Part shown: positions 1-64,000 of the stretch, piece by piece | Layout of the letters: every line of letters starts with the position of its first letter | How positions within the stretch are numbered: the first letter of the stretch is position 1 | From: Vitis vinifera | Taxonomy: Eukaryota > Streptophyta > Magnoliopsida > Vitales > Vitaceae | Length of the DNA stretch: 64,000 bases | Direction: 5' to 3' | Assembly: GCF_030704535.1 (NCBI RefSeq) | Contig: NC_081823.1 | Location: forward strand, 4,434,501 to 4,498,500 | Translations under genes and position numbers: made by a program | The notes under the pieces: model-generated | Told to the model about the DNA's origin: nothing | What the model saw: the letters and a program-made list of their open reading frames with translations, nothing else | The model's database searches: none

Positions 1-743
1 TATACTGCTAGATGAAAACCTGAACCCCAAAATTTCAGACTATGGCTTGGCAATAATTTTTGGAGGGGGATAAAATGGAAGCAAAAACAGAGTAATTGTA
101 ACATAGTAAGTTCTGTACTTCAACTTTAGAAATGATGTGCTTTTCCCTTGAAATAACCTACATTTGAAATCTTCATGCAGTGGCTACACGTCCCCTGAGT
201 ATGTGATTGATTGCAAATCTTCTGTTAAATCCAATGTCTTTAGTTTTGGTGTGCTTCTGCTGGAGATTGTGGCTTGTATAAAGAACAGGGGGTTCTATCA
301 TTCAAACTACCACCATAATCTTCTGGGACATGCAAGTAGAAAGAAAGAAAATCCACCTCTGTCACACACACACATCAAAGACGCATGCCCTCTCTTGCTT
401 TTCTGACAAAGTATATGGCTTCCAATTGCTTTAGACATGGTTGCTTTGGAAACAAGACAAGGCCTTGGAAGTAATGGATGCATGTTTGGAGGACTCATAT
501 ATTGAATCCCAGCTACTAAGATGCATACAAGTCGGTTTATTATGTGTTGAAAACCTCCCAGCAGATAGACCAGCTATGTCATCTGTTATTTTCACGTTGG
601 GTAATGAGGGAGCAACACTACCTTAACCTAAACATCCTGGTTTCTTCATAGAAATAAGTACGATGGATACAGATGCAACAACAGGACGTGAAGAGTTACC
701 TTCAGAAAATGTAGTAACCATCGCACTGCCAGAAGGTAGATAA
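1..743 (+). pseudogene. 3' end of a broken G-type lectin S-receptor-like kinase (cut by window start)
   Basis: The window opens inside kinase exon 5, reading [20 protein letters not shown], the magnesium-loop region with DFG changed to DYG. An extra G and a small deletion then shift the frame before the intron-5 donor. Exon 6 (181-331, 151 nt, GYTSPEY start) and exon 7 (from 435) keep their splice sites. Exon 7 has a premature TAA at 624-626, where sister genes read CCT CAA CCT AAA, and a second stop further on. The ancestral terminator is probably the TAA at 741-743. Exon sizes match the intact copies downstream, so this is a decayed member of the same array. Its 5' part lies outside the window. 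Confidence 0.88.
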
Positions 744-1389
744 AGGATTCAAGCACTGTGTCAGCATGTGCAGGGTGCATCCAAGGTTTAATTCATGTAG
801 GATATAGCACTAGGCTCTTCAATGGATGGGCACCAATTTCCTTAAGGTTGCAAAACTAGATTACAGCTTGGCCCCAAGGAGGCCAAGGTGTTGGATTTAC
901 TGCACTAGAACCATATCTGCTGAGCTTCATAATCCTCTAAATGTATGAATAAAATGTGCTGGAGCGTGTCCTCTATGGCAGTTCAGGACAGTGTGACTTG
1001 TAACTTAAAACTCACTAGTACAACTTTTGAAATTTATATTTTCACAGGATCAAGTTGGGTATATGCACAAGAATGTGGATTCTGCAGTCAACTTGGCTGC
1101 TTCACTTTCTTTTCCTCAGAGTTCACATTTATAGGGCTTATATAGATGCTGAGCTATACAAAAAATCTTGATTTGAAATCTCAAGAATTTCTAGAGGTGT
1201 TCAAAATCCTTTGAAATGTCCTTGGGATGTGCAATGAGCTTGCAACAAATTGGAGTGAATGGAGATAAACAAATTGAAAATCAAATGAGAGGATTTGAAG
1301 CTTAAACAAATAAACACCTTCACATGATAAGGTGTGAATCTCTACTGTCTCTCTCAAGTTAGACATCTTTTAACTTCTTTTCATCTTCC
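744..1389. other. 3' flank of the broken receptor
   Basis: No gene seen. About 950-1090 resembles the downstream flank of receptors A, B and C (GTTCAGGACAGTGTGACTTG against GCTCAGGGCACTGAAATCTG, then a shared ACTCACTAGTA stretch). It is probably a duplicated 3'-UTR or flank. Small open frames here have no recognisable domain. Confidence 0.55.
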
Positions 1390-2640
1390 CAGAAGCTTCA
1401 AAATTTTTTGCAAAACATTAACTTGAATACTATACAGTGGCAAACCTTAGTGGGAGCTTTCAAATTATTTAGGAGAAAGAATTCAAGAACTATGTAACAG
1501 ATGATTCACATAGGTTCTTTCCTTAGGACAAACATGGAAAGAATTCAGGTAAATGGAGATGAATGTTTATCAAATTAACAGAGACAAACCTGCCAAGCAA
1601 CCATTGAGATGCTGCAAGCTCAATTCAGATAGTTTGATCTTGCAACATTTTTTCCAATTAATTGAGGGGGCATAAGAGAAGACACTGATTTTACATCTTG
1701 GTAACTTGTTTTTCATTGGAATTGGAAAATTCCAAGTTACCCTGTTCAGACAATTCTTCCAATTGAAATGATTGAGCCCTTAAACTTGCATAGCACAGTA
1801 CACTGTTAAGATTCTGGAGTCTTTGAAGACTGCAACCTGATCCACTTGATGCTGTGTCATGGTTCTATTAACTAGCTGGTCATGTCTTAACCCCCAGTTA
1901 TACCCCTAAAAAGATCTCTGCTTTAATTAGAATCTCTTACTATATTCTTCCTAAACATAATATTTTAAAAGAAATTAACATATTCCTATATGAAAATATT
2001 GTCATTGGATACCCTTTTTAAAATAATAGAAAAATTCTTACAAAAAATATATCTTAATAAGAAAATATCAAAGACTTACGTGTTGACTCAAAAAGAAATT
2101 TGATACACTTTCCACCACATGCTTTATTCAAACTCAAATGTGCTTAGCATACATATGAACACGAGGGGAAGTGAGGAATGAAGCAATTAAACCAAAGTGA
2201 TTTAACATTTTTTTTTTTTTTTGTGGAGAAGAATTTAGTATTTTAAGCTTGACTTTGACTCAAAACCTTTTGTTCATTTGGGAAAATTGAATGTGAAGCT
2301 GCCCATAAGCTAACCCGAAAAGACATGTATTTATTGTTCCTTTTAATTATCAATTTTATTTTGGGCATGACCTAGATTGAGAAAGGTCCAATAAGGCTTA
2401 TATATATAGAAGGGGATCTTAATGTACAAAAGTGATGGATGAAGTGCATTCGTCCGCATGAAAAGAAGTAAGGTCCACTTCTTAATGGGAATTAGGTGGA
2501 GAATCAATGATGGCCATATTTTGCTACCTACTGCATTAGATTGTGCTTAAGGCTTATCTAGGGAAGGTAAGACCATTGCACTTTACTATGATCCACTACC
2601 TCATGCTCGTGTGATGATTATGGTATACGTGACACTTTTA
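1390..2640 (+). repeat. Orphan copy of the duplicated receptor upstream block
   Basis: This stretch matches, piece by piece, the DNA upstream of receptors A, B and C. 1396-1484 matches 11287-11370 upstream of B. 1500-1880 matches 6590-6960 upstream of A and 27590-27930 upstream of C. 1970-2130 matches 11715-11870. 2110-2640 matches 26750-27230. No receptor reading frame follows it directly, so it looks like a promoter block whose gene was lost or that was duplicated alone. Confidence 0.7.
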
Positions 2641-4075
2641 ACGTAAATTCAATTTTTTTGAATCTGTATCATTTATATAAAATGATGTAAAGTGTTTTTT
2701 CAAAAGACATCTTTAAAAGTGATAAAAAGTGTTGTAGATTTGAAAATAGTTTTCATTGTACTGTATTTTAAAAAATTAATTTTAAATTCACTGTACAATT
2801 ATCAAAAATCTGACTGAATGTGGTATTCTTCCAATTATTAAATGCATCTAGCAAAAAGGTCCAACGTGTTGCAAAAATCATAAATAAATGAACATATCAA
2901 ACTATCGGATTAGCTGTTAGGGTAGGGCTTTTTAACTTGTACGGATATTTTAAAAAATAATTCTTCAAAAACGGTAATTTGAAAAATAATTCTTAAAATA
3001 TGGTAGGTATAAAAATATTTTCAAATCTACGACACTTTTAGCCACTTTGAAAGATATTTTTTGAAGAGACACTTTCTATATTTTTCATATCAATCATAAA
3101 TGTTAAAAAAAAAAAAATTGAATCTACACTAAAGGTGTCTCTTGAAGAGACTTCTTTGGTAATTCCATAAAATTGAATTTATGTTAAAGGTGTCTCTTCA
3201 AAAGACACTTTTCCATAATTTTTTTATTAGTAATAGACGTTAAAAAAAAATTGAATTTATACTAAAGAAATATCATTTTTACAATACCATAAAATCAAAT
3301 TAATACCAAAGGTGTTTCTTGAAGAGACACCTTTGATAATTTTCATATCAGTCACACAGTGAAAAAAAATTGAATTTACATTGAAGGAGTCTATACAATT
3401 CCACAAAATTGAGTTTATACTAAATGTATCTTTTGAAGAAACATTTTCCACAATTTTTATATTAGTCACCTATCGAAGAAATTAAATTTATACTAAAAGT
3501 GTCTCTTGAAGGAAAACCTTTTAATATAAATTTAATTTTATGGAATTGTGGAATGTGTCTTTTAAAAATATATTTTTAGTATAAATTCAATTATTTCAAT
3601 GAATGACTGATACAAGAATTGTTGAAGGTGTCTCTTCAAGAGACACCTTTAATATAAATTTAATTTTATGAAATTATAAAAAGTGTCTTAAGAAGACATC
3701 TTTAATATAAATTCAATTTTTTTATTATGCAACTTATATGAAAACTGTGAAAATTGTCTATTTAAAAGACACTTTTAATATAAATTAGATTTTATAGAAT
3801 TATAAAAGGTGTCTTTTGAAGAGACACTTTTAATGTAAATTCAAAATTTTTTTAACATGTATTATATAAAAAATATGGAAGGTGTTTCTTGAAGAGATAC
3901 TCTCAATGTAAATTCAATTTTTTTGAACGTGTATCATTTATATAAAAATGATGTAAAATGTCTTTTCAAGAGACACCTTTAAAAATGACAAAAAGTATTG
4001 TAGATTTAGAAATAATTTTCATTATACTGTATTTTAAAAAATTAATTTTAAATTCACCGTACAATTATCAAAAAT
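2632..4075. repeat. Palindromic repeat array inside a large imperfect inverted repeat
   Basis: About 14 copies of a degenerate palindrome, GGTGTCTCTTCAAGAGACACC at its best (about 3629-3649, 12-bp arms), spaced roughly 55-130 bp. Copies lie near 2690, 3050, 3134, 3190, 3310, 3421, 3498, 3550, 3628, 3680, 3750, 3808, 3880 and 3955, joined by AT-rich spacers of the type TTAATATAAATTCAATTTT. Spacers left of about 3510 are the reverse complement of those to the right, so the whole array folds on itself. The right-hand end (3898-4072) also occurs as a direct repeat at 2632-2812. Likely a foldback-type or non-autonomous DNA element; family not recognised. Confidence 0.7.
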
Positions 4076-6319
4076 CCTTATAGGTACCACAAACAACTCT
4101 TTGGTGCCATACCTCCAAATGGTCACAAGTGAGATTGTGATCAGTCTAAAGCAATTATAATAAAAATTAGTAATTTGTCACATCAACTTTTAATGTTTTT
4201 AGAATATCATCTATCATGCATTTCAATTTTATTTATAATATTTATTTTATTGATTAAAAATTATAATTTAATGTATCTTGCCTAATATTAATCTATACTA
4301 AATTAAAAATACGACACTTATAAAACATTTCTATCCAAAAATACCTTTATAAACCTGTCTTTCCACATGAAAGATGTCTTTTCTTGTCGTAACTCTTTCC
4401 TATGATAACAATTGAGAGCTAAAAATAACTAAAGAAAAGTTTTTCAAATCCATTTGCTTATAAATTCTCTTTCAATGAATATTTTTTTTTCTAAGTTTCT
4501 CATTTGATCTCTGCATTTGCCTTCTACTCACTACCATGTTTCTCAACAAGGATCTAAGTATCTAAATTCTCTATTATTTTATTTATTTATTTATTTTATA
4601 TTGACTTTTGGTTTTGTTTTTTACAATGCCCATTTGTGTTTATAACCATTCACCCCCAAAACGTTATCATAATTGTTAGAACTATGTCTTCATTGTCCGA
4701 TATTGACATATTGTCGGTTTGAAAATGGGTATGAATTATAATATAACTTCATAATAATAATAATAATAATCACAACCAAAGTGATAAATTAATTGTTTCA
4801 AAATAATTATATTTATTTTAAATGTTTTCTACCTTTTTTCTTTACTAAAAATAAAACTTAAAGCAACGGTAATATTTTAAAGAAATAATTAATATTATAA
4901 AATTTGGTTTAGTCAAAAACAATTATTTAAATAAATTGAGGTTCCATTTGAATAGTTTATTTTTATTTTTATTTTTTTATTTATTTATTTTTTTTTAACT
5001 TAGTTGAAAGCTAAAATTGAAGCAAATCATGATTTTTTGAACAAAAAAAATATTAAAAAAAAATCATGAAATATGAAAAACTTCTCAATAAAACTTTGAA
5101 ACAACCTTTTTACACACTTCCATATTAAAAATTCCCTTCAAGGCCAAAAGCATAAAAGCTCTTATCAGTTTTTAAAAATAAATTTTCAAATTTTCAAAAA
5201 TTGATCCAAATAGAACCTAAATTAAGAATATGTTTTTATGAAAATAAATTTTAAATTTCTATTTTAACTAATTTTCTTAAAATGTTAAAACTTTCTAACA
5301 TAAATATTACTGATAATTAGTTGCATATTATGTAAAAAACATGTTTGTTGATTTATTTGTTCTATTTTTTTTTTATTAACTCAACCAAACATAATCTTTT
5401 TTTAAACAAAAATGGTTTTCTAAAATTCAGTTCCCAAATACCATTTTTTTTTTTATTTGAAAACACCAAAAACCGTTGTTCAAAACAATTTTAAAAAACA
5501 ACAATCATACAGACCCTTAAATTTTATCCATTGTATTATAACACAAATTGTGAAGTGTTAATTGAAGTTTGATATACACATAATTTCTGTTTTTATTTTA
5601 ATATAATGACTACAAATTTATTATTGAGAAGTAAAAAGGAAAATACAAACATTCTTTTTTTTCTTTTCTTTTCTTTCTCTTCTTATTTTTTTTCTTTTTT
5701 CTTTTTATAAAAAAAACAGTGACATTTTTTTCTTTCATTCTCTTCTTTTACAAATGTACTCCTTTTCTTTTATATATTTCCATATTTTACGCAAGTAAAT
5801 GAAGGACAAAAGAAATAGATTAGGTGATAAATAAGGATGAAATAAAAAACAAATTATTATCCATAAGAAAAATGTGTATCTTTTAAAAAAAAATTCACAA
5901 AGATAATTATATTAAGAGTTATTTATATTATTTTATATATTTATATATTATTTCAATTGGTTTTAAAATATATAAAAATATTTTCTTTAAATAATTTCCA
6001 AATAAACTACCTTTTTTAATAATGAATATATAAAATAAAATTTCAAATTTAATTTAAATTATTCAAAAAGTTTGAAACTAATAAGGTAATAGAATTATAT
6101 AGAATGGTACAAGAAATAGAAATATTATTAATATGAAAGAAATATTAATATAAATAAAACACTATTTTATATATATATTTGAAAACAAATATTATATATC
6201 TTATAAATATTTTTATTTATTTATTAGACTAAAGTATTGTAAATGAATATATTTTTATATTAAAATAATCCAGTTGATTAATTGTAAATATATCATAATG
6301 CACGTATTTGATGATAAAT
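4076..6319. other. AT-rich intergenic DNA
   Basis: No gene seen. Very AT-rich, with poly-A/T runs, an (AAT)n microsatellite near 4750-4768, and low-complexity T-rich stretches near 5640-5710. Text such as ATCATACAGACCCTTAA near 5505-5520 resembles MITE-type repeats. Together with 2641-4075 it separates two pieces of the upstream block that are contiguous before receptor C, so much of it is probably inserted DNA. Confidence 0.5.
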
Positions 6320-7056
6320 GCATAGAATGAGGATTCTGCTGTCCGATGGATGATGCTGCAGTCCCTGTTTCAAGGCTGCTGTATCCAATATAGCAGATCG
6401 ATCTGTGGAAAAATTAATGTTTTATTGTTTGAGAGCCTTCAATTTTATTCATACTTCTCACCAATCTTATGGTATATAATCCTGTGAAGTTACCAGTTAT
6501 CACTGAAAAGTACTACCCACCAGAGTATAATAGTCATCCAATCTTATACTAGTCAACAATGATTTACATGGTTCCTTCTTTCGGACTACCATTGAAAGAA
6601 TTCAGGTAAATGGAGATAGATGTTTATCAAATTAACAAAGACAAACCAGACATCGAGATTGGCATGCCAAGCAACCATTGAGATGGTAGCTGCTTCCAGG
6701 CTCTAGAACACAAACTCATTTCAGATAGTATGATCTTCTGACATTTTTTTCAATTGGATTAGGGAACATTTGGGAGACTCAATAATTTTGCATTTTGGTA
6801 ACTTGTTTTTCATTGGAATTGGAAAATTCCAAGTCACCCTGTTGAGACAGTTCTTCCAATCGAAATGCGCTACTCTGTTGGACTTGGACTGAAAGCCTGG
6901 CCAAGTCAAAAACCGCAACCTTATCCTCTTGATGCTGCGTCTTGGTTGCTGAAGAGGAGCTGTCTGACAAATTCTAGGAAAAACCTACGTTAGAGAAATT
7001 TTAGTATTTATTTTAACTAGTATATAGAAGTCTTCTTTTCATCTGTGAAAATTTCG
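6320..7056 (+). promoter_or_regulatory. Upstream block of receptor A
   Basis: Homologous to 27370-27997 before receptor C and in part to 11880-12046 before B. Shared pieces include CAAGGCTGCTGTATCC, a TTAATGTTTTATTGTTT stretch and CTTGATGCTGYGTCTTGG. The last 95 bp (GGAAAAACCTAC to the start codon) are nearly the same in A and B, with a TATA-like TAGTATATAG at 7017-7026 about 30 nt before the ATG. If that is the true TATA box the 5' UTR is very short; an upstream start site is equally possible. Confidence 0.5.
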
Positions 7057-10392
<3,336 letters not shown>

Positions 10393-10575
10393 TGAATTAG
10401 TTATGCAGGTGCCAGCTTCTCTGACTGAAACGGCTTGCAAAGGTTCCTCTGTTGCAGCTCAGGGCACTGAAATCTGCAACTTAAGACTCACTAGTAGAAT
10501 TTCTAAATTCAGATTCCCTCTGGATCTGGTTGGTAGTAAGCAGAAGAACATGTATTCTACAGTCACTTTATATTC
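10393..10575. other. 3' flank of receptor A
   Basis: Downstream sequence shared with receptors B (15359-15545) and C (31309-31500), including CAACTTAAGA, CACTAGTAGAATTTCTAAAT and AGCAGAAGAACATGTATTC. Probably the 3' UTR. No separate gene. Confidence 0.55.
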
Positions 10576-11145
10576 CACTTGTTGTAGAAGCCCAATTGGG
10601 GCTACAGCCGAACGCCCATTAAAAGCCCAAACCAATTGAGCCTAGAGGATGAGTGACAAAGCCCAATGCAATCTCAAGGCAAGGTGTTTGTACCTTGCAT
10701 TTGATCCACTGAGCTTTAAAAGCAAAGGTGAGGCCATTGAGCTCTATGTCATGCTAAAGTAATAGCGTTGTAAAATTAAATACATAGCAAGATTAATGGT
10801 TTTTCTTCAAAAAATTTTTATGTAAATGTTTACATTCATGTTTATTTTCATAATAATAATTATTAAATTAATATAATAATTTTAAAATAATAAAATATAA
10901 AAATAAAGAGATAAAGTTAAATATTATGATTTTCTTTTTGTCTTAAACATATCTTTATATTTAAATATTATATATGTTCTATTTAATAAATTTTAAAATA
11001 TTAATATATTTATATTTATCTTTATAATTTAATTTGGTATGTGCAATATAAAACTGAAATATTATTAAAATTTGTAATTATATATTTTAAATTTCTTATA
11101 ATTTTTTTTTTGTATAATCTATAAATTATAAAATTATTATTTTAC
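10576..11145. mobile_element. Partial copy of the 16.1-17.1 kb TIR element
   Basis: From TAGAAGCCCAATTGGGGCTA onward this matches the interior and right part of the element at 16131-17123, including TGAGGCCATTGAGCTCTATG and AGCAAGATTAATGGTTTTT. The left terminal repeat is absent, so the copy is truncated. No coding potential is seen. Confidence 0.65.
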
Positions 11146-12046
11146 CAGTTTTCGTGAATGTAACAACCTACATCTCACAACTTTAAAACATATTTACAAA
11201 TTAAGAACTCATACATATATAGCGCCAAGATAAAGGAGAAAGTTTCTAACACTATATAAGCATAAACTCTTTTTAACTACAAAGCTTTAAAAATTTTTGC
11301 GAAACATTAACTTGAATGCTAGACAGTTGCAAACCTTAGTGGGAGTTTTCAAATTTTTTAAGAGAGAGAATCATGGTTTAAATATTGGTAAATATGGAAT
11401 ATTTGTACCTAAATTTTACAGATATATTGGAAATATCGGTGAATATTTTGACAAAAATATTGATAAGACAAAAATTATTCAAAATTTATAAAAATATTTT
11501 TAAAAATTAAAAAAATGATAAAATAAATAAAAATACACATGTTAAAGTTATTTTCTAAACATAATTGATATAGATATGATCAAATAGAAAAATATCGATA
11601 AGTAAGGATAAATCAATCTTAATAATTTATTATTTATCCAATCAAATTAATTTTAATTTATAAAATATTAGAATTTCATTATTTTTGAATAAATTTATAT
11701 TTTTAATATTTTAAACACATTCCTATGCGAAAATATCAGATACTTTTTAAATAACAATGAAAAGTTCTTACAAAAAATATATCTTAATAAGAAAATATCA
11801 AAGACTTACATATTATTTCGAAAAGAAATTTAAAACACTTTCCAACATATAAAGTGCTTTATTCAACCAATAGTAACAAAGACGAGCTTTGACTTGGACT
11901 GAAAGCCTGGCCAAGTAAAAAACTGAAACCTTGTCCTCTTGATGCTGTGTCTTGGACAAATTCCAGGAAAAACCTACATTAGAGAAATTTTAGTATTTTT
12001 TAAAACTAGTGTATAGAAGTCTTCCTTTCATCTGTGAGAAGCGTCA
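11146..12046 (+). promoter_or_regulatory. Upstream block of receptor B
   Basis: 11287-11370 and 11715-11870 match the orphan block at 1396-1484 and 1970-2130. 11888-12046 matches the receptor A promoter, including GACTTGGACTGAAAGCCTGG and the final GGAAAAACCTAC-to-ATG stretch. Between them, 11375-11640 carries an ATATCGGTGAATATTT-type AT-rich dispersed repeat also seen near 53050-53110. TATA-like sequence just before the ATG is weaker (GTGTATAG). Confidence 0.5.
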
Positions 12047-15358
<3,312 letters not shown>

Positions 15359-16130
15359 AGAATTCAAACATCTGCTTTGTGAATTATTTATGCAGGTGCC
15401 AGCTTCTCTGACTAAAACGGCCTGCAAAGGTTCCTCTCTTGCGGCTCAGGGCACTGTAATCTGCAACTTAAGACTCACTAGTAGAATCTCTAAATTCAGA
15501 TTCCCTCTGGATCAGGTTGGTAATAAGCAGAAGAACATGTATTCAAACATCTGCAACTTATGTGCTACTCTCTTTTTTTTTTTTTTGTGTCTCCTCAGGG
15601 TGCATAGGACTTATAATTTGGTTCCAACCTTTTACTTTCAATTATCTCGAGAATTTTTGAAGTTCTAAAGTCCTTTGAAATATCAATAGGAAGTAAAGAT
15701 CAGACAATAAAAACTAATCAAATAAGGCTTCTACTTGTGACTGTTATAAAGCCATAGGATGATGGCTTGCAATAATTTCAGGTAAATAGGGGTAAGAATT
15801 GAAAATCAACAAAGACAAGTAGGAATCAGATGACTTCATATGAATTCTGTTGTCTCTTTGTGTATACTGAAAATTACAGTTTACTCAGCAGTAGGTAATG
15901 TGCTTCTGCAAGATCTCTCTAACATGAAACTAAAAGAGTTCTTCATCCCAAAAACACACACGCACACAAAGAATCTTCATGTCCAAATGACAATTTTTCT
16001 TCAAGTTAGTATTGTTGGAACCAATGATTCATTTAATACCGAGGCTCAAAAAAGAATTCCTTGCAATGGAGATCAACACAACTCCCATACATTTAAGATG
16101 AATTGACATTTGTGAAAAATTTAAGAGGAA
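15359..16130. other. 3' flank of receptor B, duplicated after receptor C
   Basis: Homologous over most of its length to 31309-32140. It holds a T-run near 15572-15585 and an (AC)n-like tract near 15953-15968 that is longer in the C copy (32041-32062). No gene seen; the short open frames are not conserved between the copies. Confidence 0.65.
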
Positions 16131-16897
16131 CCAATGTTTTGAAAACTGGACCGTGTACTGGCCATCTCTCTGGTCCGGTTTGCCCCGGGAACCGTTTTCA
16201 TGTTAAAACGGTGTTGAACCGCTGAACCGTCCAGCTTCCTAAGAACCGGTCAAGCCCAAGCCTGGGCCAAACTTCCACTTGCCGTAGAAGCCCAATAGGG
16301 GCTACAGCCAGACACCCGTTAAAAGCCCAAACCAGTTGAGCCCTAGAGGGTTTAAACGAGCACCAAAGCCCAATCCAATCTCTAGGCTAGGTTGCTTTTT
16401 GTGTTGCAAGGTATTTGAGGCTAGGTTTGGGCCAAACTTCCACTTGCTGTAGAAGTCCAATAGGGGCTGCAGCCAAACACCCATTAAAAGCCCAAACCAG
16501 TTGAGCCCTAGAGGGTTGAAAGGAGGGCCAAAGCCCAATCCAATCTCAAAAGCCCAAACCAGTTGAGCTTGTGCAGAGATTTGATCCACTGACTCCAGCT
16601 TTAAAAGCAAGGATGAGGCCATTGAGCTATATGACATGCTAATAAAGTAATAGCGTTGTAAAACTAAATATATAGCAAGATTAATGGTTTTTTTTCAAAA
16701 AATATTCGTGTAAATATCTACATTCATGTTTATTTTTATAATAATAATTATCAAATTAATATAAATAATTAATATAATAAATTTAAAATAATAAAATACA
16801 AAAACAAGGAGATAAAATTAGATATTTTGATTTTTTTTTTTGTCTTAAACATATCTTTATACTTAAATATTATACATGTTCTTTTTAATAAAGTTTA

Positions 16898-16930
<33 letters not shown>

Positions 16931-17123
16931 GAAATTAAATATTGTTAAAATTTGTAATGATATAATTTAAATTTCTTATATTTATTTTTTTATTTTATAT
17001 AATATATAAATTATATAATTATTACATTATTAGTTTGATTATAACTAAGTCATCGATTCGAATAGTGAATCGAAAATCAATAATATTTTTTATTCAATAA
17101 TCCATCCGATTCTAAAAACATTG
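16131..17123. mobile_element. Non-autonomous TIR DNA element
   Basis: Terminal inverted repeats: CCAATGTTTTGAAAAC at the left and TTCTAAAAACATTGG at the right (10 outer bp perfect). The left part carries CGGTCC/AACCGGT-type GC-rich text, the rest is AT-rich with a (TA)n run near 16899-16926. An internal tandem duplication of about 165 bp (units starting near 16272 and 16437, CACTTGCYGTAGAAGYCCAA) is present. AGGAA is found on both sides (16126-16130 and 17125-17129), a possible but imperfectly placed target duplication. No transposase frame; superfamily not assigned. The homologous flank of receptor C lacks it. Confidence 0.7.
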
Positions 17124-17457
17124 GAAGGAACTTAAGAAGTTGTATACCCTAGTTTGTTTTAAGAAACTTATCTATAACCAATTTTGTTAACTATTTTGCA
17201 ATTTAAACATGCTTGAATTGGTCAAGTTGAGAAGTGTGGCATCCACCTTAGTAGACTTGACATTGGACACTGGAAAGTCCAAGTGATCCCTTGTCAGTTT
17301 TACACTGACGGGATGGATTCTATTGACCGTAGTATGGTAGTTCTGCCACATGCTACACTAGAAACTACAGAATTCAATTATCCTACTTCACTTGTTCATG
17401 ATCTATACCTATATATTTTCATCCATCTAATAAAATCTATCTTATCAGCAAGTAGAA
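17124..17457. other. Upstream sequence of receptor relic P1
   Basis: The last 85 bp (ACTTCACTTGTTCATGATCT and onward) match 32528-32598 before relic P2. The rest has no recognised feature. Confidence 0.5.
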
Positions 17458-18635
17458 ATGTTGATAGACAACCGTATCATCTCCGCCTTCGTTTTTGCCT
17501 TGATTTCTTTCTTAATCCTCTTGGAATTCTCGATTGCATTTGATACTATAGTTAAGAGTCAATCCTTAAGTGATGGCGAGACTTAAGAATCCTCAGGCCA
17601 AAGCTTTGAGCTAGGCTCCTTCTCTCCTGGAAAGTCGAAGAATAGGTACTTAAGAATATGGTATAAAAGTACCCCACAGACAGATGTTTGGGTTGCAAAG
17701 CAGATTCTTATGGAGTTTTAACTGTCACCGATAGTGGAGAACTTGCTCTTCTCAATCAAACAAAGAGTGTACTTTGATCTTCAAATTCATCAAAGAGTAG
17801 CAGAAAATCCAGTTGCACAGCTCCTACAGACTGGAAACCTAGTTCTCAAGGATGATATTCAAGAGAGTTCTCAGAGTTATCTATGGCAGAGCTTTGATCA
17901 TCCAACAGACTCAATGTTAGCAGGAATGAAGATAGGCAGGAACTTAAAGATTGGCTTAGAACGATATTTAAAATCATGGGAAAGTGTTGATGATCCATCT
18001 ATCAGAGATTTCACTTACAGAATTGAAGTTCGTGGGCTGCCTCAAATGGTTGTTAGCATGGGATCTGAAAAAAGGCATCGCTCTGGGCCATGGAATGGAA
18101 CTCAAAACAATGGTCTCCCAATGGGCCAGCTTTTGTATTTACTGAGGATGTGTTGTTTATACTGCATGAGCCTAACAATGAACCACTCAGGTTTGCTCCA
18201 GCGTCTTGTTTTGCACCCAAGAAGCTCTGAATGGGTTGTCATGTACTCAAATCCCGATGACCCTTCTGACAGGTATGGGCAGTGTGGTGTTAATGACATT
18301 TGCAAAATCAACAAGTCACCAATTTGCGAGTGTTTGACAGGGTTTGCACAAAAATCACAAGAGAAATGGAAAGTACTTGATGCATCTGATGGTTGCATGC
18401 GAAGAATGTCGTTGGGCTGCCATAGTGGAGGGGTGTTCGTAAAGGTTGCAGGAGTAAAATTTCCCGACTTGATAAGAGTGTCATTTGCATAAGAGTATGA
18501 GCCTTAAGGAATGAGAGGTGGAGTGCTTGAAGAATTGTTCATGTACAGCATATGCTAATTCAAATTTTAATGGAAGCTGTTTGATGCGGTTGGGTGACTT
18601 AATCGATAACAGAGAGTTGACTTCAGAAAAGAGTG
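17458..18635 (+). pseudogene. Receptor relic P1: decayed ectodomain exon only
   Basis: Begins with an ATG (17458) and signal-peptide-like text, then B-lectin, S-locus glycoprotein and EGF-like segments (CGVNDICKINKSPICECLTG) and part of PAN. It is broken by a stop soon after the signal peptide (GAG ACT TAA), a small deletion after VWVAK, a TGG-to-TGA change in the VWSS-like stretch, a deletion after NGLPMG, and a TGC-to-TGA change in PAN. Homology stops at about 18635; exons 2-7 are absent. Its partner is relic P2 downstream of receptor C. Confidence 0.88.
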
Positions 18636-19640
18636 GTTATTCGGTTGCTTGGTGTGTGCAGGTCACAGATACTTGGGGCGTTGCTCATTTTTTTATGCGG
18701 TTCAATTTTCATATGCTAGTTAGGGAATGTTTGGTTTAGACGAGTGCTTGTTAAGATATTTGCATACTGTATTTGAGGGTATTGAGAAGGTTTATGTAAT
18801 TTGTATTTTGTCACAAAATGATTAAAAAAAAAAGGGAGACTATTGGCACATTAGGCTATGTAGCTTAAGATTTGCGTACAGTTTTGTTTTATTCATTAGG
18901 ATTTAAGATCTTTTTAGAGTGTCTTATTTTTCATTTAAGACTTGAGGTTGCTAGCTACTTGATTCAACTAGGGTGACACAGATAAACATAGAAAGTTTCA
19001 AAAAAAGGCAACTCAGTGATTGTTAAGGTGTGGGATACACCTAGGTTTTAAAATTGAACTAAAAATTATTTAATTTGTGCTTGAAAACTCCTTAGTGCTC
19101 AAGCATTGAGAAGCACTCAAGCACTCGAGTCTTTTAAGGGCGCTCAAGCACTAAGGAGCACTCAAGTACTCAAGTCTTCTAAGGGCACTTGCTTATGGAA
19201 GAATTCTCCTAAATTCTAGTGATCGGTCTTTTCCATTTTAAAAAGGCTTATTTTTAACAATTGTCTAGATCCATTCATGAGATTTTCCTAGGCCCATACA
19301 AATTTTGCCTAAAAAGGTTCTTGGGTTGATGCTTTTGAGTTAAACAAATATATATATAGATAAAATTTACCTTCATGTTCCCAAAACTCTTAAAGAAATT
19401 CATTGTTACTTTTAGGGTTGTGAAGCAGATCTACATCCCCTTGATCCACTAAGAGCACACGAGGTGATGCGTCATTGACATGAAGTGGAGTGTACATGCT
19501 AGGGAGTAAGACTTAGGAATAACTTATGTTACGTAAAATTGTGTATTGTACTTTCATATATTGGATTAACAATTTGAGATCTTTAACTCGGTGGCTTTTA
19601 CAACCACACATTACGTGAAACAATGGTTTGTACATCTCTT
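18636..19640 (+). mobile_element. Possible 3' end and LTR of a copia-type element (fossil)
   Basis: 18770-18845 has the text usual near the 3' end of plant copia elements (TTTGTCACAAAATGA, then an A-rich purine tract AAAAAAGGGAGA at about 18826-18840), followed by ATTGGCACATTAGG, which could be an LTR start. 19085-19195 holds an imperfect two-unit repeat (AGCACTCAAGYACTC). The right boundary is not clear. It replaces the rest of relic P1. Broken remnant; old. Low confidence. Confidence 0.35.
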
Positions 19641-20436
19641 TTAAGTGTTACATATACTAGCTAGATGATAAAACTTTTGAGCCTCTATTATCTCTACTAT
19701 AGAGACTTCAAAGCAAAATGAGTGAAAAATTATTAATAGGCCCTTGTGCTTGGCTTAGGATCAATTTCATCAAATATTTTAGGAGAGACAACATATAACA
19801 AGTCAAAAAGTAGATAATTACAACTAATTTGCTTGTATGTTTGTGTTTTTATTAAACAATTCTAGTTTAAAAAGTGTTTTTGACAAAAAAAATTTAGGTA
19901 TTTGATAAAATTTAAAAAAACACTTCTACAAAATTGAAAAATAATTTGTAGTGTTTCATGGAGAAACACTTTATAAATAATTTTTTTAAAAACACTTAAA
20001 AAAAAATGTTTTCACTAAAAATACTATGATGAGAAAAACTAAAACACACTCTTTATCATTCCATCAATATTTTCATCCTTAGCATTCTAGGCTCAAGAAA
20101 CTTCCTATACGAATTGGAAATGTCATAGAAGGAAATATATTTAGAAGGGAATCCTGACAAAAAGTCTTTCAAAGCCCCTACATGATGTTTGAGTGATACT
20201 TGGTCTCTACATTGAACGGGTTTTTTTTCCTATATCCCCTAGAGACAAAAAAAATCGGATATAATTTCAAATGGTTTTCCAAATAATGAATGGGAGGTTC
20301 CAAGACTTTAAGGGGAAGAAAAGCAGCAGCCCTGTTGGGGAAAATCACATTCGTCAGCATGAATAGGATGAGGGTGCTTGCTACTTAATGGTTCCACTTA
20401 GTAATTAAATTTAGTACAAATTTAATCATGTTGGGC
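19641..20436 (+). other. Intergenic DNA and left half of the upstream block of receptor D
   Basis: 19860-20050 is AT-rich with inverted AAGTGTTTTT / AAAAACACTT motifs, like a small foldback MITE. 20115-20160 and 20346-20400 match the upstream block at 27000-27110 (AGAAGGGAATC, CATTCGTCNGCATGAA). The block is interrupted by the copia element at 20437 and resumes at 25085. Confidence 0.5.
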
Positions 20437-20693
20437 TGATGGACCACAACTACACCAGCAACAAAAGGCGGTTGCAACAACAGAACTCAACAAAACCCAG
20501 ATCACTCAAGAACTATGCAAGTAGTTAGGAATCTGGTAGTGTATTTTGAATTGTGCAAGTAGTTAGAGTCTAGTAACGTAGTTTGTTACAATAAAAAATA
20601 TAAATAGCAGAGTAAAGAACCTCTCCATGATATATGATTTCTTCCTCTTAATATATAGAAACTAGATTTTCATCTTCCTGATACAAACTTTCA
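20437..20693 (+). repeat. 5' LTR of the copia element
   Basis: 257 bp, starts TGATGGACCACAAC and ends GATACAAACTTTCA (TG...CA). Contains a TATA-like AATATAAATAGCAG near 20588-20603. Confidence 0.9.
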
Positions 20694-23600
20694 TGGTATC
20701 AGAGTTGCCCCTCTTCATATCTCCTTCTCTTTGCATCAGTTTCATGATTTCACCATGACAATCTCAACTCAATCCTCTGGGATACAAGTTGGAGCTGCCA
20801 ATTCATCCTCAACCATAGCTTAGTCAATGCAGATGTTGAATCATGCACTGCCCATTAAACTTGATAAAGATAACTACATGTTGTGGATAACCCAAATGGA
20901 GAACTTGATCTATGCAAACGGCTTGAAGATCATGTTGAAGGTCCTACAGTCCGTCCTTCAAAAACAACAAGCAATGGTGAAACAAATCCAGAATTTATTC
21001 TTTGGCAAAGATTTGACTGAATGATCCTCAGTTGGATTTACTCCTCACTTATTCCAGAAATTATGGGACAAAGAATAGGGTATCAAACCTCCCATGAAGC
21101 ATGGTTTTCTTTGGAAAAGATTTTCTCGGCTTCATCCAAAGCTCGGGTGATGCAATTACAACTAGAATTTCAGACCATGAAGAAAGGATCTCTTTCAATG
21201 ATGGATTACATCCTCAAGTTGAAGAATCTGGCTGACAGCTTAGCTGCCATTGGAGAACCAGTACACAATAGATATCATATTCTGAAACTGCTAGGAGGGC
21301 TTGGTGTAGAATATAATTCCATTGTGGCCTCTCTTATAGTAAGAGAAGATGAAGTTTCACTACATACGGCGCATAGGATTCTATTAACCTATGAACAACG
21401 CTTGAATCTTCAAAATTCAACAAAAGACAATGTAATCTCTACAAATCTCACTACCACGTCGTCATATCACCACAAAAACAGAAGGAATTCCAATCGAAAT
21501 TTCTTAGGAAACAATAGTAGAATCTTCAACCCTGGACGTAACTCTCATGCAAACAGAAACTCAACCTCTCAAAATTGCCCTCAATGTCAACTTTGTGGAA
21601 AGTTTGGACATGTTGTGGATCAGTGTTATCATCATTTCGATATAAACTTCCAAGGGGTAAATAACAATTTTGAAACCAAGTCCCATGTAACTAACAATAA
21701 CCAAGATCAAGCCCACGCCATGATAACATCTCCTACCCACTCATCAGCTTTCTCAAACCACATCTCTGGACAATTTACAATCATATAATGGCAATGACAA
21801 GGTGACAATCGGGAATGGTACGCAACTTCCCATTCTTCATACTGGTACTAAAATTTTTCAGTTTCCTTCTAAAGTGTTTCAGTTAAAAAGAGTTCTTCAT
21901 GCACCTCATCTTGCAACCAATCTTGTTAGTGTCTCTCAATTCTATGTTGACAACAATACATTTGTTGAGTTTCATCCTCAGTTCTTTTTTGTCAAAGAAC
22001 AAGTTACCAAGAAAGTTCTTCTTGAAGGTCATCTTGAACGAGGATTATATAAGTTTCCTACCATTTTTAGCTCCTCTACAGATTGCTTGTTCTTCAACTT
22101 CAACAACTCTTCATTTTCAAATTCCACGACTGAGCTTTGACATTCTCGATTGGGCCATCCTGCTGAAGATATATTTTGAAACATGCTCTCAACAATTGTA
22201 ATATCCCTTATCAATATAATAAACTCCAAATTTGTTGTGTCTACCAATATGCCAAAAGTCACAAGCTACCATTTTCGTTGTCTATGTCAAGAGCATCTCA
22301 TCCTTTAGCACTTGTTCATGCTGATATCTGGGGTCCTGCATCCACTCCATATACTTTTGGTGCACGATTTTTTCTACTACTCATAGATGATTTCTCAAGA
22401 TTTTCTTGGATTTATCCACCACACACCAAAGATTAAGAACTTCCGATGTTGTAAAATTTCGCACTTCAGTGGAAAAACAGCTTGACTTCAAAATTAAGAG
22501 CCTACAATCAGATGATGGTGGTGAATTCAAAGCATTTTCTTCCTATCTTGTTGCTCATGGCATAGAACACAGGTTTTCCTACCCATACACACCTGAACGG
22601 AATGGGTGAGTCGAGCGGAAACTGAGACAAGTTACAGAAACTGGTCTTGCTCTTCTAACTAAAGCCTCCTTACCTCTCTCTTTTTGGTTGTATGCTTTCC
22701 ATACTGCTATATTTCTCATCAACTGTCTACCTACCAAGATGCTTAAATATCAATCTCCCTTTCAAACTCTTTTTGGGAAAACTCCTTATTATCATTTTCT
22801 CAAGACATTCGGTTGTCTTTGCTACCCATATATTCGACCATATAATAAGCACAAATTGCAATATCGTTCTACTCTGTGCATCTTTCATGACTATAGCAAC
22901 ACTCACAAGGGATATTTATGTTTCGATCCAAAAACTACCAGATTATACATAACCAGACATGTTGTCTTTCATGAATCAATCTTTCCAACTCTATCACCTT
23001 CAACTTCTTCTAATCCTAGTTTTTTTCCGTTTCCACTCCTGTTTTTCTTCCCATACACATGTCTCCTTCTCATGCTTTACATTCTATTGATGCTCAACAA
23101 CATAACCCCACACCTTTGTCTTCATCACTTCACTTATCTTTTGACCACATCCTTCCTACTATACATAACAATGTTCCTCAACATCCTCCCATTATTAATA
23201 GTCATCTTATGATCATGCGTGCCAAGGATGGCATTATAAAAAAGAAGGCCTTCTTGTCTCACATGCCCATGGAACTAGCAACATTTGCTTAGGCTTCCAA
23301 AAGTATCTACTGGACCAAGGCTATGCAACAAGAGTATGATGCTCTACTAAAAATGGAAACATGGAATCTAGTTCCTACTCCTCCAAATGCCAATATTATT
23401 GATTGCAAATGGGTCTACAAATTAAAACATAACCCAGATGGCACCATTGCTCATTCCAAGGCTCGCCTAGTTGCCAAAGGTTTTACCCAAACACATGGCC
23501 TTGACTACTTTGAGACTTTCAGCCTCGTTGTCAAAGCTTCAACCATCAGAATAGTGCTTGCTCTAATTATCTCATATAATTGGACAATTCGTCAGCTTGA

Positions 23601-24805
23601 TGTATAGAACGCCTTCCTCAACGGTGACCTCCAAGAGCAGGTCTTCATGAGCCAACCACCTGGTTTTATCAACACCCGGTTTCCTACTCACGTCTGCAAA
23701 CTTAACAAAGCCATTTATGGGCTTAAGAAAACTCCTAGAGCATGTTACACCAAGCTCGGTCATGCTCTTCTTGGCTGGGGTTTTCAAGCTTCCTGTGCAA
23801 ATAGCTCCATGTTTTTTCCTCACATTGCCAACGATGTGCTTATCTTGTTAATCTATGTTGATGACATCCTCGTAATAGGTAGTGACCCTCATCGTGTTTC
23901 TTCATTTGCTTCTTGTCTTAATGCTACATTTGCTCTTTCGAGATCTTGGTCATTTTCACTATTTTCTTAGTCTGGAGATTATGCAAGCAGAAAACTCAGT
24001 CCATTTAAATCAACACAAATATGTCCACGATCTTCTTCAAAGTACCAGTATGTTTGAATCCAAGTATGCTTCTACACCTGGTATGGTTGGTCAAAATTTA
24101 TCCAAACATGATGGAGGTCATTTCCATGATGTCACACTATATCAGAGCATAGTTGGTGTTATTCAATATCTCACTCTCATAAGACCTGATATTTCATTTG
24201 TTGTCAACAAGGAGTGCCAGTTTATGAGTAGCCCCTCCAACACACATTGGCTTGCTGTAAAATGCATCTTACGCTACCTCAACTTATGGTCTTTCCATGT
24301 AACCATCTTCCGCGTTGGACATTCAAGCATACATTGATGTCGATTGGGCTTCTTGTCCAAATGACAGAAGAAGCACTAGTGGCTATTGTATTTTCATTGG
24401 ACCAAACTTGGTTTCATGGTCATCCACTAAGCAGAAAATTGTTTCAAGGAGCAGTGCGGAATCTGAGTATCGTGGACTAGCTGTTGCCACTTTCGAGATT
24501 GCCTGGATTCAATCTCTACTCACCGAGTTATGTCTTTCTCCTACAATACCACCAATTCTTTGGTGTGACAACCAAAGTGCTACCCATCTTGCTGCCAATC
24601 CTGTTTTTACACACCAACAAAGCATATTGAACTCGACCTTCATTTTATTCGTGATAAAGTTCTTCAGAACCAACTCCATATTCAGTATCTTCCTTCTTCC
24701 GACCAAATTGCTGACATCTTCACCAAACATATCTCAAGTTCTTAGTTTTTTTAGCTTTCGGACCAAATTCTCTATTGTTTCCAAACCCATGAGCTTGCGG
24801 GGGGA

Positions 24806-25084
24806 TGATAGACCACAACTACACCAGCAACAATCACAACTGCACCAGCAACAGAAGGCAGTTGCAACAATAGAACTCAACAAGACCCAGATCACTCAAG
24901 AACTGTGCAAATAGTTAGGAATCTGGTAGTGTAGCTTGAACTGTGCAGGTAGTTAGAGTCTGGTAACATAGTTTGTTACAGTAAAAAAATATAAATAGCA
25001 TAGTAGAGAACCTCTCCATGATATGTAATTTCTTCCTCTTAATATACAGAAACTAGATTTTCATCTTCCTGATACAAACTTTCA
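24806..25084 (+). repeat. 3' LTR of the copia element
   Basis: 279 bp, same ends as the 5' LTR. Longer because of an extra copy of the CACAACTRCACCAGCAAC motif near its start (a 21-bp tandem duplication). Confidence 0.9.
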
Positions 25085-25524
25085 CGGGCCAACCTAATGT
25101 TGTTTAATCTATTTAACCGTGGAAATTAGGGAAGTCTTTGAAGAAAATGATGGTCAACTTCTTCTACATTAGATTATGCTTTACCTACGGACTATGCTTT
25201 TAAGTCTCAAGACATTTTGAGAGCCAATTTTGTTTTTTCCGTTAAGATATGGTTAAACCTCGATAAATTGATATAGGTTTGCTCTATGGAAAATCTATGA
25301 ATTAAGCTAATATTACTTACTCATGTGAACTAATGCAGCTTGAACATGGCCTACCGAGTCAACATCATAATTAGGTATGGGTATAACAACCAAATACAGA
25401 AAGGGGTCCGAGTCCAATATAGACATACTAGTCCCTGTCACGAAAAAGATGTAGATGAAGTTGTCAAGGGTCAGTATAGAAGCTCCGATGCAAGTGTTTC
25501 CTCTTGGTTTTTTCAGAATTGTAA
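25085..25524 (+). promoter_or_regulatory. Right half of the upstream block of receptor D
   Basis: GTGGAAATTAGGGAAG at about 25120 matches 27124 in the upstream block of receptor C. It was joined to 20436 before the copia insertion. No other gene is seen between here and the D start codon. Confidence 0.5.
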
Positions 25525-26451
25525 ATGGAGGGGCTTCCTTTCTTCACCTTCTTTTGCTCTTTGATTTCTTCCTCAATCTTCTTGAAATTTTGTGTCGCAT
25601 CAGATACCATAACTCCAACCCAGTCCATGGTTGATGGTGAGACTTTAGTTTCATCAGGCCAAAGGTTTGAACTAGGCTTCTTCTCGCCTGAAAACTCCAA
25701 GAACAGGTACCTAGGAATATGGTACAAGAGTGCCCCACATACAGTTGTGTGGGTGGCAAACAGAAACAACCCCATCACAGATTCACATGGAGTTTTAACT
25801 ATCAGCATAAACGGAACACTTGTTCTTCTCAACCAGGAAGGGAGCGTGGTCTGGTATTCGGGTTTATCAGGAATAGCAGAAAATCCAGTTGCACAGCTCC
25901 TAGACTCTGGAAACTTTGTTCTGAGAGATAGTCTTAGCAAGTGTTCTCAAAGCTATCTCTGGCAGAGCTTTGATTACCCATCTGACACACTGTTAGCTGG
26001 CATGAAGCTAGGCAGGACCTCCAACCCTGATCTAGAACGATATTTGATATCATGGAAAAGCCCTGATGAACCATCCAATGGAGACTTCACTTGGAGATTA
26101 GATACTCCCAGGCTGCCTCAACTGGTTGTTGCAACGGGATCAACCAAAAAGTACCGCACTGGGCCATGGAATGGAATTCGATTTAGTGGTATTCCGGTGT
26201 TTCCCAACGAGCAGCACTATTCACACATAATGATCTTTGATAAGGAGAATGCATATTACATGCTTTCATTTGACAACTACTCTGCTAATACGAGAACAAC
26301 CATCAATCACTCAGGCTTCATCCAATGGCTTCGATTGGATGAACACAATGCGGAGTGGGTTCCTTTGTACATATTACCATATGACCCATGTGACAATTAT
26401 GGACAGCGTGGTGCTAATAGCATTTGCAGGAATTCCAGAACACCAATCTGA
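25525..26451 (+). pseudogene. Receptor D: truncated, ectodomain only (308 aa open frame)
   Basis: Opens with ATG at 25525 (MEGLPFF) and a hydrophobic signal peptide, then complete B-lectin ([18 protein letters not shown]) and S-locus glycoprotein domain (YRTGPWNGIRFSG). It stays open for 308 codons, but homology to the family ends at NSRTPI, followed at once by a stop in unrelated DNA. The EGF-like end is damaged (GQRGANS where the family has GQCGANS), and PAN, membrane and kinase exons are absent. A translated product would be a soluble lectin-like protein; whether it is expressed cannot be told. Its upstream block is split by the copia element. Most likely a recent truncated pseudogene. Confidence 0.8.
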
Positions 26452-27997
26452 TTAATAAACCTACAAAATCATTCAAATTGGATTTGATTAAACCCAGGTA
26501 TCATAGACATTCCCTCATTTCCACCTCGGAACATTTTTTGTTTCCCATTTATCGAAAAAAATCTCATTATTGTAATTGGATTGGTTCATTCTTCATCAAA
26601 TCATATGGATCGATCAAGATCTAGCAATGATGGAATTTATAAATCGCATGAAGTTTTACCCAACTCCATAAATCCAATCTAATGCATTAAATACATATGA
26701 TTGGAGGAATAAAGAGAAATCATCTACGTTTCAGCTACTCATAAGTTCTCTGCACACATACAAACACAAGGGAAAGTGAGGAATGAAGCAATTAAACCAA
26801 AGTGATTTAACAATTTTTTATTGTGAAGAAGAATTTAGTATTTTAAGCTTTAGTTTGACTCAATTTTTTCCGTTCACTTGGAAAAAATTGAATCTGAAGC
26901 TACCTAGAAGCTAACCAGAAAGGACATGTCATCATTGTTCTTTTAACTATAAATTTTATTTTGGGCATGGCCTAGGTTGAGAAAGGTCCAATAAGGATTA
27001 GAAAAGTCATGGAAAGAGATGTATATAGAAGGGAATCTCAATATATAAAAGTGATAAATCAAGTTCATTCGTCCGCATGAAAAGGACCAGGGTCGACTTC
27101 ATAATAGTTCCTACTTTCAAAGCGTGGAAATTAGGGAAGGCAATTGCGGTCGTGTTCTGCCACCTAGGGTAGGTAAGACCATTGCATTTGACTCTCTACC
27201 TCATGTTCATGTGATGATTATGACGTAGGTGGACAACTGTTTTATCAGATTAGAAGCATAGAATTCCAAGAATATTGAAGACAAATCAAGGGCAAAAGAA
27301 GGCGAAGATTAACAGATGGATTATTACTCAGAAAGGAAACTAAGGGTGAATCTTCCCAGACAATGACACAGAAATGGGTGATGGGTGCTGCCGTCCCTTT
27401 TTCAAGGCTGCTGTATCCCATACAGTTAATCAATCTGTACGAAATTAATGTTTTATTGTTTTAAGAGACTTCAATTTTGTTCAAACCTCTCACCAGTCTT
27501 ATGGTGTATAATCCTGTGAAATTATAACTGAAAAAAGTACTACCCTCCACCTCCAGAGTATATAGTCATCCCATCTTAGACTCGGTAACAGATGATTCAC
27601 ATAGGCTCTTTCCTTAGGACTAATATGGAATGAATTCAGGTAAATGGAGATAGATGTTTATCAAATTAACAGAGGCAAACCAGACATCAAGATTGGCGTG
27701 CCAAGCAACCATTGAGATGCTAAAGTTCCAGGCCCTATGACACAAACTCATTTCAGACAGTATGATCTTCTGACTTCCCTTTTTTAAAAAGAAACATTCA
27801 ATTAGGGAACACTTAGGAGGACTCTACAATTTTATATTTCAGTAAGTTGTTTTTCATTGGACTTGGAAAATTCCTAGTCACCCTGTTGAGACAGTTCTTC
27901 CAATTGAAATGCTTAAGCCCTTAAACCTACATAACGTCAGTACTTTTTTTTTTAAGTAGTGTATAGAAGTATTTCTTTCATCTCTGAGAAACGTTCG
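26452..27997 (+). promoter_or_regulatory. Upstream block of receptor C
   Basis: 26452-26749 is unrecognised filler. 26750-27240 and 27370-27997 match 2110-2640 and 6320-7056 in uninterrupted order, so this copy shows the block without the 3.7 kb of extra DNA found before A. Proximal text includes CCCTGTTGAGACAGTTCTTCCAAT and GTGTATAGAAGT just before the ATG. Confidence 0.55.
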
Positions 27998-31308
<3,311 letters not shown>

Positions 31309-32598
31309 AGAATTCAAACACTGCTTAGTGAATTATTTATGTAGGTGCCAGCTTCTCTGACTAAAACGGGCTGCAAAGGTTCCTCTGTTGTGGCTCAGGG
31401 CACTGTAATCTGCAACTTAAGATTCACTAGTATTCTAAATTCAGATTCCCTCTGGATCAGGTTGGTAATAAGCAGAAGAACATGTATTCTACAGTCACCT
31501 TATGTGCTACTGTCTCTCTCATTTTTGCCTTTTCTCCTCAGGATGCATAGGGCTTATATGATTAGTGAACTGTACACAAAACTATAATCCGGTTCTAACC
31601 ATTTAATTTCAATTATCTTGAGAATTTTTGAAGGTCTAAAATCCTTTGAAACATCAATAGGAAATGCAGATCAGATAGTAAAAACTAGTCAAATAAGGCT
31701 TCTTCTTGTGACTGTTATAAAGCCATAGGATGATGGCTTGGAATAATTTCAGGCAAATGGGGAAAAGAATTGAAAATCAACAAAGATAAGTTAGAATCAG
31801 ATGACTTCATCTGAATTCTGTTGTCTCTTTGTAAAAAGAACATTTAAAAGTACACTGAAAATTACAGTGTATTCAGCAGTAGGTAATGTGCTTCTTCAAG
31901 ATCTCTCAACATGAAACTAAAAGAGTTCTTTCTTAAGTTCATTTTGGCAAGGTCTAAGGTTTCTTTGGGTTTGTAAATTTATCTTTGGTAGCTTTTGTGA
32001 ATGGCTTGCCTTTCAGTTAGAAGCCTCCTATGTCAAAAAACACATACACACACACACACAAAGAATCATCATGCCAAATGACGATTTTTCTTCAAGTTAG
32101 TATCATTGGAACCAACAATTCATAAAAGAATTCCTTGCAAAACATGATAATTCTAATTAATCTAATTAATATATCTCACCATGCTGTATATTTCAAACCT
32201 CTTCTTTTTCATGTTTCCGGAAAAACATCAAAGATTTTTGGAAAATATTGACTGAATAAGTTAGTACACAGTGGGAGCACCATAATGACAGCTCTCAACC
32301 TTATAAGAGAAAGGATTGGGGAAATATTTGGTCCCCATATGAGAACTAAGGATGTTTCAGAAATAATAATTAATTTAAAAAGCAACGCACAGAATAAAGT
32401 TTCTTACTCCACAAGATATTTCTTATGTTGCAGGCATATTACAGCTGCACAAACATGGTGCACTTGTAGCTGTTTTGATCCATCTGTGAAAAGTACTATC
32501 TTTCCTAAATCCCTCATAAAAACAAGACTTCACTTGTTCATGATCTATACCTGTATATTTTCATTTATCTTCTAAAATCTATCTTATCTGCAATAGAA
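31309..32598. other. 3' flank of receptor C and upstream of relic P2
   Basis: 31309-32140 matches the flank of B (15359-16060) with an (AC)n tract near 32041-32062. 32528-32598 matches the DNA before P1. The middle (about 32150-32525) is not shared with the B segment; it contains a 96-codon open frame with no recognisable domain. Otherwise nothing seen. Confidence 0.6.
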
Positions 32599-33125
32599 AT
32601 GTTGACGGGGTATCATCGCTGCCTTCGTTTTTGCCTTGGTTTCTTTCTTAATCCTCTTTGAATTCTTGATTGCATTGCTGCTATAGCTAAGAGTTAATCT
32701 TTAAGTGATGGTGAGACTTTAGTATCCTCAGGCCAAAGCTTTGAGCTAGGCTACTTCTCTCCTGGAAAGTCAGAGAACAGGTGCTTAGGAATATGGTACA
32801 AAAGTACCCCAAAGACAGTTGTTTGGGTTGCAAACAGAGACGACCCAATAGCAGAATGTTACAGGATTTTAACCATCAAGAGTAGCAGAGAATACAGTTG
32901 CACCGCTCCTAGATACTGGAAACCTACTTCTCAGGGATGGCATTCAAGAGAGTTCTCTGAGTTATTTATGGCAGACCTTTGATTATCCAACAGACACAAT
33001 GTTAGCAGGAATGAAGATAGGCAGGAACTTAAAGACTGGCTTAGAACGATATTTAAAATCATGGAAAAGTGCTGATGTTCCATCTATCGGAGATTTCACT
33101 TATAGAATTGAAGTTCGTTGGCTTT
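32599..33125 (+). pseudogene. Receptor relic P2: 5' part of ectodomain exon
   Basis: Starts with an ATG in the same context as P1 and runs through signal peptide, B-lectin ([32 protein letters not shown]) and the first part of the S-locus glycoprotein domain (LERYLKSWKSADVPSIGDF). A deletion after the IKSS-like stretch and at least one early stop break it. Homology stops at about 33125 in the IEVRWL stretch. Sister of P1, with the breaks in different places. Confidence 0.85.
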
Positions 33126-33552
33126 CAAAAATGAAAAGATGGGTCAAGTTGAGATTGGGTCATTTGGGTTTGAAAAAGTTCGAAATTTCTTAAATCATAG
33201 AGTGGCAAAGAGAGTAGGGTGATGAACCCATTTGGTTGTGGAAGATTTCCTTCACTTGGGCATGTGTTTTATTCAAACGATGCGTTTTACTCTGTAGAGG
33301 AAGAGGAAACGGAGAAAATCGAGTGCTTATTTGAACTGAGCTTTAAAGTGACCAAAACGATGCGTTTTGATGGAGGGCGTAGAAAACGGAGGAAATTTTG
33401 CATCTTGATCTGTCACAGATAATTTTGATTTAAGAATTTTGGAATAACTACTTTTGCTTATGTGGCAGCATTTGGTTGGTCACTGCCATCTGCGGCAAAA
33501 CACTCACAGTAGAGAAGCTAGACTCAGGTGAATTTCCCGCCGACTTGGCCGT
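33126..33552 (+). other. Intergenic region upstream of the CCII gene
   Basis: No similarity to the receptor flanks. Two copies of AAACGATGCGTTTT lie 79 bp apart (33275-33288 and 33354-33367), possible cis elements or a small repeat. Short open frames have no recognisable domain. Confidence 0.45.
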
Positions 33553-33562
33553 TTATATATAA
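33553..33562 (+). promoter_or_regulatory. TATA box of the CCII gene
   Basis: TTATATATAA lies about 130 nt before the chosen ATG, in a suitable place for a leader of roughly 100 nt. Preceded by GC-rich TTTCCCGCCGACTTGGCC. Confidence 0.55.
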
Positions 33563-33688
33563 CCCCTACAACCCCAACAACCAACTTATACCCAGTTAGA
33601 GAGAGATAGTTGGTGTTGTAGTTAGGACTCAGAAGTGATTTTCAGCTATAAGTTTTCACGGGAACCAAACACCAAGATCATCGAGAAG

Positions 33689-35268
33689 ATGGACTTCCAC
33701 CCTTTGCAGGTTTCACCACTGCCAAGGAAAGATCAAGATCTCCAAGAATACATCAACGTAGTACCAGAAGAATATGTGGCCATTGAAGACCACTTGGAGA
33801 ATCCCAATTTTCAACTTCACGTCCGTGAAATCATAAAGGTGACGCCAATAATTAATAAGAACAATCTTCACTTCTTTTTTTGTTTTTTTGTTTTTTGTTT
33901 TTTCATAATCTTTTTAGTTCTGAATGCATGCATTTTTTATGTTCTTTCACTTCTTTGTACAGAGAAAGGTGGAAGATGCGGAAGAAAATCTCAAACCATT
34001 TGCTATCTGCTTTCTGAAAATTGCTTCAAGGATGGGGAACGACACCTTCTTGGTGCATGGATTCTTGGTAAGATAAATCCTACAAATTCTGACAAGTTAG
34101 TGGGAAATCAAACAAATCCTTTTTCTCATACTTCTTGCTGTGGTCTGATCAAGAGCAGATGGAAGCCAAACTCGGAACTTGCATAAGAAAGATACTTCAA
34201 ACGGAGCTTCAGATTCCCAGAGGACTGAAATGGCCAGTTCAAGATGTTTCAAGCGGTAATTAGTCTCTTTATTCATCTATGGTTTTTCTTCTGACTTTTT
34301 TTTTTTTTTTTGTCCTGTGATCTTGCCAAGAAGATGAAGGAAAAGAAAAAAAAAAAAGTTGAGTTTCATTTAGATTTTAAGGTTTGAGATTTTGATCAAT
34401 GAAGAGTTTGATTACAATGGCAGATGTGGGGTTGACCATGTTGAGACCATCCAAAATACCAGCATCACTACTTCTTGATGCCCACCCCAAGATGTCGCCC
34501 CTGCTGCAACCCTCTCAATCCACTGGAGCAATTCCTTCTTCTGGATCCATTCTCCAGGTAATCAATAAAAGAACAGCCATAGTTTGCTGGGAAAACGAAC
34601 TTGCAAATAATCAATGTATATATCCCTACATTAATTATCAGTTTCTTTCCTTTTCTTTTTCCTTTTTCAATTCCAAAGATTAAAAAAAACTGGCACCAGA
34701 AATGTCTTCTATCCGTTTAGTTTTCAGACACCGAAGCTAAGAAAGCTGTTGTGTCTTGATACTTCCCTTGGCTTCTTTTGCTTTCTGGGTCGCAAACCAA
34801 GAAAACAAACTCTTAGTTTTCTTTTATTTTCTTTTCTTTTCTCAGCAACCAAATGGGACATGTCAGGACGGTGGACTTCAATGCCTGGAGGAACTAGGGG
34901 CACAATACACAGGGGAGGAGGTGATGAGCTCAGAGGCTCCAAAGCCAGACTCTCCACAACCTAGTGGTCCACCGAGACTCACCCCACCGAGGGTAGGTAG
35001 GATGAGGAATGAACCATATCCTCAACCATATTCACCTAGACCAAACAGAAAGGCACCACCAAGCTCAGGCGGGGCAGCGGGTGAAGGAACATCAGGCTCA
35101 GGGACACAGGGAGAGGGTACAGGACCAACAGACTCAGGGACACAGGAAGGGGGTGAAGGACCACCAGGCTCAGGCCCACCGGGTTCAACGGGCGAGGCGG
35201 TAGGCCCAAGCAATGACCCAGAAACTCCAAAAGGGGTTTGTAGTTGCAAAAATTGCTGCATAATATAG
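33689..35268 (+). CDS. Unrecognised five-exon gene; 302-aa protein ending in CaaX-like CCII
   Basis: Exons 33689-33838, 33963-34067, 34159-34255, 34424-34557, 34846-35268, all GT-AG with pyrimidine-rich acceptors. Phases (0,0,1,0) join without a stop to give 302 aa, which argues for a real gene. The ATG at 33689 (MDFHPLQVSP) is used; the open frame upstream begins with GTG. Residues 1-118 look globular (EYVAIEDHLENPNFQLHVRE, a KRKVEDAEENLKPF stretch, TCIRKILQTELQIPRG). From about 195 the protein is Pro/Gly/Ser/Thr-rich with imperfect SGTQ-EGxG repeats, probably disordered. It ends VCSCKNCCII: CCII fits a CaaX box (299-302) with further cysteines at 294 and 296, so prenylation and palmitoylation at a membrane are possible. 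Family not recognised. The only apparently intact non-receptor gene here. Confidence 0.72.
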
Positions 35269-36322
35269 CGCGTTTGGTAGTGTGGATGAGAGTATCTCAG
35301 TGTCATCATTGAATTGAATCCGATTCTTAATTTTTGGTCTTATCTTGAGTTTTTGTTACAACAAACACATACATGTATACTCAAATTCGTATCATTTTTC
35401 AATAATATAGGCTGCGCTTACAATAAATATTTGAAAGTGAATCTTAATAAACAAGCAATACTGTTCGCTTGTTTTTTTTTTTTTCATTTAATAAATTTGC
35501 ATTTTAGGCATGCAATGACATGTTTGTATAATTTTTTTGATCCAGTAAATGAGACTTGTATTAAAAATGTCAAAAAGGGTAAACCAAAGTACACATAATG
35601 TATATAGCAGTAGCTAAAAAACGCCAAAAAAAAAGAGAAAACAAAAAAATACTCCCTCCCTCAAACCGATTCCAACCAATCAATGAAATCTACTATGAAT
35701 ATCAATATTTCACCAATAAACAGTTTGGTCTAAATTAACGAGTTACATAAAATTAAGTATTTCAACCTTTGAATTGAGAGTTCCACATTCTCAAAAGATC
35801 TTCTATTTCTCTCTTTCCAAATAGTTCAAAAAATGCTCAAGTATTTTTATAATGTACTTACAATTGTCTAAAAAAATAAGTATTTATTTTGACTTTTGAA
35901 TTCTTTTTATTTTTAAATTTTTGGTTGAACGAAGGCAATGGTGATGCTGTTGTATGGCAATTATTTTTTAAAATAATTTTTTGTTCACTAAAAAAAACAG
36001 AAAATACAGTTTAGCAATCAACAAAAAAATTCAGTGTTTTAAAAAATAATTATATAAATATGAAAAATTATTTAAAATGTAGTATGGATAAATTTTATTT
36101 TTAAAACATATTTTAAAAAATAAAAATAGGTTAAAAAAATATTTTAGGTTCTCAAACAAACATTTATTTTACAAAACATCATAAAACAGTTTAAATTTTT
36201 TTTTTCTAAAAAACCATTTTTTATAACGATTTTCACTTTCCAAGTAGAACTTAAATCTTTTATTTTAAAATCACTAAGATCGTATCCTTTTTGTTTTCAC
36301 CTCATGAACGTTTGCTTCTAAA
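35269..36322. other. 3' flank of the CCII gene and AT-rich DNA
   Basis: 35269 onward is probably 3' UTR (AATAAATATTTG near 35422 as a weak polyadenylation signal). The rest is AT-rich with no gene seen. Confidence 0.45.
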
Positions 36323-36774
36323 TAAGGGTCTCCAAAAAGCCCGCGGCCCGCTTTAGGCCCGGCCCGAGCCCGCCTATGGGCGGGCCGGGTCGTGGGCCTA
36401 AATTTAGGCCCGGCCCGTAGGTCCGCCCCTTTAAAAAAAAACTACAAAAATAAAAAAGTATTAAAAAAAAATTCAATTAATAAACATAAAAGGAATGTAA
36501 CTTAATTGGTTAGAACCTTGAAATTTAAACATGAGGGGAGGGGTTCGAATCCCCCCCTCTCCCTTCCCTTTTTTGAAAGCCATTTTGGCTTATTTAAAAA
36601 AGTCCGCCGGCCCGCCCCGCCCAGCCCGCTAGCCCGCGGGCTCATAGGCCGGGCCGTGGGCCTAGCATTTTAGCATGGCCCCGCCCGTTGACCAGTCAAC
36701 GGGCCCATAGGCCCGGCCCGAGCTGGGCCGCGGGCCTCCTATTTACAACCCGCCCCGCCCGTTGGAGACCCCTA
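36323..36774. mobile_element. hAT-type MITE with perfect target-site duplication
   Basis: Ends TAAGGGTCTCCAA and TTGGAGACCCCTA (13-bp terminal inverted repeats, one mismatch). It is flanked on both sides by the 8-bp CTTCTAAA (36315-36322 and 36775-36782), as hAT elements make. Both subterminal parts are rich in GGCCCGGCCC-type motifs, giving a sharp GC island in AT-rich DNA. 452 bp, no transposase. A tRNA-like segment sits in the middle. Confidence 0.9.
36496..36560 (+). other. tRNA-like segment inside the hAT MITE
   Basis: TAACTTAATTGGTTAGA (36498-36514) resembles a D-arm/A box and GGTTCGAATCC (36542-36552) is a consensus B box/T-loop, about 30 bp apart as in a tRNA. No convincing acceptor stem or anticodon arm is seen, so it is tRNA-derived rather than a working tRNA gene. 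Confidence 0.5.
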
Positions 36775-36782
36775 CTTCTAAA

Positions 36783-38138
36783 TATAGCAACTATCGAAGA
36801 AAATATGGAAGCTCACTTATATACAATGTTCTTAAATATCAAACTAATGTATAGGACTAACTGCATTGTTGACTAGTCATGTTTGGTTCAATACACTTTC
36901 TAAGCCATTTTACGCATTAACCAACATTGAACCAAAACATCAAAACCTTTGGTTCGTTTTGCTTGTTGAGGTTTTTAAGTAATAATAAACTAATCATATA
37001 TTAATGTTTAGTTCACTTTTTGAGCATTAACTAGTATTAAACATCCTCGGATGCAGATAAGAAAAGACAAGAAAGATCAAATGGCATAGAAAAATCGAAA
37101 GGGTAGGGATAGGGACATCTCTAGAGCAACAAGTGCTCCAAGAGGTCCTTCATTGGCAATTAGGATTATAGGATATTAGTCAGTGTCAACAAAATCTTCC
37201 CTAACAGCCCCATTGGGCCCCTCTTTTAATGATGAATGGAGACTCTTGGTTGGATTTATTTCTTAAGCCATTTTAAAGCATTAATCAATATTGAATTTGT
37301 AAATCAAATCGGTTCAATTCACTTTTTGAGATAACTAATAAAATTTGATTTCATTTTTTTTTATTGATATATGAAAATTTTTCTTAATAATTATATTATC
37401 ATTTTGTTATTTAATAAAATTGAAAAATACTCATATATTTACATTTTATTTTCATTATGATTTAGAGTTTGCCGGAAAGATTCTGGTTAAAACTCATTTA
37501 GTCTAAAGTCTTTTTGTTAGCAATTTTTATTCAAATGATTTTCTTGATTTTTAAAATTTTATATAACAACTAGAAGAAAGACTTCTAACTCTTTCAAAAT
37601 TGCCTTTAATCGGGTTTATCAAAATAAAAACATGAATATTTTAATCTTTTTAATCATTTTATAAATAATTTTAATTTAATAATTATTTTAAAATTTAATT
37701 TCAATAGCACATAAATGATCTATTTATGTTATTATGACATGACAATGTTGAAGGGGAGTTGAACTAATGATGGTATTAGTGAATAATGACTTGACAATTT
37801 TTCCAATTCAACAGCACCAAAAGGGTAAGAGTAAGACACATCTTGATTCAATTAGATGGGTTTTAAGCACTCCATGATCTCAATTCACCCCACATTCCAA
37901 TTAACTGATAGAATTTGTTTCAGGCATGAGACCCATCTGATGAATTATGGCCAAAATTATGTCTATAAACACAACTCTTCTCTGCTGATTACAACAGCAC
38001 TGGCCCTATAATTGTGTCATGATGCTTCATTTGTCCATGTGCCAATGTACAAATCCACTTTGAAAATATAATTTCTTCCCTTTCTTGTCTTTGATCTCTT
38101 AATCTTGTTAGAAAAAGTTCTTTGATGACATTCCCACT
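36783..38138. other. Intergenic DNA
   Basis: No gene, repeat boundary or receptor similarity recognised. AT-rich with short low-complexity runs. Confidence 0.45.
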
Positions 38139-38300
38139 GGAATTTCAAGAGGCTTCTCTATCTCTACCAAGACTCTGGATTAAGATTCATTGACTGAGAT
38201 CAGAACAAGTAATATTTTACTAGGCAGTGAACTGCACCCTAGGATATGTGACTTTGGCTTAGCAAGAATTTGGGAAGGGGGATCAGAACAAGTAGCCTGA
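38139..38300 (+). pseudogene. Orphan receptor kinase exon 5 fragment
   Basis: Reads as kinase subdomains VI-VII: AGAGGCTTCTCTATCTCTAC, then AACAAGTAATATTTTACTAG (SNILL) and a PRICDFGLARIWE-like stretch, with HRD damaged and frameshifts on both sides. No other receptor exons are seen within about 1 kb either way. A remnant of a lost copy. Confidence 0.75.
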
Positions 38301-39173
38301 AACACTTACACATGGTCTCAGATGAGTTTTCATGGCTAGTGTTCATACAACCTATAAGTCTTTGCTTGCCCTTGTTAACTTATACTTTATATTCTCTGCA
38401 GCAGTGTCTGCTCAAGATATTGCCAATATCTAGCACTAGGGAAAACCCATTCCAGCCCCCCTATGGCTGTAAAATATTGACCATTAATATACCCTTTGTA
38501 TATCAGGATTATAGAATTCCCCTGGAACCACTAGACATGGAAGAATTTTCCTCATGTTATTTGATCCTGGTTTGAGATCACCCATTGCGTGTATTGAATA
38601 ATACTTGCGACCCCACATGATTTAGTCTTCGGAAGCAGGATGGAAACTGCAGCGTAGACTACTCTGTCAAACTTCCATGCTCAGTGAAAAAAAAAAAAAA
38701 AAAAGAAAAGCTGGTGGAATCTAAGAGGAAAGATTGGGTGGGCAGGTAGTGTAGAAAAAAGAGGCTGGTCTGTTTGTCCTCAAGCAGGGGAAACAATATC
38801 TGTTAGGATATAAAAAAGTTGTACAGACTGCCTTATCTTTAATGATCTCAAACTTAAATAAATCAGAACGCGAAATTAATAATTGATTCAAGTTCACACT
38901 GAGCTCGAATTATTTCTATGCAAAGGGAAACATATGAGGAAGCATCTTCAAGGGCAGTTTATGAGTTATCTTGGACACTGCAAGGTTGAAAAGTCAAAGA
39001 AGAAAGTCAAAATCTTTGCCAAAATGATAATATATCAAAGGAAGCTGTGATGACCAAGGATGCAACTAATCAAAGTCACTGTCAACGATCGTTGCCGCCT
39101 CATGGTGCTGAAGAAAATTCGACCATCTGAGTAACTTAAATCATCAAGGACTGAGGTTTCTTCACAAGGCAGA
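38301..39173 (+). promoter_or_regulatory. Upstream region of receptor E
   Basis: No similarity to the upstream block of A-D. Two AGTCAA motifs (W-box reverse complement) at 38992-38997 and 39005-39010, and a GTCAA core at 39081-39085, lie within 190 bp of the ATG. A poly-A run is at 38686-38704. No gene seen. Confidence 0.4.
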
Positions 39174-42273
<3,100 letters not shown>

Positions 42274-43149
42274 CTCTTCGGACCTCAATGGCCTCAATGT
42301 CTAAGTTTTAGTTCTTTATATTTCTTCCTATATACAGTTGTTTACATAGTTGCCATATGCATCTTTCACCACTTTATAGTTTCTCCTTGGATGTTCAGTA
42401 GGCATTCTTTTTCTAGATAAAGAAAGAGATTTTGTTATATCAACAGTCAAAGAGTTATTTATCACATTATTGAGCATAATGATACTACTTCTGTAGTGAT
42501 TTTTTCTCGTCGTGTTCTCTTTCACTTTCTAGCAGATCAATGAAGAAGACAAAAAAAAGTTCCTAATTTTCATGATTAATTCTCTTAATTCCTTGCTTGA
42601 AGTTGGTTTGCCTCCTTCGACGAAGTATCAAGGTCTTTCCTCGGTACTATGAAGTTGACATGGTATATATATGTTAAATAGAGAAGATGTCTTTGGTTGA
42701 GTACTGATTTTTCCATAACACGGCAAGTTTAAGACATACTTTCACATCATCTTCTCAGAGATGTGCAGTTAGTGTTAGTGCTTATATAACAAGCAATACA
42801 TCAACATATGACTTAAGAATGATAAAAAAAAAAAAAAACCCAGACATGTTACAGAACAGATTGTTTAGGAGTAAACCTATCAAGAGGGCCATTTTAATGT
42901 GTCACTACAAGCTCTGCCTTTCACTCACCATCTTTTTGTGCAAAGTCACATGGTCTTCTGCTGTTCTTGTATCATGGAAATATTTTTAGTTTGGTTTTTT
43001 AGTGCTTTCGACTTTTTGCAAACAAATTTTTTTCTTTACTATTCAATGATGAATTACGCATGAATCCATGAACATGTGCACCTCGTATAAAATCCATCTG
43101 GTTCATATTTTTATAACCATGCTGCTACCAAATGATCTGGTTAATAGAT
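42274..43149. other. 3' flank of receptor E
   Basis: Presumed 3' UTR, then AT-rich DNA. No gene recognised. Confidence 0.45.
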
Positions 43150-43250
43150 CCCAGCGGCTAAATGTCCCTACAATATTATTTTGGACATTCTCTTCTCAAA
43201 TAAGTTTAAAGTTTTAGATGTGGAGTCTTGGCTTATGAGGTACCATTCCT
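43150..43250 (+). pseudogene. Degenerate receptor exon 6 fragment
   Basis: CAGCGGCTAAATGTCCCT echoes the CAGTGGYTATATGTCCCC start of exon 6, followed by TCTTCTCAAATAAGTTTAAA and GATGTGGAGTCTTGG, which resemble the TCTCCACAAAGTCTGACG and TTCGGAGTCTTGATGCTGG of receptor E exon 6. Heavily decayed; probably from a second E-type copy. Confidence 0.5.
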
Positions 43251-43398
43251 TTATTTTCAGACTTCTAATGGTGGACTCACCATGTCCAATTAATGGGTCA
43301 ATTTAGAGCAATAAACCTGCAACCTTCTCCTTAAATGTGGTGGATCCACATTAATGAACTAGTAGGTTAGAAATTTGTTTGGTTAATCCTACAATCCA

Positions 43399-43742
43399 AC
43401 AGAATCCATCAGTAGTGAGACCCTCATTTCCTCGAGCCAAAACTTTGAATTAGGCTTCTTCTCACCAGGCAATTCCAAGAGCTGATGCTTGGGAATATGA
43501 TATAAGAATTTTCCAAACATCTTTTTATGTAGTTTGAACAGGCAACAATGGAAGCCTAGTCCTCCTTGATGAAACAGAGTATAATCTGCTCAGCTAGTCA
43601 CTCAATTGTGGCTGAAAATCCAGTTTTGCAGCAATTAGAATATGGAAATGTTCCTAGAGACCAGAGCAATGCGGACCCAGAAAGCTATATGTTGCAAAGC
43701 TTTGATTTCCCATGCAACACACATCTATCAGGCATGAAAAGA
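43399..43742 (+). pseudogene. Receptor relic P3: part of ectodomain exon
   Basis: B-lectin text (TTTGAATTAGGCTTCTTCTC, then AAGAATTTTCCAAACA) runs with a gap into an AENPVLQQLEYGN stretch and YMLQSFDFPC. It carries a stop after NSKS, a TGA in place of the Tyr/Trp region and a deletion, and ends at the GMK motif. Nothing of exons 2-7 follows. Confidence 0.8.
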
Positions 43743-44487
43743 AAACAATGCCAAAGTTTCTTAATTAGTTCTACGTTGTCCTTGTTATGACTTTTGGTAT
43801 TCTACTTGTAATGTTGTATTCCCATGTTAATAAAAAAATTCAGATTACCTTCAGAGATGTCCAAGAATTCAGATTTGATTGTTTCATGTCTTAGGTTGTG
43901 AATGGAACTACAATTATGAGAACCACTCAAAATTTTCACAACACAAGAGTCTTAACCTTTGTTTTCACGTATGAAAGTTTAGGAAGACAACTCGCTTCTC
44001 TTGTTTAGAAAAAAAAAGTTTATGCCCCCAAAAATTGCTCCTTCCATTTTTAAAAAATATTGGGTCAGATCGAGTCGGTCCACTTGGCATCCAAAACCCA
44101 TTTCCAACATCCCATTTCTGGGTATCTCCTCAAAGTCGAGTCATCTTTAATGAAAGAATCATATTCCAAAAGGGACCCACGAAAACAAGAAATGGATGTT
44201 AATATAATTAATTCTGAGAGCCATAGTCAGCCTTGCCCCTTACATGCATCAATCCTAGTTTGAAATGACGTTTTTCAGTGACTAACTAGATTGTCAATGC
44301 CGTGTGTTGAAGTTTGTCATGAAGTTGACATTACTGACAAGTTGAGTAACGACCCAGTCCCTCTGAGAAGCATTTTTTCTGGGAAGGATTTTTCATCTCC
44401 TAAAACTACATGCCTGCTCCCTTTAGTGGTCTGACTTTTGAGTCCTGGATGAAATTTTAGGTTGCATTGTTTCCTCCGTAAAGAAAA
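43743..44487. other. Intergenic DNA before P4
   Basis: No gene or repeat recognised. Includes the immediate upstream sequence of pseudogene P4. Confidence 0.4.
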
Positions 44488-47134
44488 ATGAAGAGGGAGA
44501 GCCATCCTCTCTGCATCTTCCTTTACACTTTGATCTCTTTCTCAAGAAAATGATACCTTAAATTCTACCCAATCCCTCATTGATGGCGATTTCCTCAGGT
44601 CAAAGTTTTGAATTAGGCTTCTTCTCTCCAAATGGGTCCACGAGCCGATATGTGGGAACATGGTACAGGAATTGTCCGGATCATGTGGAGTTTTAAGTTT
44701 TTAACCATTCCCAACAATGGAAGTCTAGTCCTCCTTGATCAAAAACAGAGGATTATCTGGTCATCGGGTTCTACAAGAGCCACTGAAAATCCAGTTGTGC
44801 AGCTGTTGGAATCCGGAAACCTTGTTCTTAGAGAAAAGAGTGATGTAAATCCAGAAATCTGTATGTGGCAAAGTTTTGATGCCCCCTACAATCCACAAAT
44901 GCCAGACATGAAGCTGGGATGGAACTTTAGCACTGGCATGGAGCAATATTTGACATCCTGGAGAACTGCCAGTGACCCTTCCCCTGGAGACTTTAATCTC
45001 AAATTTGAAATTGTTGGGCTGCCTCAGGTTGTTCTTCAAAAAGGATCAGAGAAGAAGTTCCGTAGTGGACCATGGAATGGACTTCGCTTTGGTGGTTTAA
45101 GATTTTTGAAACTTCTTTTGTATATAATGCAGATGAATTGTACATTTCTTATGAGCTTAGTGAAAACTTGACCATAACAAGAGTGGTTTTGAATGAACTG
45201 GGTTTGCTCCAGCGCCTAGTGTCTGAGTAAAGGAAGCACTGAGTGGACAACTATGCATACAATGCCAAATGATTTGTGTGACGATTATGGATACTGTGGT
45301 GCTAACAGCATTTGTAGGATAGACAGAAGGCCAATTTGCGAGTGCCTAGATGGATTCATACCAAAATCAGACATTGAATGGGAATTTCTGAATTGGACCA
45401 GTGGATGCACTAGGAGGAACTTGTTGGATTGCCAAAAGGGTGAAGGGTTTGTGGAGCTTAAAGGTGTGAAACTGCCTGATCTGTTGGAGTTTTGGATAAA
45501 CCAAAGGATGACCCTTGAAGAATGTCGGGCTGAGTGCTTGAAGAACTGCTCTTGTACTGCTTACACCAATTCAAATATTAGTGGAAAGGGCAGTGGCTGT
45601 TTGATCTGGTTCTGAGATCTGATTGATATTCAAGAGTTCATCGATGATTCTTTCCAAACTATCTATATTTGCTTCAGAACTAGGTAATTTTATTTTATGC
45701 TCATCATACAAAAAATTTCACAAAAAAACCACATTAAGACCTCAGCCCCTACTGTATTTTCTCTACTAGAAAAGTGGTTGAATGATGCCATTAGGCCAGT
45801 AATTCAGAGTCTATATCATACTTAGGATTTGTGTTAAGATCTGAACTCTTTTAAAGACAGGATTTCATTTCTCTGTTTTATATTCTAGAACTGATGGGTG
45901 GTTCCAGTCAAAAGAAGAAACACTAGCTGATTTTGGTGGTTGCATCATCTGCTGCTGGAGTTATCCTCTTGGGTTTGGTACTTCGGTTTATTGTGTGGAA
46001 GAGAAGAGTGAAAATAGGTAAGCATATTTCTGCACCCTTACTGAAAATACATCTCAAAAAAAAAAACTATATGCTTGATTTAGAGCCTAATATACTATGT
46101 GCCCAAAACAATTCTCAGAATTGGTTTTTGTCCATGTGAAAAGGACTTTGTAGCTATCCCCTGGTTTCCTGGGAAAAATTTTCAGAGAAAACAGGTGTTT
46201 CCTTAGATTAACATGGATCCTTACTATAGGTTCCCAAATGAAATGTGCCATGTAGATCTTTATAGTTCATTTTCTGTCAAAGGAACTGCTTTAAAGGTTA
46301 ACAAAATCCAGTTACTCTTGAATGTACAGGTTCAGACTCAGAAAAGGAAGACCTGGAGTTACCACTGTGTGATCTGGCTACTGTTACAAATGCTACTAAT
46401 AACTTTTCTTACACAAATATGATTGGAAAGGGTGGATTTGGCCCTGTTTACAAGGTAATACAGGTTGTATTCTATCTTTGAGTTCAGAAGAAAGCCAAAT
46501 GCTATCATATAACAATTATATTTGACAATAGGATACACTGCCAGTGGGACAAGAAGTAGCAGTTAAGAGGCTTTCAAATAATACTGGACAAGGGCTTCAA
46601 GAGTTCAAGAATGAAGTCATTCTGATTTCCAAACTCCAACACTGAAATGTTGTTAGGCTCTTGGGTTGCTCTATTGAAAAGGAAGAAAGGATTCTAATCT
46701 AGGAGTATATGGCCAACAAAAGTTTGGACTATTTCATTTTTGGTCTAAGCCTCTAAACCCTTTATCTATTGTAACAAGTTTGATTTTCGTAAGTTGTCTT
46801 TACTTGCATATCATGAAATTTCTGAATCTATACATAGTCCTCTTATATGTGCAAGGAAGCAAAACTGAAATCCTAGTTATGTTGATGAAAATGCTGTGCA
46901 GATAAGGACAGAAGCACTATACTGCCTTGGCAAAAGCACTTTGACATTGTCATGGGAGTTGCACGAGGACTTCTTTACCTCCACTGGGACTCTAGATTTA
47001 GAAATCATCCATAGAGATCTCAAAACCAGCAATATATTACTAGACAGTGAGCTGAATCCCGAAATTTCAGATTTTGGCATAGAAAGAATTTTTGGATAAG
47101 CTGAAGCAAGAACCAAACGAGTGATTGGAACATA
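44488..47134 (+). pseudogene. Receptor pseudogene P4 (exons 1-5, exons 6-7 lost)
   Basis: Exon 1 44488-45683, exon 2 45889-46017, exon 3 46330-46454, exon 4 46532-46742, exon 5 46902-47134; splice sites are recognisable. Exon 1 has lost the segment after the signal peptide, is shifted in the B-lectin and S-locus glycoprotein parts and has a stop near CLIWF. Exon 2 has CAC TAG in front of the membrane span. Exon 4 has two stops (CAC TGA; ATC TAG). Exon 5 is 5 nt short. About 65 bp after exon 5 the match to receptor F intron 5 stops, and SEC61-like DNA takes the place of exons 6-7. Closest to F, P5 and G (SEKKFRSGPWNGLRF). Confidence 0.88.
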
Positions 47135-47478
47135 GTAAGTTCTATATTCATAAACCAGAAAAATCTGTTCATGATTTCCAACTACTCAAGTCTGAAAATT
47201 TTATGGGCTATATATGTGAGTCCAGTTCTGCCAATGTCTGACTGATGCTTGTATAACTATGGATTTTCCTTTCTGTCTGGGCTGACCCTTGTACTCACTA
47301 ACTGTCAATCAATGTCAACATCCATATTTTTATTTTAGAGGGAAACAATTCATTGTACCATATCAGTTTGTTCAACAGTATATGAAATTTAGACCGTGTA
47401 TGTGAGTTACCAGTGGTTATCATCATTTGAATCATTTTAGCCTCATTTTACTATATATATTCTTCTTGATGATTTCAG

Positions 47479-47713
47479 GAACAACAGATTGTGATGACTG
47501 GGGATCAGGTGGAAGACTCACAAAAAGATCTCATTTACTCCTTAAAAGTGGCAGGATTCGTCAGGAATATGTATATTGTTGCACTGATAGGGCTCGTTGA
47601 ACCCATGGAAGCAATTGGCTCAGGGGCAGGAATTTTGCTGGCAGTCAATAATTTACCAGTACTTTGAAGCATTTGAGAAGGATAGAGCGAGTGGCCTTGC
47701 CTTGGGTTCCTAA
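47479..47713 (+). pseudogene. Fragment of a SEC61 alpha last exon
   Basis: After a good acceptor (TGATTTCAG) the frame reads EQQIVMTG, later VALIGLVEPMEAIGSGAGIL and LLAV. One base out of frame it continues YQYFEAFEKDRASGLALGS and a stop. The Sec61 alpha translocon subunit is known to end with text of the type QQMVMRGH ... LADFLGAIGSGTGILLAV ... IYQYFE, so this is a decayed copy of its C-terminal exon. The upstream intron-like tract and acceptor indicate a DNA-level transfer, not a processed copy. No other SEC61 exon is seen. Identification is from memory of the family. Confidence 0.72.
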
Positions 47714-48688
47714 GTTGGCCTCTTGTTCTAAGCCATTTCGAGGAGTCCACTCCAGTTGATAGAGGGTGAAGGTTCATCTTATTAGTTTTGAAGGGTTTTT
47801 CCTGTAAATAAGTGGACACCTTGCCATATTTTCTCCCAATTTTTTATTTTTATTTTGCTTTGAAGAGCATCTGCCTTGTTTCAAAGGATTGTTCAGCCTT
47901 TTATCTGTTGATTTTGCCTCATGTTAGTGTCAACATTGACATTGTTTTCCCTATGGGAAGTTGGTCCTCACCCACCTTAAATGGATTGGCATGGATTTGA
48001 CCAAAAAGTAATTGGTGTTCTGCCTACCTTTTCATTTTCCTCAAAGACATGAGAGCAGATTGTTATGCATTCAGTTGTAGAATTTCCATTGGAATCCCGT
48101 TAAAATTAATTTAATTAACTAATTTCCAAGCTTGAACTAGTTAGTATGTGGGGCAGTCTCAATTCACTTCAACAGTTTGAATGCAGTTCAAAAATCATCA
48201 CCAGGAGCCCGACTTTCTGTCACAGTTGACTGGGTGATGCTACTAAACTAATGGTTGACTGTTGACAGAGATGTAAACTTCAAAAAGAGATGACACTTGA
48301 ATACCATCTCTATCCCATGTAGATCCCATATATTCTGAAGTTAAGGCTAGTTTTGAACAATCATTTTGGAGTTTGCAGACATCAACTGAACGTTCAGAAA
48401 TGGCGTAAGGTTGACTTATTTCTTTCCTTCGCCTTTTCATTTTCTCTTTGTCCTTGGTAGGTGTTATCGCTAATTTTTTGTGTTGATTATAAAATCATGG
48501 TTTAAGCACCATGTGAATTTCATTACGCTTGGTTTCACATCTTAATTTTCCTCGTCTTCAATCGGATATTTGGGTCCTGAATGAATTCTTGACTTGGGAG
48601 CTGGGAATAGAAATTAGATGATCACTTTAGAGGTTGCTTGACAAAATTTTTCCCTGCAGATGCTGAAATCCTTCCTGTCTAAAGGAAA
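47714..48688 (+). promoter_or_regulatory. Possible SEC61 tail, then upstream region of receptor F
   Basis: 47714 to about 48000 has no receptor similarity and may be 3' flank carried with the SEC61 fragment. 48226-48594 holds four TTGACT motifs (48226-48231, 48255-48260, 48411-48416, 48589-48594) and one TTGACA (48262-48267), a W-box-like cluster. No gene is seen. Confidence 0.45.
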
Positions 48689-51742
<3,054 letters not shown>

Positions 51743-52204
51743 CAGCCTGGTTTCTTCATAGAAAGAGGTCCTGATATAAATGAAGGACACCACACAGAAA
51801 ATGCTGTAACTATAACAACACTAGAAGCTAGATAGAGGATGCATGCACCAAGGCTATGTTAGAGAATATGGTTTTATGAGACACTGCTGCATCTAGGTTT
51901 GTGTCTGTCTTCCTACTTATGAATTCTTCAATTTTAAAGTTGGCATTGTACTTCTAATAAGGCATTCCAATATTGTATTTTGTTTCTGAAACTCTATATC
52001 TAGATTCTATAGTTGATGAATGTATTGTAGTCTACAAATCTAAGATGCCTGACATCATCTTGAAATCAGGTCATCTTTGAATCAAATGACACTATCTTGA
52101 AGGTTTTAAAATGAATTTATCTTTGGCTAATCTTATTTTTTCATACAAGTCAATGCCTTGCTGCCCACATTTGTTTTGAATTTGACATGGTATATTATAT
52201 ATCT
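51743..52204 (+). other. Former tail codons and 3' flank of receptor F
   Basis: 51743-51834 would encode QPGFFIERGP...ITTLEAR if the stop at 51740 were absent. Beyond that is presumed 3' UTR. No other gene. Confidence 0.6.
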
Positions 52205-52757
52205 TGTTGAGGTTTTATCCAAGTTCCTCAATAAAATGAGATCGAATACCAATTTAAGAAGACAAAGAAAAACAATACCAGAAATCAAAAAAATAGAGCA
52301 AGATAAGCATAATTTATGTGGTTCAGATCCAAGCTTTGAATCCTACATCCACGGATCAAGATCACCTCCAAAAATCCAATAAGAATGAGCCATTTTACAC
52401 CCTCTGAAATCTCTGAGAATTTTCAAGCTCTCTCTACGGTACAATGAAGAAGATTCAAACTCTGAAATCCTCTCACACATGTTCTATAATTCAGAAAAGT
52501 CACACACACCTTTGTATTGTTTTTTTTTCTTTCTTCACCCTTTTATACAAGTACATGGGAAAACTAAACGAAATAGGCATGTTTTCAATAGTTAATCAAC
52601 TAACTTTGCTTACGTGGCCAATTAATTTTTGGACCACCAAATTCCACATATCTAAAAGAGAAAGAAGTTTTTGCTTAGCACTTGGAGGGTCAAATACATT
52701 TCAAAATGTAGATATCACATATGATATTTGATAATTACATATTCAACAACCTCAACA
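52205..52757 (-). mobile_element. Solo LTR, probably copia type (fossil)
   Basis: 553 bp bounded by TGTTGAGGTT and AACCTCAACA, the TG...CA ends with short inverted repeats usual for LTRs. Read on the minus strand it has a TATA-like GTATAAAAGG followed by a GATCTTGATCCGTGGATGTA stretch and TCTGAACCACATAAATT, text familiar from plant copia LTRs. Flanking pentamers TATCT and TAAAT do not match well, so the target duplication is eroded. No internal region adjoins it. Old. Confidence 0.6.
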
Positions 52758-54681
52758 TAAATACTAACTGGGAAATGATATATAAAATAATCAACCATAA
52801 GCTTTCAAGACATTTTCATATAGTGTTGCTCTAAGCTCTTCCTTTTTAATTAGCACTTTCTATTGTAAATTAGAAACTTGCTTGTTGGGAATCTCAGGCC
52901 AATTCAACAACTAGAATTGGAGTCCCAAAAGCCTCACCATCTGATCACATCTGTTTTTATGATTCCAACATTCAAAAGTTGTCCCTTATGGATAAATTAA
53001 ATGCCTAAAATTAAAAGGGTACCTACATTAATATGGAGTATTGTCACCAAAGATAAAAATATCGGTAATCACGGATATATCGATACTTTAATTTTACGGA
53101 TATATCAACGAATATTTTAAAAAAAAATTAGTAGGCTTAAAATTGATCAAAATTCATAAAAATGTAATTAGAAGTATAATAGATATTTTAAAGTCATTTT
53201 ATTAAAAAAATTGATATGTAAAATGTGATTTATTATATTTGATAATAATATCGTATGCATCAATAAAAAATATGAATTTTATAAGTGTACATTTATTATT
53301 AAATTATATCAAATATTATTTCATAATAATATTGTGATATTGGATTATAATATGTCTAATTTTAAAATATATTTAATATTAAAATTATTATCCATTTAAT
53401 TTAATTGTATTAAATGATATAAAATAAATTGTGATATATGTACAATTTTTTAATATTTAATTCATCTATTAATGATATTAAAAACACCATGAATAAAATT
53501 ATTATGATAATTTTTTTATTTTGGTAATCAATTAAAAGAAATTTTTGCATTTAATTGTAAAATAATTATAATTAATTTGTTGTCTAGAATATTTTTTTAA
53601 TATTTTGTTTATGTGATGACTTTGAATATATATATATTTGGTGTAATATATTTAATAAGGGGCAAACTTGCCACTGTGATAAAATGAAGTTTAAATTGAG
53701 CTTATATAAAAAGCAAGAAGCTTCCTAAACCTCTTAGAATCATCTACATTAAGGAGGAGTGTGAAAGGTTCTAAAGAAGCTTAGAGATGTATTTATTTAA
53801 GCAGATGGTTGGACCAATTGGACCGATGGGTTTGGTCCCATTTTTAAAACACCATTTTTACTTGATAATATGAAATAAAATTATTTAAAAAAATTAATTT
53901 ATTATTTTAAGTTAATAAAAATATCTTACAAATAAATTTATTATAAATTATAAGTTATAAATCATTATGAAAAAAATTTTACATGATAAATAAAATTCTT
54001 TCTCATCTCGTATTAATAATGATTTTATATTTTATACTATATAAATCTCATATTCTTTTCCATTTTAAATTGAATAAATTTTTTGTTGATAAACATCAAT
54101 AATAAAATAAGAAAATTTCAAAACATTGAAAGTTGAAAATATAAAAATAAAACATTGGTTTTCACTTCGTTACAGAAGTACTACATTAGTTAAAAATATA
54201 GATATTGAGAAAAGGAAATACAATAGGAGTCGATATTTTATTTTATTTTTTTAAATTTTAAATTTGTTTTTAATTGTACTTTATTTTTAATTATTTAGTT
54301 TTAATTTTATGTTTAATTTTTTAAATTTCTTATTTTATTATTATTCAATATTTCTAAGATGTTTGCTTCATAAGAGAAAAAAAAATCCAAAAAAAAAAGA
54401 AATCAAAACTAATTATCATATTAGAAGGGTCATTTTAGGAAATAATTATTTTATGAAAACGAGTAACATCGTGAGTTTAAATAGCTGTCATTACAAAAGT
54501 AGCTTGTAACAACAAAAACTAACATTTGAAACTAATGAGAGTTTGTTAAGCCTATAACTAATTACTCTCTTCAAGAGCCCCTTTCAAACTCAGAGTTTGA
54601 GATTTCTTCTACTCTTATAACTACTGTATTCGGGTTCTCGCCTCTCCCTGGTGGTAGAGGTATAAGAGACCAGACCCTCCA
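52758..54681. other. AT-rich intergenic DNA with a dispersed repeat
   Basis: 53050-53130 carries ATATCGGTAATCACGG and CGGATATATCRAYGAATA text also found near 11380-11470, part of an AT-rich repeat whose ends I cannot fix. 53815-53850 has GGACCAATTGGACCGATGG, like the GC-rich part of a TIR element. No gene seen. The last 100 bp lead into pseudogene P5. Confidence 0.45.
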
Positions 54682-57600
54682 CTGCAGAGTCTGCCTTTCT
54701 TCACCTTCTATTACATTTTGATCTCTGTCTCGATCTTCTTGGACTCCTCCACTGCAGTAGATACAATACTCCAGCCCAGACCCTCATGGATGGTGAGACC
54801 TTAGTTTCCTCAGGTCAAATCTTTGAGCTAGGCTTCTTCTCTCCAGGTGATTCCGATGTTTGGGAATATGGTACAAGAAATTTCTAAATACTGTTGTATG
54901 GGTTGCTAACAGGGAAAAACGAGTTGCAGGTAGAAAGGGAATTTATATGTTGGTAATGATGGAAATATTGTTCTCCTCAACCAAACAAAGGGGATTATCT
55001 GGTCATCCAATTCTTCTAGACTAACTAAAAATCCAGTTGTGCAGTTATTAGAGTCTGGAAATCTTGTTCTTAGAGACGAGCACTATTGTTCCAACAAGCT
55101 GTATATGGCAGAGCTTTGATTTCACAGGCGACACATATCTGCCAGGCATGAAGTTCGGATGGAATTTGGAGACTGGCCAGGACTGGCATTTGACATCCTG
55201 GAGAAACGCCAGTGACCCTTCACCTGGAGACTTCACTTATCGAATTGATATTATTGGGTTGCCTCAAGTTGTTCCTCGCAGTGGCTCAGAGAAGAAGTTC
55301 CGTAGTGGGCCATGGAATGGACTTTATTTTAACAGTATGGCAACAATGAAAACCCCAGTTTTTAAGACTTCTTTTGAATGAAATGGGTTCAGTCCAACGC
55401 TTTGTATTGGGTGAAGGTAGCAATAAGTGGGATGTTATGTATACGGTGCAGAATGATCAGTGTGACAATTATGGACACTCTGGTGCTAATGGTATTTGCA
55501 GAATTGACAACAGGCCAATTTGTGACTGCCTGGATGGGTTTGTTCCAAAATCAGAGAGTGAATGGGAATTCTTTAATTGGACCAGTGGCTGCATTAGGAC
55601 ACCATTGGATTGCCAAAAGGGGCAAGGGTTTATCAAACTTAGAGGTGTGAAGTTGTCTGATCTGTTGAAGTTTTGGGAAAACACGAGTATGACTGGTAAA
55701 GAATGTGAAGTGGAGTGCTTGAAGAGCTACTCTTGTATGGCTTATACTAACTCAAATGTTAGTAGAGGCAGTGGATTTTTGATCTGGTTTGGAGATCTGA
55801 TTGATATTCGAGAGTTCGTTCAAGATATTGAGCAACTCGTCTATATCCGGATACCAGCTTCAGAACTAGGTAATTGTAGCACTCTATCATATTATATTTT
55901 CTCATTTATGAATCTCCTTTGGAACTCAGCTGATAAAAGCCGTGAGCAGCACTGATTAATCAGAATGTAAAGCATCCAACTCAAGTGGTGCAGTGCTGCC
56001 AAAAGGCTAGTAATGAAGTATCCTTCTCATATTTTGGTATGCCCAAAATGAAATGGTTAGGATTTGTTCAAGAGGTGAACTATATTCATGCTTGGTAAAG
56101 ATACATATACAACATATGTGTTGTTGCCTGGAGCAGTGATGGATCTTTCTCAGGGTTGAATTCTCCTGATGCATTATTCTAGTCGATCCCCAAGTTTCCT
56201 TAGCATTGCATGGGTTCATGTAACTATTAAGTCAGCTTCTCTGTTAGCTCAGCCCATTCTCGTGGTTCCTTCAATATGAACACTTTGAACTAAAGACTGA
56301 CCCAATTTGTAATAAGTCAGACCATGGAGATTTGGAACTATTACATTTTCTCTGAAAGAAAATGTTGGTCTAAGATTTAAACACTTATGCGGAATATATA
56401 TTTTTGGGTTGCTGGAACACACGTTTTATTGATGAAGAGTGTTGAATTTATACATGAGTTTGTAACTGAAATGACATTAGAATAGCAGAAAATCAAGCTA
56501 CTAGATAATGAACAACTACTTCCTATAAAAATAGAAACCAAATAACCTGACCAAATAAAAACAGAAAATATTTGGATGTTGAAAATTTTGTTAAGGACTC
56601 TAGCTGCAATATTTAACTTCAAAATTCCAATTCCAGCAGATACTAAGTCAAAATTCAACAGAAAATTTTTTAATTGCAAGATTAGATTTTTCTATGTTAT
56701 ATGTTCCAGAACTGATGGGTGATTCCAGTAAAAAGAAGTATCACTTTGTAATTTTGGTGGTTGCACTAATGGCTTTTAGAGTTCTTGTCTTTGGTTTGAC
56801 AATCTGGATAATAGTTTGGAAGAAGAGGAGAGGGAAAAGAGGTAAGCATCCTTATCCACCCTTGTTGATTGCTCCCAAAGAAAAAGTATGTCCTTGATTT
56901 AGAACCTATCATATTTTCTGCCCTAAAACAATGTTCATGTCAGATGGACTTTATAGCCCCAAATTCTATAAAAATCTAATTGAAGAAGACAGAATTTCCA
57001 TGCATACATGGAAGCACAACATAAGTTTCCTAGTATATACACACATTTATTTCTACAAATGAGCTGCTTTAGATGTTAAAACCATCCAGTTGCACTGACA
57101 ATGCATCCTATACACTTTCCAATTTACAGGTCAGCAAGAGCAAAAAGAAGACCAGGAATTACCATTGTTTGATCTGGTTACTGTTGCAAGTGCCACTAAT
57201 AACTTTTCTGATAGAAATATGATTGGGAAGGGTGGTTTTGGCTTTGTTTACAAGGTTATGTGGATTGTATTTGGTATCTGAATTGAGAAAAAAGTGATTG
57301 TCATCATGTAATATTTCTATTTGATAATTTATAGGGTATATTGTCAATGGGACAAGAAATAGCAGTGAAAAGGCTTTTGACTGATTCTAGACAAGGGCTT
57401 CAAGAGTTCAAGAATGAAGTTATTTTGATTGCCGAACTTCAGCACTGCAATCTTGTTAGGATTTTTGGGTGTTGTATTGAAAAATTTACAAATACATGCC
57501 CAACAAAAGCTTGGACTATTTTATTTTTGGTTTGAGATTCTTTATCCCTTAATCTATTTGGCCTATTTTAAATTAACTAAAGTTGCAGATCAGAAAAGAA

Positions 57601-58470
57601 GTGAATTAATGGCTTGGCAAATGCAGCTTGACATTGTTATGGGAGTTTCAAGAGGACTTCTTTACCTCCACCAAGACTTCAGATTGTGGGTCATTCATAG
57701 AGACCTCAAAACCTGCAATATATTACTTGACGGTGAGCTGAGCCCCAAAATTTCAGTTTTCAGCCTCACAAGAATTTTTGGAGGACATCAAACTGAAGCA
57801 AAAACAAAGTGAGTGATTGGAACATAGTAAGTTTTATATTCATATATCAGAAACCAATGTTGATTATTTTCAACTACTCAAGTTTGATTATTTTTATGCA
57901 GTGGATATATGTCTCCAGAGTATGGAATTGATGGCAAATTTTCAGCGAAATCAGATGTCTTCGGTTTTGGTGTGCTTCTGTTGGAGATAGTAAGTGGCAA
58001 AAAGAACAGGGGATTTAGTCATCCACATCACCACCACAATCTTTTGGGACATGTAGGTGAAAATAATGAAATGCTATTTTCTCCCCATTACATATGCATG
58101 GGTGCAGAGTCATAAAGTCCATGCACCTCTGGTTTTTTTTAACGCAAATGGCTAAGCATATTGATTGTAATCATCTCTAGGCATGGATGCTTTGGAATGA
58201 AGACAAGGCCTTGGAACTGATGGATGCATGTCTCAGGGATTCATGTGTTGAGTCTCAAGTCCCAAGATGTATTCAAGTGGACTTATTTTGTGTTCAAAAA
58301 CTCCCAGCCAACAGGCCAACCATATCATCGGTAATTTTCACGTTGGGTCATGAGGAAGCAGTGTTGCCTCAACCTAAACAGCCCGGTTTCTTCAGAGAAA
58401 GAAGTTCCGTTGATGATGAAGATGCCATACAGAAAATGAAATTACTGTAACAATGCTTGAGGCTAGATAA
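54682..58470 (+). pseudogene. Receptor pseudogene P5 (all seven exons present, kinase dead)
   Basis: Exon 1 about 54682-55869, exon 2 56710-56841, exon 3 57130-57254, exon 4 57335-57529, exon 5 57589-57826, exon 6 57902-58052, exon 7 58181-58450. Exon 1 has lost its ATG (ACTGCAGAGTCT where sisters have ATGAAAGGGCAGAG) and has several frameshifts and a deletion after FKTSFE. Exon 4 lacks 16 nt around the EERMLIYEY motif. In exon 5 DFG is changed to VFS, the loop reads HRDLKTCN, and AAG TGA follows. Exon 7 is shifted near its end (IQKMKLL; the old frame ends LEAR at 58470). Exon 1 to intron 2 is expanded by AT-rich DNA. Its 3' flank matches that of G, so the two are sister copies. Confidence 0.9.
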
Positions 58471-59386
58471 ATGATGTGTCATGTTTGAATCAGGCAGGGC
58501 TGAAGGACAATAGATGCAGGTTTGTGGAATTGAAAAGGTTCTAATACGTTTATACGCATGTTCCTTTTTGTGGGGCACCTGGGCCTGAACCTGGTGGCTT
58601 TGTATAAAAATCTGTATGATTCAGAAATTAAACTGGTAAAGAATGGTAGGGATTATGGTCCATTGGATTTCCCTTTTATAGTTCATAAGAACTTGTTTTG
58701 CAAGGATGACATTGTGATGAGCCCTGCTGTTCTTGTTCACAGGAAATCAATTTAATTTTTTCCTTCAGTTTATCACTATGGTGATTAGTTATGATTTGTG
58801 GTGTTGGGGTTGATCAACTCCGGCACCTTAACATGGAGATCCGACCTATCGAACCAATCATATTCGCAAGGTTTAAGAACTTGGGGGTTGTCATGATCAT
58901 CTCATATTTCCCGAATTTTAGGTTCTAGTTTTTGTGTTCCTATAAATATTAGTAATAAATTTTGGAACAATTATATTGCTCTTTTTTGAATCAAGTTTGC
59001 ATAAGGCTTATGTCACTTTATTGAATTGGTCAATTATGACATAATTAAATTATCCATCTGGTCAATTTTGCACACCATAGTTTAATATGAGTTGAGGAAG
59101 CACTTGCTGACTAACGACATCTTTCTTCCCTTTTCCTCGCATGTTGAAAAAATTCAGGTTCATCGTGAATCACATTGATAGTATTATATATTAGATGTTA
59201 GCGGTTCTACTGTTTGTAGGCATTGTATATTCTTTCTTTCCTTCTTTTTAATTTCCCAAGTCTACATATCTGCTGCTGTTGAGGCCTAACTTCTTAATGA
59301 ACTTAGAAGGAGAGGAAGACAAAGATTGGTTGGTGATAATTGTAATGGTGCTTGATAATTTTTTGATCCAGCCTCTTCCAAGAAAA
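58471..59386 (+). other. 3' flank of P5 and upstream of G
   Basis: 58500-58660 matches 62710-62870 (AAATTAAACTGGTAAAGAAT, TGGGYCTGAA), shared 3' flanks of sister genes. The rest is unrecognised; no upstream block of the A-D type. Confidence 0.55.
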
Positions 59387-62300
59387 ATGAAAGTGAAGAA
59401 CCTTCCTTTCTGCACCTTCTTTTACATTTTGATCTCTTTCTCAATCTTCTTGGAATTCTCCTCTGCAGGTGATACCATAAATGAGACTCAATCCCTCAAG
59501 GACAGGCAGACCTTAGTTTCATCAGGGCAAAGCTTTGAATTAGGCTTTTTCTCGCCTGGTGAGTCCAAGGGGCGGTATTTGGGAATATGGTACAAGAATT
59601 TTCCAAGCACCGTTGTATGGGTGGCTAACAAGGAAAAGGAAATTACTGATTCCTATGGAGTTTTAAGTTTTGGAACTGATGGAAATCTAGTTGTACTCAA
59701 CCAATCAAAAGGCATAATCTGGTCATCAAGTTTGTCAAGAATAATTGAAAATCCAGTTGTGCAGCTATTAGAATCTGGGAACCTTGTCCTTAGAGAAAAG
59801 AGTGTTGCAGATCCAGAAGGGTATATATGGCAAAGCTTTGACTTCCCATGCCACACACTGCTACCAGGCATGAAGTTTGGATGGAACTCAAAGACCAGAC
59901 AGGACTGGTATCTGACATCTTGGAGAAGTGCCAGTAATCCATCTCCTGGAGACTTCACTTGGCGAATTGATACTGTTGGATTACCACAAGCTGTTCTTCG
60001 CAAGGGATCAGAGAAGAAGTTTTGTGCTGGTCCATTGGATCACACTTTAGCGGTTATCCAGCAGCTAAAAATATATTTATCAAACCTTCTATGGCAATTA
60101 ATGAAAATGAATTTTACTATTTTTATGAGCTTATTGACAATTGAATTATAACGAGACTTACTTTGGATGAACAGGGTTCCCTCACACACTTTGTATTGAG
60201 GGAAAGGGGACCAGAGTGGGATCTTGTGTTTTCAATACAAGCCGATCAGTGTGATGATTACAGACGCTGTGGTGCCAACAGCATTTGCAGAATTCATGAT
60301 AAGCCAATTTGTCAGTGCTTGGATGGGTTTGTTCCTAGATTGCAGAATGAATGGCAATTACTTATTTGGACCAGAGGATGTGTTAGGAGAACACCACTGG
60401 ATTGCCAAAAAGGGGAATGGTTTGTAGAAGTCAAGAACGTGAAATTGCCCGACCCCTTAGAGTTTTCAGTGAACACTAGCATGACCCTTAAGCAATGTGA
60501 GGCTGAGTGCTTGAAGAACTGCTCTTGTATGGCTTACTCTAATTCAGATATTAGAAAAGGAGGCAGTGGCTGTTTGATATGGTTTGGAGATCTAATTGAT
60601 ATCCGAGAGTTCACTGGAGATGCTGCGACTGATATCTATATTCGAATGTCAGCTTCAGAACTAGGTAATTCTGTTTTATGCTTTATTATACAATAATTTT
60701 CCACTCATAAAAATCAACTGGAGCTCAGCCCACAAAACCCCTGAGCAACATTATTAATCAGGCTACAAAGATGCATACTTCCCCTACTTGGAAAGTTCCC
60801 TGTTGCCACTAGACCAGTAATGCAGGGTTCTTATCATATTCTGGTGTGCCCAAATGAAATGATTAGGATTTGTGTTAGGATGAAAACTCTATTATGATGT
60901 GGTTAGGGTATATACAGCATATAAATCCTCAGGACTAATCCATTTTCCATGAATGGTATTATCACATTTGCCAATTAAAGTGGGAAACTATTTAACTGCA
61001 CCTCTATTTCATCTACTCCAGAATTGTTGAGTGATTCCCATGGAAAGAAGAAACACCTATCGACGGGGGCAGTTGCATCATCTGCTTCTGGAGTTCTTGT
61101 CTTGGGCTTGTTACTCGGGTGTTTTATATTGGAAACTTAGAAGGAAAACAGGTAAGCATTCTTCTCCACCCTTATCCATACTTCTCAAAGAAAAGTTATA
61201 TCCTTTATTTAGACCCTAAAAGGAACTACGTTAAATGTTAAAACCGTCCAGGTATACTGATAATGTATCCTATACTCTTCTCAATTCACAGGTCTAGATA
61301 GGAAAAAGGAAGAAGACTTGGATTTACCACTGTTTGATCTGGCTATTGTTGCAAGTGCCACTAATAATTTCTCTAAAGCAAATATGATTGGAAAGGGTGG
61401 TTTTGGCTCTGTCTACAAGGTACCATGGGTTATATTTTTTCTGAGTTAAGATATGAATTCTATGATGTAACATTTGTATTGACAATTTGAAGGGTATCCT
61501 ATCAACGGGCCAAGAAATAGCAGTGAAGAGGCTGTCAAATAACTCAGGACAAAGGCTTCAAGAGTTCAAAAACGAAGTAATTTTGATTGCCAAACTACAA
61601 CACCTTAATCTTGTTAGGCTTTTGGGTTGTTGCATTGCTGAAGAAGAAAGGATGCTAATCTATGAGTACCTGCCCAACAAAAGCTTGGACTATATTATTT
61701 TTTGTCTGAAACTTGTAATGCTTAATCTATTTTGATGAATTTTCACTACCTGAACCTGTGTTGATTTGTGAATAGTGTGATATCTGAACCTTTGCATACT
61801 TCTCTTTTTTATGCAAGGACACAAAACTGAAATAGTATTTATATGGATGAAATTGCTCTGCAGACCCAAAAAGAAACACAACACTGGCTTGGCAAAAGCG
61901 CTTTGACATTGCCATTGGAGTTGCACGGGTACTTCTTTACCTTCACCGAGACTCCAGATTAAGAATCATTCATAGAGATCTCAAAACCAGCAATATATTA
62001 CTTGACACTGATTTGAACCCCAAAATTTCAGATTTTGGCATAGTGAGAATTTTTGAAAGAGATCAAACTGAAGCAAAAACAGAGCGAGTAGTTGGAACAT
62101 TGTAAGTATTATAATCATATTCCTGAAACTTATGTTCATGATATTCAACTATTTGAATCTAATACTTAAGTTCTATGCAGTGGTTATATGTCCCCAGAAT
62201 ACGCATTTTATGGCAAATTTTCTGTGAAATCTGACGTCTTCAGTATGGGTGTGCTGTTGTTAGAGATAGTGAGTGGCAGAAAAAACAGGGGATTCCATCA

Positions 62301-62691
62301 TTCAGATCACCCCCAAAATCTTTTGGGACATGTAGGTGAAAACAGTGAAATGCTATTCTCTCTCCATCAATTGCTCACACAGAGGGATGAGAATTATGCA
62401 TCTCTATCTTTTAACATGAATGGCTAAGCATATGGTTTGCGATTGTCTGTAGGCATGGCTGCTTTGGACTGAAGACAAGGCCTTGGAACTGATGGATCAA
62501 TGCCTTAAGGATTCCTGTGTTGAGTCTCAAGTACTAAGATGTATTCAAGTGGGCTTACTATGTGTTCAAAAATGCTTAGCTGACAGGCCGACCATGTCAT
62601 CTGTAGTTTTCATGCTGGGTAATGAGGAAGCTGTGTTACCTCAACCTAAACAGAAAATGAAGTTACTGTAACAAGGCTTGAAGCTAGATAA
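59387..62691 (+). pseudogene. Receptor pseudogene G: broken ectodomain and membrane exons, open kinase exons
   Basis: Exons 59387-60664, 61022-61153, 61292-61419, 61493-61703, 61864-62101, 62181-62331, 62453-62671. ATG at 59387 (MKVKNLPFC); upstream in-frame codons start with TTG and are ignored. The frame is lost in the SGPWNG region of the S-locus glycoprotein domain (KKFCAGPLD), and a TTA-to-TGA change follows (60142-60144). Exon 2 shifts within the membrane span and would end at TAG. Kinase exons 3-6 are open: [31 protein letters not shown], with Gly-to-Val in ARVLLYL and GTF for GTY. The exon 4 donor is weak (TTT|GT). Exon 7 has a deletion after LPQPKQ; the old frame ends at 62691. Confidence 0.85.
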
Positions 62692-63056
62692 ACACGCATG
62701 TACCATGTCAAGGTTGAAGGAGAATAGAATCAAGTTTGTGGGTTGAAAAGGTTGTAATACATGTCTACCTAATTTCCTTTTCAAGAGGCATCTGGGTCTG
62801 AAAGTGGTGGCTTGGCATACACATCTGTATAACACAGAAATTAAACTGGTAAAGAATAGTAGGGATGATGTTCAATGAGTTTCTCTTGCAAGTATTAAAA
62901 GTATTTTTGAAAATTCATTTGTATCACTTGCTTTTCATGTCCAATTACAGGACTAGCACTAAGGTTTGTTCCAGATTATGCTGTCTCAACTTCTTCAATT
63001 ATGTCTTTTTATTGATTTTCTAAATTAATATCAAGTACATGTAGAGGAGCACAAGC
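62692..63056. other. 3' flank of G
   Basis: Shares 62710-62870 with the P5 flank. No gene seen. Confidence 0.55.
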
Positions 63057-63216
63057 AGCAATCTTTGTTCTCTCTTGTTCACCTTATTTTGCTTTTTGGT
63101 ATCTGTTTGATCTTCTTGGAAGACTACACTGCAGCTGATGCCTTCCCAACCTAACCCTTCACCAGAGCTGAGTTTCCTGAGGTCAAAATTAGGCTTCTTC
63201 TCTCCCAGTGAGTTCA
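63057..63216 (+). pseudogene. Receptor relic P7: N-terminal fragment of exon 1
   Basis: TTGTTCACCTTATTTTGCTT, a TTCTTGGAAGACTACACTGC stretch, GCAGCTGATGCC and AGGCTTCTTCTCTCCCAG match the signal peptide and first B-lectin motif (AADT..., LGFFSP) of sister genes, with short deletions and a stop. Homology ends after about 160 bp. Confidence 0.7.
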
Positions 63217-63871
63217 ATACAGAACACCTTTAGAGTTGACCTCCTTGAATCCTTAAGGTTACTGGGTCTGGTTTCTAACAGCATAAGGTAGCTTACTTTC
63301 TCTACTATGGAGGAGAATAAAAGCTGCCAATAAGCCAGCAACCATGATAAGTCGTGATCAATGGTGGGACAGTCGTCAAGTTAGATCTTCATGGCACCCC
63401 AACATGGAATCTCTGTACAACAAAAGAGCACATTTTGATGAGGCCTTATGACAAGGGATTTTGTCACATCACTCGATGTTTCCGTAGTTCCGTGTTACTA
63501 CTTACTGTCTAGCATTATTCTCTTCTTCACTGTTCTTTAATGATGCTTTTGGATGGTTTATATCGGTCTTCAATTGATTAAAATTTGTCAACAGCATGCA
63601 AATAAATTAGGCATGTAGTCAATTCTGTACAACTCAATGTTTATACGTGATGTGAATTGACTCCTCACTAATTCTTCTCACCTTCCCCCTTTGTCTTCAT
63701 TTCCTTCTTTGGAATTAATGGCTTCTCTTTCGTCAGCCCTATATTTTTTAAATCCCGGAACTTCTCATCCACCCAGTTTAGTCATCCGACGATTGAATTC
63801 CTGAAAGAATTTTCAAGTTGTAAATAGAGATGGGGATAATTGTAAGGATGCTAATCTTTCTTCACCGAAAA
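63217..63871 (+). other. Intergenic DNA upstream of the last receptor
   Basis: No gene or repeat recognised. One TTGACT motif lies near 63657. Confidence 0.4.
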
Positions 63872-64000
63872 ATGGAGAGCCTCCCTTCCATCACCTTCTT
63901 TTACACTTTGATCTCTTTCTCAATCTTCCTGGAGTCCTCCACTGCAGCAGATACCATAACTCCAACCCAACCCCTCAATGATGGTGAGACCTTGGTTTCC
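63872..64000 (+). CDS. Receptor H: 5' end of another G-type lectin S-receptor-like kinase (cut by window end)
   Basis: ATG at 63872 (MESLPSITFF) opens a frame of 43 codons to the window end: hydrophobic signal peptide (FYTLISFSIFLESSTAA), then DTITPTQPLNDGETLVS, the usual start of the B-lectin domain in this array. The frame is open as far as it goes; whether the gene is intact cannot be seen. Closest in wording to F and P5. Confidence 0.8.
   Translation, partial: MESLPSITFFYTLISFSIFLESSTAADTITPTQPLNDGETLVS

What the first reader, a model, noticed from the sequence alone, without database searches (positions are those of the whole stretch)
33689..35268. Unrecognised 302-aa gene with a CaaX-like tail inside a receptor-kinase array
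Five exons join in phase with no stop, under a TATA box, so the gene looks real. The product has a globular N-terminal half, a long Pro/Gly/Ser/Thr-rich linker with SGTQ-type repeats, and ends VCSCKNCCII. CCII can serve as a CaaX box, and nearby cysteines could be palmitoylated. I cannot place it in any family. It is the only apparently intact non-receptor gene in 64 kb of receptor duplications, so a role near membrane receptors is a tempting but unproved idea.
Basis: partly seen in the sequence, partly recalled or inferred. Interest (0 to 1): 0.72.

Follow-up and report, generated by a model that had tools for sequence, protein, structure and literature searches.

The report
Plant gene family with lipid-anchor tails
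This looks like a real, fast-changing plant gene that belongs to a family clustered on a few chromosomes of this genome; its intact relatives keep a tail suited to lipid anchoring, and it seems to sit among receptor genes by chance rather than working with them.

Summary
Five GT-AG exons (33689-35268) join into a 302-aa frame ending CKNCCII; no Pfam family is hit. The gene is not a singleton: related places lie on contigs C19, C9, C2 and C3 of the same genome. Two relatives, L043 and L004, keep the same five exons and an open frame. Between the window gene and L043, all 10 exon indels counted are multiples of three and none of 9 intron indels is, so the gene is protein-coding. Ten C-terminal ends were read, in four groups (CCII, CCIL twice, CCTQ); all keep Cys-Cys at -4/-3 and the stop. 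Truncated copies lack the tail. The receptor link fails: of 150 lectin-receptor matches scored (224 candidates), none lies at C19 14.2-15.5 Mb, C2 or C3, where much of the family sits. A metal-binding (HMA) domain was tested and not found. Best reading: a cytosolic, prenyl-anchored, proline-rich disordered protein of a birth-and-death family; its role is inferred only. Side finding: six copies carry an inverted exon 2 that folds into strong RNA hairpins.

The parts
33554..33561 (+). TATA-like box
   Evidence: TATATATA at 33554; the 289 bases before the start codon align to L043 at 80% over 238 sites
33689..33838 (+). exon 1, start codon, residues 1-50
   Evidence: the homologous ATG is kept in L043, L051 and L004 and changed in eight other aligned copies
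33963..34067 (+). exon 2, residues 51-85
   Evidence: 76-90% identical to paralogue stretches
34159..34255 (+). exon 3
   Evidence: L043 lacks 36 nt in frame
34424..34557 (+). exon 4
   Evidence: L043 lacks 15 nt in frame
34846..35268 (+). exon 5: QPNG...LQC motif, Pro/Gly/Ser/Thr-rich spacer, Cys tail, stop TAG
   Evidence: AlphaFold without an alignment: mean pLDDT 52, no helix or strand element listed
35079..35174 (+). 36-nt tandem repeat coding the SGTQ units
   Evidence: similar SGTKGGS-type repeats in L043, L048 and L080
35254..35265 (+). CaaX box CCII (Cys299-Cys300-Ile301-Ile302)
   Evidence: CCIL or CCTQ in the relatives

Best explanation
A genuine protein-coding gene of a tandemly expanded, fast-evolving family in this genome (probably grape; the species was not tested). 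Its product has no signal-peptide-like start (by eye) and is cytosolic. Cys299 of the CCII box is geranylgeranylated by GGTase-I, possibly with S-acylation of nearby cysteines. A long disordered Pro/Gly/Ser/Thr spacer holds the poorly conserved N-terminal part away from the membrane, so the protein acts as a membrane-tethered adaptor or decoy-like scaffold. Shown here: gene structure, family, frame conservation, retention of the Cys-Cys CaaX-like end. Inferred: prenylation, membrane site, adaptor role. My split: coding gene about 0.9, prenylated about 0.65, adaptor role about 0.3.
For: Five in-phase GT-AG exons. L043 (590 aa) and L004 (575 aa) have the same five exons. Window against L043: 10 of 10 exon indels counted are multiples of 3 (the repeat part of exon 5 not counted), 0 of 9 in introns; one-sided Fisher p 1.1e-5. 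Ten C-terminal ends read, including the window's: 10 of 10 have Cys-Cys at -4/-3 followed two codons later by TAG, with last residues II, IL or TQ; an eleventh end (C19:15479031) matched to the last query residue but was not read. X = I or L is assigned to geranylgeranylation and Q to farnesylation in PMC12609287 (passages). Exon 5 scores as disordered (FoldIndex; pLDDT 52).
Against: No expression data. dN/dS is near 1 (0.94 over 246 codons; 1.22 in exons 1-4; the bootstrap of dN-dS spans zero), and six exon 5 pairs give 0.70-0.89 with upper bounds of 1.07-1.27, so amino-acid constraint is not demonstrated and recent loss of function is possible. Of the copies I read, only L043, L004 and, as far as read, L003 are complete besides the window gene; truncated copies such as L039 and L059 have no Cys tail. 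Cys at -4 alone is not rare: 1342 of 48,265 Arabidopsis protein sequences (PMC12609287 section 3.1). The window's 3' flank does not resemble the paralogues' (46-53%). The tail is shared by descent and its retention was not tested against a neutral model.
Confidence: 0.6

Rival explanations
1. A decaying duplicate: the window copy still has an open frame by chance and recent age but is no longer functional.
For: dN/dS near 1; many relatives read here are broken or partial; it is an isolated copy away from the family clusters; its 3' flank is unlike that of the relatives.
Against: At about 17% intron divergence from L043 the frame, the splice sites and the tail are intact and every exon indel counted is in frame.
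Confidence: 0.25
2. A diverged isoprenylated metal-domain protein (HIPP/HPP, PI21-like): HMA domain, proline-rich spacer, CaaX.
For: Same order of parts: N-terminal region, Pro-rich spacer, CaaX. By eye, residues 75-100 resemble the second half of an HMA domain.
Against: No HMA match in Pfam at E<=10 (HMMER's filters may drop weak ones). Against an HMM of 12 HMA halves from this genome, filters off, the window scored -1.1 bits and 191 of 1000 shuffles did as well; L054 scored -1.8 (319 of 1000); L043 gave no match. None of the 104 HMA matches listed lies at a family cluster.
Confidence: 0.07
3. A partner of the neighbouring G-type lectin receptor kinases, kept in the array for co-function.
For: It lies inside the C19 receptor array, and a lipid anchor could put it at the plasma membrane.
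Against: Family places at C19 14.2-15.5 Mb, C2 and C3 have no receptor match among the 150 scored, and no other copy was found inside the array (whose counts are lower bounds).
Confidence: 0.08

Closest known systems
HIPP/HPP isoprenylated plant proteins (PI21-like)
   Same: Pro-rich spacer and C-terminal CaaX; multigene family
   Different: No HMA domain found here
CaaX-tailed plant signalling proteins such as ROP GTPases (features recalled)
   Same: C-terminal CaaX with X = L or I and nearby Cys
   Different: No GTPase or any other Pfam domain
RIN4/NOI proteins (recalled, not compared residue by residue)
   Same: Disordered, with a C-terminal Cys cluster that could anchor it to membrane
   Different: No Pfam match of any kind, so no NOI/AvrRpt-cleavage domain
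Lineage-specific (orphan) tandem gene families of plants (recalled as a kind)
   Same: No curated relatives found, birth-and-death, fast change
   Different: Carries a retained lipidation-type tail, which gives a testable handle; whether it is lineage-specific was not tested, as no other plant genome was at hand

Membership tests
Substrates of CaaX prenyltransferases | Cys at -4 with an acceptable a2 and X | tested here: met
   CCII in the window; CCIL or CCTQ in relatives; X rules from PMC12609287 passages
Substrates of CaaX prenyltransferases | Prenyl group actually attached | not testable with these tools
   Needs an enzyme assay or mass spectrometry
HIPP/HPP | HMA domain | tested here: not met
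   Pfam none; HMM no better than shuffles; fold comparison not done, as the spliced protein was not folded
HIPP/HPP | C-terminal isoprenylation box | tested here: met
Rab-type GTPases (CCXX end) | GTPase domain | tested here: not met
   No Pfam family at E<=10
RIN4/NOI | NOI (AvrRpt-cleavage) domain | tested here: not met
   No Pfam family at E<=10
The family described here | Five-exon frame with QPNG...LQC motif, Pro/SGTx-rich exon 5 and CCxX end | tested here: met
   Window, L043 and L004 complete; exon 5 of L048 and L080 compared

The most novel reading that the evidence does not exclude
A lineage-specific family of prenyl-anchored disordered proteins under diversifying selection, held in check by its own dead copies: six copies carry an inverted exon 2 that folds into strong hairpins able to yield small RNAs matching coding members, the window gene included. 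In the two hairpin copies whose start site could be aligned (C19:15110 kb and C9:22432 kb) the start codon is ACG.
Probability: 0.08. Interest if true: 0.65.

Novelty: new variant of a known kind. Interest (0 to 1): 0.37.

Why it matters
It turns an isolated unknown gene into a family that can be tested: four groups of ends with three different CaaX boxes, two of the geranylgeranyl type and one of the farnesyl type by the usual rule, on fast-changing disordered proteins. If the boxes work, the family shows membrane anchoring kept while the rest of the protein turns over. The hairpin-bearing copies offer a case for asking whether dead duplicates become silencing loci. It also removes a tempting but unsupported receptor story.

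Tried and rejected
HMA (HIPP/PI21) idea: order of parts fits, sequence does not; the hhalign run failed on a malformed alignment and was not repeated. PDB sequence searches gave only weak hits (best E 0.071, 0.26). NCBIfam gave one hit far below its cut-off. Co-location with NLR genes: none of the 124 scored of 980 NB-ARC candidates lies at a family cluster; the rest were not scored. Rfam: nothing for five loci holding five of the six hairpins at E<=0.1; in window 32000-37000 two matches below gathering score, MIR6426 at 34295-34359 (T- and A-rich, intron 3) and PrrB_RsmZ at 36529-36664, taken as chance. Papers: searches showed no paper on this family in the listings, which were capped (15 of 286; 8 of 19). 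Of papers I saw passages and section 3.1 of PMC12609287; all others only as listings with the start of the abstract. One search was a background search on inverted duplication and miRNA origin (8 of 313 listed).

Rows dropped or mended: the L003 row was aligned in the wrong orientation and is not used. In one search the exon 3/4 boundary of L043 was set one base off (60/120); corrected to 61/119. In the indel count the last two gaps (85 and 3 nt) lie at the cut end of the aligned stretch, in the exon 5 repeat part, and were left out; the whole exon 5 differs by 960 nt (1383 against 423), a multiple of three. Grouping of the 119 matches into about 40 places was by eye.

Full report
Check of the observation. 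The tail is VCSCKNCCII. A TATATATA stretch lies at 33554. Exon 5 holds a 36-nt tandem repeat, 35079-35174, 2.7 copies. Pfam gives no family at E<=10 for the whole protein; for residues 1-141 alone there is one hit far below its cut-off (CEP76_N, E 0.076). NCBIfam gives one hit far below its cut-off.

The gene is one of a family. A DNA search of the window's own genome gave 119 matches and a protein search 69; both counts are lower bounds. They lie on C19 (3.97-4.11 Mb and 14.2-15.5 Mb, plus the window at 4.43-4.50 Mb), C9 (22.41-22.44), C2 (18.35) and C3 (18.2-18.3). A consensus-like N-terminal query gave 112 matches, 111 of them on these four contigs and one chance-level match on C6 (E 1.3). 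I grouped by eye into about 40 places and read stretches around many of them, not all.

Intact and broken members. L043 (C19:4.009-4.013 Mb) has an intact five-exon frame of 590 aa with GT-AG introns. L004 (C19:15.36 Mb) has one of 575 aa, and L003 (15.48 Mb) is identical to L004 over all 3605 bases held, although its last part was not read. Not intact among those examined: L046 (first exon replaced), L051 (exon 5 frame ends early; a piece with the family's tail lies about 5.5 kb on in L083), L048 and L050 (no start codon at the homologous place; exon 3 missing; L048 also has one extra base in exon 2), L080 (exons 2-4 rearranged), L058. In L042, L045, L052, L054, L055, L056 and L058 the homologous start is ACG, in L057 AAG.

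Is it coding? Between the window gene and L043 the aligned intron sites differ by 100 of 652 (JC 0.172), while exons 1-4 give dS 0.215 and dN 0.262, and all exons dS 0.368, dN 0.346. Six exon 5 pairs among window, L043, L048 and L080 give dN/dS 0.70-0.89, each with 1 inside its interval. dN/dS near 1 cannot show constraint. But the DNA alignment has ten exon indels (9, 36, 9, 3, 3, 15, 36, 15, 18 and 36 nt, the first 15 crossing the exon 2 donor), all multiples of three, against none of nine in the introns (305, 4, 7, 2, 5, 70, 7, 1, 1); one-sided Fisher p = 1.1e-5. The repeat part of exon 5 was left out of the count; two gaps at the cut end of the stretch fall there. Nonsynonymous change in exons 1-4 is higher than intron change (65/292, rounded, against 100/652, p = 0.012), synonymous change is not (16/83, rounded, p = 0.34); this hints at diversifying selection but rests on one pair and one alignment.

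The tail. Ten C-terminal ends were read: the window (CKNCCII), L048 and L084 (EPGCCIL), L080 and L081 (KKCGCCIL), and L043, L046, L058, L082 and L083 (KCNCCTQ). All ten have TGC TGC at -4/-3 and TAG as stop. An eleventh place, C19:15479031, matched to the last residue and was not read. Of 86 exon 5 columns shared by window, L043, L048 and L080, 23 are invariant, three of them Cys: the LQC Cys and the final pair. Copies with a truncated exon 5 (L039, two in L059) run out without a Cys tail. By the usual rule, X = I or L points to geranylgeranylation and Q to farnesylation (PMC12609287, passages); Cys at -4 occurs in 1342 of 48,265 Arabidopsis protein sequences (section 3.1), so the motif alone is weak and its retention across groups is the better argument.

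Receptors. Of the 150 S_locus_glycop matches scored (224 candidates), the C19 array runs from about 4.22 to 4.94 Mb and includes the window; none lies at C19 14.2-15.5 Mb, on C2 or on C3, and one fragment lies on C9 at 22.085 Mb. In the window, Pfam was run on 6 of the 20 ORFs and on two shorter ones: five are lectin-receptor pieces, two are copia-type element pieces and one (24303-24914) had no match. So the receptor setting belongs, as far as seen, to this one copy.

What it may do. Exon 5 scores as disordered, and a single-sequence AlphaFold run on it gave mean pLDDT 52 and no helix or strand element. The N-terminal part is only mildly fold-like by FoldIndex and varies by in-frame gaps. I therefore favour a prenyl-anchored, mostly disordered adaptor; the adaptor role is inference. 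The HMA reading, attractive from the order of parts, was tested and failed: -1.1 bits against a profile of 12 HMA halves of this genome, matched by 191 of 1000 shuffles.

Side finding. Six family places carry an inverted copy of exon 2. The longest, in L055, has 127-nt arms, 83% complementary; its RNA fold is -190.1 kcal/mol, z -12.75, none of 100 shuffles as good. All six fold better than the mean of their 40 shuffles, z -5.2 to -16.0; in four of the six one arm is only partial. Three of six hold a 22-nt exact antisense match to the window mRNA, two of these being segmental copies of each other; the other three reach 13 to 18 nt. The start codon is ACG in the two that could be aligned there; in the other four the start site did not align. 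Arm likeness across places points to one ancient inversion copied with the family, so they may be relics. Small-RNA data would decide.

Noticed in passing
L055 3170-3660; L026 1485-1975; L053 2290-2730; L041 2640-3080; L044 2105-2545; L085 95-570: Inverted copies of exon 2 forming strong RNA hairpins at six family places; possible small-RNA source or relic.
   Followed up: partly
L047 2964-3384; L049 5270-5667; L052 5261-5681; L053 5180-5600; L056 2206-2606; L058 1957-2359: A scrambled version of the gene, with intron 1 and exon 1 pieces reversed (in most of them next to intron 4 and the exon 5 start), that has itself been copied several times.
   Followed up: no
C19 3.998-4.012 Mb and 4.034-4.049 Mb; C19 15.36 and 15.48 Mb: Segmental copies: matches repeat at offsets of about 36.5 kb and 116.5 kb; L003 and L004 are identical over 3605 bases.
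   Followed up: partly
L051 6652-9001 and L083 56-436: Exon 5 of one copy seems interrupted by an insertion of about 5.5 kb; the same peptide stretch is read about 1 kb after the break and just before the resumed piece, as the two repeats of an LTR element would give (not tested).
   Followed up: no
window 21021-23212: Copia-type retroelement pieces (gag and polymerase SH3-like domains).
   Followed up: no
window 32698-33193: Broken B_lectin receptor fragment directly upstream of the gene.
   Followed up: no
C19 4.22-4.94 Mb: Lectin receptor matches listed are all on + below about 4.51 Mb and on - above it, with one + at 4.667 Mb.
   Followed up: no
window 36340-36430: Short G+C-rich repeat-like stretch (GGCCCGGCCCG) in otherwise A+T-rich DNA.
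   Followed up: no
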